From the IMG/VR virus record IMGVR_UViG_3300008108_000092, positions 1-56,663 of that record: a stretch of DNA of 56,663 nt; one strand, written 5' to 3'. Below the pieces are notes generated by a model. The model saw nothing but the letters and a program-made list of their open reading frames with translations. It was not told where the DNA came from and searched no databases. Origin of the DNA: a virus. This document shows, piece by piece, positions 1 through 56,663 of this stretch. The position numbers and the translations under genes were made by a program. Each line of letters opens with the position of its first letter. The first letter of the stretch is position 1.

Positions 1-1068
1 GACTGTGAAGCAAAAGTAATGAGAAGTGAATATGAAAATTTAGTTAAGAAACTACCAGAATTAGAAGGCGTATTTGAGCATATTGAAGACGAAAAAAATC
101 GAACGTATGTGTTAACAGTCACGTTTGAAGATTTAGAGCAAAACGACAAATATATGCTAGAAAAGTTGCTTTTATATAGACAAAAAACTACACAGTACAA
201 GTCTACTATTACTAAGACAACAAACACTTTAACATATGTTATTATTGGATTGATGTTCGAGATATCAACCTCTGCCAAAGACCAATTTGAACGATTGTTT
301 AGAAAAGACATAGCAACAATATATCCAAATCTAACTGTTCAAGGATCTGATCAGTTTTTAGCTCGCATTTTTAAACATTTTAAATATTCATGTGTAGAAG
401 AAAGCATCTATCATTTAACTAATAAACTTCCTGAACTTAAGGGAATTTTTGAATCTACAGAAAAAGTAGAAGAAGAGTTTTATTTTACAAGTGAAGAAAC
501 ACAAGCAATTGAAGAAATTGCAGAAGTTGTTCAAAAATTAGTTCAAAGTTATGAAGAAAGGTTAACAGCATTAATGAAAAGTGCAAGAATTAGGCGAATT
601 TCGTTACAAGATTCACATTTTAATAAATATATTGCTGTTACACATCTAAGAAACGATTTAAGACTTCAGATTGGAAAGATTTGCAAAAAACATTTTCAGG
701 ACGATGTGGGTAATAAATTTGGTAATAACTTTTATGTATTATATGAACGAATTTTTAATAAACCACTAAAAGGACTTGATGAAATTGTTGTTCAAGGTGG
801 TGTAGCAGTAATGCTTGATAATGAAGGAGTATTTGAGATAGACTTCGACACATATGATTATCAATTAAATGAAATAATAATTCCAGCTAGATTAATTGAA
901 CCAATTGAAATTAAAAATTTTTTAAAAAGACTTTATACGGAATGGATAAAAGCAACATTTATAAAAAGGCCTCTTGCTTTTCCTAAAATGTATTTAGAGT
1001 TACGTCAAGAGAAGTTAAAGTATAATAAGCTAAAGCAAAAGCTTCCCGAGCTAGAAGATATATTTTAA
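1..1068 (+). CDS. Unknown protein with three KLPEL motifs, probably 5'-truncated
   Basis: I do not recognise the family. The reading frame is open from base 1 through the first ATG at 19, so the gene probably begins upstream of the window. It is rich in charged helical sequence. A nine-residue motif of the form KLPELxxxF appears three times: near residues 11-19, 136-144 and as the last nine residues 341-349 (counting from the ATG at 19). The same tail ends the convergent neighbour. Each copy contains L-P-E, which fits the (L/I)-x-E consensus cut by T4-type prohead proteases, so a processed head-internal protein is one possible reading; that is inference. Confidence 0.75.
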   Translation, partial: DCEAKVMRSEYENLVKKLPELEGVFEHIEDEKNRTYVLTVTFEDLEQNDKYMLEKLLLYRQKTTQYKSTITKTTNTLTYVIIGLMFEISTSAKDQFERLFRKDIATIYPNLTVQGSDQFLARIFKHFKYSCVEESIYHLTNKLPELKGIFESTEKVEEEFYFTSEETQAIEEIAEVVQKLVQSYEERLTALMKSARIRRISLQDSHFNKYIAVTHLRNDLRLQIGKICKKHFQDDVGNKFGNNFYVLYERIFNKPLKGLDEIVVQGGVAVMLDNEGVFEIDFDTYDYQLNEIIIPARLIEPIEIKNFLKRLYTEWIKATFIKRPLAFPKMYLELRQEKLKYNKLKQKLPELEDIF

Positions 1069-1073
1069 CAATA

Positions 1074-2663
1074 TTAAAAAATTCCATCTAATTCTGGAAG
1101 TTTTGTTTTAAGTTTTTTGAATTTAAAATAATTATCAATTTTTTCTTGATCTACGCCTATATCATAATGAGCTGCTGTTGGCAATCCATTTAGATTTTTG
1201 AAATTGCCGTCTCTATGATAATATGGGATAACCATTGTATTTTTTATTATACATTCGTCTCCTCCTTCAAATGAGTTTAATATTCCATTTATTTTTAAAT
1301 TTCCATCAATTTGTGTCGGTATATGATGTAAATTAGTTAATGATGAAGCGATAACCAAATCTCCTTTGATGTGATTTGGACATCCCTCTAACGAAAATAT
1401 TTCAGAGGCACCAACAATTTGGAAGTTTTTTTCGATTTTAGTGTCTGATAGTTTCAAAAAGTTATCAATGGAAAATTTCGAACAATCAATTGTTAACGAG
1501 CCATTAACGAATTGTGGAGCAACGCAGATCTTGTCTTTCAATGTTATTCTAACGTCTCCGTTTATCTTATATTTTGTGATATCAAACTTTTTAGTAAACT
1601 CTTTTAGATCGATTTCTAATTCATCTTTCGGCGATAAATTTATAGTTTTTGTCCCGTCGGAATTTAGGATGGGAATATATTTTAATTCGAATAACTCATC
1701 GAACGTTTTAATGTCTTTTAGTTTTATTAAATCGTCAAACGTTTTAGTGATTTTTTTAGAAACTTTAAAAAATTGCTTGCTTACCCCAATAGTAAGATTT
1801 TGAGCTAAATTTTTATAAGATTTAGATTTTATTGCGTTTGAAACAGAATCTCCGTAATAAGCTTTCGTTCGAAGAAGAGGCAACATTAAGCAGTATCCCG
1901 TACTTCCACTAGACCATTCGTTAGTATATATTCTCGATGAAGTTTCAAGAGATTTAGTAGAAACAAACTTTCCCGTAAAATTATCATATAGTTTAAAGAA
2001 AAAATAAGCGTTTTTAAAAAACTCTGGAGAAGGAGACTTACCAGATAATTTAAATCCGTTGTGTTCAAAAGAATTGTCAATATTATAATTTTCAATATCT
2101 TTACGATAGGCTAAAATAGCTAATTTAACAGAACTTTTTGGGTCCGAATGATTTAAAATTAGTGGCTTATCAAGCCAAATAAAATTGTAGTTTTCGTTTA
2201 CTAAAAGTCCTTTAAAATTGTTTTCTATATCCGAATTTACAGGAATTATATAATCTCTTTTAATATATGAAGAAAATAATTCTGATGGAATCGATTCATT
2301 TGTTTCATAACTTGTAGCTTGAGTTGCTGTATTAATAGAAGTAAATGGTCCTAATAAATATGCTGTATTAAAAATTCCAACAGAGCCATCAGCAAACCTA
2401 ACAGCAAACTTAGCGCTCATTGTTCCTCTTTTATATCCAATAATTGTTCCTACTGTATTAAATTTTGAAAGATTTTTTATAGGATTTTGAGCTTTAAAAT
2501 TAGCCAACATTTCCTTTAGATTTTTTCCGCTACCTCTTACAATTACAACATCGTGTATTTGAAATGTAGCTCTGGGACCAGGAACATCTGTATATCCGTT
2601 AGGAACATCATTAGTTCTTTCGGTTATTAGAGTTTTTTTAAAAAGCTGTTTAAACAAACTCAT
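1074..2663 (-). CDS. Probable virion-associated protein with LRR-like repeats and KLPEL tail
   Basis: 529 residues. The N-terminus is a short basic amphipathic stretch ending in L-I-T-E (residue 15), like T4 internal-protein leaders cut after (L/I)-x-E. Residues about 30-110 (ATFQIHDVVIVRG, then VGTIIGYKRG and FAVRFADGSVGIF) look like an SH3/KOW-type barrel. Residues about 370-490 form irregular leucine-rich-like repeats in which a strand of the type GDLVIASS or GNLKINGI alternates with a SLEGCP-type turn. The last nine residues are KLPELDGIF, matching the convergent neighbour's tail. No convincing promoter box lies upstream. It is first of three adjacent minus-strand genes with similar leaders. 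Function is unproven. Confidence 0.8.
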   Translation of the reverse strand: MSLFKQLFKKTLITERTNDVPNGYTDVPGPRATFQIHDVVIVRGSGKNLKEMLANFKAQNPIKNLSKFNTVGTIIGYKRGTMSAKFAVRFADGSVGIFNTAYLLGPFTSINTATQATSYETNESIPSELFSSYIKRDYIIPVNSDIENNFKGLLVNENYNFIWLDKPLILNHSDPKSSVKLAILAYRKDIENYNIDNSFEHNGFKLSGKSPSPEFFKNAYFFFKLYDNFTGKFVSTKSLETSSRIYTNEWSSGSTGYCLMLPLLRTKAYYGDSVSNAIKSKSYKNLAQNLTIGVSKQFFKVSKKITKTFDDLIKLKDIKTFDELFELKYIPILNSDGTKTINLSPKDELEIDLKEFTKKFDITKYKINGDVRITLKDKICVAPQFVNGSLTIDCSKFSIDNFLKLSDTKIEKNFQIVGASEIFSLEGCPNHIKGDLVIASSLTNLHHIPTQIDGNLKINGILNSFEGGDECIIKNTMVIPYYHRDGNFKNLNGLPTAAHYDIGVDQEKIDNYFKFKKLKTKLPELDGIF

Positions 2664-2674
2664 TATATATTAAA

Positions 2675-3082
2675 TTAAGGTCCAACTAAAGAACTTTTTA
2701 ACTGCTTGTCATAATCTCCAACTACAGCTTTAATTTCGCTAGGTAAAGGAATTTGATGTAAAGTTAATGTGTGTGCAAGTCTAGCAGCTAATGCTTTATC
2801 TTGAACTACGGTTTGAAGTAAATTTTTAGGTAATTTAGTTTGTTTAGAATGAACTAATTCTATAATAGTTTCGTACGCTTTTTGTGGAGATAAAGAATTT
2901 GCATGTTGAACTTGAGAAGTAGCGTGTTTGAGTTCACTTGGTGAATCTGCAGCATGACTTCCAACCATAGTTCCTAAACCCAAAGCAGCTCCTGCTAGGG
3001 CTCCCTTTAATGAAACTTTTTCATTAAGAATTAATACTTGTTCATAAGCTTGTTCCATTAAAATTTGATCTTTATTTTTCAT
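2675..3082 (-). CDS. Small probable head-internal protein
   Basis: 135 residues. The N-terminus (MKNKDQILMEQAYEQVLILNE) is a charged amphipathic helix of a kind I associate with T4-like phage virion proteins; it contains I-L-M-E and L-I-L-N-E, candidate (L/I)-x-E processing sites. Residues about 25-45 are an Ala/Gly-rich hydrophobic segment (GALAGAALGLGTMVG) that could be a membrane or packed helix. The remainder is predicted helical. A perfect ATAAATA box lies exactly 5 nt upstream of the ATG. It sits 11 nt upstream of the 529-residue gene and probably shares its transcript. No enzymatic motif is visible. Confidence 0.75.
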   Translation of the reverse strand: MKNKDQILMEQAYEQVLILNEKVSLKGALAGAALGLGTMVGSHAADSPSELKHATSQVQHANSLSPQKAYETIIELVHSKQTKLPKNLLQTVVQDKALAARLAHTLTLHQIPLPSEIKAVVGDYDKQLKSSLVGP

Positions 3083-3087
3083 ATTAT

Positions 3088-3094
3088 TATTTAT
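3088..3094 (-). promoter_or_regulatory. Late-promoter-like box, 5 nt before ATG 3082
   Basis: ATAAATA on the minus strand; matches the core of the T4 late promoter TATAAATA. Confidence 0.6.
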
Positions 3095-3104
3095 TAAAAG
3101 TCTG

Positions 3105-4436
3105 TTATGTTTGTTCGGAATTTGGTTGATCGAGCAAGCTAGAATTTATTTTAATGCTTGTAGCTCCACTTGAAACAACATCTCTTGAAAAATCAGGAGC
3201 ACTAACTATTGTTACTAATTCTAATAATTTATCTTTTGTTATAGATTTTATTTCATTATATCCTAAAACTACAGCTTTACCAAAAGTTTTTGATGTCGAT
3301 ATATGATCGAATAAAACAAAATACTTAAAGTTGTCTAAACTAATATAATATTGAAAATTGAACAACAATAAATTATTTCTCAAGCTTATTCCCAATTCAA
3401 CTCCTCTAGTTGTTTCTTCGTAAGCGTTGTTGACTGCATTAATAATATCGGAAAGGTTAGCTTTGATAAAAAGTTTATGAAAACCGTTTGCCCACAAATC
3501 AATTAAATCTTTTTCATTGAATTTTTCTCTAGTTATTTCGTTAGGCTTAATTTGAATTTTTTCAGAATCTAACCATTGGTTTATTTCATCTTCATTTGAT
3601 AGCGTTTCGAAATGTTGTTTAATTTGCTTTAATCTTTCAGTTATACGCTTACCGAACACATCCACAGTTAATCTATTAGCATTGTTAATCTTAAAACTAA
3701 AATTCGTGCCTTTTCCCCCACCTGGTTTTGCAGTAGCTTCAGGTAATTCTGCTAAATCCGACAGCATTCCGTAACGAGTTAATTTTTTTGCTAATTCGTC
3801 TCTCCAATATTTTGAACAGTCAATGGGAGTACCAAACGTATTTTCTTTTCCTGAGCGTAAAATTCCCGAATTTCCTTTTAGTTCTACTTTTCCTCCTTCT
3901 GAACCAGTCAATTCTAAATCTCCTCCATCCGAACTATCTTTATTGCTTTTTGCACGTTTCTGTAAATTTTTAACAGCAATACAAAACAAATACTCGGCTG
4001 GACCACTTCCCTGTTCTTTTAAAGAAATTAGGGATTCAATGAGTTCAGAACTGAATCCAGCGGTTCGTAACCCCTCAATGAGATTTAACGTTTTTCCTGA
4101 TATATTTTGAAGAGAAATTTTACTTTCTTCATCTAGTATATATTGAATAGTTTTTTCTGGATCTTCACTGTAATGCTCTACATACAAAGCAATTTTTTTA
4201 GCGGTAGCCTCGTTAATTTTTTTATTGTCTTTTAAATAGTCTATTAATTGAGTTTGTGAGTTTTTTTGGTTGGCTCCAAGTAAACGTCTAATTTTATTTA
4301 AAAGTTCTTTGCTTACATTATTAAATTCTTCTAATTCCGCCCCTTCGTCATCTCCTTGCATTAAAATAGTAGATTCTTTTAATAAAGAACCTTTTACGTC
4401 CTCATAAAGGGTTTTAATCGATTTACTAAATTTCAT
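3105..4436 (-). CDS. Unknown phage protein, candidate head-internal protein
   Basis: 443 residues from the ATG at 4436; a longer frame starts at a TTG (4448), but the ATG gives an N-terminus MKFSKSIKTLYEDVKGSLLKE resembling short T4-type capsid-targeting leaders, ending in L-L-K-E. A CATAAATA box is 14 nt upstream of this ATG. The N-terminal 120 residues are helical and acidic. A Gly/Ser/Lys-rich stretch around residues 165-205 includes GGDLELTGSEGGKVELKG, likely a flexible linker. The C-terminal half is mixed alpha/beta. I recognise no family. Position beside two other leader-bearing genes suggests a virion role. Confidence 0.75.
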   Translation of the reverse strand: MKFSKSIKTLYEDVKGSLLKESTILMQGDDEGAELEEFNNVSKELLNKIRRLLGANQKNSQTQLIDYLKDNKKINEATAKKIALYVEHYSEDPEKTIQYILDEESKISLQNISGKTLNLIEGLRTAGFSSELIESLISLKEQGSGPAEYLFCIAVKNLQKRAKSNKDSSDGGDLELTGSEGGKVELKGNSGILRSGKENTFGTPIDCSKYWRDELAKKLTRYGMLSDLAELPEATAKPGGGKGTNFSFKINNANRLTVDVFGKRITERLKQIKQHFETLSNEDEINQWLDSEKIQIKPNEITREKFNEKDLIDLWANGFHKLFIKANLSDIINAVNNAYEETTRGVELGISLRNNLLLFNFQYYISLDNFKYFVLFDHISTSKTFGKAVVLGYNEIKSITKDKLLELVTIVSAPDFSRDVVSSGATSIKINSSLLDQPNSEQT

Positions 4437-4450
4437 ATACAATATCAATG

Positions 4451-4457
4451 TATTTAT
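4451..4457 (-). promoter_or_regulatory. Late-promoter-like box, 14 nt before ATG 4436
   Basis: ATAAATA in GCATAAATAC, the same extended sequence as at 6767. Confidence 0.5.
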
Positions 4458-4505
4458 GCAAACAAAAAATATTTTTTAAAAGAAATAACTTAATTAAAAT
4501 AATCA

Positions 4506-4814
4506 ATGAAATCAAAAAAAATTAAACAAACTGCTCCAATTAAAGAAGAAAACGCTCCTTTAGAAACAGTGGAAACGACTTGGTCTAATGCTAACCTAGA
4601 AGAAACTTATATGGATTTACACAAAGAGCGAGCTGTGATATTAGAGAAACTGCAAAAAGCTGAACAAGAAGCTACATTTTGGAAAATAAAAGCTCAATTA
4701 TATGGAGAGAAATTCGGACAAGCTTTGAAGGGGTTTTTGTTATATGAAGGTAAACACGAGCTTTTTGCTGAACGTGAGAGACAAAAAGTTCTTAAAGACA
4801 TTCAATTAAGTTAA
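4506..4814 (+). CDS. Small coiled-coil protein of unknown function
   Basis: 102 residues, highly charged. Residues about 30-70 (LEETYMDLHKERAVILEKLQKAEQEATFWKIKAQLYGEKF in part) have the heptad spacing of a coiled coil, followed by a helical C-terminus. The upstream sequence AAAATAATCAATG is nearly identical to that before the gp16-like gene at 23602, so both probably use the same initiation signal, a degenerate form of the late box. The 3' end overlaps the convergent DUF5856 gene by 9 bases. I assign no function. Confidence 0.7.
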   Translation: MKSKKIKQTAPIKEENAPLETVETTWSNANLEETYMDLHKERAVILEKLQKAEQEATFWKIKAQLYGEKFGQALKGFLLYEGKHELFAERERQKVLKDIQLS

Positions 4815-5174
4815 AGTTAAAAGATATTTTAACTTGTTTAATACTGACAGAATTTCATCTCTAATGTTTAAGCAATCAGTATCCGTATTTGGGTTGTGAA
4901 CTTGATTAAAATATTCGCTTAAATATGCTGTAACTTCTCCTAAAACATCCATTATCGAAATTTCATTATAATTAACTAATTCGAAAATAGCCTCTCCATC
5001 AAACGAAAATTGACCGTGCTTTCCTTGATGTACTTCTACGAGTTGATCTATCAGCTCATCTAAATCATTGTATGCATTACCAAAAGCTTGATGCTCAGAA
5101 TATTTACGAGTTTGCCAATGAAGTACTCTCAATTGATTTTGGAGTTTAACTAAATTCAAAATAATTTTATCCAT
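4806..5174 (-). CDS. DUF5856 family, Dps/ferritin-like helical protein
   Basis: 122 residues, all-helical. The N-terminal helix reads LQNQLRVLHWQTRKYSEH, with His19-Trp20 in the position of the LHW signature of Dps and related ferritin-like helical bundles, followed by YNDLDELIDQLVEVHQGK. This matches the phage family DUF5856 as I know it. Whether it binds metal is not clear: the His and acidic residues are present but the full di-iron set cannot be confirmed by eye. An ATAAATA box lies 9 nt upstream of the ATG, so late expression is likely. It overlaps the convergent coiled-coil gene. Confidence 0.8.
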   Translation of the reverse strand: MDKIILNLVKLQNQLRVLHWQTRKYSEHQAFGNAYNDLDELIDQLVEVHQGKHGQFSFDGEAIFELVNYNEISIMDVLGEVTAYLSEYFNQVHNPNTDTDCLNIRDEILSVLNKLKYLLTLT

Positions 5175-5183
5175 CTTGATTTT

Positions 5184-5190
5184 TATTTAT
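5184..5190 (-). promoter_or_regulatory. Late-promoter-like box, 9 nt before ATG 5174
   Basis: ATAAATA within TTAATAAATAAAA. Confidence 0.55.
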
Positions 5191-5218
5191 TAAATTTGCT
5201 TGTTGAAATAACAAAAAA

Positions 5219-6025
5219 TCATATTTTGAGTTTAAGCATTTCACTCGCATATTTTGTTATATTGGGTAGTGTAACAATATCAACATTAGCATCCAAATGA
5301 CTGGTTAATAATTGATAAGTTGTGTCTATTATAGGAACGTTTTTATTAAAATCATAAAAAGTATATTGTTTAAATATATAAGATAAAAACATTGAAATCC
5401 AATTTGGTTCTGAATAATGAGAGGACAAAAATCTTGAGAATTCTTCAATACAAGGTTGTTCAGAATTAAAGCATTCTAATTGTGTATTACGAGCTTTATG
5501 CACATAATATAATGATTTAGCTCGTTCAAACGGATCTCGTATGCTAATAAACAATTTTATCTTATATAATGTTTTTAAATAGTCTAAAATCAGGCTCAAC
5601 TGTTCTTGGCAATGATCTTTAATAATAACAGAGGTCATGGCTACAGCAAAAATATAAAAGCATTTTGAAGACGCGTAGTCTATAAATTCATTAGTTGACA
5701 TGCGGTGAATGTTTTCTGATATTACAAACTTCGGATTAGCAATGCTCGGATTTTGAGTAATATAAATTAACGCAAAAGGTTCTTTCGATTTGTCTGTAAT
5801 AAAAATTGCTCCTGCCTTATTTTGATGTAGTTTTTTGCCGTATAAACAATAAAATTTGTTTAGTAAAAAAAAGCTTCCTCTAACATAAGTTCCTCCACAT
5901 TTAGGAATATGAATGAACACAGGTATCTCATTTTGCTTTACTAAATCAGTAAGCCCGTTTATTTGGTCTAGTTGGTTTTTAAGAGCAAATTGTTCAATTA
6001 TCTCTAAATGAGATTTTACAATCAT
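5219..6025 (-). CDS. Sulfotransferase-family protein
   Basis: 268 residues. Two family signatures are visible. Residues 38-46 read IHIPKCGGT, the 5'-phosphosulfate-binding loop of PAPS-dependent sulfotransferases (Sulfotransfer_2-like). Residues 163-174 read RDPFERAKSLYY, the 3'-phosphate-binding motif. Such enzymes transfer sulfate from PAPS to carbohydrate hydroxyls or other acceptors. In a virion-gene neighbourhood that also contains three glycosyltransferases, the acceptor may be a glycan, which is inference. The upstream region is AT-rich without a clear ATAAATA box or Shine-Dalgarno. Confidence 0.82.
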   Translation of the reverse strand: MIVKSHLEIIEQFALKNQLDQINGLTDLVKQNEIPVFIHIPKCGGTYVRGSFFLLNKFYCLYGKKLHQNKAGAIFITDKSKEPFALIYITQNPSIANPKFVISENIHRMSTNEFIDYASSKCFYIFAVAMTSVIIKDHCQEQLSLILDYLKTLYKIKLFISIRDPFERAKSLYYVHKARNTQLECFNSEQPCIEEFSRFLSSHYSEPNWISMFLSYIFKQYTFYDFNKNVPIIDTTYQLLTSHLDANVDIVTLPNITKYASEMLKLKI

Positions 6026-6132
6026 ATTTTTTAATGTTAATTTTATATTAAATTTGATTTTTTAAATTATAATGTCAAATTAAAGCTGTTGTTCTTTTAA
6101 AGGAAATGGCAGAAAAACAAGTAATATAGAAT

Positions 6133-6741
6133 CTATGGATTAGACGCCTGCTGCCACCCATACGTAGGATATGGCGGATAAGGAGCTGATTGTCCGGCAG
6201 GAGCAACATGATGATTCATAGCATATGATGCATTGCTCCAATCCAGATGTTTGGCATATTCGTCAGCTGAGGCTGCTAAATAATCTGTGTATGCTGTAAT
6301 AACAGAAGGATCTTGAGTAGCAAGTGAAAGCTTATTACTAACAAAATAGGTGTAATTTGATTGCCATGTGCTTTGTGTATAAGTTTTTGCTTGACCATTG
6401 AAGTAAACTCGTTTGTCTTTTCTTTCTGCTGAAGTTGGGGGCACAGCACAGGTTGTCAACCAAAAAGAAAATGCGTTTTGTGCACCTTGTTTATTTTGAG
6501 CTCTAATTGGATTCATGACGGGATCTACCACTGTGTGATGGACGGCATTATAGGCAGTATCTAAAGCATCTTGCCAATCATTTTTTTTAGAGATTGTTGT
6601 TGCTGCTGCTGTAGTGTATGCATCAGCTGTAGAATTGCATAGGTCTCCAAGCTGATTCTGGAACTGAGTCCACTCATAGGTAGCATTACCGTTAACGTCG
6701 GTCTTTGGTCCAGTAAATGGTGGGGGTATTTGAACAGCCAT
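6133..6741 (-). CDS. Unknown protein, probably virion-associated
   Basis: 202 residues from the ATG at 6741 (MAVQIPPPF); an in-frame ATG two codons upstream (6747) is also possible. The sequence is rich in Ala, Thr, Tyr and Asn, with helical stretches and no transmembrane segment or catalytic motif that I recognise. The C-terminal 20 residues are Pro/Tyr-rich (APYPPYPTYGWQQ), a likely extended tail. A CATAAATA box lies 19-25 nt upstream depending on the start. It belongs to a run of minus-strand genes that look structural. Confidence 0.7.
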   Translation of the reverse strand: MAVQIPPPFTGPKTDVNGNATYEWTQFQNQLGDLCNSTADAYTTAAATTISKKNDWQDALDTAYNAVHHTVVDPVMNPIRAQNKQGAQNAFSFWLTTCAVPPTSAERKDKRVYFNGQAKTYTQSTWQSNYTYFVSNKLSLATQDPSVITAYTDYLAASADEYAKHLDWSNASYAMNHHVAPAGQSAPYPPYPTYGWQQASNP

Positions 6742-6766
6742 ATACATTACTTATGCAAACTCCCTG

Positions 6767-6773
6767 TATTTAT
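6767..6773 (-). promoter_or_regulatory. Late-promoter-like box upstream of the 202-residue gene
   Basis: ATAAATA in GCATAAATAC, 19 or 25 nt from the two candidate ATGs. Confidence 0.45.
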
Positions 6774-6822
6774 GCGGAGTTTCAAGTAACAATTAAAGTT
6801 TTTTTGTAGAATAACTTTTGAG

Positions 6823-8319
6823 TTAATTTATTGGCCAGACCATCAATTCGGAAGAATTAAGCTTTTCTCCAGCTAAAAATTGTATATTTGGAATAACACT
6901 AGACAAAGTTATCATTTCTCCGGATGATATTTTTGAATTGTTAATAGGTAACACATATCCTAACAAAGCAATCCATTCGGTGTTTCCGTCATAAGGCTGA
7001 TATATAACTCTGTTTTGATATTTTAAATGTTTTGCGTGTGTTGATGGATAAGGATTAGGAAATGGAATTTTGCCACATGCAGTATATGGATCTGTGGTTA
7101 AAAAATACAATCCCGTAGTTTTATTTTTTAATAAAAGTAAAGGATAAGAATTTTTAATAGGTGTTGATGACACATTACAAGCTTTAATGTTTTCTGAATT
7201 TGGTTGAGATGATAAAATGTTTTGCGAATTGAAAACGTTTTGATATAAGGCTATTTTTTCTTTTGGTTGTTCTATAAATTCAATCAATTGAAATGTAGCG
7301 TACTGATTTAAAGCAGCTGCTTTATTTGAAACATCTGAAAGTTTACCAAAAATTGCATATCTTCTATAGCGAATGCCTGTTCCGAATGGCATATTAAAAG
7401 AGCTTTTTGATGGAGCAATTAATGACATATCTCGTTCAGCGTTATTTACTAAACCAAAATTAACGGCCATTGATTGCGTGGCATTGCCCCATACGAGACA
7501 ACATGTATTAGATTGCGGAGTTTTCGGATCAACAGTATGAGCTCCCCATCCCCCGTTACTTGAAATTGCACCCGACTGAAATGGTTTATTATTTATTTTA
7601 AATGTTGAGGTCCCATTAATACCCTCAATCATATTTGGATATTTGCTTGGTCTTACTGCCCACCAAGGAGTTTCAGCAAAAGTATAAATTCTGTCTCCAA
7701 AATTATAACAATAAAAAGTGATTTCTAAAACACCATTGCCTAAATCTCTATACCGAGAATAAAACAGCACATCCCCTCGATTTATACTGGGTTTTGGTAC
7801 TAATCCCCAATTAATGATTGTATAACTTCTATCGACAGAATTAAAATATTCCGCCAAAATTGGATTATAAAAAGGACTTTTGCTTAAAGGGTCCATATGA
7901 GGTTTTATATACATGCCGGAACCGTGTACATAACCATTAGTCCAATTATCATTATACGGACCTACTTTTAGTTCTGGAGAAGAATCAACAACATCATATC
8001 CTTGAACAGTTGTAGTCATGCAGTCGTCATTCCATGCAGAAAAAACTCGCTGAGGGCAAATGATTTGACCTACTCCTTCAATATTAACATAATATAATTG
8101 TCCTCCTTTACCAATGCGTATTGTCCAGTTTACATCGGAAGGTCCTCCTTCAGCATTGTGAGTTAATTGCGTGTGAAATACATCAGCCTCAGAATAAGGA
8201 TCTTGTGTAGGGAAATCCGACCAATTAATAGTTCCGTTTGTAGCATGCCAGAGAGACGAGTCAAAGCTTACAGAGTCTTGCTTGGTGAAAGTTCCGGTAT
8301 TATTCGATTTAACTTTCAT
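6823..8319 (-). CDS. Large probable virion surface protein, family unknown
   Basis: 498 residues, rich in aromatic residues, Asn, Ser and Gly, with beta-rich composition throughout. No signal peptide or membrane segment. I cannot assign a family. Aromatic-rich patches such as NFGDRIYTFAETPWWAVRPSKYP are the kind seen in carbohydrate-binding or carbohydrate-processing virion proteins, but no catalytic signature is identifiable. Its ATG overlaps the stop of the 65-residue gene upstream by four bases (ATGA), so translation is probably coupled to it. Confidence 0.75.
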   Translation of the reverse strand: MKVKSNNTGTFTKQDSVSFDSSLWHATNGTINWSDFPTQDPYSEADVFHTQLTHNAEGGPSDVNWTIRIGKGGQLYYVNIEGVGQIICPQRVFSAWNDDCMTTTVQGYDVVDSSPELKVGPYNDNWTNGYVHGSGMYIKPHMDPLSKSPFYNPILAEYFNSVDRSYTIINWGLVPKPSINRGDVLFYSRYRDLGNGVLEITFYCYNFGDRIYTFAETPWWAVRPSKYPNMIEGINGTSTFKINNKPFQSGAISSNGGWGAHTVDPKTPQSNTCCLVWGNATQSMAVNFGLVNNAERDMSLIAPSKSSFNMPFGTGIRYRRYAIFGKLSDVSNKAAALNQYATFQLIEFIEQPKEKIALYQNVFNSQNILSSQPNSENIKACNVSSTPIKNSYPLLLLKNKTTGLYFLTTDPYTACGKIPFPNPYPSTHAKHLKYQNRVIYQPYDGNTEWIALLGYVLPINNSKISSGEMITLSSVIPNIQFLAGEKLNSSELMVWPIN

Positions 8320-8513
8320 ATATTTTCAAATACATTAAAAAGCGAACCTTCTGCATTGGTTTGTTCTTCTGCTTCAAACTCTATAGGAGTATCACTTTCA
8401 TATGTGTATTCGTTTTTTGGAATATTGTTAAGTTTTTTAATTAAAATTTTTCCAGAAACTCCTGAGGATCCTCCTACAGGTTTAATTCGTCTTAAATGTG
8501 AATTTGTTTGCAC
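8316..8513 (-). CDS. Small protein with GTG start, coupled to downstream virion gene
   Basis: 65 residues. The start is GTG at 8513; the nearby ATG at 8515 is in another frame and closes after seven codons. An ATAAATA box lies exactly 6 nt upstream of the GTG, the same spacing as other late genes here, which supports this start. The stop codon overlaps the ATG of the 498-residue gene in an ATGA arrangement. The N-terminal half is basic and Gly/Ser-rich (PVGGSSGVSGK); the C-terminal half is acidic. No function is evident. Confidence 0.6.
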   Translation of the reverse strand: MQTNSHLRRIKPVGGSSGVSGKILIKKLNNIPKNEYTYESDTPIEFEAEEQTNAEGSLFNVFENI

Positions 8514-8519
8514 ATTTAA

Positions 8520-8526
8520 TATTTAT
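8520..8526 (-). promoter_or_regulatory. Late-promoter-like box, 6 nt before GTG 8513
   Basis: ATAAATA; helps decide the GTG start. Confidence 0.6.
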
Positions 8527-8543
8527 TACTAACTTTAGTAAAA

Positions 8544-9260
8544 TTAAGAAACAGTAATTGTAAACGACTTACTTCCTGTTCCACCCAAATTAGTTGCTGT
8601 TATTGTTACATTATATACTCCTGCTGCTGTAAACTGACCGGTTATTAACCCCGTACTTGTGTTTACAATTAATGCAGAAGGTAATCCCGATGCTCCATAA
8701 CTCGTTGGTGTATTTGAGGCTGTTATTTGATAACTGAAATTTCCCCCAACTGTTCCTGTACGGTTAGAACCAGAGCTTGTAATTGATGGCGGATTAATTT
8801 GGCCTTCAATGACTCCTACTTTTGTACTTGTAGTAGCAAGATTAGTGTTTGTAGTAGCAAGATTAGTGTTCGTAGTAGCAAGATTAGTGTTCGTAGTAGC
8901 AAGATTAGTGTTCGTAGTAGCAAGATTAGTGTTCGTAGTAGCTAAGCCTGTTTCTAAATTAGTTGCTCGACCTTCTAACGCAGATGTTCTTGCCTCCAAA
9001 TTAGTAGCTCTTGTTTCCAATGCTGTAAGTCTGTTTTTGATAGCTGTTAATTCGTCATTTATAAATTTCGTATTATAATAGTAATCAGTAGTTCGAGGAT
9101 GTTCTTGTCTTGGTGGAGAAGTAGTTACTGTTAAGGTATTTGATCCAACTAAAATGTAAGAAAGTTTTGGGATGTTGGGAACTTCAATTGTTGTGGGAGA
9201 CGGAGATGATCCTTCAGGAGGATCTGGTGGAATATTTTTACCTGGATATTTTGTTATCAT
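8544..9260 (-). CDS. Fibre-like protein: coiled-coil stalk plus Ig-like tip
   Basis: 238 residues. Residues 1-60 are Pro/Ser/Thr-rich. Residues about 62-95 (FINDELTAIKNRLTALETRATNLEARTSAL in part) are a strong heptad coiled coil. It runs into five tandem copies of a seven-residue unit LATTNTN, encoded by a 21-bp repeat, so the stalk can change length by exactly one heptad. The C-terminal 85 residues (PPSITSSGSNRTGTVGG through ITGQFTAAGVYNVTITATN) match the putative Ig domain He_PIG. This is the architecture of a trimeric fibre or adhesin. A TTAAATA box lies 11 nt before the ATG. Confidence 0.8.
   Translation of the reverse strand: MITKYPGKNIPPDPPEGSSPSPTTIEVPNIPKLSYILVGSNTLTVTTSPPRQEHPRTTDYYYNTKFINDELTAIKNRLTALETRATNLEARTSALEGRATNLETGLATTNTNLATTNTNLATTNTNLATTNTNLATTNTNLATTSTKVGVIEGQINPPSITSSGSNRTGTVGGNFSYQITASNTPTSYGASGLPSALIVNTSTGLITGQFTAAGVYNVTITATNLGGTGSKSFTITVS
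8821..8955 (-). repeat. 21-bp tandem repeat coding one coiled-coil heptad
   Basis: Five near-identical copies of GTAGTAGCAAGATTAGTGTTC (plus strand) and a degenerate sixth, coding L-A-T-T-N-T-N. The unit is exactly seven codons, so copy number changes preserve coiled-coil register. Confidence 0.95.
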
Positions 9261-9271
9261 AACATCTTGTT

Positions 9272-9278
9272 TATTTAA
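9272..9278 (-). promoter_or_regulatory. Late-promoter-like box, 11 nt before ATG 9260
   Basis: TTAAATA, the alternative first base seen at several genes here. Confidence 0.45.
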
Positions 9279-9294
9279 ACATTACTAAGAGAAA

Positions 9295-9585
9295 TTAAAC
9301 GATTATACCTAATTGTTTCAATAATTTATTTCTTTTTTTTATCAGTTTTTCTACTTCATCTAAGATAGTCAGTCTTTCATTTGTTTGAATAACTTTCTCT
9401 TCAGACATTTTATCTTCAATTTCTTTGGAAAGTTTTTTAATTTGAATTAAATATTTTAATGCTGAAGCTTCTGTAGGAGTTCCTGAGTACGAATCTAATA
9501 TTATATCTGTAGTCTTGTCGAGAAGTGACTCAAGATCTTTACTAAGATCTTTAAAATTATTTAGTACTGTCTGTTCTTTGAGCAT
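9295..9585 (-). CDS. Small coiled-coil protein
   Basis: 96 residues from the ATG at 9585 (MLKEQTVLNNF). The longer frame begins with a hydrophobic stretch lying in AT-rich non-coding-like sequence and is less likely. Nearly the whole protein is predicted helical and highly charged, with coiled-coil patterning around ISKEIEDKMSEEKV-type and ILDEVEKLIKKRNKLLKQL segments. No motif points to a function. It lies between the fibre gene and a glycosyltransferase on the same strand. Confidence 0.65.
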   Translation of the reverse strand: MLKEQTVLNNFKDLSKDLESLLDKTTDIILDSYSGTPTEASALKYLIQIKKLSKEIEDKMSEEKVIQTNERLTILDEVEKLIKKRNKLLKQLGIIV

Positions 9586-9650
9586 CACATAAATTAATAA
9601 ATCACAGTAAAAAAATAAACACACACTAAGCAATATACTTTAAAAAACGT

Positions 9651-10982
9651 TTATGCTTTATGAACATTTCCATCAAACGTTTGTTTAAAATTTTCATAGT
9701 ATTCGTGTGCGATAATAATATCAGAAATGCCCAAAAAATTAATTAGCTGTCTTATTGCATACGTTTGAGTAGACCATTCATCATTTTCTGTCATTAGAGT
9801 TGAATGTAAATTTCCATCAATAAATGCTTTATGGGTTAAATTTATATTCAATGAAAAATTAATATCATTTGAGTATGTTTTTTCATTGATTAAAAAAATA
9901 GGAAAAAAAACATCAGTATCAAAACGTTGAGGAAGTTGTATTGGCAAAGAATTTGATGCTATCACTAAAATAGGTTGTTTTCCACAAAAGCAGTGTTGTT
10001 GAAGTTTTAATAAAATATTTTGACACTCTATTTGTAGTTCTTTATGTTTTGCTGAAAACATAAAGAAATTTTCGTACTCCAGAACCACGAATTTAAAATT
10101 AACGAATCTGAGAAATAAACAACTCATTATCGTGTTAAATAATCGATTTGAGTTAATGTCTTCTTTGGTATTTTTTATAGAAATTAACAAGTCAATTAAT
10201 AATGAGGCTACTCTAAAACTTTCAATAAATAACAGCGATGAATGTGTCCTGATTGCTGACTTTTCATGTATTGTGTAGTAGTTCAATGCAGTACTTTCAT
10301 ATGCTATTTTGTCGGTCAATATGATATTGATATAAAACCACCAATCTCCAACAAGCTTGAAGTTCTTGTTGATTATATTTTTTAATAAGCACAGCGCTTT
10401 TTGTTTTTTAAATACTGTTGCACTACCATTAGGTATAATATTTAAAATAGCAAAACTTCTCCAAATTTCTTCTATTCCTGGCACGCAATAGTTCGTCAAC
10501 CAAAAAGTAGGACTCACACAATCAGTATCACGTATGAATGGATAGCGTTCCCGTATTTCATTTTTTATTTTAGACGTACTATTAAACTCTCGCAACAAAT
10601 TTCCGCTTTCATCAACAGGTAAAGTTTGGCAATAAGCCAAAGTAACGGCACCATCTTCAAATTTTTTAACCATTGTTTCTAAAAAACGTTTATCTGAAAA
10701 ATCATCAGCTTCCGCAATCCAAATGAGATCGTGGGATGCTAGTTCAATTCCCTTTTGCCACTGTTTGTAACCTGAACCACTATTTGTTGAATTGATAACC
10801 AACTTGTATGGAATTGTCGACGTCTCGCAAAAATTTTGAATAATAGATATACTATTATCTGTAGAGCAATCATCTAATATAATTATTTCTGAAGGGGGGT
10901 AAGTTTGGCTTGCTATAGTTTCAAAGCGTTTTGCTAAAAATTTAGCACAATTATAATTAGGTACAACAACAGAAACTTTCAT
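9651..10982 (-). CDS. Family 2 glycosyltransferase
   Basis: 443 residues from the ATG at 10982, where the GT-A fold begins directly as MKVSVVVPNYNCAKFL. Visible signatures are the first strand SVVVPNYN, EIIILDDCSTDNS around residues 38-50 (nucleotide-sugar binding), and LIWIAEADDFSDKRF around residues 92-106 with an acidic DxD-type cluster (EADD) for the metal. The C-terminal 200 residues are unique and might bind acceptor. It would transfer a sugar from a nucleotide sugar to an unknown acceptor; phage enzymes of this type modify DNA, virion glycoprotein or host glycans. It is divergent from the gp26-like gene. Confidence 0.88.
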   Translation of the reverse strand: MKVSVVVPNYNCAKFLAKRFETIASQTYPPSEIIILDDCSTDNSISIIQNFCETSTIPYKLVINSTNSGSGYKQWQKGIELASHDLIWIAEADDFSDKRFLETMVKKFEDGAVTLAYCQTLPVDESGNLLREFNSTSKIKNEIRERYPFIRDTDCVSPTFWLTNYCVPGIEEIWRSFAILNIIPNGSATVFKKQKALCLLKNIINKNFKLVGDWWFYINIILTDKIAYESTALNYYTIHEKSAIRTHSSLLFIESFRVASLLIDLLISIKNTKEDINSNRLFNTIMSCLFLRFVNFKFVVLEYENFFMFSAKHKELQIECQNILLKLQQHCFCGKQPILVIASNSLPIQLPQRFDTDVFFPIFLINEKTYSNDINFSLNINLTHKAFIDGNLHSTLMTENDEWSTQTYAIRQLINFLGISDIIIAHEYYENFKQTFDGNVHKA

Positions 10983-11099
10983 TTTTTTATAATATAAATT
11001 ATGTAAACAAAAAAAATAATCCATAAAAATTGTAATTTTTAAATTTATTAAACAAATAGTTAAGTTAAATTTTAATGGTTGAACTTGAAATTGAGTTTA

Positions 11100-11106
11100 T
11101 TAAATA
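11100..11106 (+). promoter_or_regulatory. Late-promoter-like box, 6 nt before ATG 11113
   Basis: TTAAATA heading the gp26-like and tape-measure cluster. Confidence 0.6.
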
Positions 11107-11112
11107 AAAATT

Positions 11113-11895
11113 ATGACTAAAGTTACGAATAAAGAATTCCAAAATTTACTTTCCACTCTTGCAAGTGAGCAAACATTTTCTATTGAACTAACTGATAGCA
11201 AACTTTACGAATTTAAACAGCTAAACACAAATCAACTAAAAGAATTAGTTAAAACGGTTGTCGACTCTCCATTAACTCAAACGTTATTTAATAACGCAAT
11301 CTTTACTATTTTAAAAGAATCATGCGTAACTCCTGATGTAAATGTAGAGAATTTAAATGTGGTTGATCGGTTATTGTTTGTACTGCAGACTCGAATTAAT
11401 TCCTTATCAGATACGATTACTATCAATTCAGAAGATACTGCTTACACGATTGATTTAAATGAAATTGTTAAAAACTTGTATAGTTCAATTAAAAACTCTA
11501 CTGACTTGTTTAGTGACGCAACAATAAACGATGGTAAATTAACAGCTGTGTGTCAAATTCCAACACTACAAACCGAAAATCGACTAAATAAGGAGGTTTA
11601 CAAAACAGTAAAAACTGAAGTAGAAAATATCGAAGAATTAAGAACAATTCTTGGAGATGCGTTCATCAACGAAATCACAAAAACCATTAAGAGTGTTTCT
11701 GTAGAAGAACAAGAAATGGATTTAAGTTCTATGGACTTCAAATCTAGAATTGGAATAGTAGAAACTCTTCCAGCTAGCTTAATCAAGCAAATTATCAATT
11801 TTGTTGAGAAATATAAAGCTATTACAGAAAAAACTCTCGAAATAACCGAAAAGCTGTCGCTGCCTGTAGACGGCTCGCTATTTTCGCTTCGTTGA
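11113..11895 (+). CDS. gp26: T4 gp26-like baseplate hub assembly protein
   Basis: 260 residues. The N-terminal 90 residues (FQNLLSTLASEQTFSIEL, then LYEFKQLNTNQLKELVKTV and LFNNAIFTILKE) match the phage T4 baseplate family PF12322 (gp26-like), in which a short beta segment is followed by a helix carrying a conserved Q-x-K-x-L core. The rest is alpha/beta and ends close to the tape-measure candidate, the relation expected for a hub assembly cluster. A TTAAATA box lies 6 nt upstream of the ATG. The homology call is from memory of the family, so moderately firm. Confidence 0.65.
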   Translation: MTKVTNKEFQNLLSTLASEQTFSIELTDSKLYEFKQLNTNQLKELVKTVVDSPLTQTLFNNAIFTILKESCVTPDVNVENLNVVDRLLFVLQTRINSLSDTITINSEDTAYTIDLNEIVKNLYSSIKNSTDLFSDATINDGKLTAVCQIPTLQTENRLNKEVYKTVKTEVENIEELRTILGDAFINEITKTIKSVSVEEQEMDLSSMDFKSRIGIVETLPASLIKQIINFVEKYKAITEKTLEITEKLSLPVDGSLFSLR

Positions 11896-11913
11896 CTTAA
11901 GTAGTTGGCATCA

Positions 11914-14900
11914 ATGGCCAATAACGAAATTACAGATAAATCTCAAGATTTAATTGAAGCAATTTCATCCAAGGTGGTGAAATCGTTAAATCTTGATTCT
12001 GAATCGTTTCCTAAGTATTTTGAGTCCGTTTTTTCAAAAAAAATCGAAAAGGTAGCAGAGCAATTTAGTAAAAAATTTCCGACTCAAAAGAATTTATCTG
12101 ATACGTTGGAGCATGTTTTTGCAAAACATATTGATTTAGCAATTCATGATCATCTTTCGAAAACTGATGCATCAGCAGACAATGCTGGTTTAGAAGGCAC
12201 TTCAGAGCGAGTTCAACAACCACAAGCAACGGGAATTTTAGATATAATTAAAACAGAAGCAAAATCTGCATTCGAATTATTTAAAAGAAATATTCCGTTT
12301 ACTAAAAATAGTAAAGAAACTGTTAATTTAGATGTCAGTAAAACTGAAATTGCTTTCTTTAAAGATGTTTCAACAACACTGAGGAATATTGAACGTGGTA
12401 TTTTTGTATTATCTAAATCTTCTTCTGTTAATTTACAACCTGTTAAAAGTGAACCTATTAAAGCTGTAGAGCTTGTTAAAAGTGAACCTGTTAAAAGTGA
12501 GCCTGTTAAGAGTGAACCCGTTAAGACGGTAGAGCCTGTTAAGAGTGAACCCGTTAAGACGGTAGAGCCTGTTAAGAGTGAACCTGTTAAGACGGTAGAG
12601 CCTATTAAGAGTGAACCCGTTAAAGCTGTAGAGCCTATTAAGAGTGAACCCGTTAAGACGGTAGAGCCTATTAAGAGTGAACCTGTTAAGACGGTAGAGC
12701 CTATTAAGAGTGAACCTGTTAAGACGGTAGAGCCTATTAAGAGTGAACCTGTTAAGACGGTAGAGCCTATTAAGAGTGAACCCGTTAAAGCTGTAGAGCC
12801 TATTAAGAGTGAACCCGTTAAAGCTGTAGAGCCTATTAAGAGTGAACCCGTTAAAGCTGTAGAGCCTATTAAGAGTGAACCTGTTAAGACGGTAGAGCCT
12901 GTTAAGAGTGAACCTGTTAAGACGGTAGAGCCTATTAAGAGTGAACCTGTTAAGACGGTAGAGCCTGTTAAGAGTGAACCTGTTAAAGCTGTAGAGCCTT
13001 CAGAAAATAATAAACAACTATTATCTTCATTAAATGACATACATTCTACATTAAAAAATATTGAACGTGGAATTTTCGTATTTGTAAAATCTACTTCAGA
13101 CACAAAAGGCAACGACTCAAAACCTTCAAATTATAAATCGGTAGTCTCAGCATTCGATTCAGCTTTAGAATCTCTTAAAAAATTCGGAAAAACTTCAAGT
13201 GATAAAATAAAAGATTCTCCTATAAAATTAGAAACGTTATTGTTTCCAATTAAACCTCTATTAAGCTTGTTAATCGAAAACGCAAAACGATCTGTTACTT
13301 CGTCAGCAACCCCTCCAGCAAGTGAAGGAAAAACTAAACCTGAATCTAATTTTGATACAATTACTTCAAAAGTTAAACCTTTAGTAACTAATTTATTTGA
13401 ACAAATAACTAAAACCACAAATAAAGTAATTTCATCTACTGAAGTTAAAAAAGCTATTGAATTAGGTAAAAACACAATTCAAAAAACAGGAACGTTTATA
13501 GGAACAACTAAAGACGATGTAATCGATAAAACAAAACTTATAAAGTCGATTAGTGAAAAGACGATAACACAAGCAAAAGAAATTAGTACCGAGACAGTAA
13601 CTAAATTGAAAAGTTCTACTCAAAACTTTCTTACTTCTATTGCTAAAACTGTTAATAACATAACAGAGTCTTCAGAGGTTAAAAAGGCTCTTGAAAATAG
13701 TAAATTAATAACTAAAAAAGTTACAGAGACAACTGTTACTATTAAAGAGAACATAATAGAGCAAACAAAGAATTTAAAACCAAAACTTGAAGAAGCAGCA
13801 TTAGAGGCTAGAGATTCAGCGGTAAAAACATTTGGAAAATTAAAAGAAAATACTTCCACGTTTTTAGAAACAATAACTAAAACTGTTGGTGAAGTAGCCA
13901 CATCTCCTGAAGTTAAAAAGGCATTAAAAACAAGTAAAACGATTTTAGAAAAAGCTGGAGAAACTTCGAGAGAAATAAAAGAAGGGGTTACTTCTAAAGT
14001 AGAGGCTGCAAAACCCGTTGTAAAAGAAGCGGTTTCTAAAACAAAGGATTATATATCAGAATCAGCAATAAAAGCTAAAGAAACTGCAACTGAATCGTTT
14101 ACAAAATTAAAAAATACAACATATTCGTTTTTCGATGTAATTACAAAACCTTTAAAAACTCTCGCAGAAAATAGTCAGGTTAAAGAAATTAAGAATTTGG
14201 GAGAGAAGGCTTTTAAAAATACTAAAGAGATATTTACTTCTTTAATAAACGAAGAAACCAATACAGCTGTAAAGCAAGCCACTGATAAGAAAAAAAGCAA
14301 AAAAACTGAGACGTTCAATCAACAAACCTCAGAAGACGAAACGGTAGACGAAAATTCCAAAATTATTCTTTCTAAAAAATCAAAAAGAAAAAATAATAAG
14401 AAAAATTTGTCTGAAAATAACGAGCAAGAAGTTGAAAATAACAGAAGAGAAAATCAAGAAGCTAAAAACGAAAGAAAATCTGAAAACTCTGCTGTTATAG
14501 AAGAAATAGCAAAAGTATTGCCTTCACAAACTTCTAAGTCACCTGATATGCAGTCGACTGAAGTAGAATCGACAACACCAAGTGAAACTAATGCAAGCTT
14601 GCTGGAAGCTGAAGAAACAGCTCCTCAAGAAGTTTTGTTTGCAGGATTTACGGATAGAGGTTTACGAAACCTTAAGGATAAGCTTCCTGATATTGTTGCT
14701 ATTGCATATAATAAAATGCTGGAATTGACTTCAGAAGGAGAAAAAGCAAAAACCAACCAACAAGGACAAAAAGACGACAAAGAACCTCCAAGCTTGTTAG
14801 ATATGTTGCCTAAAGGTTTGTTGAGCGGACTTGGTATTATCATTGCTGGTGGAGCTTTAGTTTTAGGAGGACTTGCTGCATTAGTAAAAGGCTTGAATAC

Positions 14901-17900
14901 AGATGGTCCATTTAAAGGTATTTTGAAAATTCTCTCTCAAGGAGGATTGATTGCTGGCATAAAGTTGTTACAAGTAGGAGCAACAAATTTTATGTCTGCT
15001 TTGGGGGCACTTGCTAAATCTCCATCTACTTTATTGAGAATGCTAGGAGGACAAATTAGCAGAATTACTGGAATGTTTACTGCATTTGGTTCGAGATTAA
15101 TGGGAATGTTTTCTAGTGGAATAAGCATGATTACAAGAATGCTTCCTACAACTGGAATATTTGGAGCAATTGGCAGAGTTTTTACTAATTTTTTTGCTAA
15201 ATTTGCTTCAAAAGGATTCAATTTTATTCCTTTTATTGGTCCAATTATTAGTTTAGGCTTTGCGTTTAGTCGCTTAGTTAAAGGGGACGTTGTAGGCGGT
15301 CTGTTAGATGTTGCATCTGCATTGGTTAGTTTTATTCCCGGAATAGGGCCTGTTCTTGGTTTAGGAATAAGTGTATTAAATGCATTTTTAGATTTCAAAG
15401 GTGGTGGCTCAAAACCTGGAGCAACTGAAAAGAAAACAGGAATTTTAACTGGATGGTTGAAGGGATTGGGTAATCTTATTTTAAAGGGAGCGATGCTGCT
15501 TCCAATTATAGGGCCAGGTATTAGAGCTGTCAAAGCAATGATTGCTAATGATTATGGCGAAGGATTAAAACAATTAGCGTATATTATTCCAGGTGTTGAG
15601 CTTATAGGAGCGTTGTTTGGAGACAAAAATGTAAGTGGTGTAACTGCTGGTGCAGCTGGAATTATTAAAGGAACAGCTGGCTTCCTAGGAAGTGCTATTA
15701 AATGGATAGGAAAAATGATTTACGGAGGAATTAAAATGCTTCCGATTATCGGTCCAGCTCTTAAAGCAATTGAATCGTTTGCTACCGGAGATTTCTTAAG
15801 AGGCATTAAACAGATTGCTTATATTGTTCCAGGATTCGAATTAATAGGAGGGTTTTTTGGAGATAAAGATGTTGGAGCTGTAGGGACAATTGGCAGAGCT
15901 GCTGGTGGTTTAACTAAATGGCTTGCTGGGTTTACTGCGTGGCTGTTTAAAAAGATTTATAGTGGTATAAAACATTTACCTGTTGTTGGTCCAGTATTTA
16001 AAGCAATAGAAAATTTTGTGAGTGGAGATTTCCTAAAAGGGTTAAAACAACTAGCCTATATCTTTCCTCCTTTTGAAATGATAGGAGCTTTATTCGGAGA
16101 TCAAGAAACTGGAGGAGTAGCAAGAGTTGCAGCGGTTCCTGTTAAATGGATGGGATCTTTAATAGCATGGGTATCTAAAACGATATTATCCGGTCTTAAA
16201 TTAATTCCTATTATAGGACCAGCCATAAGTGCTATTGGAGAGTTCGTTAGTGGTAATTTCTTAAAAGGCTTAAAACAATTAGCCTATATCTATCCTCCTT
16301 TTGAACTACTTGGAGGCTTGTTAGGAGATAAAGAAGCAGGTTCCGTTGCTGGAAAAGTGGGAGGAGGAATAGGAACTGTAGCTGGATGGATAGGATCTTT
16401 AGCTAAATGGGCACTAAAGAAAATAGTAGCAGGACTCAAAACAATTCCTATTATAGGACCAGCTATAAGTGCCATTGGAGAATTTGTTAGTGGTAATTTC
16501 TTAAAAGGCTTAAAACAATTAGCCTATATCTATCCTCCTTTTGAACTACTTGGAGGCTTGTTAGGAGATAAAGAAGCAGGATCAGCAGTTGGCAAAGTAG
16601 GAAATGTTGTAGGAGATTGGATAAAATCTCTAGGAGAATGGATAAGCGAAAAGATATTAAATTTACCATTAATTGGTCCTCTAATAAAAGGAATTAAGTT
16701 GTTCTTTACGGATCCATTAAAAGCTCTAAAAACGATGGCTTTAGGAATTCCTATTTTAGGAAGCATATTAAGCTTTTTAGGAGTAAAAGAAGAAAGTGAA
16801 GCTGCTCCTGCCGTTCCACCAGCTCCAAAAAGTCCTTTTGCAGCAGTTAAAGACATGATTTTAGAAAAAGCAAGAGCTTGGTGGAAAGGCACGTGGGGTT
16901 GGGTAAGATGGCTAGCTAAAAAAGTCTTACCGGAAAATATTGTCAAAGCTTTAGAAGAAGGTAATTTAGCAGAAGAAGATATTGAAGGAGAAACTTCAAC
17001 TCAACAAGCAAATGTTGATGCTAGCAATGCTTCTCCTCAACCAGCTGAATCAACACCTAAAGAAGCTGAAGTAACAACACAAGAAAAAGAGCAAACTGCT
17101 TCAATTAAAAGTACAGAAACGACTGAAAAACCTGAGAGCTCTACTAAAGAAACTCAACTTACAGCACAAGCTTCAGAGCAACCAAAATCTTTTGTCGAAA
17201 GTAAAATTGATGAGATAAAACAGCAGGTTAGTCAAAACAAAGATTTTAAAGTTAATAGTAAAATAACAGGAGAAGATTACTTAAAAGCGGCAAGTTCATT
17301 CTCAGACAAACAAAAACAAGTTATTGAAAAAATTAACGATTCCATAGGACCTAAAACTGCTCAAAATGCAATGTTAGCTGCAGTAGCTCTTACGTTAAAA
17401 AAACAACCATCCAAAGAGGTAACAGACCAACTAGCTTCAAATAATTCTAAAGTAACGCCAAATTCTTCTTTGGTTCCACAAACTAAACAAGAAACACAAA
17501 CAGATACAGAAAAGACCGCTCCTTCAACATCTCAACAACCTGAACAAAAAACAAAGCCTGCAGTTGTTAGTAAAATAGAAAAGACTCAACAGCCAAAGTC
17601 GTTTATTGAAACAAAAATTGAGGCGATTAAACAACAGTCAAACCAAGATAAAAATTTTAAAGTTAATAATAGAATAGCAGCAGACGATTATATAGTAGCA
17701 GTAAATTCGTTATCGGATAAAAATAAAAAAATTATAGAAAAGATTAATAGCTCAATTGGTCCTAAAGCTGCTGAATTGGCAATGTTAGCAGCTGTAACTT
17801 TACTGTTAAAAACTAAACCCGCAAAAGAATTAGCTGAGCAAAAAAGTATTTTTAATAATTCTAAAGAATCCACAACAGTTCAACAAACTGAAAATAATTT

Positions 17901-18363
17901 CAATACTGAGAATTCAACTCAAACTTCAGAGAATAAAAACGTTGAGAACGTTTCAGCTGTTACTTCTGAGCAGAACAATACTATGTCAGCAACACCTGAA
18001 GGAGTTGTTGAATCAAAAGAAGAGATGCCTTCTGTAACATCCGATTCTTCAATTCATTCACCGATGGTTAATGCTGACGGAAAATCTGATACTTTATTAG
18101 CAAAAATTGCTACAAATTCCGATACAGCAAATCAAAATCTAGCGATGCTTGTACATGGGTTTAATAATCTCGCTAAAGCTTTAGGTCAATTAGGAGTTTC
18201 GATTGCTGAAAATCCAGGTGGAAATACGTTTGTTAATGCAAGAACTGGTACCAGCAGCAATGAAAAAGCTCCAGCAAGAACAACTGAAATGGCAAAAAAC
18301 GGAAATCAAGAAATTGCGAAATTCAGAATGAGTATAGAGCAGATGAGACAGAGACCTGCTTAA
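11914..18363 (+). CDS. Giant repeat-rich protein, probable tail tape measure
   Basis: 2149 residues from the ATG at 11914 (a TTG three codons upstream is also open). Regions in order: helical N-terminus; an 11-residue KSEPVK/KTVEP repeat array at about 175-362, flanked on both sides by a duplicated NIERGIFV segment; four helical repeats of 75-90 residues (about 490-770) each with an EVKKAL-type motif; a Lys/Glu-rich linker; a hydrophobic region of about 970-1640 with seven PIIGP-type turns; and a duplicated C-terminal module (about 1760-1830 and 1895-1975). Long helix, hydrophobic core and position between gp26-like and tube-cap genes fit a tape measure (T4 gp29 role). It is far longer than T4 gp29, so tail length cannot be read from it simply. 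Confidence 0.7.
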   Translation: MANNEITDKSQDLIEAISSKVVKSLNLDSESFPKYFESVFSKKIEKVAEQFSKKFPTQKNLSDTLEHVFAKHIDLAIHDHLSKTDASADNAGLEGTSERVQQPQATGILDIIKTEAKSAFELFKRNIPFTKNSKETVNLDVSKTEIAFFKDVSTTLRNIERGIFVLSKSSSVNLQPVKSEPIKAVELVKSEPVKSEPVKSEPVKTVEPVKSEPVKTVEPVKSEPVKTVEPIKSEPVKAVEPIKSEPVKTVEPIKSEPVKTVEPIKSEPVKTVEPIKSEPVKTVEPIKSEPVKAVEPIKSEPVKAVEPIKSEPVKAVEPIKSEPVKTVEPVKSEPVKTVEPIKSEPVKTVEPVKSEPVKAVEPSENNKQLLSSLNDIHSTLKNIERGIFVFVKSTSDTKGNDSKPSNYKSVVSAFDSALESLKKFGKTSSDKIKDSPIKLETLLFPIKPLLSLLIENAKRSVTSSATPPASEGKTKPESNFDTITSKVKPLVTNLFEQITKTTNKVISSTEVKKAIELGKNTIQKTGTFIGTTKDDVIDKTKLIKSISEKTITQAKEISTETVTKLKSSTQNFLTSIAKTVNNITESSEVKKALENSKLITKKVTETTVTIKENIIEQTKNLKPKLEEAALEARDSAVKTFGKLKENTSTFLETITKTVGEVATSPEVKKALKTSKTILEKAGETSREIKEGVTSKVEAAKPVVKEAVSKTKDYISESAIKAKETATESFTKLKNTTYSFFDVITKPLKTLAENSQVKEIKNLGEKAFKNTKEIFTSLINEETNTAVKQATDKKKSKKTETFNQQTSEDETVDENSKIILSKKSKRKNNKKNLSENNEQEVENNRRENQEAKNERKSENSAVIEEIAKVLPSQTSKSPDMQSTEVESTTPSETNASLLEAEETAPQEVLFAGFTDRGLRNLKDKLPDIVAIAYNKMLELTSEGEKAKTNQQGQKDDKEPPSLLDMLPKGLLSGLGIIIAGGALVLGGLAALVKGLNTDGPFKGILKILSQGGLIAGIKLLQVGATNFMSALGALAKSPSTLLRMLGGQISRITGMFTAFGSRLMGMFSSGISMITRMLPTTGIFGAIGRVFTNFFAKFASKGFNFIPFIGPIISLGFAFSRLVKGDVVGGLLDVASALVSFIPGIGPVLGLGISVLNAFLDFKGGGSKPGATEKKTGILTGWLKGLGNLILKGAMLLPIIGPGIRAVKAMIANDYGEGLKQLAYIIPGVELIGALFGDKNVSGVTAGAAGIIKGTAGFLGSAIKWIGKMIYGGIKMLPIIGPALKAIESFATGDFLRGIKQIAYIVPGFELIGGFFGDKDVGAVGTIGRAAGGLTKWLAGFTAWLFKKIYSGIKHLPVVGPVFKAIENFVSGDFLKGLKQLAYIFPPFEMIGALFGDQETGGVARVAAVPVKWMGSLIAWVSKTILSGLKLIPIIGPAISAIGEFVSGNFLKGLKQLAYIYPPFELLGGLLGDKEAGSVAGKVGGGIGTVAGWIGSLAKWALKKIVAGLKTIPIIGPAISAIGEFVSGNFLKGLKQLAYIYPPFELLGGLLGDKEAGSAVGKVGNVVGDWIKSLGEWISEKILNLPLIGPLIKGIKLFFTDPLKALKTMALGIPILGSILSFLGVKEESEAAPAVPPAPKSPFAAVKDMILEKARAWWKGTWGWVRWLAKKVLPENIVKALEEGNLAEEDIEGETSTQQANVDASNASPQPAESTPKEAEVTTQEKEQTASIKSTETTEKPESSTKETQLTAQASEQPKSFVESKIDEIKQQVSQNKDFKVNSKITGEDYLKAASSFSDKQKQVIEKINDSIGPKTAQNAMLAAVALTLKKQPSKEVTDQLASNNSKVTPNSSLVPQTKQETQTDTEKTAPSTSQQPEQKTKPAVVSKIEKTQQPKSFIETKIEAIKQQSNQDKNFKVNNRIAADDYIVAVNSLSDKNKKIIEKINSSIGPKAAELAMLAAVTLLLKTKPAKELAEQKSIFNNSKESTTVQQTENNFNTENSTQTSENKNVENVSAVTSEQNNTMSATPEGVVESKEEMPSVTSDSSIHSPMVNADGKSDTLLAKIATNSDTANQNLAMLVHGFNNLAKALGQLGVSIAENPGGNTFVNARTGTSSNEKAPARTTEMAKNGNQEIAKFRMSIEQMRQRPA
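12438..12999 (+). repeat. 33-bp in-frame tandem array coding KSEPVK repeats
   Basis: About fourteen complete copies of an 11-codon unit, consensus E-P-(I/V)-K-S-E-P-V-K-(T/A)-V, preceded by shorter degenerate copies. Units differ by only a few synonymous or conservative changes. The encoded Pro-Glu-Lys sequence should be an extended rigid rod, comparable in composition to the TonB periplasm-spanning linker. Array length is a likely site of expansion or contraction. Confidence 0.95.
15420..16790 (+). repeat. About 240-bp repeats coding hydrophobic PIIGP modules in the tape measure
   Basis: Six modules of roughly 80 residues, each with (L/I)P(I/V)(I/V)GP, a short amphipathic helix, a G-x-F-L-x-G-x-K-Q-x-A-Y-I segment, and a GDKE-type turn. 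A seventh, more distant PFIGP copy precedes them. Core turns lie near 15500, 15740, 15980, 16208, 16448 and 16670. Copies at about 16204-16340 and 16444-16580 are nearly identical at DNA level, with a handful of third-position differences, showing recent duplication or gene conversion. Confidence 0.93.
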
Positions 18364-18384
18364 ATTTGATCAATAAGTAATACT

Positions 18385-19458
18385 ATGCCAACCGATGATA
18401 GTTCTCAAGTTTTAGATGTGCCTGCTGGAGATCAACAAGGAGCAACTACAACCACCACATCAACAGCTACTCCTCAGCCACGTCCAACAGAATATAATGG
18501 GGAGCAGATGGAACAACCTTTATCGGACAATCAAATGGGCAGTGCTGCAATGACATTTGATCGTAAAAATCAATCATCACAAACAACCGATATCGCACAC
18601 GATTATCCTTGGACCGCATCTAAAACCAAGAGAGAAGACATCCCATATATTATTTTAGCAGAACATAGAAGTACCGAAGCAAGCTTAATGAGACAAATTC
18701 AGTTCTACGGTAAAGGGGCGGTAAATACAGCTGCTGGAGTTGCTGGAGGCTCTCCAAAAGGTATATTGGAAGTATATGATGAAATTTTTCCTGATAATCC
18801 TACAAATAATAAATATATTTTTCCATATTTTAGTAAAAGTTCCTTCGACTTAGGTACAACGAAATGGGAACAAATGGATGAAATCAGTCAATCGATTAAA
18901 AGCATGGGCGAAGGAGCTGCTGAAATGTTAGATCAATACGCAATTACAAAAGGAATGGGAGATATGGTTAGAAAAGGAATGGCATTCGGAGAAGCTGCTG
19001 GAGCTGCTGCAATGACTGCTTTAAAAGGAATGTATCCGGTTGTTGGTATATTTGACCGCCCTAGAGTCTTTTCTGCTCATACTGACAGAGAAATTACAGT
19101 GGAATTTCCTTTGTACAACACACTCAATACATGGGATTGGGTTAAGAATCGAAATTTTATATATAAGTTCATGAGTCAAAATTTATATATAAAAAGAGAC
19201 TTCATTACAGGTGTTCCTCCATGTTTCTATAGAGTTCATGTACCTGGTCAATATTTTTGCTTTGCTTCTTGTGTTACAAACATAAAAGTTGAAAATCTCG
19301 GAAATCAAAGAATGATGCAGGATTCTTTTATAATACCAGATGCTTGGCAAGTATCTATTACGCTTTCGGAAATGGTAATGCCTAGCTTAAATCAATTCCA
19401 AGCTTTAATTACCGGAGATGCAAAAGGAAGAGTTAACGTAACAGCAGGAGGAAGATAA
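18385..19458 (+). CDS. Probable baseplate tail-tube cap protein (T4 gp48/gp54-like)
   Basis: 357 residues, near the length of T4 gp48 and gp54. The first 75 residues are low-complexity Thr/Gln/Pro-rich. The central region (IILAEHRSTEASLMRQIQFYG, then EVYDEIFPDNPTNNKYIFPYF) and the C-terminal half (REITVEFPLYNTLN, FYRVHVPGQYFCFASC, and VENLGNQRMM) have the beta-rich look of tube-like baseplate proteins. Its place directly after the tape measure and before gp53 matches the T4 hub-to-tube order. The stop codon overlaps the next ATG by one base. Assignment rests mainly on context. Confidence 0.5.
   Translation: MPTDDSSQVLDVPAGDQQGATTTTTSTATPQPRPTEYNGEQMEQPLSDNQMGSAAMTFDRKNQSSQTTDIAHDYPWTASKTKREDIPYIILAEHRSTEASLMRQIQFYGKGAVNTAAGVAGGSPKGILEVYDEIFPDNPTNNKYIFPYFSKSSFDLGTTKWEQMDEISQSIKSMGEGAAEMLDQYAITKGMGDMVRKGMAFGEAAGAAAMTALKGMYPVVGIFDRPRVFSAHTDREITVEFPLYNTLNTWDWVKNRNFIYKFMSQNLYIKRDFITGVPPCFYRVHVPGQYFCFASCVTNIKVENLGNQRMMQDSFIIPDAWQVSITLSEMVMPSLNQFQALITGDAKGRVNVTAGGR
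19446..19452 (+). promoter_or_regulatory. Shine-Dalgarno for gp53
   Basis: AGGAGGA lies 5 nt before the ATG at 19458, inside the end of the upstream gene. It is a near-perfect Shine-Dalgarno, in contrast to the many genes here that lack one. Confidence 0.75.
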
Positions 19459-19805
19459 TGAAACATAATGATGTAACTATATTACCTCGTTTACACCCAG
19501 AATGTTTAGAGAATTTGTTTAATGTATACAAAGACGACTCTGGAAGCTATTATTATAATTTAATAAAAGCTTTATCTCTTCCCTCAAAACTTCCTAAAAC
19601 TTTATACACTACATATACTATAGCACCAGGAGATACATGGCCAACAATATCATTTAAGCATTATGATACTCCTAATTTATGGTGGCTAATTCTTTATGCA
19701 AATAATATTTTGGATCCCACAAAGAAATTAATTCCAGGAACAACCATCAACGTTTTGATTGAAGATGTTGCTAAAGAAATAATTACGCAAATAAGAAAAG
19801 GGTAA
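19458..19805 (+). CDS. gp53: Baseplate wedge protein gp53, LysM-type
   Basis: 115 residues. Residues about 53-105 (TIAPGDTWPTISFKHYDTPNLWWLILYANN, then LIPGTTINVLI) form a LysM-like domain, the signature of the gp53 family in T4-like phages, where it clamps wedges together. It is shorter than T4 gp53 because it lacks the additional N-terminal part. The ATG shares one base with the upstream stop, and an AGGAGGA lies 5 nt before it. The hub protein follows after a few bases. Confidence 0.8.
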   Translation: MKHNDVTILPRLHPECLENLFNVYKDDSGSYYYNLIKALSLPSKLPKTLYTTYTIAPGDTWPTISFKHYDTPNLWWLILYANNILDPTKKLIPGTTINVLIEDVAKEIITQIRKG

Positions 19806-19808
19806 TAT

Positions 19809-21611
19809 ATGGCTAATGAAACAGTTAACTTAGGCTCATCTCTATTAGATATTGGCAAGCAAGTAATTGATGGAGTAGTTGGTGGGGTTAAGGGTGGAAT
19901 AAACTCTTTGTTAACAGGCGCTAATAGAGTTAATGGGTTTTCTGCAGGAAAATTTTTTAGTCAAAAATATAACGAGCTTACACACAAGGTCGAGTTTTGG
20001 TTAGATAACAGCGGCGATTTAAAAGATGTTGCTCAAAATGTATTTCCAATAAATCCTGCAGCAATATTACAATTAAATATTAACAATAATTTATTAGATT
20101 GGGTAGTTGATGGAAGCATGATTTTCATGTTTATGCCAGAAGATGCTCCAGATTCGCAGCAAATGAATCTATCTCAAAAGATTAAAACTTTTATTCAAGG
20201 AGCCATGGAAAACGCTGAGACTCTCAAAACCTTTCAATTTAGAGGAGATGGATATGATTTATTAAGGGTTTCTATAGTACCAATTACAAAGGGAGGAGAA
20301 CATCAATCTGGAGATTCGCTTAACATAACAGAAGGAGATCCCAAATGGTGTATTAGTCACTTGTTTTCAATTTATGAAATTGAGGATGTAAATGACGTTC
20401 CAGGAATGAAAGGACCTATGGCTGCCTATATGAAATGCTTGAAAATTTATTTTAGAGATGTTAGGCAGCATATACTTCGTACTACAAATTTAGAATATTC
20501 CACTGCTTATAGTCCCGAAACTGATAATGATACAAAATTAGCAAAAGAAGGTGCTTTATACACAGGCAAAGCAATTGTTGAAGTATGGAATCAATCTGTT
20601 GGAGAACCAGCTGCTGGAGGATTGGAGAGTCTAAAAATTATTCCTAATCCAGAAGATTGGGATGATGGATCTACAAAGATTTTTTATACTTCTCCTGCAG
20701 CAGCCTCTGCTGCTGATGATATTGAATATTTAATGGCTCATCATGCTAGCAAAGAACCTTTAAAAGGAGCTGAGATTGATACTATATTTGATATGTGTTT
20801 GTTAACAACAAAACATCCACAATCTCCAGAACTGTTAGAAGATCTAACTCTAGTTCCTATTACTAAATTATTTAAAAAATCTACAGAAGGAGATCAAGCT
20901 GGAGAACTTCAGCTTGAACATTTTTTCGTAACTGCTCAATCTAAAGAAGGAAAAGGAGTAGATACTAGCTATAAATCTCCATTTAGTGATGCGGATGATC
21001 GAGATCTTAAAACTTTTAAATACGGACAAATAATTTCTTATAGTTTTATTGACATGTGTCCAGATTTTAATAGTAGAGGATTTACATCTGCACCACTTTA
21101 TTCAGTCGATGTTGGTAAAAGAACTTTTAAAGTTCGCTTTGAAAAGAATGATATAGCTACAGTACGCAAACTTATTACAGAAAATTATATAGATCCTTTA
21201 TATAAAGGAGAAGCAACAAACGAGAAGTTATTTATACCAACAATACATCAAACTAAAAAACAATATAATATGTTTCCAAACTTCACTCTTAATGGAGATG
21301 AAGTCAACTGGGGAGATTTGCTTCGACAGAAAAATAGTCTTCACAATTTGTTACATACTGGTATTTTTCAAAACACGTGTATTTGTTTTAAAACGTTTGG
21401 TTTAACATTAAGAAGTCCTGGCAGTTTTATAGCTATTGATAAGACAGCTGGTAGTACTGATAACGATTATAATAATAAATTATACGGACAATGGTTTGTA
21501 GTAAGAGTAGATCACGTGTTTGAGGCTGGATCGCATATGAATGCTATATATGCGATTAAAATTCATAGATTTAAAGCTCCTGAAACGCCATTTAAAGCTA
21601 TTTTAGAATAA
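19809..21611 (+). CDS. Probable baseplate hub protein
   Basis: 600 residues. The beta-rich C-terminal 100 residues (LTLRSPGSFIAIDK, then KLYGQWFVVRVDHVFEAG and AIKIHRF) have the pattern of phage hub proteins of the gp27/gpD type: a glycine-containing ligand-like strand, then G-x-W-x-V-x-x-V-x-H and a final antiparallel strand. The N-terminal third has paired strands with acidic loops. Its place after gp53 in the hub cluster supports the role. No lysozyme domain is present, so any gp5-like lytic function must lie elsewhere. Start is the ATG shortly after the gp53 stop. Confidence 0.55.
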   Translation: MANETVNLGSSLLDIGKQVIDGVVGGVKGGINSLLTGANRVNGFSAGKFFSQKYNELTHKVEFWLDNSGDLKDVAQNVFPINPAAILQLNINNNLLDWVVDGSMIFMFMPEDAPDSQQMNLSQKIKTFIQGAMENAETLKTFQFRGDGYDLLRVSIVPITKGGEHQSGDSLNITEGDPKWCISHLFSIYEIEDVNDVPGMKGPMAAYMKCLKIYFRDVRQHILRTTNLEYSTAYSPETDNDTKLAKEGALYTGKAIVEVWNQSVGEPAAGGLESLKIIPNPEDWDDGSTKIFYTSPAAASAADDIEYLMAHHASKEPLKGAEIDTIFDMCLLTTKHPQSPELLEDLTLVPITKLFKKSTEGDQAGELQLEHFFVTAQSKEGKGVDTSYKSPFSDADDRDLKTFKYGQIISYSFIDMCPDFNSRGFTSAPLYSVDVGKRTFKVRFEKNDIATVRKLITENYIDPLYKGEATNEKLFIPTIHQTKKQYNMFPNFTLNGDEVNWGDLLRQKNSLHNLLHTGIFQNTCICFKTFGLTLRSPGSFIAIDKTAGSTDNDYNNKLYGQWFVVRVDHVFEAGSHMNAIYAIKIHRFKAPETPFKAILE

Positions 21612-21631
21612 CTAAAATCTTAAGTAAATAC

Positions 21632-21913
21632 ATGAACAACAAAATTGTTATCGAGCCTTGTGAAGGAGGATTTAAGGGGTTTTTGTATAATGGAGAAACT
21701 TTAGTATATGAAACTCCAATATATAGTGATCCTTCTTTAGCATCTAAGGATTTAATGAGAAATATGCAGGATAACAATCAATCTTCTATTAAAACAGAAA
21801 CACGGTCTCAAATTTCTAGCTCAGTCACTTCAAATGTGATTATTCCGCCTTTAAGAGCTGTAGAAAATGCTCCTCAACCACCCAGACCTAAAAAATGTTG
21901 CGGGAGAAGTTAA
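21632..21913 (+). CDS. Small unknown protein with Cys-rich end
   Basis: 93 residues. The first 45 residues form a compact beta-hairpin-like region (VIEPCEGGFKGFLYNGETLVYETPIY), followed by a Ser/Gln-rich linker and a basic tail ending K-K-C-C-G-R-S. A GTAAATA sequence lies one base before the ATG, a divergent late box. The stop codon overlaps that of the convergent clamp-loader gene. I recognise no family. Confidence 0.7.
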   Translation: MNNKIVIEPCEGGFKGFLYNGETLVYETPIYSDPSLASKDLMRNMQDNNQSSIKTETRSQISSSVTSNVIIPPLRAVENAPQPPRPKKCCGRS

Positions 21914-22854
21914 GAGACTATCAGCTTATATACGTCAAGCAATACAGAAAAACAATTTATTTCTTTGTCTATCACAATACAATCTGACTCTAGTCCCTTT
22001 GCTATACGGGATAAGATTTCAATTTTTAATTGTTGTTCTATTTGTCTGTTAAAGACGCATTCAAACAAGTGCTTTAGCAATAATTTATAATCAGAAAAAA
22101 ATTGCTTTTCGTTTTCGATAACATATTTTCGTATTTCGAATATGTTTTGTTTGTTGAAAATTTTATCTAATAAATGATTTGAAAAAACTTGTGAATCTCC
22201 TTCACCTTTAATGCATAATTTGCCTGAAATTGTAAATTTTTGTATGTCGTTTATAATACGACGTATGTCAGGTAAGTTTTTGCGTATATGCTCTAATAAT
22301 AAGGGTTTTTGATTTTCTTCTAATAGAATATCTTCATTTTGTAAAATTTGCTTGATTCTATAAACTACTCCTTCAATTGGAGGAATTAAATTAAAAATTT
22401 GTGTTCTACTTTGCAATGCTGGTATTATTTTAAATAAATAATTACAAGTAATTATAAAGCGAGTATTTGAAGCGTATTCCTCAATAATATTCCTCAGAGC
22501 TTTTTGTGCATCCAAAGAGATTTGATCGCCTTCATCTAAAAGAACTACTTTTGTTTTTCCATCAACAGATTTTGTTTTTGCAAAACCTGAAATTTTACCT
22601 CGAATAGTATCTATGCCATTCTCATCAGATGCATTCAAATACAAATATTGACAATCTAAAATTTCAGTGACAATAATTTTAGCCAAAGACGTTTTTCCAC
22701 TACCTTGTACTCCCGCAAAGAGTAAATGAGGAATGTCTTGTTTACTTTTTAAAGATTCAAAAAATAAACGATCGTCTTTTGATAGTACTATATCATTTAA
22801 AGTTTTTGGTCTATACTTTTCAACTAATAAGTTAGAAAATGTGCAGTTGCTCAT
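21910..22854 (-). CDS. gp44: Clamp-loader AAA+ ATPase (T4 gp44-like)
   Basis: 314 residues. It opens with V-E-K-Y-R-P-K-T-L, the conserved box of RFC/gp44 subunits. Walker A is GVQGSGKT at 48-55, Walker B VVLLDE at 103-108, sensor 1 FIITCN at 133-138, and an SRC-box variant S-R-T at 149-151. The C-terminal 120 residues are the helical collar. It loads the sliding clamp at primer ends together with a gp62-type subunit, which is not in this window. The ATG overlaps the upstream dCTP deaminase-like stop by one base (TAATG), so the two are translationally coupled. This is an early-type replication gene. Confidence 0.93.
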   Translation of the reverse strand: MSNCTFSNLLVEKYRPKTLNDIVLSKDDRLFFESLKSKQDIPHLLFAGVQGSGKTSLAKIIVTEILDCQYLYLNASDENGIDTIRGKISGFAKTKSVDGKTKVVLLDEGDQISLDAQKALRNIIEEYASNTRFIITCNYLFKIIPALQSRTQIFNLIPPIEGVVYRIKQILQNEDILLEENQKPLLLEHIRKNLPDIRRIINDIQKFTISGKLCIKGEGDSQVFSNHLLDKIFNKQNIFEIRKYVIENEKQFFSDYKLLLKHLFECVFNRQIEQQLKIEILSRIAKGLESDCIVIDKEINCFSVLLDVYKLIVS

Positions 22855-23375
22855 TATTTGTATTTTTTATCATGTTCTTTATGATTTCCGTATGAACCGT
22901 CATATGGTCGAAGCATTTCCGCATCAAAACTTAAATACTGAGCTACTCTAGTGCCTTTTTTAATACGAGCTGGACCAGTTCCAACATGCATGCATCCAGC
23001 CATTACTCCACCAACCTTTTCGTTTGTTTTAACATTAACGCCGTAAAAGCTGTCGTACAAGCCCGAAGTAATAAAAATGTTTGATCTATTCAAAGTACTC
23101 CTTGTAATAACCCATCCTGCTTCATGGTCACCAACGGAAATAACGTTGGACATAACTACTTCGTAGTCACCAATTTCCAAATTGAAATATCCATCTTGGT
23201 CTGGAATAATTTCCGCAGTTTCTCTTAATTTTTTGTGAGAATCAGAAAGCTCAAAAACTGTTGGGAGAATTTTAAATACTTTTTCTAAACGGAGATCTAC
23301 AGCGTTTGGTTGACTGTCTTCTTTTTGAACATTTGTAAGAGTACTACGAGAATTAGGTCCTAAAATATGTTTCAT
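22854..23375 (-). CDS. dCTP deaminase / dUTPase superfamily protein
   Basis: 173 residues. Family motifs are visible: QPNAVDLRLEKVF near the start (dCTP deaminase motif Q-P-x-x-V-D-L-R-L), EAGWVITRSTLNRSNIFITSGLYD in the middle (the R-S-T/S-L motif and the S-G-L-Y-D turn), and ARIKKGTRVAQYLSF near the end (the K-G-x-R-x-A-Q strand). It should act on dCTP or dUTP and so feed thymidylate synthesis, alongside ribonucleotide reductase. Which reaction it catalyses cannot be fixed by eye. A strong Shine-Dalgarno lies 7 nt before the ATG. Confidence 0.8.
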   Translation of the reverse strand: MKHILGPNSRSTLTNVQKEDSQPNAVDLRLEKVFKILPTVFELSDSHKKLRETAEIIPDQDGYFNLEIGDYEVVMSNVISVGDHEAGWVITRSTLNRSNIFITSGLYDSFYGVNVKTNEKVGGVMAGCMHVGTGPARIKKGTRVAQYLSFDAEMLRPYDGSYGNHKEHDKKYK

Positions 23376-23376
23376 C

Positions 23377-23568
23377 TCAAAACTCCTTTCCTGTATCTTC
23401 TGTAATAAGTTGTCTGCCGATATAGTTATTTTCTCCTTGAGTAAAATGTTCTCTTACTGGAGCTTGATTTGCTTTAATTGCATTACTTTGAAGCCAGCAA
23501 ATCAAATCTGCTTGCTTTTCACTCGGAACTATAAACGTTCCTTGAACTGTATTAATTACGATTGACAT
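23377..23568 (-). CDS. Small protein heading the clamp-loader operon
   Basis: 63 residues, beginning MSIVINTVQGTFIVPSEKQADLICWL, with a beta-strand pair then helix. Its stop lies one base from the next ATG, and its coding end carries the next gene's Shine-Dalgarno, so it is part of a three-gene coupled operon. Similar short proteins occur in phage replication operons as I recall, but I cannot name this one. The 33-base gap upstream is a divergent intergenic region shared with the gp16-like gene. Confidence 0.7.
   Translation of the reverse strand: MSIVINTVQGTFIVPSEKQADLICWLQSNAIKANQAPVREHFTQGENNYIGRQLITEDTGKEF
23383..23389 (-). promoter_or_regulatory. Shine-Dalgarno for the dCTP deaminase-like gene
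   Basis: AAAGGAG on the minus strand, 7 nt before the ATG at 23375 and within the end of the upstream 63-codon gene. It shows that the host ribosome uses a standard anti-Shine-Dalgarno. Confidence 0.8.
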
Positions 23569-23601
23569 GTAGATATGTTATGCCATTTGCAAAAATAATC
23601 A

Positions 23602-24108
23602 ATGGACATAATTATAATGGTGGACGATCAAAACATAACCTCTTTGCTTGATGAATTATCTTCATTTGATTTTGCTTCTACAGCAACTCAAATTACAAAA
23701 ACGCAAGCTTCTGATTCTAATATAACAGACGAAACTGCTGGGCAATATTTTTTAGATAAATCAAAAGCCATAATTGACGCAGGAGTTGGAGCAATTCAAA
23801 CAATGACACCTTATGTGGTTCAAGGTCAAGACTCTAGAGAAATTGATGCTCTTTCAAAATTAATGGCTGCAACAGCACAAGCGTTAGATACTTTAAATAA
23901 AGGATCTCTAATTGATAAAAAAGCTAAAAGAGATGAAGAATTAGAACACATTAAATTGCAAGGAAAAAAAGAACTTATGCAGTTAAAACAACAAGAACAA
24001 ACGACAAAAACACAAAATAATTTAAATATAGTAGTGTCTTCTCCTGAAGAAATAATGAAGAAACTTTTCCCCGCTTCAGGCAACATTTTGAATATTGAGA
24101 ATAAATAG
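23602..24108 (+). CDS. Small terminase subunit candidate (T4 gp16-like)
   Basis: 168 residues from the ATG at 23602; a second ATG at 23617 is possible. Layout resembles T4 gp16 and its marine relatives: a short acidic Asp/Thr-rich N-terminus, a central helical hairpin (QYFLDKSKAIIDAGVGAIQTM, then REIDALSKLMAATAQALDTLNK) leading into a charged coil with EEL..QGKKELMQLKQQEQ, and a C-terminal strand IVVSSPEEIMKKLF like the VFMGSPTEL tail of gp16. It would form the DNA-recognition ring of the packaging motor. The large terminase is not in this window. Assignment is by architecture. Confidence 0.55.
   Translation: MDIIIMVDDQNITSLLDELSSFDFASTATQITKTQASDSNITDETAGQYFLDKSKAIIDAGVGAIQTMTPYVVQGQDSREIDALSKLMAATAQALDTLNKGSLIDKKAKRDEELEHIKLQGKKELMQLKQQEQTTKTQNNLNIVVSSPEEIMKKLFPASGNILNIENK
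24101..24107 (+). promoter_or_regulatory. Late-promoter-like box, 6 nt before ATG 24114
   Basis: ATAAATA overlapping the end of the gp16-like gene. Confidence 0.6.
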
Positions 24109-24113
24109 ATAAC

Positions 24114-26156
24114 ATGCCGGCTTGTCAATATACTATTCTAATTCCAAGCAATCAATGTATTGGAGATTCTTTACGTACAATTAATAACAATTTTACCGTT
24201 CTTAATGACGAATTATGTAAAGTTCCAAAAATTGCTGGCAATGAAAAAAATACATCAATTACACATGAAATGGATTTGCTTGGATGCAATAAAATAATTG
24301 TAGATACAGCTCCAACACAACAGTTTTTTAAAAAGTTTGATTCTATTACTAATAATGTAACTTTAACATCATATACATCAAATGACGGATTCAAAAGCGA
24401 TGTATATAATTTTCCGTATATAAGTAGTTCAAAGGACAGCAAGCCTATAGGAGTATTTGATACAATTACTGAAAATGGTGTTCCTCAGTTAACCTTGTTT
24501 TGGATGTCTTCTGCTAATAATACTGAAACTCTTTTTGCTCTTAACAGTTCAGTATCTTTTATTCAACCAAGTCAAACAACTCCAGATGGACCAGTGCATT
24601 GTTTCTGCGAGTATGACGGAAAATTGCTTATTGGTGGAGCGTTTAATAAAATAGGAACAACAACTCAACAAAAATTGGCAACAATTGATCTCGGAGGAGG
24701 GTTATTAGACAATCAATTAGGACAAACAGGATCTTTAGGAAATCCGTTAATAACAAGTTCTTCTAATAGTTCAACTCTATTTGGAGAAAGTGGATATGTT
24801 AATTTTATAGAAAAAACATCCGTCTTTGTCACTGAAGAAGATCAACGTCGAATGTTTATAATTGGTGGAGATTTTCGTTCTGAAATAGGTGGTGGAAGAT
24901 CTTTGCTCATTTGGGACGATACAGCTAAAATCTTGTATCCATTTTATGTAAATGGAAGAACTTTTAACTGCAGTATTGCGGGAAATGATGTTTATATCGT
25001 TGGGCAATTTGATTTTGCTAATTTTGGATTTGAGCCAGAAAGCATTAAATCAGGTAAACGAAATTATACAAAATCGATTTTAAAAATATCTCTATTAAAT
25101 CTTCTTACAGGACAACAGCATTCAGCAATTAACAAAGAGTTTTGCGAAAATATAAAGAACCAGCTAACTAAAGTATGTGAGATAAATTGTGCCCAAGTAG
25201 TAGATTCACAATTGTTTATAGGCGGAGATTTTTCTGCAGAAATTAGCGGTATACCAATTCAACAAAATTTTCTGGCTCTTACTTCAACTGGCGAAATTGT
25301 AAACTCAGTAAAACTAATTGTAAACAAACCAGTTCGAGCAATGGTTTACGATAAAGATTTAGCTATGTTATATATTGGAGGAGACTTTACAAATATAGTT
25401 CAACATAGTGATTTTTTTGATGAATTAAAACAACCATCGATTAAATCAACAAATGAATATAATAGAGCAGCAGCTTTTGATGTTCAAATTGAACAAGCTC
25501 CTATTTTATTGACTCATTGGCGACCTAATTTTAATGGAACTGTACGCAAGTTCATTATACACAACGAATCCATTAGTAGTAACATTTATGCTATTGGAGA
25601 TTTCACCCAATTAAACTTCAAAAGAGCTTTTCATGCTGCTGCAGTGTTTAAAGCATCCGATCCTTCGGTAGCCAATCGAATTGGTGAAAAAGTAGAATGG
25701 GAAGTCGAAACACCATGTGCTCCAACTAGATATACTAACGGTCTTTTTAAATCTTCTAGAGGAATTTACATTGGAGGTGCATTTACTAAAATTAATGGAA
25801 GCAATAGATTTTATTTTTCAGAAATAACCGGAGTTGGAGAAGGCTCCGGAAAGACATTAGCTGAAGTAGTTTGGGACGCAGGAGGAAAAGTTTTATCAAC
25901 AAATGAATCATTAACCATTTCATCTGCAGATTCATACACAGTAAGAACAAAAACGACTTGCAAAAAATATAATACTGTTAACACTACAGTGTTTCCTCCT
26001 TTAATAGAAACATTTAAAAACCAAAAAGCTGGAAGCTTGTGTCGTTTTTTTATAAGACGTCCGTGTTTTAGTACAAAACTTGGTAATTTAGATATTACAG
26101 ATGATAGCTATACTAAAGACGTGCAAATTATAGGCTGGTCAGTAACATACATTTAA
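24114..26156 (+). CDS. Tail fibre/adhesin with seven-bladed DUF5122-like propeller
   Basis: 680 residues. The N-terminus carries the plug motif QCIGDSLRTINNNFTVLNDEL shared with two other fibre proteins here. Residues about 165-560 contain seven repeats with a core (L/I)-(F/Y)-I-G-G-(D/A)-F followed by a short insertion, near 24625, 24852, 24988, 25210, 25368, 25590 and 25763. This is the signature of delta-60 (DUF5122) beta-propellers. The C-terminal 70 residues (CRFFIRRPCFSTKLGN) are a separate beta module. An ATAAATA box lies 6 nt before the ATG. A receptor-binding or adhesin role is inferred. Confidence 0.8.
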   Translation: MPACQYTILIPSNQCIGDSLRTINNNFTVLNDELCKVPKIAGNEKNTSITHEMDLLGCNKIIVDTAPTQQFFKKFDSITNNVTLTSYTSNDGFKSDVYNFPYISSSKDSKPIGVFDTITENGVPQLTLFWMSSANNTETLFALNSSVSFIQPSQTTPDGPVHCFCEYDGKLLIGGAFNKIGTTTQQKLATIDLGGGLLDNQLGQTGSLGNPLITSSSNSSTLFGESGYVNFIEKTSVFVTEEDQRRMFIIGGDFRSEIGGGRSLLIWDDTAKILYPFYVNGRTFNCSIAGNDVYIVGQFDFANFGFEPESIKSGKRNYTKSILKISLLNLLTGQQHSAINKEFCENIKNQLTKVCEINCAQVVDSQLFIGGDFSAEISGIPIQQNFLALTSTGEIVNSVKLIVNKPVRAMVYDKDLAMLYIGGDFTNIVQHSDFFDELKQPSIKSTNEYNRAAAFDVQIEQAPILLTHWRPNFNGTVRKFIIHNESISSNIYAIGDFTQLNFKRAFHAAAVFKASDPSVANRIGEKVEWEVETPCAPTRYTNGLFKSSRGIYIGGAFTKINGSNRFYFSEITGVGEGSGKTLAEVVWDAGGKVLSTNESLTISSADSYTVRTKTTCKKYNTVNTTVFPPLIETFKNQKAGSLCRFFIRRPCFSTKLGNLDITDDSYTKDVQIIGWSVTYI

Positions 26157-26177
26157 AAGATTCAAGCATATTAAATA

Positions 26178-26184
26178 ATAAATA
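26178..26184 (+). promoter_or_regulatory. Late-promoter-like box, 5 nt before ATG 26190
   Basis: ATAAATA preceded by a second TTAAATA at 26171. Confidence 0.6.
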
Positions 26185-26189
26185 AGATT

Positions 26190-28337
26190 ATGTCTCTACA
26201 ACAAATAGGTATACCGATTTCAGAGGAACAATGCATTGGAGATTCTCTTAGTATTATTAATAATTCTTTTTTGAATTTAGATACAAGATCGACTCAAATC
26301 TCAAACGCAATCGTTTTAAGTGCTGATAAGATTTCTGCAGATATTAATAACTTACAACAAGCTGATAATATTTTAACTACAAATTTAAATCTAACTTCTT
26401 CATTTTTATCTTCAAGTTTATCACTTACGTCATCAAATTTATTATTGTCAGCTTTAAATTTAAAGACTTCCGTAACCGAACTTTCTGGACGTGTTATAAT
26501 AGTTAACCAGCCGTTTTTTGTAGTAGACGAGAGTCACACGAATTCTACTGTAGTTCTTACTGCTGCTACACAGACATCTATAACTGTTAAACCTAATACT
26601 AATTTTACTGCAAATCACAAAACAACAATTCTGCAATTAGGAATCGGACAAGGACAATTTAGTAATGATTTTGTTGTTAACCCTTCTTATCTTTTATATA
26701 CTCTCGAAAAATATACTACTTGCACTCTATATAAACCCAGTTCTCAAACTCCTTGGATTATAACAGGACAATTATCAGCTGCTCCAAAGCCGACTCCAGA
26801 ACCTCCTGAAATTTTTCAATTTTCTTTGCAAGGACCATTAGCTGAAAATTTCGATCAAGCAACGGAAATTACTGGAGTTAATGGTGATGTTTTATATTTT
26901 AATGCCAGACCTCTTGCTGAATCTACAAATGAAACCATGTCCATAAAAGTAAATGGAACAAAACGGATGACTATAGCATTCACCTCTGATAGATTGGGTA
27001 CTCATTTTGGTTATAGAGCAAACGGTTCAAACGTAATAGTCTCTGATTTATTTTCAAAAGGAGAAAAATCATTAGGCATTGCTGATTCTAATATAGTCCT
27101 AATCAATTCTACTGTTGCGGAAACAACAACTCCTCCTATTGGATTTGCATATTCGCTAACTGGAGATCGAGAAGATTCTAGTAATAACGTGGCTCTATTT
27201 ACAGCTGGACAGGCTGATGTTTTATACTACAATAAAGAAACCGTAAATCAAACAAGCAAAAGAAACGTAGTAGTTAATATTTTTGTTAATAATGCTTGGA
27301 GATCTACTGTTGTAGTAAATTCTAATAGAATAGGTACTTCATTTGGCTATAAAATTGCAAGTCAAACTGAAGTGTTGTATGGTACATTTACTATTGATAG
27401 TCCTTATTCCGGATCTTATTCTAAGATTTACTTAACGTTATCTGGCTGGACTCCTCCAACGATTTCTACTATTACAGAATATTCAAATACAATAAAAGGT
27501 CCTCAGACTTATAATAATACAAACGTAATTGCTATTAGTGCTTATGGATTTCCGGACAGCTTATTAGTAGAAAATAGAACAAGCACAACTTCCACAATAT
27601 TATCTACCATGACCGTAAATGTAAATGGAAATGATAGATTGTCGATAGAATTTACAGAAGATCGTAAAGATTTGATATTTCAGTATAAAATGGCTGGATA
27701 TAACGAATTATTAACTGGTAAATTTGCAGCTGGTAAAGTTTATTTGGGCTCGGGATCCTTACCTTTAGTCACAACTTCTTTATATAATCCATATAATAAC
27801 AAACTTTCTCCGGGAAATGATTCGGTAAATCAAATTAATTTTACTTCAAGTGTAGGAAATAGTTTTTGTTTTTATAATAATATTTCTCCAGTTCAAGAAA
27901 CATCCACATCGACTTTATATGCTTCAGGAGACACTGTAAATAATTTAGGAACAATTATGTTTAATAATGGGTTTTTAAATAGCACTTTTGGAATTAGTCT
28001 ATCTACAGACAATATAAAACAACAAGCTCCTTTTGCTTTCGGAACATTTAACGGTGGAAACATTCAACTGGTGTTTATTTTAACAGGTAATCAAACTGAT
28101 CCTTTTAATAAAATCAGCATGTTAAATTATACAAATTCTGCTAAATTATTCTATAAAAAAAGACCTAGCACAAATTCTGTTACAGGAACAACCTCTCACA
28201 TTTACATTAATAATAAATATTTAGCAACTGTAACTTATCTATTAGATTATAATAATGAGACCTTCCAATTCACTCCATATGAAGGAGGCACAATGTATAA
28301 TGGCACTTTTACCACAGGTAAAATATTTCTGACATAA
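26190..28337 (+). CDS. Multidomain virion protein with five FGY-type repeats
   Basis: 715 residues. N-terminal plug motif (QCIGDSLSIINNSF) and a coiled-coil neck (residues 25-90). Residues about 107-210 resemble a domain that also makes up most of the 204-residue protein at 40830. Then come five tandem beta domains of 70-100 residues (about 229-290, 326-400, 444-519, 551-624, 651-715). The clearest copies share V-L-Y-(F/Y)-N, x-x-V-N-G-x-x-R, T-x-x-F-T-x-D-R-x-G-T-x-F-G-Y-(R/K) and G-x-F-x-x-G. Copies 4 and 5 are degenerate. An ATAAATA box lies 5 nt before the ATG. It is probably a decoration or fibre protein. Confidence 0.78.
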   Translation: MSLQQIGIPISEEQCIGDSLSIINNSFLNLDTRSTQISNAIVLSADKISADINNLQQADNILTTNLNLTSSFLSSSLSLTSSNLLLSALNLKTSVTELSGRVIIVNQPFFVVDESHTNSTVVLTAATQTSITVKPNTNFTANHKTTILQLGIGQGQFSNDFVVNPSYLLYTLEKYTTCTLYKPSSQTPWIITGQLSAAPKPTPEPPEIFQFSLQGPLAENFDQATEITGVNGDVLYFNARPLAESTNETMSIKVNGTKRMTIAFTSDRLGTHFGYRANGSNVIVSDLFSKGEKSLGIADSNIVLINSTVAETTTPPIGFAYSLTGDREDSSNNVALFTAGQADVLYYNKETVNQTSKRNVVVNIFVNNAWRSTVVVNSNRIGTSFGYKIASQTEVLYGTFTIDSPYSGSYSKIYLTLSGWTPPTISTITEYSNTIKGPQTYNNTNVIAISAYGFPDSLLVENRTSTTSTILSTMTVNVNGNDRLSIEFTEDRKDLIFQYKMAGYNELLTGKFAAGKVYLGSGSLPLVTTSLYNPYNNKLSPGNDSVNQINFTSSVGNSFCFYNNISPVQETSTSTLYASGDTVNNLGTIMFNNGFLNSTFGISLSTDNIKQQAPFAFGTFNGGNIQLVFILTGNQTDPFNKISMLNYTNSAKLFYKKRPSTNSVTGTTSHIYINNKYLATVTYLLDYNNETFQFTPYEGGTMYNGTFTTGKIFLT

Positions 28338-28343
28338 TTTAAA

Positions 28344-29168
28344 ATGAGCCAAGAGAGTTCGTCTTCGCTAATTATAGAAGGAAATAACAAAAACCATGTG
28401 CTAACTTGGTATGAAAATTGTTTAGACTGTCCGCTCGATATTACTAAATACAACAAATATATTGCTGAGGTATCTTTCGTTCAAAATTCGGGTCAGCAAT
28501 TGTTTCGTCATAATACTTCGTACCACCAAAGTTTAAAGCAAACAATAATACAAAAAGGAGCTATTTGTTTGTTTCAAGCAAAAAAGCCATTCGCCCTGCC
28601 TAGAGATTTTAACAGCTTATATACGCCAGAAGATATTAAAATACGATGTGAGTCTTCAAGCGGTAAGACTATTATTAAGTATCCTTTTAAAACTTCTACT
28701 CAAATTACTTCTTACGATCAAATTATTAAAGTTGAGCAAATTAATGAAAGCAAACATTGCTTAACTGAAACCTCCATTCTCAGTTTTAATTCTTATTATT
28801 TAGTTACTTTTACAGAAACTTTTGATATTATCAATCCCAAATTTCTTAATGACATAAAATGGCAAAACTCTCAATCAACAAAAAAAGTTAGCCAAAAATA
28901 CGACTATATCAGCAAAGGTCCTAGTACTTTTTCTGATCAAAACATTGGAATTGTTGGGTTTTTAAATGATGAGTTTTCTTTCAATAAGTGTGAAATTAAA
29001 AAAGATTCAACTCCAAAACAAATGAAAATCTATCTAAAAAACCAACTTAGAATGCACATTTCGTTTTATGGTGAGCGTTTGGGAACTAAATTTAGCTATA
29101 CCACACCATTAGCTTTACAAAAAACTTATGAAAACGTATTTGTAGATGGTGATGTTTATTTTGATTAG
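28344..29168 (+). CDS. Virion protein combining two shared domain types
   Basis: 274 residues. The first two thirds hold two copies of a beta domain (HVLTWYENCLDCPLDITKYNKYI and TIIKYPFKTSTQITSYDQIIKVEQ starts) also seen in the 547-residue minus-strand protein at 43895. The C-terminal 75 residues (MKIYLKNQLRMHISFYGERLGTKFSY, ending VFVDGDVYF) are an FGY-type domain like those in the preceding protein. It follows the 715-residue gene by a few bases with no late box of its own, so it is probably co-transcribed with it. Confidence 0.75.
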   Translation: MSQESSSSLIIEGNNKNHVLTWYENCLDCPLDITKYNKYIAEVSFVQNSGQQLFRHNTSYHQSLKQTIIQKGAICLFQAKKPFALPRDFNSLYTPEDIKIRCESSSGKTIIKYPFKTSTQITSYDQIIKVEQINESKHCLTETSILSFNSYYLVTFTETFDIINPKFLNDIKWQNSQSTKKVSQKYDYISKGPSTFSDQNIGIVGFLNDEFSFNKCEIKKDSTPKQMKIYLKNQLRMHISFYGERLGTKFSYTTPLALQKTYENVFVDGDVYFD

Positions 29169-29212
29169 TAGTTTAACTCTTGTAAAATACTAGTGTTTTT
29201 GAAATTGAACGA

Positions 29213-29219
29213 ATAAATA
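29213..29219 (+). promoter_or_regulatory. Late-promoter-like box, 5 nt before GTG 29225
   Basis: ATAAATA upstream of gp25; supports the GTG start. Confidence 0.65.
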
Positions 29220-29224
29220 AAAAC

Positions 29225-29725
29225 GTGGCCTTAAAGATTTCAAATTTAGAGAGAATTGCTGATCAATTTACTAAAAAACAATACGTTTTTAAGGATTTGC
29301 ATTTAGATTTTAGCACAGATTCAGCTTTTAATAAAATTGAACAAAAAAATCTAAAAGGAAATGATGTTGCTGTAGATTATGATCTCTCAGCTATTTACAA
29401 TTCTTTACGTAATATTTTTTATACTAAACCCGGACAAAGATTTCTATTTCCTTTATATGGCTTAGATTTAAACCAGTTTTTATTCGAACCCATTACGCAA
29501 TTAAATGCTATTTCTATAGGTGAGCGTATTGTTAGGGCCATTAGTCAATTTGAAAAGCGTGTAGAGGTATTAGAGTGTAATGTATCTCCCAATGAAGAAG
29601 ATAATACGTATGAAATTACAATACACATAAAAGTTCCAATTTATAATACTACAGCTTCCATACAAGCTTTATTAGACAAAAAAACACAAAGAGTTTTTGC
29701 TCTTGAAACCAGTAGAACAAGATAA
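29225..29725 (+). CDS. gp25: Baseplate wedge protein gp25-like
   Basis: 166 residues, GTG start with an ATAAATA box exactly 5 nt upstream. Residues about 55-140 (IYNSLRNIFYTKPGQRFLFPLYGLDLNQFLFEP in part, then ISIGERIVRAISQFEKRVEVLECNV) match the gp25/W family wedge fold, which resembles a sheath subunit domain and starts sheath polymerisation. T4 gp25 is 132 residues; the extra length is at the N-terminus. It overlaps the gp6 start by one base (TAATG), the classical gp25-gp6 pairing. Confidence 0.88.
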   Translation: MALKISNLERIADQFTKKQYVFKDLHLDFSTDSAFNKIEQKNLKGNDVAVDYDLSAIYNSLRNIFYTKPGQRFLFPLYGLDLNQFLFEPITQLNAISIGERIVRAISQFEKRVEVLECNVSPNEEDNTYEITIHIKVPIYNTTASIQALLDKKTQRVFALETSRTR

Positions 29726-31563
29726 TGCAAAACGAAAATTATCCTTCATTTCCGATTTCTCCGAATACTTATGCAGCATTTGATGCCATATCGCTGAGAA
29801 ATTTGATTATAGAGCGTTTAAATGCTCAAGGTACTTTTACGGATCAAAATTATATAGGCTCTAATTTATCGTCTATTATCGACATTGTCTCTTATGCATT
29901 CAATACATTATTGTTTTATTTGAATAGAACGAGCTCAGAAGCTACATTTACAGAAGCGCAATTGTATGAAAATATAAATCGTATAGTAAAATTACTAGAC
30001 TATAAACCCATAGGGTATCAAACCTCCACCCTTTCGTTTCAAGCATCAGCAGATAATACAAAAAACGCATTTGATGCATCTAATCAGTATTATACTATAC
30101 CGAGATATTCTCATATTACTATTGGTGGGATCGCGTTTTCTTTTAATGAAGATATTACATTTGCTGTAAATGAATACAATTCGATAGTAGATTTGCCTCA
30201 ACTTTCCAATAGAAAACTATTGTTCCAAGGATCTTTTAGAGAAGCTCCACTGCATCTGGCTGCAGGAAATCCCAACGAGATTGTAACTATTAACGTGGTT
30301 AACGCTTTAATTGATCATTTTAATGTCCATGTTTATGTATATGAAGAAGATCAATCTAAATGGGTTCAATACAAAGAATCACGCTCAATGTATATGGAGC
30401 AGCCAAGTTCAAGAGCATTTGAAAAAAGATTAAATTCAAATTTACAATACGAATTAACATTCGGAAATGATGTAAATGGGAGACAACTAAAGAAAAACGA
30501 TAAGGTTGCGGTTTATTTTCTTCAGAGTGCTGGTGAAAAAGGAGTAGTAGGACCGGGTAGCTTAAATGAAAAAGTAGGAAAAACTTATACTGTTCTTAAT
30601 ACTAATTTATTAGCTCAAATAATGAAAGACGTTAAACAGGATCAAACGTCCGTATATTTAACTACTAGAGATTTTAGTAATATTTTATTTTCTAATGTAG
30701 CGGGATCAACTCCACCAAAAGATATTGAGTCTGCAGATGAAATTAGAATGCACGCTCCAGCAGCTTTTAGAAGCCAATATAGATTAGTAACTCAGAAAGA
30801 TTTCGAAGTTTTCATTAAAACGAATTTTTCAAATTTTATATCAGACGTCAAAGTATTTACTAATTGGGAATATACTTCAGAATATTTGAGATATTTCCAA
30901 GAGCTAAATTTAGATCCAGTAACATTTCAACAAATTGCTTTAAATCAAGTTGCCTATTCGGATGCTTGTAACTTTAATAATATTTATATTTGTGCAATGC
31001 CAGCAATTGGGATAGAATCGAGCCTAAAATATTTATTACCAGCACAAAAAGAAGCAATATTAGAAGAAGCTAGACCTTTAAAACCGCTGACGACCGAACT
31101 TACATATTTAGATCCTATTTACATATCGATTAGATTGGGAATGGAAACTGCTGAAGGAGTAACGACTCTTGAAAATCGCTACCTAACTAAACTTAAAATC
31201 ACAAAAACGAAAAAAATAGGAAGAAGCGAACAAAGTATCGTCAATGAAGTGGCTTCCGTGTTTCAACAGTTTTTTCTACCACAACAAAGAGGTATTGGAG
31301 AATTATTTGATTATAGTAATTTAGTAGCTAAAATCTTATCAGTAGAAGGGGTTGAAGAAATATCAACCGTTGATACTGGAAGCAATTATAGTGTTTCTGG
31401 GTTGAGACTTTTAATGTGGAATCCGACATATCCAGATTTAGATAGAAAGGTAGTTAACCATAATATAAGCCTAAAGCCGTTTCAGTTTTTATTTTATGAA
31501 GATTTAAATAGAATTGCTGAATTTATTTTTATTGACGGAACGGCTTATTACGACTCAAATTAA
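29725..31563 (+). CDS. gp6: Baseplate wedge protein gp6-like
   Basis: 612 residues, near the 660 of T4 gp6. The N-terminal region (residues 1-95) is helical with NLIIERLNAQGTFTDQNYIGSNL typical of gp6/J proteins. The diagnostic segment is APAAFRSQYRLVTQKDFEVFI at about residues 345-365, then alpha/beta domains ending in a VEEISTVDTGSN-type strand. In T4, gp6 dimers form the inner baseplate ring with gp25 and gp53, both present here. Translation is coupled to gp25. Confidence 0.88.
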   Translation: MQNENYPSFPISPNTYAAFDAISLRNLIIERLNAQGTFTDQNYIGSNLSSIIDIVSYAFNTLLFYLNRTSSEATFTEAQLYENINRIVKLLDYKPIGYQTSTLSFQASADNTKNAFDASNQYYTIPRYSHITIGGIAFSFNEDITFAVNEYNSIVDLPQLSNRKLLFQGSFREAPLHLAAGNPNEIVTINVVNALIDHFNVHVYVYEEDQSKWVQYKESRSMYMEQPSSRAFEKRLNSNLQYELTFGNDVNGRQLKKNDKVAVYFLQSAGEKGVVGPGSLNEKVGKTYTVLNTNLLAQIMKDVKQDQTSVYLTTRDFSNILFSNVAGSTPPKDIESADEIRMHAPAAFRSQYRLVTQKDFEVFIKTNFSNFISDVKVFTNWEYTSEYLRYFQELNLDPVTFQQIALNQVAYSDACNFNNIYICAMPAIGIESSLKYLLPAQKEAILEEARPLKPLTTELTYLDPIYISIRLGMETAEGVTTLENRYLTKLKITKTKKIGRSEQSIVNEVASVFQQFFLPQQRGIGELFDYSNLVAKILSVEGVEEISTVDTGSNYSVSGLRLLMWNPTYPDLDRKVVNHNISLKPFQFLFYEDLNRIAEFIFIDGTAYYDSN

Positions 31564-31565
31564 AC

Positions 31566-34500
31566 ATGGACGACTTAACGTTTTCTTTAACTCCTTCGAT
31601 AAAAAAAGCAGGACTCTACAAAGGAGATGTTTATGCTACAAATTTTATTTGTACTCAACAAAATTTTTTAGATTATACACAAACAGCTTGGAATTTTGGA
31701 GATGGGTTTGTTGTATACAATAGTATATCTGCTCAGCATTCTTATAATTATCCAGGAATATATAATATTACTTTATCAGCTTGGTCTAACGATGGAGCAA
31801 TTAGTATTGCAACGAAGTCAGTTGATGTCGATTATATTATAAGAGACGCTATAATAGCAAAACAAATACCAAAAGAGAAAAGTGTAATAGGAAATAAGAC
31901 AAAAGAAACATTTACTATACAAATAACTTCAGCTAAAATTGATAGTGAATTAACCGTTTGTTTACATTCATTAAATTCAAATTCTGTTCCACATGACTCA
32001 TCTTTAGACAAGTGGAATTTTTTGGCTCAAAGATGGAGATTTGTTGATGCTTCTACAAATACCATTATACAAAATAATACAGTAAATTTAACGACTGTTC
32101 CTATTTATAGTAATACTTCAGTGATCGCTGTTTCTAGCGAGTTTTCATTTTATTATATAGATGATGCTCCCACTGAGTTTGACAATGAAGCTGGATGTCC
32201 TGTAATTTTGCTAGCAACGTTAAGTGCGCAAACTTTTTTATATCCAATCGAAACGTTAAGATATCCATATTATAGCTATAGTAATACAGAAACGGTTCAA
32301 GTAGTAATTCCAAGATTCGTAATGAATTTGGTTCCTACGAAATTAAAGATTACAGAAAATTTTATAAACGATATATATCCAATAAAATGGACAAACGTTC
32401 CTATTCCAGTAATGGTAACTTGCTCGTTTAATGCAACTGATTTAAAATCTTTTATTTCAACCACTGACTCGTTAACCTCGAGTGATGTATTCAGTTATCC
32501 AAAAACCAATCAGCATGGATCTTTATATCCAATAACAATAGGTCTGTCAGGTGTAAATAGTAGTTTTTATAAAGCAGATGAACCGTCACTATATTTTCAA
32601 GCAACTGATTCGAATGAAGGATATATTAGAGGCTATATTTTTACCACAATAACTCCGCTAAGTCCTATTTCAGCAACTTGCATTGTTGCCTCAACTACTG
32701 CTGTAAATCTTTTGCCTGATCAAACGAACCCAAAACGCTTTAGATTCCCAGTTGGTTATAATATTCCTTCAGAAGTATTTATTTCTCATCCTTTTGAGCA
32801 AAATATTAATAAAATTTCAATAGTGCCTTTTGATTCGGAATGCGAATCTTTTAAATATTTCATTGAAAACCAATCAATTCGACTTGGATTTATAGACACA
32901 ATAAAAGTTCCCGAAACAACTTCAAATACAACAAATAACTTGCAAATATCAGGTACTACGGGAATATTTGGGCTATCATACAACCCAAATATAGAAGTTT
33001 TATATGCAGCGGATTCTGATCAAAATACTATTATATCAATAGATAAAAACGGAATTATATTAAACACTGCTTATATTTCAGCTGCTACTGGCAATTCTTA
33101 TAATACTCCTTCATCACTTACTTTAGGAGAAGATGGTGATGTGTGGGTTTCATTATATGACAACCATACTGTTTTAAAATACGATTGGAGCTTGTCGTCA
33201 ATCAAATGCATTTGTACTCCTCCGACCACTGTAGTTTCTCATGAACTTACTGCTGTAGATCAATTTGATAGTCCTTTAATAGCTCCTTCAATTATTGAAA
33301 CAGATAAAAACGAGGACGTATGGGTATGTTATTCAAACCCTTTGTCTAGTTTACTTTTAAAATACGATAAACAAGGGAGCTTTTTGTTTAAATCTATTAA
33401 TTTAGCACACAATAGCCAGCCTGTAGATTTAGCTATAGACAACGAAAATAAACTGTGGGTTGCTTGCAAGAATACTAATGAGATTCAACAATATAGCTCT
33501 AATGGCAGCTTATTACAATCTTTTAGTTTCTTAAGGCCAAGCTTTATTACTATCGATAATGATAATCACGTATGGTTGGCTCATGGTTATAATTTATTAA
33601 GCTATTTAAATACCGATAATTTAGAAGTTAAAACATGGAGAGTGTCATTTCAACCATTTCCTTTAGTAGAATTACTCTTCAATAAAACGTATGTTAAAGA
33701 TGAATATCCGTTAAAAGATTTAACTAATATTTCTTTTAATGATGAAATATGGTCTGGTTTAGCTTGTGATGTTTTTAATAGGTTATGGGCTATTAATTCT
33801 ATTAATAATAACGTAGTGATGTTTGATAAAAAACATATTTCTAACTTTAAAATTTTTAATGCATCTCCTACATCTTCCACTAACTACATAGTAGAAACAG
33901 GCAAAACACACGTTACAACAATCAAACCTACGTTTGATTTACCCTTAGTACCTACTAATTCGTTTCAAGCTGTTGGAGATTGGACTGGTAATAAATGGTT
34001 GCAAAAATTTGCAAATAAATATGAAAAAATTCCGATTACTGGTCATTCATCTACGTTTGAAGTGTTGCCTTTATATGAAAACGATGAGCAGATGACTATG
34101 GATCTATATGTTCGTAATTCTAAGCGAACTACTGTAACTTTTACAGGTGATAGAATAGGTTCGTTTTTTGGTTATAGAATGTATGATGCATATGAAGGAG
34201 ATGTAGAAGCATTTAGCGAATTTAAACGAGGCAGAGTTGATTTAAAACTACTTCCATATTCATCTCAATTAGATCAATTTACTTTTAAAATAACAACAAA
34301 AGCACCAAATTTAGCTCAAGCAATTTCTATAGCAACTCTTCACAATGATGATATATTTCTGTTTTCAGAAAGACGGAAGTTGCAGTTTAAAGCAACAAAA
34401 CTTAACGGAGATTTTAGTTTTGTGGATTATTTTAAACAATTAGCTTTACCTCAAACGCTGATCGAAAGTCCAAAATTAGCTAATGAGTTTATTTCTTGTT

Positions 34501-35117
34501 TGTTCGGTAATGGTCAAGGAACTACAGAAGATGCTAGCAGAACTTCGTACGAAAAAATTGCTAACTTTGTAACTAACCACGCTGATATAGAAACAGCTGA
34601 AATTGATAAACTACTTTCCCTTGCTGAAGTACTTTCTATTGATGCTGAAAAATTTGGAACAAATTTTCCTACTGAAATTCAAAAGTATTTAAACATATTT
34701 TCAACATCAATACATAATTTAAGAGGAGTACCTGTATATCAAAATTTAGTTGCTGAAAACATGGGAGATTTGCTGACGGAAACTTCAATAATTAGTTCTG
34801 GGGAATATATAATAGCTAAAGATAAATCATACGAAGATTATAAGCTTATTTTTGTTAATACCTCTCAAGATGGAAGCTTAGTATATCCTTTATCGTCATT
34901 AGTTGCAAACGGGTTACGGCCTCCTATATTAACACAATATTACTTTTATAAGTATAATACAGAAAACATTATAGGATTTGCAAATTCTATTCTTGATTGG
35001 GATGTAAACTTAACTGCAATATCAAGAACACTTTCTAGTTATAATGATTGGTATAAAACAGACGGAGTCGTTGATTTGTATTTTAATAACGCATTGACTA
35101 GAGGTTTATTTGGATAG
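31566..35117 (+). CDS. Giant wedge-associated protein: PKD, NHL propeller and FGY domains
   Basis: 1183 residues, two bases after gp6, so in the T4 gp7 position. Residues about 38-85 form a PKD domain (AWNFGDG, then HSYNYPGIYNITLSA). Residues about 474-762 hold six NHL/Vgb-type blades with W-(V/L)-(S/C/A) cores (DVWVSLYDN, DVWVCYSN, KLWVACKN, HVWLAHG, RLWAIN and an earlier VLYAADSD). Residues about 839-900 contain an FGY-type domain (TTVTFTGDRIGSFFGYR). The last 270 residues are helical with ISSGEYIIAKDKSYEDYKLIF and might be the baseplate-anchoring part. A wedge scaffold that also displays ligand-binding domains is the best reading. Equivalence to gp7 is positional only. Confidence 0.7.
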   Translation: MDDLTFSLTPSIKKAGLYKGDVYATNFICTQQNFLDYTQTAWNFGDGFVVYNSISAQHSYNYPGIYNITLSAWSNDGAISIATKSVDVDYIIRDAIIAKQIPKEKSVIGNKTKETFTIQITSAKIDSELTVCLHSLNSNSVPHDSSLDKWNFLAQRWRFVDASTNTIIQNNTVNLTTVPIYSNTSVIAVSSEFSFYYIDDAPTEFDNEAGCPVILLATLSAQTFLYPIETLRYPYYSYSNTETVQVVIPRFVMNLVPTKLKITENFINDIYPIKWTNVPIPVMVTCSFNATDLKSFISTTDSLTSSDVFSYPKTNQHGSLYPITIGLSGVNSSFYKADEPSLYFQATDSNEGYIRGYIFTTITPLSPISATCIVASTTAVNLLPDQTNPKRFRFPVGYNIPSEVFISHPFEQNINKISIVPFDSECESFKYFIENQSIRLGFIDTIKVPETTSNTTNNLQISGTTGIFGLSYNPNIEVLYAADSDQNTIISIDKNGIILNTAYISAATGNSYNTPSSLTLGEDGDVWVSLYDNHTVLKYDWSLSSIKCICTPPTTVVSHELTAVDQFDSPLIAPSIIETDKNEDVWVCYSNPLSSLLLKYDKQGSFLFKSINLAHNSQPVDLAIDNENKLWVACKNTNEIQQYSSNGSLLQSFSFLRPSFITIDNDNHVWLAHGYNLLSYLNTDNLEVKTWRVSFQPFPLVELLFNKTYVKDEYPLKDLTNISFNDEIWSGLACDVFNRLWAINSINNNVVMFDKKHISNFKIFNASPTSSTNYIVETGKTHVTTIKPTFDLPLVPTNSFQAVGDWTGNKWLQKFANKYEKIPITGHSSTFEVLPLYENDEQMTMDLYVRNSKRTTVTFTGDRIGSFFGYRMYDAYEGDVEAFSEFKRGRVDLKLLPYSSQLDQFTFKITTKAPNLAQAISIATLHNDDIFLFSERRKLQFKATKLNGDFSFVDYFKQLALPQTLIESPKLANEFISCLFGNGQGTTEDASRTSYEKIANFVTNHADIETAEIDKLLSLAEVLSIDAEKFGTNFPTEIQKYLNIFSTSIHNLRGVPVYQNLVAENMGDLLTETSIISSGEYIIAKDKSYEDYKLIFVNTSQDGSLVYPLSSLVANGLRPPILTQYYFYKYNTENIIGFANSILDWDVNLTAISRTLSSYNDWYKTDGVVDLYFNNALTRGLFG

Positions 35118-35156
35118 TTTTTGTTAGAATACCTCGAGCAGAACTTTAAAACTATG

Positions 35157-35163
35157 ATAAATA
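35157..35163 (+). promoter_or_regulatory. Late-promoter-like box, 9 nt before GTG 35173
   Basis: ATAAATA in the short gap before the 1553-residue gene. Confidence 0.55.
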
Positions 35164-35172
35164 ACATTACTT

Positions 35173-38100
35173 GTGACTAATCCGTTTGATATAAACTTTA
35201 ACAATAAAGCAGTAAGAGCTCAATCAGCACTCTTGGGCGATAGTGATGAGCCTCTTTCATACAAAGAATGGAAGTTACAGAGCTTAGTAGCAACTGAACA
35301 AGAAGCTAGTAATTTATACAATTTATATTTGGCAAATTGGTTTCAAACTGCTAGAACAAATTCTGTTACTTTAGATCAAAAATTTTTACTCAAACAAAAA
35401 TATTTGTATCTATTATCTCAACTTAAATTGTTCTTTACTGATGAGGAAAAACAAAATTGGTATTCGAAGATTAACTTAGCAGATGAAAAAGAATTGCTTC
35501 TCTCTATTCCGTTTTTTGCTAAAAAACTTAAATCTATAGCAGTTTATTATGCAAATTTACGTAAAAAATTAAAAAACGCTAAAGTAAAATACAATCTAAC
35601 CGGTTCCTACAATGGATTGGAAAAAGAACTTCAACAATATTTATTAGAATTAATTGCACACGTAAATGAAGATATTGATCCTTTACTCAACAGATCGCTT
35701 CCGAGTTACGAGGAAGTTAAAGAAACACTCAAAATAGAAATAGAAGAGTTGTATGACGGAGTCACTTATTTCGATCGTTCTACTACATTGCCTGTATCAT
35801 CTTATTTTAATGTTTTTCATGATGCTACAGCAGAATTGTTTCAAACAAAAGGGTTAACTCTCTCTTCAGACGAATGGGTGTTTAATACGTTTACGGTACC
35901 AATTACATCAGATTTAACTAGTTTTGTTGAGCAGCTTACAGGATTAATTTTTGAACAAACTGATGTAAATTGGTATCGTTTATTTGTTCAAAAATACTTA
36001 ATGGGTAATAGAATTTCAACTAATTTTAGTGTTCCCTCTTCTCAACCTGTTTTTACTGATATTCTTATAAATCAAGGAGATAATTATTTTTATTATCCTT
36101 ACGGAACAATAAACGATTTAAATACTAACTCTGTAATAATTCCTGTTGCTCTAAGTTCGTTAAACATATTAGGTTCTACTGCAGGAGATGCTTTATCTTC
36201 TTCTGATGTAATTCACGTCAAATACGGAGATACAATTAAAACCGCATGGTTATATCAAAGAACGTTTGATATAACAGAAACCTCAATGTCGGCAAAGATA
36301 AATGGAACTGCAAATACTAAATTTCTATTTCCTTATCCTGGATTTGGTATGTCAGCTGAAGATATTCCTTGGACGGGAAAGAGTCTTTCATCAACTTCAG
36401 AGTTTAAATTTCTTTCAAGGGAATATAGAAACGCTATAAATACTGCTTATTGGTCGGAGCCTTTGACTGGAGATTCGGTAAAAGAAATTTATGTAAATAA
36501 TAGTAGCTTAGCAGAAAGTGGTGCTTTTCCTAATCGTTACTCTGAAAAAGCTGATACTATCTTTATTAGAGCAAATAATGGGTCTGAGCAAGCGTTGCCC
36601 TTTACTAACGTAAATTCATGCTGGCTTTATGAATTTAAACAAACTTCTTTACCAATTCACGTTTCATTAACAACTCCGATTTTGTGGCCTTATCAGCATG
36701 TTCCTACGGATATAGAAAAATTTCCTCAACATTTAAAACGTTTTAATTTTAATAAACGCTGCGAACCTGTTAAATTAAATGAAATAAATTGCTCAAATTT
36801 AATAGCTGGCTCAGCAATAGATGTTAGTGAACGAGTTTATAAAATTAATCGGTTTGTTGATACAAAAGAATTAGCATTAGAATGTGCTTGGCTTTCGGGT
36901 TCGTTGAATGATTCAAATACTCATAGATGGGTATCTCAAGAAGGATTTAATGCTATCTTTGAGCCTGGAAAAGCTACACGCTTTGTTTGGAATGGAGCAA
37001 ACAACACTCCATTAAGTAGCGTGTTCAAAACTTTATCACATTATGATGAGTGCCCTTTTTCAGTAAAAGAAAACGCAGAAAGTTTTGAGCCGAGCCAATG
37101 CAGTTGTAAACAAATTTATTATACACCAAAAGGACATCCAGGAGAAACTTTCTTGGATCATAATTCTCAAGCAGATTGTATTGTTAAAGAAATCGTTGGA
37201 GATAAAGAAGTTAATTCTTTGTTTTCAGATGGCATAGAACCTTTCACTTTCAGCTCATGGGTTGATGAAAATGGGCTTAAAATAACGGAAACGAACAAAT
37301 TTGCGTGGTATAAAACCAGAGAGATAATTGGTGGTTATGGTGATGGTTCTTGGTTTGGAAATAGTGGAAGGATACCATTTACTTTACAAACAGGCAGCTC
37401 GTATTTTTATGTGAGAGCAGCTTCTAGAACATTAGAAACACCGGAAACCGATCCTAGTTTGATAGCACATTACAAACACGAAATTCCTCAAAACACGAAA
37501 GTAAAATGGATTCAAGCAAAAATCGATGCTGAAGGAATTTGGAGTTCTTCTGATACAGTTTCTGACTTTACAATTAACGCTGGAGATTTTATCATTTGGG
37601 AACATCCGGAAACGATGTATCATTACTTACTGTCAACAGTACAAGTTGAAGTCGAATCTTCCAACAAGGGTAGTATATGGTCAACGTTAGATTATATTGC
37701 AATCGACAGTCCTTTAAATTCAACCGTATTAGCATGGCCTGTTGATGCATTAGCTGCTCCAGACGAGCTTTCAACTAGTCAAAATCCTGAAACATCTTTT
37801 GTAGACATTCTATCCGTAACTCATTGGAAATTTTATAACGAAACAACAAAACAGACATATACATTCACTGCGGAACCGATAATAGCTTTTACTCCTCCAG
37901 TAACCGGAATTTATCAAGTTAAGGTTAAAGCTATGGATGGTGAAGGCAGAGTACTTGAGTTACCTAACGGTAACACAACTATACCTTCTATAACTGTCGT
38001 TCCACAGTTTGAAGATGCTATCGAATATATTCCACTACCTCAACCGGTTCCTGGTACTTTACTCGAAATTCCTTTGAGTGGATGGAATTATCAAACCAAA

Positions 38101-39834
38101 ACATATGATAGTAAATCACTTGGCGCTCAACCTTATTGGGCAGAAAAATATGTTAGTAAATCTCCTTCAGTAAATTTTGGTGGACTATTTGATTGGGGAT
38201 ACCCTCAAGAATGGATCGAGAATTATCTACCAGATTCTACTCCTAAAATTTCTAATTTAACGTTTGCTTTTGGACAAGTTGTTGAATATAAATCACTAAG
38301 TTCTTCATTTGTTTGGAATCAGCCAATTGAATATCAAACATACGTAGGGTCTCCAAGATGGTGTAAAGTTAATAGATATAGTGAAAATCCGACTCCATTA
38401 TCTGCAATTTACTCCATTAAAGCTTTTCAAGATACATATTCAAAAGCAACATTTGAACCTACTGACATTCAACTGAGCAATTACATAGATGGAAATCCTC
38501 TGGAAGTATTTTATCACGCTCTTGGAGATCCGTTTGTGTGGTCTATAAAAACAGACGTATTATCTGGAGACAACATAATCAAAACAAATTATATCTCAGT
38601 GACATCGGATCAATCATACAATGTATTATCTAATAGAAATTATCCAACGATCGCTACTGTTCCTGTTGTTGAAGATCTCTATAGTAAAAAAGATGTAGGT
38701 GGATTTTTTATTCCTAATGGTTTAGGTGCTTCGAATTTTATTAATAAAAATTTTACAATAAAATTATCAGGAGATGTTACAGATGGCCTAGAAATTTTCA
38801 CTAGTGAGTTAAACCCAGCAGGAGGAAGAGGGTTGTCTAAGCAGCAGCAAAAGGTTCCTTTCATTTGGGAAGATGACAATCAATGGATAAAAGCTCCTCT
38901 TAATTCTGGAGCTTTTGCTGGTTCTGTGAGAAAAACGTTAACAAAAAATTTACAAACATTTATTCCATATACTGAATGGACTGGTCAGTTTACTTACGGT
39001 CTAGTAACTCCTGAAAGCCGTACTTCTCCTTGGGGAGGAATAACAGAAACGACTTGGACTGATTTGCAAAATTATCCAAAGACCTTTGCTGGAGTACCTA
39101 ACATGCCAGCTTGGAATAAAACGCAAATTTTAAAGTATACTCAAAAAGAAGTTGATTGTTGGACTTCTGATATATTTGGTAATCAATATGGTTTATACAA
39201 ACCGTTATCAGCAGCACCAGTCAAAGATCGGATTAATGAAGTTGGAGAACTCTGGGTAAAAACAAAAGAAAACAATGTTTGGCCAGCAACCCAGGCTTTA
39301 TCAGCCATATTTGAACCTTTTGAAACTATAAATTTAACTTTATATTCTCAATTAACCGGAGGGCAAATTAATTTAGTTGACTGTTTTGGGGATGTTTTAT
39401 TTTTGCAAACTTCAACTGCAGTAATTTTCGCAAAACTTCTATACGATCAAAGCACTTCTTTAATTAATACCACATTGGACGATATGAGGTTTTTAATTTC
39501 TATGGGAAATAATTCTCAGAGGTTCGGACAAACCTGGTATTCACCTAAGCAAAAGGCTGTTTATTTAGCAACAGCTTCTATAAAAAATTCATTACTTTTT
39601 CCTGAATTGTATGAAGTCAGTACCTCTTCTTTTAATTTAATAAAATGCTTTCCAACGCTCGAACAAGAACAAACCTTAAATGAGCAATTACAAACAATTT
39701 CAGCTAAAACAATCGAATCTTTATTGTTAACATATAACGAACAACTGCGTAAGTATGCAATAACAATTAACGGCACTAATAATATCAACAAACCATTCAT
39801 CGTTAATTTAGTATTACAACATGAAAATATGTAA
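35173..39834 (+). CDS. Giant structural protein, probable baseplate or fibre-network component
   Basis: 1553 residues from a GTG; an ATAAATA box 9 nt upstream supports it. The first 200 residues are helical ([20 protein letters not shown], then [15 protein letters not shown]), a segment I associate with very large wedge-region proteins of marine T4-like phages. Later regions are beta-rich with a Cys-containing stretch ([22 protein letters not shown]) around residues 625-660. Residues about 820-950 hold an Ig/PKD-like domain ([15 protein letters not shown]) duplicated in the next gene. The 3' end overlaps the next gene by 14 bases. No enzymatic motif seen. Confidence 0.72.
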
Positions 39835-40819
39835 AATTGAAATATTTCAAGATCAATTGTTGTCCGAACCTCCTATAGTGGTGTCTCCATTTGAAGTAGT
39901 TCATATTACTACTTGTAAGCCTTTCGATGTTTTTATTGAGACTATTCCTTTTCCTGTTAATTTTAAATTACTAAATTTTAAAAACGAAACAACGAATAAA
40001 GGTAGTATATGGTCTACCTATGATTATATTGCACTTGATTCAGATAAACCATCTACGTTAATTTCGTGGCCTCAAACATTTACTTTTAATAGTGAGCAAA
40101 TTCCATCGATGACCTCTGCTCAATTGTTATCAGTGGTATCGTGGTTAGTTGTTCACGAGGAAACTCAAGCAAAGCAATCTTTTTCTGGTCAGGAAACTTT
40201 GATTTTTACCCCTAGTTTATCTGGAACATATAGCATTTCAGTAAGTGCACTAACAGAAGAAAGAGAATTAATATACTTTAATAAAATTCCAAGGCTTACT
40301 GCTGTACCTTTAAGTGATATTAGTATTTCTTCAAGTCAAGGAAAATTTAGTGGAACTTTTTGCGAAGAAGGACTTTACCAAATTGGTTATCAGGTATATA
40401 ATGAATTTGGTAAAAATACATATTGTCTTAGTTTATCAGCATCTAATCCTCCACCTCCGTCACCTACTCCAACTGTTACGCCTACTTCGACGGTTACGCC
40501 TACTCCTACTATTACACCTACTCCAACTGTTACACCGACGATCACTATTACTCCAACAATAACTAAAACTCCTAATTCAACTCCTGATCCAACTAACACT
40601 CCAACACAAACGATTACTCCTACTATTACACCTACGATTACAATCACACCAACAATTACTCCAGAACCAACTAAATGGGTAATGCCGGAAGTATCTCCTC
40701 GATGTGAACCGCTTCCAACTCATTGTCCTCGTCCGACTCAAACTCCTTATCCGACACCTACTCCAACTCCTAGTAAAAAATGTGGTTGTAAAATTAAACC
40801 ATGTCAACATTCTTGTTAA
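39821..40819 (+). CDS. Virion protein with Ig/PKD-like domain, TPT stalk and Cys-rich tip
   Basis: 332 residues. Residues about 50-165 ([15 protein letters not shown] through [15 protein letters not shown]) duplicate an internal domain of the preceding 1553-residue protein at both protein and DNA level. A second short beta segment follows. Residues 210-285 are a Thr-Pro repeat stalk (TPTPTVTPT-type). The C-terminal 45 residues hold eight cysteines ([14 protein letters not shown] through [14 protein letters not shown]), probably a compact disulfide- or metal-stabilised tip. Its start lies 14 bases inside the upstream gene, so translation is likely coupled. Confidence 0.75.
40449..40668 (+). 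repeat. Thr-Pro codon repeat (TPT stalk) in the 332-residue protein
   Basis: Degenerate tandem of hexapeptide-scale units encoding T-P-T-(V/I)-T-P and variants such as [12 protein letters not shown] shorter [11 protein letters not shown] segment follows at about 40743-40775. Similar arrays occur in three other genes of this window. Confidence 0.9.
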
Positions 40820-40822
40820 ATA
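40816..40822 (+). promoter_or_regulatory. Late-promoter-like box, 7 nt before ATG 40830
   Basis: TTAAATA overlapping the upstream stop codon. Confidence 0.5.
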
Positions 40823-40829
40823 GAAAAAT

Positions 40830-41444
40830 ATGATTAAAGGTACCAAAATAACAGACCTCGAGAATATAGCTACTTCTCTTTTAACGGATGAACTACTAGC
40901 AGCAAGTGATGGAAACACCGCTCTTGTTCCGTTAAGTGCTATCGATCAAGGGATTCAAACTGTTATTAATTTACATACAAATCTTAGTCTTCTTACAGGC
41001 AATGTTATTAATACTCAAAATTCTCCAACTATTAATTTAAGCTTTAATAGTACAGCAAGAGAGTTGTCTGCTGACTTTACTATTAGTGTTAATGAATCTT
41101 TATTATTTCCTCAACCACCATTGCTTTTCGTAGATAGTATGACTGCGACAAATAACATGCATAACAAGACGGTTATTTTAAGCTCAGAAAATGCTTTGAC
41201 CGTTACATTATTACCCAATTTATCCTCTGGTCTAACAATTAATTTTATTAGAGGAGATACTGGTGATGTTACTTTTATTGGTGACTCTAATACTGATTTA
41301 ATGAAATTTCCTAGTAGCGATCACGACTCAATCGCATACGAAAACGGAAGAGTTACAGCAATTAAAGGCTCTGGAACAACATGGAATCTGAAAGGTAAGT
41401 TGTCTTCTAAAGACAGTGGTAGATTTATTTTAGAAACGAATTGA
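40830..41444 (+). CDS. Virion protein sharing a domain with the 715-residue fibre protein
   Basis: 204 residues. The N-terminus MIKGTKITDLENI is followed by a short helix and a beta-rich body. Residues about 95-200 (LFVDSMTATNNMHNKTVIL to SGTTWNLKGKLS) align by eye with residues 107-210 of the 715-residue protein (FVVDESHTNSTVVL to SQTPWIITGQLS): both have F-V-D, a T-V-(I/V)-L strand, a glycine-rich turn and a terminal W-x-(L/I)-x-G-x-L-S. A TTAAATA box overlapping the upstream stop lies 7 nt before the ATG. Confidence 0.7.
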   Translation: MIKGTKITDLENIATSLLTDELLAASDGNTALVPLSAIDQGIQTVINLHTNLSLLTGNVINTQNSPTINLSFNSTARELSADFTISVNESLLFPQPPLLFVDSMTATNNMHNKTVILSSENALTVTLLPNLSSGLTINFIRGDTGDVTFIGDSNTDLMKFPSSDHDSIAYENGRVTAIKGSGTTWNLKGKLSSKDSGRFILETN

Positions 41445-41449
41445 AAGAA

Positions 41450-41755
41450 TTAGGGTTTTTCTTGTTCTTTTATTAAATCGGTTAGTGCTCCTATGTAAGG
41501 TATTAAATCTACTGCTGTGTCGTGCTTGTACCCTCCAGCAAATCTTGAGTATTTCTGATCAATAAAAGACGCTAATGCTACAGCTTTGACTTCGTTTTGA
41601 GATAACTCTTTGTCTGTATATTTTTTAATAATGGCTTTAGTTAAATGCCAGCAACCGTCAGCTCCCCACGTATCAGCATATTGAGAGCCTCTTTCGTGCA
41701 TTGTTTTGGCTGCTTCTTTTAACGTGTTAGACGCTCGTTCAATAAATTCGTTCAT
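41450..41755 (-). CDS. DUF6378-like / MazG-type small helical protein
   Basis: 101 residues, all helical. ASNTLKEAAKTMHERGSQYADTWG at the start and VALASFIDQKYSRFAGGYKHDTAVDLIPYIG at the end resemble phage DUF6378 proteins, which sit in the MazG-like all-alpha NTP pyrophosphohydrolase superfamily. The spacing of a helix with E-R-x-x-x-Y and a second helix with K-x-x-R and H-x-D-x-x-x-D fits. If active it would hydrolyse a nucleotide triphosphate, which would fit the ribonucleotide reductase nearby. It converges on the 204-residue gene with only a few bases between stops. Confidence 0.6.
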   Translation of the reverse strand: MNEFIERASNTLKEAAKTMHERGSQYADTWGADGCWHLTKAIIKKYTDKELSQNEVKAVALASFIDQKYSRFAGGYKHDTAVDLIPYIGALTDLIKEQEKP

Positions 41756-41794
41756 TAGAACGTTAATGTTAAATTGAAAAAGAAAAATATCAAC

Positions 41795-43867
41795 TTAATA
41801 TTTAATACAATATAATAATGCAACGTTTCTAGGACGAGCAGACCCAGTTCCAAATCCTCCTGTGTTTAACTCTATTGCGGATCCTGATGTCGTAGTAGTC
41901 GTTTGATAACTGTTTAAAATATTGGGCCACATATCTTTAGCATTTACTACATGGTCTACACCAACGTCACTAGAAGAATTGTCAACGTCCAGCCAACTTG
42001 TTGATAGATTTCCTCCAGTTTTGTCTATACGATTTATTGGATTACAGACTGTAGTTGAACTTTTATTTGGATCTATAATTGTTGCTGTTCCTTTTTGTGA
42101 GCTTCCAAATACTCTTCCTTTGTCAACTTCTCTGGTAGCATCCCATCCTCTGACAAATTCTCCTCTTAAGTCTGGAAGTTGTCCAGAAGAACCAAAAAAC
42201 CCTCGTAACACTGTCCACAATATAGAAAAGTCAGCTCTTATTCCTTGAACTGTATCTACTCCATTTGGTAGAATATCTCCATTGCATACAAGCCAGCCTG
42301 CTGGTGCAGTCGTTCTAGCAAATGGCATAACTGCTCCTACTGGAATAAGCGAATCTATTGTAGATTTTGCACTGATGGTAATATCATCATTGCCATTATT
42401 AATTACAATTCCCTCTCCAGCTTTTATTTTTTTAAATTCTAAAACTCCGTTTGTGTTTTGTTTTAATATTTTTCCTGAACCTGTTCCTATATTAGAATTT
42501 ATTCCATTAGTAACAGCACTTGTTGAATCTAAGATGATGGTGTTTTCATTAGTCGTTAGTTTTAATGCTATTCCAATTGAACTTAAACTTTTAAACTGTA
42601 AGGTTGTACCTGAATCAGATTTTCCTTTAAAAATTCCAAACGTTGAACTGTTTCCTAAATTTGTTGCGTTTACAGTTTTATATATAATTTCGTCTGTTAC
42701 ATTAATATTTAAAGTACCATTATTTTCTGTTAAATTTATTCCATTTCCAGCACTTAGAGTGTTAAAATGTAATTCATATCCACTTTGTCCTGAAAATACA
42801 GGAGTACCAGTTCCTACATTTACTCCTTTGAATCCAGCTACTGCTGGAACAAATGATTCTATTCGTATGCCATCTGGTGTTTCATGCAAATCTATATTTT
42901 TTCCTGCAGATAAAGATCTAAAATACAAACAATTGTTTTCAGACTTTAATAAAACTTGTTTTCCAAATCCTGTATTTTTTCCTCCAGACAACAAATTAAC
43001 AGTGCTAAACTCAACACGATTTTGTTTATCCTCAATTAAAATATGGGGATTCGCAGCAACTAGGGTTTTAAACCTTAAATTATCCCCTAATTTTTCTTTA
43101 AATATAAAAGCCCCTTCTTCCTGAGCTCGTGCTGCAGAAATTGAATCTGTTGCAGAAATTGTAATATCGTTTCCGGCGGTAACGACAGTTATGTTTTTGC
43201 CGTTTTTAATCTTTCTAACTTCAAACGGATGAGTTAAATTCTTTAAGATTTCTCCAGTACCTGTACCTACATTTGTTCCAGAAACTGTAGAAGACAGTGT
43301 AACCGTATCGTTTTGTGAGGTTATAGCAACACCAGATACTGCTAATAATGTTTTAAATGGTAAATCAACACCGTTTTTAGGTTTAGTTAACCCCACACCA
43401 TTTCCAACATTTGAAGTAGTGTTTGCTTCTCCTAATGATGTTCCATTAGAATTTACTCCAGTAATTTTAATATTACTTTCATCTTCTGAAACCACAATAT
43501 TAGTACTTCCAGATATGATTTTTTTGAATTGCAATCCTCTGTTACTCTTTTGTTTATATACACTAGCTCCATAACTAGCTCCAACATTAATTGCGGAAAT
43601 TAATTCTTGTCCACTATAAGGATTTCCAGCTGAAAGAGTAACGGACCCAATTCCAGTACTAGGGGATACTGATATATAATCACCAGTAACATTAATTTTA
43701 CTAACTCCAAAAGCACTAAATTCTGCTATTTGTGTAGTTAAATTATTAAGACTGCTTGCTAAAGAATTTAATTCAGAAGTAAGAACAGTAAAATTCGTAT
43801 TGATCGAAGAAAGAGAGTTTCCTACACATTCGTTTTTGTCAATTAGTGTAATATCTACAAGAGCCAT
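41795..43867 (-). CDS. Tail fibre with repeated shaft and tail-collar domain
   Basis: 690 residues. N-terminal plug motif (ECVGNSLSSINTNFTVLTSEL) shared with two plus-strand fibre proteins. Residues about 85-520 comprise eight repeats of 45-55 residues with the form N-x-G-x-G-x-x-x-x-K, then L-x-F-K-x-L-x-A-G, then I-x-I-S-x-T, a shaft repeat I know from phage tail fibres. Residues about 525-610 (VGAVMPFARTTAPAGWLVCNG, then LPDLRGEFVRGWD) are the phage tail collar domain PF07484. The last 80 residues end in ARPRNVALLYCIKY, typical of collar-type fibre tips. An ATAAATA box lies 6 nt before the ATG. Confidence 0.9.
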   Translation of the reverse strand: MALVDITLIDKNECVGNSLSSINTNFTVLTSELNSLASSLNNLTTQIAEFSAFGVSKINVTGDYISVSPSTGIGSVTLSAGNPYSGQELISAINVGASYGASVYKQKSNRGLQFKKIISGSTNIVVSEDESNIKITGVNSNGTSLGEANTTSNVGNGVGLTKPKNGVDLPFKTLLAVSGVAITSQNDTVTLSSTVSGTNVGTGTGEILKNLTHPFEVRKIKNGKNITVVTAGNDITISATDSISAARAQEEGAFIFKEKLGDNLRFKTLVAANPHILIEDKQNRVEFSTVNLLSGGKNTGFGKQVLLKSENNCLYFRSLSAGKNIDLHETPDGIRIESFVPAVAGFKGVNVGTGTPVFSGQSGYELHFNTLSAGNGINLTENNGTLNINVTDEIIYKTVNATNLGNSSTFGIFKGKSDSGTTLQFKSLSSIGIALKLTTNENTIILDSTSAVTNGINSNIGTGSGKILKQNTNGVLEFKKIKAGEGIVINNGNDDITISAKSTIDSLIPVGAVMPFARTTAPAGWLVCNGDILPNGVDTVQGIRADFSILWTVLRGFFGSSGQLPDLRGEFVRGWDATREVDKGRVFGSSQKGTATIIDPNKSSTTVCNPINRIDKTGGNLSTSWLDVDNSSSDVGVDHVVNAKDMWPNILNSYQTTTTTSGSAIELNTGGFGTGSARPRNVALLYCIKY

Positions 43868-43873
43868 AATGGT

Positions 43874-43880
43874 TATTTAT
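43874..43880 (-). promoter_or_regulatory. Late-promoter-like box, 6 nt before ATG 43867
   Basis: ATAAATA in TTATAAATAA, upstream of the collar-domain tail fibre. Confidence 0.65.
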
Positions 43881-43894
43881 AAAAATATTAAGAT

Positions 43895-45538
43895 TTATGC
43901 ATTAAACGATATGATAGGAGAGACATAATCTTGATTTAATAAATACTCCCATCTACAAGCAGTTTTCAAACTAGAGCCCCATCTCATAAAAATTTTATCA
44001 GAAAGATCAAACCCTAGAGGATCAATTTGATTATTCGTTGCACCAAAAAATCCAACTAGCGTCCATTGAGACGTGGAGTTATTTCTTCGTACGAGCCAAG
44101 AACCGTTTTGTCCATTTGTAACTGCAAATGAATACGAACTCCCATCAAATAATTCAACATCAATAAAGTCAGCTTTTTTATTTGTAGTAGCAAAAGGTTT
44201 TAAAAACCCAATTTGATCTATATCAAAACTATTTAATATTGTTTTAGTAGCAATTTTTGTATTTGTTATTATTTCATTGGGATCAAAAAAAGTACTATTA
44301 AAAAAGCATTTATTAAAACAATTACCTTTAGTTAAAGTTTTAATTGTAGGAATCGTTTCAATGAAATCAAACTTCATTAATGCTTCTAACAATAAATTAG
44401 TTAATCCGCTTAACGAACAGTTGGATTCAACTGAAACAAATTTAAAATTAGTGTCAGCTAAGTTATTTGGTTGCTCGAATGCAGAAGAGCTTCCATGCTG
44501 AGCTAAAGATAAAAATTTTGCGGTCAAAATGCTATTCAAATCGGCTACATTAAATCCAATTCCAAAAATTCTTTTTGAGTCTGAACTTTTTGCTTTACAA
44601 ATATCTTCATAAAATGAGAAAGTTGGTTTTTCAGGAGTCTCTTTGAAATAATACACTGACTCCATTTCATTGTAAAATACTAAATTAATAACTTTTGATC
44701 TGCCATCAGAATCATAACTAAGTTGATTAAAAATACGTTTATCTTCCGTTGCAAAAATATTAATTTTTTTATTTAATACATCGAAACTATTCCCGTAAGA
44801 TGGCAACAAAGAAGTAAACAATAAATTACTATCTTGTTTATAAAAAAGTTTTTCAAAAACAGAATAAGTTTTATAAAGGTTAGAATTTATCCAAATGTTA
44901 ATTTTAGGACTCAACCACGATCTATCAGGCTTTGTATTAGTAATTTGCAGCATTCGATTTTTAGAAATATCTTTTACCGTAAATGAATTAGTAATCTCAA
45001 CAGGTTGATCTGGATTATATATAGTGCCTGTAGATGTTACGTATATGATATAGCTAATTCCTGGGTCTAAAGTCGTGAATGGTTGTTGATTCAATGGTTG
45101 ATCTGCGTTGTATTCTTCTAAAGTAGAAGAATTAGTCTTAACAGATTCTCTTTGAACCTTTTTAATAAACGAATAATTGGAAATTTTAACTGAACTTTTA
45201 AATGGAAATGTTAATATATGCCAACTAGGTCCATTTGTTGTAGAAATTAGACTTACTGAATTGGGAATATCTGGTGAAGTCGTTTCATCAGTTTCTATTG
45301 TAAAAGTTCTTTTGGAACGTATACAATAGCCTCTACCAGGTTTTAAAGACGTAAAGAATTGGGTTTCTGCTGGTTGTTGATTAGTATAATACTCTAAAAT
45401 ATTATTAGCTTGTTCGTTTGGAGAGAATACCGAAATTATATCGGGAAAGTTGGTTAAAGAGCGATCTGAAGTACCCTCAAAGGAAATAATTGTATATTTG
45501 GGATTATCTTCATCTCCTTTAATTGTAAAAGTTTTCAT
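43895..45538 (-). CDS. Virion protein with N-terminal PFxSS/PGxxY repeat domains
   Basis: 547 residues. The first 190 hold two copies of a roughly 90-residue beta domain: YTIISFEGTSDRSLTNFPDII to FTSLKPGRGYCIRS, and HILTFPFKSSVKISNYSFIKK to FTTLDPGISYIIYV. This resembles the secreted-protein module with a W-x-L-(I/V)-S-F-P start and an L-x-P-G-x-G-Y-x-(I/V) end. A related pair occurs in the 274-residue protein at 28344. The C-terminal 120 residues (VTNGQNGSWLVRRNN to MRWGSSLKTACRWEYLL) form another beta domain. An ATAAATA box lies 11 nt before the ATG, overlapping the downstream end of the next minus-strand gene. Confidence 0.72.
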   Translation of the reverse strand: MKTFTIKGDEDNPKYTIISFEGTSDRSLTNFPDIISVFSPNEQANNILEYYTNQQPAETQFFTSLKPGRGYCIRSKRTFTIETDETTSPDIPNSVSLISTTNGPSWHILTFPFKSSVKISNYSFIKKVQRESVKTNSSTLEEYNADQPLNQQPFTTLDPGISYIIYVTSTGTIYNPDQPVEITNSFTVKDISKNRMLQITNTKPDRSWLSPKINIWINSNLYKTYSVFEKLFYKQDSNLLFTSLLPSYGNSFDVLNKKINIFATEDKRIFNQLSYDSDGRSKVINLVFYNEMESVYYFKETPEKPTFSFYEDICKAKSSDSKRIFGIGFNVADLNSILTAKFLSLAQHGSSSAFEQPNNLADTNFKFVSVESNCSLSGLTNLLLEALMKFDFIETIPTIKTLTKGNCFNKCFFNSTFFDPNEIITNTKIATKTILNSFDIDQIGFLKPFATTNKKADFIDVELFDGSSYSFAVTNGQNGSWLVRRNNSTSQWTLVGFFGATNNQIDPLGFDLSDKIFMRWGSSLKTACRWEYLLNQDYVSPIISFNA

Positions 45539-45549
45539 TAGTTAATATG

Positions 45550-45556
45550 TATTTAT
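45550..45556 (-). promoter_or_regulatory. Late-promoter-like box, 11 nt before ATG 45538
   Basis: ATAAATA touching the 3' end of the upstream gene. Confidence 0.5.
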
Positions 45557-46674
45557 TATTTTAATTGTTTTAACTCAATGGCTGAAATGTCTTTCCAAAC
45601 TTTTCCATCCGTCCATGTTTGATCATCATTCCAAGTTGTTTGAATTTCAAATACTTCCGTAGGAGTTGGTGTTATAGTTGGAGTTGGTGTGATAGTTGGA
45701 GTTGGTGTTATAGTTGGAGTTGGTGTTATAGTTGGAGTTGGTGTTATAGTTGGAGTTGGTGTAGCATTTGTTATGAAAATGCTGGTAGAAATGTCGGTTG
45801 CTTTTTGTTGGCTTAATGTCTCTACTCTTAATGCAGGTAGTGGTATGATAATAGTTTCTGGGTTATAACTTAAATTTAGATTGTTTGGGGAACATCCTAA
45901 AACCAATGGTTCTTTAGAAAGATAATACAAAGAAAGATTGTTGTCATTAGTACTAGACAATACAACTTTTGAAGATAATATAACTTTATTTTCTTGTAAT
46001 TGAAAGTTATTAGTAGTTGCTAAAGAAAAATTACAATCGTTTGAATTTGATTCACTAAAGTTGTTTATGAGAGTAATTCCGTCTATTCCATCTATTATAA
46101 GATTGAATCTAGATACTTGAGCTTTATCAATAAAAAAATAATACTGTCTTTGTGAATTTATATTTACGGTCTGATTGTTCGATTCAATTAGAATTGTATC
46201 AACTGGAGTTTGTTGAATGTAACTTGTTTGATTTACAATTGTAGTATTTGCTGAGTTGTTGTTTCTTGAAAGTTCAACAATACCTTCTAAAAAATTTCCA
46301 GTTAATAGTTCCGAATTAGTATTATTTTCATTTTTATAGCCAAATGTTGTTCCTAAACGAGCTTCGGTAAATTGAATACTTGACTTAAAAAGACCATCTA
46401 CGGAAACTATCATTGTTTTAAGAGGAGTTTTAGACTCTACTAGATTATTAAAAAACAAGCTGTCTTGAAAATGGTTTCTTTGAAATGAAATTTCTTGAGA
46501 TGCATTAAATTTAATTTCTGAATTAATTTTAAAAGAAAATAACCGTGATGCAATATCTACAGGAACTAAACTAGGCGTTGGCGTGGGAGTTGGTACAGGA
46601 GTTGCTTTGGGTTTAGTTTTCCATGAAGATCTGTCTATTTTTATTTTTTTTCCTAGTATAAAAGGATCACGCAT
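45556..46674 (-). CDS. Virion protein with FGY domain and C-terminal TPT stalk
   Basis: 372 residues from the ATG at 46674. A longer TTG-start frame exists, but an ATAAATA box sits exactly 5 nt before this ATG. A short [11 protein letters not shown] linker is near residue 30. Residues about 70-155 are an FGY-type domain (SSIQFTEARLGTTFGYKNE, LLTGNFLEGIVELS). A second beta region (FFIDKAQVSRFNLIIDGIDG) follows. Residues 304-340 are near-perfect I-T-P-T-P-T repeats coded by an 18-bp unit, and the protein ends in a Trp-rich 30-residue segment (TTWNDDQTWTDGKVWKDI), a possible trimerisation or docking tip. Confidence 0.75.
   Translation of the reverse strand: MRDPFILGKKIKIDRSSWKTKPKATPVPTPTPTPSLVPVDIASRLFSFKINSEIKFNASQEISFQRNHFQDSLFFNNLVESKTPLKTMIVSVDGLFKSSIQFTEARLGTTFGYKNENNTNSELLTGNFLEGIVELSRNNNSANTTIVNQTSYIQQTPVDTILIESNNQTVNINSQRQYYFFIDKAQVSRFNLIIDGIDGITLINNFSESNSNDCNFSLATTNNFQLQENKVILSSKVVLSSTNDNNLSLYYLSKEPLVLGCSPNNLNLSYNPETIIIPLPALRVETLSQQKATDISTSIFITNATPTPTITPTPTITPTPTITPTPTITPTPTITPTPTEVFEIQTTWNDDQTWTDGKVWKDISAIELKQLK
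45655..45764 (-). repeat. 18-bp tandem repeat coding ITPTPT
   Basis: About five near-identical 18-bp units plus a partial one. On the plus strand the unit reads GGAGTTGGTGTTATAGTT, with one copy having GTGAT. The near identity indicates recent expansion or homogenisation. Confidence 0.93.
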
Positions 46675-46679
46675 GCAGA

Positions 46680-46686
46680 TATTTAT
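46680..46686 (-). promoter_or_regulatory. Late-promoter-like box, 5 nt before ATG 46674
   Basis: ATAAATA; picks this ATG over the upstream TTG. Confidence 0.62.
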
Positions 46687-46752
46687 CAAGTTTTCTTTTA
46701 AAAATATTAAATTCTGAACGTAAAATATATTATGAATTTTTATTGAGTTTGA

Positions 46753-46759
46753 TTAAATA
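46753..46759 (+). promoter_or_regulatory. Late-promoter-like box, 6 nt before ATG 46766
   Basis: TTAAATA in the divergent gap 46675-46765. Confidence 0.55.
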
Positions 46760-46765
46760 ATCTCA

Positions 46766-47302
46766 ATGAAAAACTTCGATACACTATTTGAGAAAGAATT
46801 AGAACGCTTTCAATTAGGTGGAATAATTGTTGGAGATAGAATTCGCTTTACTAAAAATTGTTTAAATTTAGATTATATAAAAAATAGAGCAGCTTCGTAT
46901 CAAGACATTATCAAAGCTTGTTCGGAACCTTCTTTTGATTTAAACTTAAGAGTAGGTGCTGTAAAAAGTATATACCCAACTACTTCTCAAAACTATACTG
47001 GTGGAACTACAGATGCACCGGATGGCATTTTTCTTGATATTTACATAGAATATGCCCCAGGTCTTTATAGGAATCCGATGACGGTTCCGATTGAAGCTGT
47101 TGAAGTAATAGATGACGGGAACAATAGAGGACCTGTTCCTGATAGTCTTAAGCGAAAAAATAAAGTCCACGGTCCCGAGCAAATTAATGCAAAGCAACCA
47201 TCTTTTGACAATATTAATTTGCCTACAAAAAACACAACCATTCCAAACTCCAATAAATGGGATGATGGAAAACCTGGTGGCGGAAATTTTATAAAAACAT
47301 AG
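46766..47302 (+). CDS. Unknown phage protein with short leader-like N-terminus
   Basis: 178 residues. It begins MKNFDTLFEKELERF, similar in style to the leader-like N-termini near 2-4 kb and to T4 internal-protein leaders. GGIIVGDRIRFTKN at about residues 18-31 looks like the first strand of a small SH3/KOW-type barrel, with LRVGAVKSIYP and IFLDIYIEYAPG as further strands. The C-terminal 40 residues are Pro/Asn/Lys-rich and probably disordered. A TTAAATA box lies 6 nt before the ATG. I recall similar proteins in marine T4-like phages but know of no function. Confidence 0.7.
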   Translation: MKNFDTLFEKELERFQLGGIIVGDRIRFTKNCLNLDYIKNRAASYQDIIKACSEPSFDLNLRVGAVKSIYPTTSQNYTGGTTDAPDGIFLDIYIEYAPGLYRNPMTVPIEAVEVIDDGNNRGPVPDSLKRKNKVHGPEQINAKQPSFDNINLPTKNTTIPNSNKWDDGKPGGGNFIKT

Positions 47303-47355
47303 TTTTTTTATAAAAATGTGAGATAATACATACGAGCAACCTATACTCAAAAATA

Positions 47356-47529
47356 ATGAAAACAATGTTATGTAAAATAATAGTTCTCGGATTCTACTAC
47401 TTGGGAGATGTTTTTTCCAAAATAGACAGCGAACTTGCAGCTAATCTTTATCAAAGATGCATGAACATTTCTGTTGAATGGGACGAAAAAATTAACTTTT
47501 ATTGGTGGAAAAGTGTAGAAAAACAATAA
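47356..47529 (+). CDS. Conserved-looking small protein upstream of nrdB
   Basis: 57 residues: MKTMLCKIIVLGFYYLGDVFS, then LYQRCMNISVEWDEKINFYWWKSV. Two further in-frame ATGs occur early. The pattern of a hydrophobic start with (F/Y)-Y-(L/V)-G-D-x-(F/V)-S and a later L-Y-x-x-x-(M/L)-x-x-S matches small proteins I have seen repeatedly in phage genomes, with no known function. It ends 13 bases before nrdB on the same strand, so it is probably in that operon. The hydrophobic first 18 residues could associate with membrane. Confidence 0.65.
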   Translation: MKTMLCKIIVLGFYYLGDVFSKIDSELAANLYQRCMNISVEWDEKINFYWWKSVEKQ

Positions 47530-47542
47530 CTTCTTTAAAATT

Positions 47543-48526
47543 ATGAATAAACTTAAAATATTTGACGAACAAATTTCAAGAAAACCGAACCTTTATCCCT
47601 GGACAGAACAATATATGGAAGCTATCCATAACGGATTTTGGACCGATAAAGAATTTAACTTTAAATCGGATATTCAAAATTTTAAAGTTACTTTAACTGA
47701 ACAAGAAAAAGAAATTATAGTTCGCACACTTTCTGCAATTGGACAGATCGAAGTTGCTGTAAAAACTTTCTGGGCCAAGCTCGGAGAAAATCTGCCTCAT
47801 CCTTCTCTTGCTGATTTAGGTTATGTAATGGCTAACACTGAAGTAATTCACAACAATGCATACGAACGTCTTTTAACAGTTTTAGGATTAGAAGATGTGT
47901 TCGAAAAAAATTTAAAACTTGACTGGATACAAGGAAGAGTCAAATACTTAAAAAAGTATACTCATAAGTTCTATAAAGATTCTAAAAAACAATATCTTTA
48001 TGCTCTTATATTGTTTACTTTATTCGTTGAGAATGTTTCTCTGTTCTCGCAATTTTATGTAGTAAATTGGTTTGCCCGATTTAAGAATGTATTGAAAGAT
48101 ACAGATCAGCAAGTAAAATACACTCGCAACGAAGAAAATCTTCACGCGTTGATAGGAATTCAGCTTATTAACACAATTAGAAAAGAATATCCTGAATTAT
48201 TTGATCAAGAATTGGAAGAACGAATTCTTCATGAAGCTCAAGAAGCGTTTAATTCGGAATCTAAAATTGTTGATTGGATGGTAAATGGAATTCAAGAAGA
48301 AGGCTTGAGTGCTGTTGTTTTGAAAGAATTTATTAAAAATAGAATTAATGAGTCTCTTAAACAAATTAAATTTAAACAAGCGTTCGACGTTGACAAAGAA
48401 ATATTAAAGACTACAGTATGGTTTGATGAAGAACTACTCGGAGAAAATGCAACTGACTTTTTTCATAGCAGGCCTGTTGGCTATGCAAAGAAAAACCAAT
48501 CATTTTCTGAAGAGGATCTATTCTAA
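47543..48526 (+). CDS. nrdB: Ribonucleotide reductase class I, small subunit
   Basis: 327 residues. Radical-generating subunit with the expected di-iron ligands visible: Glu70 (in the Asp84 position of E. coli NrdB), Glu100 and His103 in NTEVIHNNAY, Glu163 in FVENVSLFSQF, and Glu198 and His201 in RNEENLHAL. Tyr107 takes the place of the radical tyrosine, so it looks like the classical tyrosyl-radical type. The C-terminus (FSEEDLF) is the acidic aromatic tail that docks to NrdA. It lies 11 bases upstream of nrdA. No ATAAATA box precedes it, consistent with early expression. Confidence 0.95.
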   Translation: MNKLKIFDEQISRKPNLYPWTEQYMEAIHNGFWTDKEFNFKSDIQNFKVTLTEQEKEIIVRTLSAIGQIEVAVKTFWAKLGENLPHPSLADLGYVMANTEVIHNNAYERLLTVLGLEDVFEKNLKLDWIQGRVKYLKKYTHKFYKDSKKQYLYALILFTLFVENVSLFSQFYVVNWFARFKNVLKDTDQQVKYTRNEENLHALIGIQLINTIRKEYPELFDQELEERILHEAQEAFNSESKIVDWMVNGIQEEGLSAVVLKEFIKNRINESLKQIKFKQAFDVDKEILKTTVWFDEELLGENATDFFHSRPVGYAKKNQSFSEEDLF

Positions 48527-48537
48527 ACTATAACTAT

Positions 48538-50196
48538 ATGCATAAAGACAACTTTTATTGGCTTAATAAAGACTCCCGAAAATTCTTAGAACGTGGGTAT
48601 TTATTAGAGGGAGAAACTGCGGAACAACGTATTGAGGATATTGCACAAGCTGCTGAGAAATATTTAAATATTCAAGGATTTGCTAAAAAGTTTACAGACT
48701 ATATGGCTTTAGGATTTTATAGTTTATCGTCTCCAATATGGTCAAACTTTGGTCGAACTCGCGGACTTCCTATCTCTTGCTTCGGTTCATATATTTCAGA
48801 TACAATGGAATCAATTTTAGGAAAAATTGCTGAAGTTGGAATTATGACAAAACATGGAGGAGGTACTTCTGCCTACTTTGGGTCGATCCGTGGACGGGGC
48901 ACTCCAATTTCATGTGGAGGAGAATCTACGGGGTCAGTTCATTTTATGGAACTGTACAACAAACTCATGAATGTTGTATCTCAAGGCAATGTAAGACGAG
49001 GATCTTTTGCAGCATATCTACCAATTGATCATAAAGACATAGAAGAATTTCTTCAAATTCGTTCGGAGGGTCATGATATTCAAGAAATGTCTTTTGCTGT
49101 TTGTGTTCCTGATAAATGGATGAAAGAAATGATTGAAGGAGATAAAGAAAAGAGAAATGTATGGTCTAAGGTTATTAAAAAACGTTTCGAATCAGGATAT
49201 CCTTATATAATGTTTTCGGATACTGTTAATAACAATTCTCCACAAATCTATAAAGAAAAAGGAAAAACAATTAACAATTCGAATCTTTGTAGTGAGATTG
49301 CTTTGTCGAATGATGATGGAGAATCATTTGTGTGTGATTTATCTTCATTGAATTTAGAACGCTGGGATGCTATTAAAGATACAGATGCAATTGAAACTCT
49401 TGTGCTGTTTTTAGATGCAGTAATGACTGAATTTATCAACAAAACTGAGGGCATGCAGTTTATGGAAGCTCCTAGAAAATTTGCAATTAATCAAAGAGCT
49501 CTTGGAGTAGGAGTACTTGGTTGGCACTCTCTGCTACAATCCAAGATGATTGCTTTTGAATCGTTTGATGCTAAAATGCTAAATGCTGAGATTTGGAAAA
49601 CAATTAGAGAGAAAGCAGATAAAGCAACTTGCGAATTAGCTTGTTTATTTGAAGAAGCACCAATTTATAAAGATTCGAAAGAAAAGAGAAGAAATACTAC
49701 AACTCTTGCAGTTGCTCCTACGACTTCCTCCAGTTTTATTCTAGGTCAAGTTTCTCCATCAATTGAACCTGAAAACAGCTGTTATTATGTTAAGGATCTA
49801 GCAAAAGGAAAATTCACATACAAAAACCCTTATCTTAAACAAATACTAAAGGATAAAAATAAAAATGACGACGAAACGTGGATGTCAATTCTTTCTCATG
49901 GTGGTTCTGTTCAGCATCTTGATTTTTTATCAGATCACGAAAAAAATGTATTCAAAACTTTCGGAGAAATTTCTCAAAAAGAAATTGTCATTCAAGCTGC
50001 TCAAAGACAAAAATTCATTGATCAATCTCAAAGTTTAAATTTAATGATACCTCACGACGCAAAGCCGAAAGAAGTAAACGAACTTCTGATTTTTGGCTGG
50101 GAGCAAGGAATTAAAACATTTTACTATCAAAGAAGTTCTAATCCCTCACAAAAATTAGCAAGATCTATTATGACTTGCACTAGTTGTGAAGCATAA
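48538..50196 (+). CDS. nrdA: Ribonucleotide reductase class I, large subunit
   Basis: 552 residues, shorter than the 750-760 of E. coli or T4 NrdA. Catalytic residues are all visible: Cys81 in LPISCFGSY, Asn249-x-Cys251-x-Glu253 in SNLCSEIAL, Cys266 in VCDLSSLNL, the radical-transfer pair Tyr529-Tyr530 in TFYYQRS, and the C-terminal redox pair Cys547 and Cys550. It starts at the catalytic domain, so the N-terminal ATP-cone that carries the overall activity site is absent. It reduces ribonucleoside diphosphates with NrdB for phage DNA synthesis. The last eight codons are duplicated at 51678-51701. Confidence 0.95.
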   Translation: MHKDNFYWLNKDSRKFLERGYLLEGETAEQRIEDIAQAAEKYLNIQGFAKKFTDYMALGFYSLSSPIWSNFGRTRGLPISCFGSYISDTMESILGKIAEVGIMTKHGGGTSAYFGSIRGRGTPISCGGESTGSVHFMELYNKLMNVVSQGNVRRGSFAAYLPIDHKDIEEFLQIRSEGHDIQEMSFAVCVPDKWMKEMIEGDKEKRNVWSKVIKKRFESGYPYIMFSDTVNNNSPQIYKEKGKTINNSNLCSEIALSNDDGESFVCDLSSLNLERWDAIKDTDAIETLVLFLDAVMTEFINKTEGMQFMEAPRKFAINQRALGVGVLGWHSLLQSKMIAFESFDAKMLNAEIWKTIREKADKATCELACLFEEAPIYKDSKEKRRNTTTLAVAPTTSSSFILGQVSPSIEPENSCYYVKDLAKGKFTYKNPYLKQILKDKNKNDDETWMSILSHGGSVQHLDFLSDHEKNVFKTFGEISQKEIVIQAAQRQKFIDQSQSLNLMIPHDAKPKEVNELLIFGWEQGIKTFYYQRSSNPSQKLARSIMTCTSCEA

Positions 50197-50245
50197 ATAT
50201 TTTTCAACACGATAAACAAATGTTAATAGTTGTAAATTAATTATG

Positions 50246-51001
50246 TTACAAGAATCCCGAAAGTGGGGTTTTACTTGAAATAAGCACTTTTGAAACATCA
50301 GACCAATGGTTTGGATAATTTTGTAAAAGATCTTGCATTTGTTGTTCTAATTTTTCTTTAGTAGTGTGATGGTGATATCCACGGCCTAGAACTTTATCGC
50401 ATTCCGGAATTCGTGAACTAATTTGAAGCTTTCTTTGAATAAATCTATCATTCCATGGAGAATACATATATTTTAAAATTATAAAATCATCACAATTACA
50501 CTGGTTTGATGCAAAATGTCTTCCTAATGGATATTGTTTTCCTGAATAATTATGAAGAGACCGACAAGTCCACAATTCAGCAAGAGGTGGCCCTCCATAT
50601 CTTTTTTCTTTCAGTAAATCAATAGGTTGAGAATTACTTTTTAAAGATTCTTTAGATTCCAACATAATATATATTTGTATAAGTTTATCTAATCGATTAG
50701 TATCTGAAATTAATGTTGAATAATCTCCCACTAAAAACTCTGTTGTGTTTAAACACACTCTCCAATCGCTGATACCTTTTTCATATTCTTGTACTTCTTG
50801 GTCGACTAAATCTGACTGAAAGTTGTTATTTTTACTATTATGTATAGTCCAATTCGGACATATTTCTTTTATTATGTTTACAGAATTGTCTGTAGAGGCG
50901 TAATTAATAAGAATACCATGATCAAAAAACTTTTTGTGATGATTAAGCCACCACGGTAATAAATATTCTTCGTTGTAAAAATGAGAAATTATAGTTTTCA
51001 T
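50246..51001 (-). CDS. Glycosyltransferase, GT2-like (Glyco_tranf_2_4/GT92 type)
   Basis: 251 residues. The N-terminus reads KTIISHFYNEEYLLPWWLNHH, then GILINYASTDNSVNII, the diagnostic pair of the Glyco_tranf_2_4 group: N-E-x-x-x-L-P-x-W followed by a strand and (D/S)-T-D-x-S. The central part (QPIDLLKEKRYGGPPLAE) and a C-terminal HHHTTKEKLEQQM helix complete it. It would add a sugar to an unknown acceptor. Its ATG shares one base with the stop of the upstream glycosyltransferase (TAATG). The pair lies on the strand opposite nrdA and is bounded by duplicated nrdA sequence. Confidence 0.82.
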   Translation of the reverse strand: MKTIISHFYNEEYLLPWWLNHHKKFFDHGILINYASTDNSVNIIKEICPNWTIHNSKNNNFQSDLVDQEVQEYEKGISDWRVCLNTTEFLVGDYSTLISDTNRLDKLIQIYIMLESKESLKSNSQPIDLLKEKRYGGPPLAELWTCRSLHNYSGKQYPLGRHFASNQCNCDDFIILKYMYSPWNDRFIQRKLQISSRIPECDKVLGRGYHHHTTKEKLEQQMQDLLQNYPNHWSDVSKVLISSKTPLSGFL

Positions 51002-51588
51002 TAATTGTGCACGAAAAGTACCCCAGGTGCTTTTACGGGGTTAGTTTTACTAGCTATTTTTTCCGCGTATTTGCCATCAGCACAGGAATCGAAGTCCGTC
51101 CAAGGTGTGTCTTTAATTAAATCAATATGAGACATAAATGCTCCCATATCTATTTGAAATAGTCGGGGGTGAGCAACTAAAACGTTATAGTTAAATTCCC
51201 AACAAACCATGTCGCAAATTACCATTTTAGAATTACAGCTAATTGCTGTGTTTAACATTCTCTCTAAAAATACAGGTGAGTAATAATTGTCTTCATTGGT
51301 ATATACAACCCAATCCGGTAATTCACCCATTAATGACACTTTATGTCTATGGTAAAACCCACAATGTCCCTTATGATCTAGATCATCGATAAAAACTACT
51401 TTATTGCTCAACTGTTGAAACCTGTGTTTTAAAGTTTTGTCTTCAACAGGACCATCGTGGTGTATATATATTTCAAAATTTTCGTAAGTTTGACATAAGA
51501 TAGAATAGACGCACGAAAAAGCAGCATCTACTCTTTTTGGTAAGCCGTTGAAATATGCAGATATGCAAATTCTAATTTTGTTATTCAT
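51001..51588 (-). CDS. Glycosyltransferase family 2-like, compact
   Basis: 195 residues. RICISAYFNGLPKRVDAAFSC, then YSILCQTYENFEIYIHHDGP are the first strands of a GT-A fold, and WVVYTNEDNYYSPVFLERML supplies the metal-binding acidic motif (N-E-D-N) in the DxD position. The HPRLFQIDMGAFM segment and terminal GVLFVHN are typical of family-2 acceptor loops. It is shorter than most family members but looks complete. It is translationally coupled to the downstream glycosyltransferase. No late box or Shine-Dalgarno is apparent. Confidence 0.8.
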   Translation of the reverse strand: MNNKIRICISAYFNGLPKRVDAAFSCVYSILCQTYENFEIYIHHDGPVEDKTLKHRFQQLSNKVVFIDDLDHKGHCGFYHRHKVSLMGELPDWVVYTNEDNYYSPVFLERMLNTAISCNSKMVICDMVCWEFNYNVLVAHPRLFQIDMGAFMSHIDLIKDTPWTDFDSCADGKYAEKIASKTNPVKAPGVLFVHN

Positions 51589-51677
51589 TTTAAATTTAAA
51601 ATATTTCTATCTAGAGTAAGTAAGTTTTGAAAAACCATTTAGTTAATTATCTTTTTGGTTAAAACTTAATATTACGA

Positions 51678-51701
51678 ACTTGTACTAGTTGTGAAGCATA
51701 A
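51678..51701 (+). pseudogene. Duplicated 3' end of nrdA
   Basis: Eight codons, T-C-T-S-C-E-A-stop, matching 50173-50196 with one third-position change (TGC to TGT). The identity continues two bases beyond the stop (AA) and breaks immediately upstream. No nrdA sequence precedes it, so it is an isolated tail on the far side of the glycosyltransferase pair. Confidence 0.88.
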
Positions 51702-51706
51702 AACTT

Positions 51707-51799
51707 TCAAGCAAGCACCTCAACAGTATGTCCTCGTTCTTTTAATAAAACTGCTGAAACAATTCCGCTTAATCCACAGCCAATAATATTGACTTTCAT
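51707..51799 (-). pseudogene. Truncated N-terminus of a FAD/NAD-binding enzyme, UDP-galactopyranose mutase-like
   Basis: Open frame of 30 codons plus stop starting MKVNIIGCGLSGIVSAVLL, then KERGHTVEVLA. This is a dinucleotide-binding Rossmann start: beta strand, G-x-G-x-x-G, helix, and an acidic residue at the end of strand two. The wording is close to the start of UDP-galactopyranose mutases and related amine-oxidase-fold enzymes. The stop falls where the catalytic domain should continue, and the frame ends 6 bases from the duplicated nrdA tail. A broken gene is the best reading; a functional micropeptide is unlikely. Confidence 0.75.
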
Positions 51800-51810
51800 T
51801 TAATTTTGAA

Positions 51811-52104
51811 TTATATTCCAGGAATAGTACCAAAAAATTGAATAGTACCAAAAAATTGCGTTCTGTAATATAAATCGCCATTACCAGTTGCACTGAGTTC
51901 ATTAGAGTTATTGAGTCCTCTAAAAGTAAACTCTGTATTAGCTTTTACTAAAAATCCTACCGAAGGATTTTGATAATCAAAAAAGACATAATCTACTAAA
52001 GGTCTTACAATTACTTCTGAACAAAGCTGATCAGTAAGAATTGTTTTTGTATTATTACCATTTAAAAAGAAACTTTTACAAACATTACGATTTTGATATC
52101 CCAT
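51811..52104 (-). CDS. Small probable virion protein
   Basis: 97 residues from the ATG at 52104 (MGYQNRNVCKSFFLNG). An ATAAATA box sits exactly 5 nt before it; an upstream in-frame ATG at 52119 would lie upstream of the box and is less likely. The sequence is beta-rich (ILTDQLCSEVIVRPLVDYVFFDYQNP, VKANTEFTFRGLNNSNEL in parts). The C-terminus contains an 18-bp tandem duplication giving QFFGTIQFFGTI. I recall similar short proteins in marine T4-like phages, without known function. Confidence 0.68.
   Translation of the reverse strand: MGYQNRNVCKSFFLNGNNTKTILTDQLCSEVIVRPLVDYVFFDYQNPSVGFLVKANTEFTFRGLNNSNELSATGNGDLYYRTQFFGTIQFFGTIPGI
51826..51861. repeat. 18-bp tandem duplication
   Basis: Two direct copies of AATAGTACCAAAAAATTG in the 3' end of the 97-residue gene, adding six residues in frame. 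Confidence 0.9.
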
Positions 52105-52185
52105 AGAATTATTTATCATTTCTTGTTGTCATCTTATTCATACATCCTAATTACATTGAGCAACACACAATTGCTTTAGAAAGGA
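52080..52185 (+). promoter_or_regulatory. Shine-Dalgarno of the 74-residue gene (AAAGGA at 52180-52185)
   Basis: AAAGGA lies 10 nt before the ATG at 52196. The upstream gap also holds the divergent late box of the 97-residue gene. Confidence 0.6.
52110..52116 (-). promoter_or_regulatory. Late-promoter-like box, 5 nt before ATG 52104
   Basis: ATAAATA; picks the internal ATG. Confidence 0.62.
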
Positions 52186-52195
52186 ACACACACTT

Positions 52196-52420
52196 ATGGC
52201 AAAAAATGCTTATGAAATTCGTTTAGATGTAATGCAAATGGCTCATGGAGATGAAATGAACAAATACATCGAAAAGTTAAATACTCATAGAACATATGAC
52301 AATGCGAACAATATGATTAATCCTTCAAAAGAAGTTATTGATCAATTATTCCCTAAAACGTCAGATATCATTAAAAGAGCAGAAGAGCTTTACGCTTTCG
52401 TTGAAGACACAGGTCTTTAA
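52196..52420 (+). CDS. Small conserved phage protein
   Basis: 74 residues, MAKNAYEIRLDVMQMAHGDEM then two further helices. The N-(A/P)-(Y/F)-E-I-R-L-(D/E)-(V/L)-(M/L) start is a pattern I associate with a small protein widely conserved in T4-like cyanophages and related marine phages; its function is unknown to me. AAAGGA lies 10 nt before the ATG, a Shine-Dalgarno rather than a late box. The gene is followed directly by a strong rho-independent terminator. Confidence 0.78.
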   Translation: MAKNAYEIRLDVMQMAHGDEMNKYIEKLNTHRTYDNANNMINPSKEVIDQLFPKTSDIIKRAEELYAFVEDTGL

Positions 52421-52435
52421 TTAGGAGTCGAACCC

Positions 52436-52472
52436 AAACCCCTTTAGGCTACCAACCTAAAGGGGTTTTTTT
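52436..52472 (+). terminator. Rho-independent terminator after the 74-residue gene
   Basis: A perfect 13-bp inverted repeat, AAACCCCTTTAGG / CCTAAAGGGGTTT, with a 7-base loop CTACCAA, running into a T tract. On the minus strand the hairpin and its flank also resemble part of a tRNA (see findings). Confidence 0.93.
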
Positions 52473-52560
52473 GTTGAAAAAAATAAACAAAATGAGATAA
52501 ATAATTTTGTCCTAGTGCACAATTACGTGGCTAGCACAAAACAATCATAGATTATAAATT

Positions 52561-53040
52561 ATGACACAATTAACAGCATACGTTCCTGGACATTTTTCGT
52601 CCACAGAGAGGGTTTATCGCCAGTTGCCCGCTTTGTTTAATGATAACTGGCTTAACAACGTCTTCGGAGAAGTAGATAAAGCATTTGATGTTCCAAATGC
52701 AGTATATCCTTATAATGTACTCCAAATTCGAAACGATAAGCAAGAAGTAACGCAATATGAAGTTGAAGTTGCTCTAGCTGGTGTTGGTAAAGAAAACATT
52801 GATGTAAAAGTTAGAGACGGAAAACTCCATATTAATATTCTTAAAGAAAAAGAAGAGCCGACAGATACTGTTGCTTATTTAAAAAGAGGAATTAGTCAAA
52901 GAAAAGGAAGCATGACGTTTAATCTTGACGATAAAGTCAATTCTAAGAAAATTAGCTCCACTTACAAAGATGGTCTATTGAAAGTTGTAATTCCAGTAGT
53001 GAAACCTGAAACAATAGATATAGACATTAAAGTAGCTTAA
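52561..53040 (+). CDS. Small heat-shock protein, Hsp20/alpha-crystallin family
   Basis: 159 residues. The alpha-crystallin domain spans about residues 48-150: PYNVLQIRNDKQEVTQYEVEVALAGVGKENIDVKV, with the A-L-A-G-V core, then KLHINILKEKEE, a connecting FKRGI-like segment (AYLKRGISQRKG), and YKDGLLKVVIPVVKP with the conserved G-x-L-x-(V/I) motif. Such ATP-independent holdases are common in T4-like cyanophages and other marine myoviruses and probably protect virion assembly or host proteins. An ATAAATA lies about 60 nt upstream and a TATAAAT just before the ATG. A bidirectional terminator follows. Confidence 0.93.
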   Translation: MTQLTAYVPGHFSSTERVYRQLPALFNDNWLNNVFGEVDKAFDVPNAVYPYNVLQIRNDKQEVTQYEVEVALAGVGKENIDVKVRDGKLHINILKEKEEPTDTVAYLKRGISQRKGSMTFNLDDKVNSKKISSTYKDGLLKVVIPVVKPETIDIDIKVA

Positions 53041-53061
53041 ACATATACAACAGCCTAAATT

Positions 53062-53092
53062 AAAAAGGCCTCTCGTTTGAGAGGCCTTTTTT
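53062..53092. terminator. Bidirectional rho-independent terminator
   Basis: Stem AAAAAGGCCTCTC / GAGAGGCCTTTTT with a GTTT loop. The A tract on one side and T tract on the other let it act for both the plus-strand hsp20 gene and the convergent minus-strand gene ending at 53092. Confidence 0.93.
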
Positions 53093-53742
53093 CATGCAAA
53101 AAAATTCAATATACACCCATTATACGCATTTACTCCAGATACAGCTAAATTTAAAGTTAAAGAATGGTTGGCACTAGTTGATTTTCCTACTGGTATTGCA
53201 CAAGTTAAGCCGCTAGTTAAAGTGAGAATTACATCAACATCGGAGTTTGAGCCATTATGAAATAATACTTGTCTTGAAATAAATGATGGGTTTCCTGATG
53301 TTCTTGTTTCACACTGAGTAAAAGCATAAGGAGCTGAAATTACATTGGGATTTGTAATATATACTTTTAAAGAACTTAAAGCTTCATAAACTGTTACTGG
53401 ATGTCCAGATAGATCTTTAATTGAAATGCTGTCGGTTTCAGCATTTAATTTTTGCGTTAAAACTTTTAAAGAATTTCCTTCGGTTATATTTTGTACAACC
53501 GTTGCAGCAATTGAGTGATTTGCACCATCCGTAATTTCAACTCCTCCAATGTTAACATTTGAAGCACTTAATGATATACTAATATCTTTTAAGTTTGTAA
53601 CATAATTTGCTCTAGCGTAAAGCGGTCTATTGCAATCGTTATCAATCGGAATCCATGAAAACGTCTCAGCAATTCCAGTATTATATGTGGAAGGTTGATT
53701 TGGAGTAGTACTTAAAACGGGAACTAATGTTGGCTGAGACAT
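53092..53742 (-). CDS. Probable virion structural protein
   Basis: 216 residues from the ATG at 53742 (MSQPTLVPVLSTTPNQ). A TTAAATA box sits exactly 5 nt upstream; an in-frame ATG five codons further up lies before the box. The protein is beta-rich, full of Ser, Thr, Asn and Val, with segments such as KDISISLSASNVNIGGVEITDG, DVDVILTLTSGLTCAIPVG-like strands and a short C-terminus. It has the composition of head- or tail-decoration proteins. No family recognised. Confidence 0.7.
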   Translation of the reverse strand: MSQPTLVPVLSTTPNQPSTYNTGIAETFSWIPIDNDCNRPLYARANYVTNLKDISISLSASNVNIGGVEITDGANHSIAATVVQNITEGNSLKVLTQKLNAETDSISIKDLSGHPVTVYEALSSLKVYITNPNVISAPYAFTQCETRTSGNPSFISRQVLFHNGSNSDVDVILTLTSGLTCAIPVGKSTSANHSLTLNLAVSGVNAYNGCILNFFA

Positions 53743-53747
53743 AATAG

Positions 53748-53754
53748 TATTTAA
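53748..53754 (-). promoter_or_regulatory. Late-promoter-like box, 5 nt before ATG 53742
   Basis: TTAAATA; picks the second ATG. Confidence 0.6.
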
Positions 53755-53777
53755 CATATAACAACTAAAGTAAATGA

Positions 53778-53784
53778 TTAAATA
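53778..53784 (+). promoter_or_regulatory. Late-promoter-like box, 5 nt before ATG 53790
   Basis: TTAAATA, divergent partner of the box at 53748. Confidence 0.6.
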
Positions 53785-53789
53785 TCATT

Positions 53790-54380
53790 ATGCCGAAAAT
53801 TGAAATAAAGTTTAGTAATTTACAAAAAAAAGTTGGATCGCATGCTTCAAATAAGTTATCTGATTACTACAAGGGAAAAAATTTAATCTCCTCTAAAAAT
53901 CCTTCTGAATCTATTCCAACTTGCGGAAGAATTAGTTTAGGAAATTTTCAAACTTTTAAAAAAGATGAGAAGATATTCTCTGAAACAGAAGGATATTTTT
54001 GGAAGTGGGGAATTGGTATATGGGAATATAATATTTACTCGTTTGGTCATCCGTCTAATAATCATTGGTTTAATATAAATCAAATCTCTCGGAATTTTCT
54101 GTCGGATTTAATTGGATTTAATCCTCAAACTATCAGCATTCAAGCTACTGGAAGAGAAGTACAATTTAAAATTAAAACTCAGAAAGAAGGCCAAATTACG
54201 GATATAATAAATTTTAATTTGAAGGAAGGTCCTGGTGTAAATACCTTTACTGAAAACTCTCCGACATTTACTTTTGACTTAAATGAAAATGGAGATTTGT
54301 GGGTTTTTTCTAAATTAACCTGTCCTTCTACTAGTAATAAACCTGTTGGTGGGTGTTTAAAGTTAATAACTGCTTGTTAA
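53790..54380 (+). CDS. Probable virion protein of unknown family
   Basis: 196 residues. A TTAAATA box lies 5 nt before the ATG. N-terminal helix (KIEIKFSNLQKKVGSHASNKL) then aromatic-rich beta sequence (EGYFWKWGIGIWEYNIYSFG) and a C-terminal beta region ending NENGDLWVFSKLTCP. Two cysteines near the end (GGCLKLITAC) echo the Cys-bearing tails of neighbouring stalk proteins. It is divergent from the minus-strand structural gene and followed by a PKD/TPT protein. Confidence 0.7.
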   Translation: MPKIEIKFSNLQKKVGSHASNKLSDYYKGKNLISSKNPSESIPTCGRISLGNFQTFKKDEKIFSETEGYFWKWGIGIWEYNIYSFGHPSNNHWFNINQISRNFLSDLIGFNPQTISIQATGREVQFKIKTQKEGQITDIINFNLKEGPGVNTFTENSPTFTFDLNENGDLWVFSKLTCPSTSNKPVGGCLKLITAC

Positions 54381-54407
54381 TTTATTTGCACAATCAACCA
54401 ACGGCAA

Positions 54408-54414
54408 TTAAATA
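54408..54414 (+). promoter_or_regulatory. Late-promoter-like box, 11 nt before ATG 54426
   Basis: TTAAATA in the short gap before the PKD/TPT gene. Confidence 0.45.
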
Positions 54415-54425
54415 ATAAAATATAA

Positions 54426-55991
54426 ATGGAGTTAGAGCTAAAAGATTTTAAGTGTAAAACGGTTAATGGTAAATACAGCTGGGATGCTGGAGTTCCAACT
54501 GGTACGTCTTTGCTTTCTGCAACTATTGACGATGAAACTTTACAGTATATTGGCTATGCTCCAACCACTATTGTATCTTTTAGTGCTTCAGTAATAAATC
54601 CAAATTCGAATTATTATGCCTTTAAAAGAGTTGTAGATTTTGGGGATTTTTATAATTCAGAAACTAATATTCAAAATTCTCTTTCTCAAAAAGACTCGTT
54701 CTTTTGTCATACATATATAATGCCTGGAACGTATACTTTAACTGTTACGCAGACACAATATGTTGTATTAACATCTGAAAAAGAAGAAAATACGTATAGA
54801 GAAGACGGAGTTGCAGAAAATGATATTTTGCCTCACGAATGGAAATGGCAAAGCTTTTTTTGCAGTGATCCTGAAAAAATTTCTTCGTTAAAATCTTATT
54901 ATGTTACTTGGGATGATTGTAAATTTCAATCTCCTCTTCAGAATACATGGAATGATTTAGCAAACAGTACAAACGGAGACTATGAAAATTGTCCGTGTAT
55001 ACCTACTCCAACTATCTGGAATTGGTTTACGTTTTTGTCTGCTAATTACACGGAAGATGTGGATTTTAATACGTTTAAATGGAAAAGTTATACTCTTTCT
55101 GGGTGTGCTCCTATTACCTGGAGACGTTTAATTCAATCATCAACCCAAGAATGCGAAATAAAAGTTCCACCATTATCAACTGAAGTTGTAATTCAACAAA
55201 AACAATTGTTTCTAAAAGTATTAGAAATTCCACCAACAGCTTATATTGAAGTAATTTCAATACAAGCTAATAAAGTGTCTCCTTATACTGTACAATTATC
55301 TCCAAGAAAAATACGGTGTGGAAGCTTTCCTATAGAAAGATTAGTCTGGGATTTTGGAGATGGCTCTCCATTACTAGAACAAGTAAGAGGAGAAGTAAAG
55401 CCAGAGTTTCCTTTTACATGGACAAATTCTTTTGATTATGATTCGGAAGATATACGTAATTATGATGTAATTCATACATATAATAGAACTACCGAAACTG
55501 GTAATTGCTTTTATCCGTCAGTGACGGCTTTTGCGTCTTCTACTGAAACTTTTGATTGTGCGTCAGTCGTAATAGGACCAATTGCTTTTGAACCTCATAA
55601 AAATGTTTCTCTGCTTCAAAATAAATTGCTCGAAAATGAACGGATTGTTTATACAGGACAAATTGATAATAGTGCGGTACTTTGGTTAACTGACGAAAAA
55701 AATTATACCGTTATAGTAGATCCTAGTCCGACGCCCACGCCGACACCTAGTGTAACTCCTACTCTTACACCAACTCCAACGGTAACACCGACTCAAACAC
55801 CAACTCCAACAGTAACGCCGACTCCTTCTATAACACCAACTCTTACTCCAACACCAACACCGACACAAACAAAAATTCCTGATTGCGATTTAGATTCTAA
55901 GGTACTCGAATGTGACTTAGAATCTAGAATCTTAGATTGTGATTTAGAATCCAAAATCTTAGATTGTGATTTAACAATGAAATTATTATAG
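54426..55991 (+). CDS. Adhesin-like protein: PKD-type domains, TPT stalk, repeated Cys tail
   Basis: 521 residues. Residues about 45-115 ([39 protein letters not shown]) and 285-400 ([32 protein letters not shown]) are PKD-type domains with the D-F-G-D and H-T-Y hallmarks. Between them lies a Cys/Trp-rich region ([17 protein letters not shown]). Residues 433-483 are a TPT stalk, then four copies of a nine-residue unit C-D-L-E-S-(K/R)-I-L-D end the protein. A TTAAATA box lies 11 nt before the ATG. It is probably a surface-exposed virion fibre. Confidence 0.78.
55723..55871 (+). repeat. Thr-Pro codon repeat (TPT stalk) in the 521-residue protein
   Basis: Tandem T-P-T-P-(T/S)-(V/I/L) units from [12 protein letters not shown] to [10 protein letters not shown]. 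It joins the PKD domains to the repeated cysteine tail. Confidence 0.92.
55884..55985 (+). repeat. 27-bp tandem repeats coding CDLESKILD
   Basis: Four units of nine codons ([35 protein letters not shown]), DNA unit close to TGTGATTTAGAATCCAAAAT. They give an evenly spaced cysteine every nine residues. Confidence 0.9.
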
Positions 55992-56018
55992 GTTTCGTGT
56001 CTAATAAAAGTTTTTATA

Positions 56019-56025
56019 ATAAATA
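56019..56025 (+). promoter_or_regulatory. Late-promoter-like box, 5 nt before ATG 56031
   Basis: ATAAATA upstream of the partial TPT-stalk gene. Confidence 0.62.
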
Positions 56026-56030
56026 ACACT

Positions 56031-56663
56031 ATGGCTGACGTAATTGCTTTTAATTCTGTAAATTTTGCAGGTCTTTCTGCAGACTTAAGATATTATTCTT
56101 TAACTGGAGGAGGTTCGTTTGAAAACTTAGGAGTAGTTCAAATGCCTTTAGTATATACCACCTCTACACCTACTCCAACTGTTACTCCTACTAATACTCC
56201 TACTAATACTCCTACTAATACTGTAACTCCTACTCCTACAAAGACTGTTACACCTACTCCTACAGTTACACAGACTCCACCTAGCACTGTTACGCCTACT
56301 CCAACCGTAACTCCTACTAATACTGTAACGCCTACTCCTACAAAGACTCCAGCTAGTACTGTTACACCTACTCCAACTGTAACTCCTACTAATACCGTTA
56401 CGCCAACCGTAACTCCTACTAATACGGTAACACCAACAGTTACTCCAACTAATACAGTAACACCGACTCCTACAAAGACTGTTACACCCACTCCAACTAT
56501 AACACCAACTAATACGGTAACACCAACTGTTACACCAACAATAACGCCAACTAATACGGTAACTCCTACTCCTACAAAGACTGTGACACCTACTCCTACT
56601 GTGACTCCTTCTACTACTCCTCCTGCTGTGATTCCTGTAAGTTCTTATTGGATTGTTGCTGAT
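56031..56663 (+). CDS. TPT-stalk virion protein, 3' end beyond window
   Basis: 211 codons, open to the end of the window. It starts [21 protein letters not shown] with an ATAAATA box exactly 5 nt upstream. After about 45 residues it enters a roughly 150-residue Thr-Pro repeat, the longest of the four such arrays here, with units [14 protein letters not shown] and KTPASTVTP. It leaves the repeat as [15 protein letters not shown], where a folded domain probably begins. A stalked surface protein is inferred. Confidence 0.82.
56155..56620 (+). repeat. Long Thr-Pro codon repeat in the partial gene at the right edge
   Basis: Imperfect tandem units of 6-14 codons based on T-P-T-(P/N)-T-(V/K), with higher-order repetition of [10 protein letters not shown]. 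The minus-strand open frame here is only the shadow of this repeat. Confidence 0.93.

Follow-up and report, generated by a model that had tools for sequence, protein, structure and literature searches.

A copied nrdA gene end and a truncated UDP-galactopyranose mutase gene around a glycosyltransferase pair at a variable slot of a T4-like phage contig

Integrases that act at tRNA genes or at other gene 3' ends restore the end of the gene they enter. Where T4-like phages have imported genes, the junctions are usually clean, with little information on the route by which a gene arrived. In T4-related genomes, junctions typically bear no signatures of mobile elements, and for them illegitimate recombination together with invasion by free 3' ends has been proposed (PMC2993671). 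PeSL-mediated modular shuffling has also been described for T4-type phages (Arbiol et al. 2010 and Comeau et al. 2014, as cited in PMC4177764 and PMC4503421). Some phages carry a gene for UDP-galactopyranose mutase (UGM), an enzyme of galactofuranose synthesis. Such a gene has been reported for Agrobacterium phage Atu_ph04 (PMC6630229). Here we describe a junction next to nrdA at which a copied end of the neighboring gene and a truncated gene survive together, and at which relatives show the slot empty or with other cargo.

The window, by which we mean the whole stretch of DNA analyzed, is the 56,663-bp IMG/VR virus contig IMGVR_UViG_3300008108_000092. Its T4-like genes, recognized by Pfam, include a gp25-like baseplate wedge, a gp44-like clamp loader, and a tail collar domain. 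The nrdA product is 93-94% identical in amino acid sequence to those of four loci (L001, L002, L003, and L015; loci are given as L numbers throughout), and the closest relatives of the Hsp20 protein are those of L068 and L124 (92%) and L132 (94%). The features of the region between these two genes are listed in Table 1.

Table 1. Features of the window from nrdA to hsp20
Feature	Coordinates	Strand	Evidence
Intact nrdA (552 aa; large subunit of class Ia ribonucleotide reductase)	48538..50196	+	PF02867, E=4e-97
Copy 1 of the nrdA 3' tail (seven codons and stop, plus one base)	50173..50197	+	
GT1 glycosyltransferase, GT-A fold, Glyco_tranf_2_4	50246..51001	-	PF13704, 31.7 bits (cut-off 27.5)
GT2, probable family-2 glycosyltransferase	51001..51588	-	PF00535, 20.3 bits (below cut-off 23.3)
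Non-coding spacer, GT2 start to tail copy 2	51589..51677	.	
Copy 2 of the nrdA 3' tail, not attached to a gene	51678..51702	+	
UGM 5' stub, 30 codons, pseudogene	51707..51799	-	Similarity to phage UGM N-termini
o102, phage protein of 102 aa	51811..52119	-	Abuts nrdA in L004/L015/L009
o74, small conserved gene at the edge of the variable slot	52196..52420	+	
hsp20, gene for a small heat-shock protein at the conserved right border	52561..53040	+	PF00011, E=2.5e-14

The end of nrdA, ACTTG[C/T]ACTAGTTGTGAAGCATAAA, recurs beyond the glycosyltransferase pair with 24 of 25 positions identical and a longest exact run of 19 nt. A sequence-only reading of this DNA had recognized both the recurrence and the one silent change between the copies (TGC/TGT), although it counted eight codons and a stop where positions 50173-50196 encode TCTSCEA*, seven sense codons and a stop. 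At up to 3 mismatches the whole contig holds only these two copies, and the best other match to the 24-nt tail on either strand is only 16/24, which puts the repeat far beyond chance. The two tails match each other at 23 of 24 positions, and among the other nrdA tails compared, none agrees with either of them at more than 21 of 24. Because the tails are near-identical while even the nearest nrdA relatives average only ~80% nucleotide identity to the window gene, copy 2 appears to be recent; it looks like a derivative of the window's own tail or of that of a very near relative.

We considered whether copy 2 is instead all that remains of a second nrdA, two whole copies having once flanked the cargo before one lost all but its last 25 bp. 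Copy 2 does end exactly at the gene end, where nrdA abuts o102 in relatives, but when the sequence upstream of it was aligned to nrdA, the similarity was no higher than that of shuffles, and a deletion that stopped exactly 24 nt before the gene end offers no simplification over a short copy. Such a history is therefore improbable. Downstream, the repeat extends slightly better than shuffles do, a level that 15 of 300 shuffles also reach and that is too weak for use.

Non-genic explanations of the tail were examined as well. That it might be a widespread, unrelated regulatory sequence was rejected, since each of the viral contigs matching a degenerate pattern of the tail (9/9) has a true nrdA end at the match. 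The junction gave no Rfam match at the gathering score, neither tail has a terminator-like site or stem-loop, and promoter-like hits stood at the chance level (13 versus 15 expected) in a scan without phage-specific promoter types.

The slot between nrdA and o74/hsp20 varies among relatives. A scan for nrdA gave 79 loci, and the nrdA ends of about 70 were compared. As the sequence-only reading had suggested looking for, an empty site exists, in seven relatives (L001, L002, L003, L007, L011, L070, and L077). Elsewhere the slot holds o102 (L004, L008, L015, L050, and L009), a gene encoding a YdjM-like membrane protein (L006 and L068, with the Pfam match tested in L006), or a 94-aa ORF (L038 and L048). 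In L006 and L068 the start of the YdjM-like gene overlaps the nrdA stop codon (TAATG). Because none of this other cargo shows a sign of surface modification, a hotspot for surface-modification genes, as first proposed, is too narrow a description. In three lineages (L004, L015, and L009) the stop-to-stop distance between nrdA and o102 is 0-1 bp, and in the window 109 bp, including the stub, separate copy 2 from o102; since nrdA abuts o102 in those lineages, copy 2 and the stub occupy the expected place of the single nrdA end. The window's o102 itself contains an 18-bp tandem duplication at 51822-51857 (GAATAGTACCAAAAAATT twice), and its C-terminal region is six residues longer than in relatives; a scan for o102 found no match.

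A second nrdA tail was found in none of the ~70 relatives, not even where the slot holds other cargo; the best second match to a locus's own tail was 17/24, against 14-16 for reversed-tail controls. The different cargo sought between tail copies thus exists at the slot, but without the second copies. No close relative has a UGM gene at the slot, so the full-length mutase that might have lain downstream of nrdA was missing there, and none of the relatives has the GT2-GT1 pair after nrdA. Nor did any relative have an nrdA that ends in the exact window tail CACTAGTTGTGAAGCATAAA without the insert; no intermediate genome was seen.

Because the window, a virus contig, is classed as linear, one may ask whether assembly fused two metagenomic sequences at the repeat into a chimera. 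Assemblers usually use k-mers longer than 19 nt, however, and with an exact shared run of only that length, and copies that differ, an assembly artefact is a very unlikely explanation. To the right of the repeat, moreover, the o102-o74-hsp20 order is the same as in relatives.

The arrangement also invites a site-specific reading, in which a cassette carrying the tail as its att core integrated at the nrdA 3' end and restored the end of the gene. One tail is in frame with the gene and the other closes a 1.5-kb insert on its far side, so that a direct repeat of the gene end stands at both insert edges, as in an integrase-type cassette, and the cargo of the slot does vary among relatives. The same repeat does not, however, surround other cargo in any of the ~70 relatives compared, and the ends of the insert bear no inverted repeats. 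No recombinase was recognized in the insert or elsewhere in the window: a Pfam scan of window ORFs other than those of 2152 aa and 1553 aa turned up neither an integrase nor a transposase nor a homing nuclease. We regard site-specific integration as very unlikely. The same low standing applies to a broader version, in which the phage nrdA 3' end would be a landing site for exchangeable cassettes moved by a recombinase from elsewhere in the genome or from the host. If that were true, a core metabolic gene would mark a cargo dock in this phage group. Of the site-specific cargo exchange initially proposed, with truncation of an earlier glycan gene, the truncated gene stands, as described below, and the site specificity lacks support, given the missing second tails in relatives, recombinase, and inverted repeats.

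The ~1.5-kb insert between the tails contains two glycosyltransferase ORFs alone, which overlap on the minus strand as TAATG, in keeping with the coupled pair on the opposite strand seen in the sequence-only reading. GT1 (251 aa) belongs to a family in which all 12 aligned members match the PF13704 family. Its predicted structure (pLDDT 78) has its best PDB matches by Foldseek among the glycosyltransferases SunS, ThuS, TarS, and TarP, with E-values down to 9e-8 and, in this top group, modest TM-scores of 0.37-0.48 of the query. As to a metal-binding DxD motif, the GT1 family reads LNTTEFL, with E and F invariant, at the place of IEIDEFL in the glycosyltransferase of L119. GT2 (195 aa) has a weak PF00535 match (Table 1), the orthologue in L095 scoring 22.8 bits; its structure model was poor (pLDDT 45), and fold matches were ignored. 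Four GT1-family genes also occur in tandem on one phage contig (L116:5593-8810).

The pair is found, adjacent and in the same order, in L095 (a 192-kb contig) and in L093, each time in another gene context. Amino acid identity to these loci is 64% (L095) and 62% (L093) for GT2 and 46-48% for GT1, and nucleotide similarity to L095 stops at the GT2 start codon. Direct searches of viral and genome collections found no relatives of GT2, which were encountered only beside those of GT1, and no relatives of GT1 were found in bacterial genomes. Because the same pair is a unit known elsewhere in a different context, it was probably imported, entering as a foreign cassette. Both genes are presumably expressed, and their products may glycosylate virion proteins or host-surface sugars. 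The contig encodes long Thr/Pro-rich (TPTPTP) repeats at 39821-40819, 45556-46689, and 54426-55991, in probable structural proteins, which are conceivable glycan acceptors. Two ORFs far from the pair also deserve mention: a further family-2 glycosyltransferase at 9651-11024 (PF00535, E=7e-26), distant from the nrdA slot, and an ORF at 5219-6025 without a Pfam or NCBIfam match. The latter has a HIPKCGGT motif, which we take to be reminiscent of sulfotransferases.

Five bases (51702-51706), rather than the six first counted, separate the stop of copy 2 from the last codon of the stub. The stub begins with an FAD-binding GxGxxG motif, IIGCGLSG, and matches PF13450 at 22.0 bits (cut-off 21.9), and profile searches alone place its 30 residues ambiguously among Rossmann nucleotide-binding enzymes. 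We derived a DNA pattern from the stub motif, which led to L118 and L119, and a scan with both gave 33 phage loci encoding UGM relatives, whose N termini align with the stub. The full-length L118 and L119 proteins carry the UGM domain PF03275. Stub residues 1-29 are 55-76% identical to full-length phage UGMs, and individual values are 69% over 29 aa for L118, 78% over 23 aa (residues 7-29) for L119, and up to 76% for L141. This match rules out an origin from another Rossmann enzyme and bears out the proposal that the 30 codons resemble a UGM start cut off by a stop, to be identified by searching them against UGM families.

At the break point, phage UGMs go on with EIF(E/D)-x-R-x-H, whereas the window reads VEVLA and then a stop. 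The DNA at the break, GTGCTTGCTTGAAAG, contains CTTG twice, and CTTGCTTG may be a 4-bp duplication that created the stop of the stub. Since the ORF has 30 aa, against a full UGM length of ~330 aa, and the GLF domain (PF03275) is absent, it is a UGM remnant and not a UGM. A conserved micropeptide shared with relatives, which would have spoken against truncation, was rejected, as the stub is missing from all nrdA relatives. In the contig of L118 and in L147 the UGM gene lies inside a glycan-gene cluster; L147 and the window have two gene families in common. In L158 and L159 a UGM gene adjoins a very distant nrdA (~25% aa).

Gene trees place the two sides of the slot in different company. In the tree of o178, left of nrdB, the window joins L068 (100/99), and it joins L001/L002/L003/L015 in those of nrdB (99/95) and nrdA (100/99), where a grouping with L068 was rejected (p = 3e-4 and 4e-6, respectively); for hsp20 a grouping with L002/L003/L015 was rejected (p = 4e-6) and L068 was nearest, all these p-values being somewhat optimistic because the groups were picked after viewing pairwise identities. 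The four trees thus disagree, and therefore the nrdBA block and its flanks differ in history, with the scar inside the right-hand breakpoint interval.

A homing endonuclease carried inside nrdA of related phages could have driven this exchange by cutting an nrdA without it, after which a co-infecting template would have replaced nrdBA past its 3' end and inexact end-joining would have left the second tail. The nrdA genes of L068, which by o178 is nearest to the window, and of L070 carry a split intein at about codon 251, its halves separated by an HNH-like ORF, and the window gene is uninterrupted. A block of divergent history that comprises nrdBA would fit, as would the descriptions of HEG-bounded exchange between phages (PMC10448857) and of RNR genes as frequent HEG hosts (PMC3653736). 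The intein site, however, lies ~900 bp from the tail, the process would normally spread the intein and not leave nrdA without one, and no nuclease was recognized in the window. As a more specific version of mosaic recombination, this route is unlikely, and the split inteins make homing-driven breaks a possible but unproven trigger. The fractured nrdA genes span L068:5911-8903 and L070:5115-8118, and in L068 both ORFs have Intein_splicing halves.

We conclude that the junction is probably an ordinary T4-type mosaic junction, formed by imprecise, replication-coupled recombination at an already variable slot. This is the most economical reading, and recombination like it has been proposed for T4-related phages (PMC2993671). 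In a co-infected cell, short-homology or template-switching recombination coupled to replication would have placed the DNA of the glycosyltransferase pair directly after nrdA and copied the last 25 bp of nrdA a second time at the far joint. Of a UGM gene formerly in the slot, or entering it, only the 5' end would remain. One recombination event or several may have been involved, and neither copy 2 nor the stub is likely to be more than inert debris. Against recombination of this sort count the exact coincidence of the repeat with the end of nrdA and the absence of an intermediate genome.

The junction is a tangible example with which to ask whether replication-coupled recombination often leaves short copied ends behind, and it shows turnover of glycan genes in this group. 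Of the known systems, T4-type mosaicism (PMC2993671) has in common with the window that accessory genes are exchanged at a slot between conserved genes, that junctions lack mobile-element signatures, and that gene trees conflict across the junction; the window joint differs in keeping a 25-bp copy of the neighbor's end and a truncated gene. PeSL shuffling likewise has a short direct repeat flanking exchanged accessory genes, but the window repeat is the coding end of nrdA, without a terminator-like stem-loop and with promoter-like hits at chance, and is absent elsewhere in the contig. HEG islands and nrdA inteins (PMC10448857; PMC3653736) share with it the exchange around nrdA, as the split inteins of L068 and L070 illustrate, and differ in that no homing nuclease was recognized in the window. 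The phage UGM genes in glycan clusters (L118, L147, and Atu_ph04, PMC6630229) have N termini with which the stub aligns, although the stub keeps only ~30 codons and lacks the GLF domain. Set beside these systems, the window junction is an ordinary but unusually readable scar of phage gene swapping.
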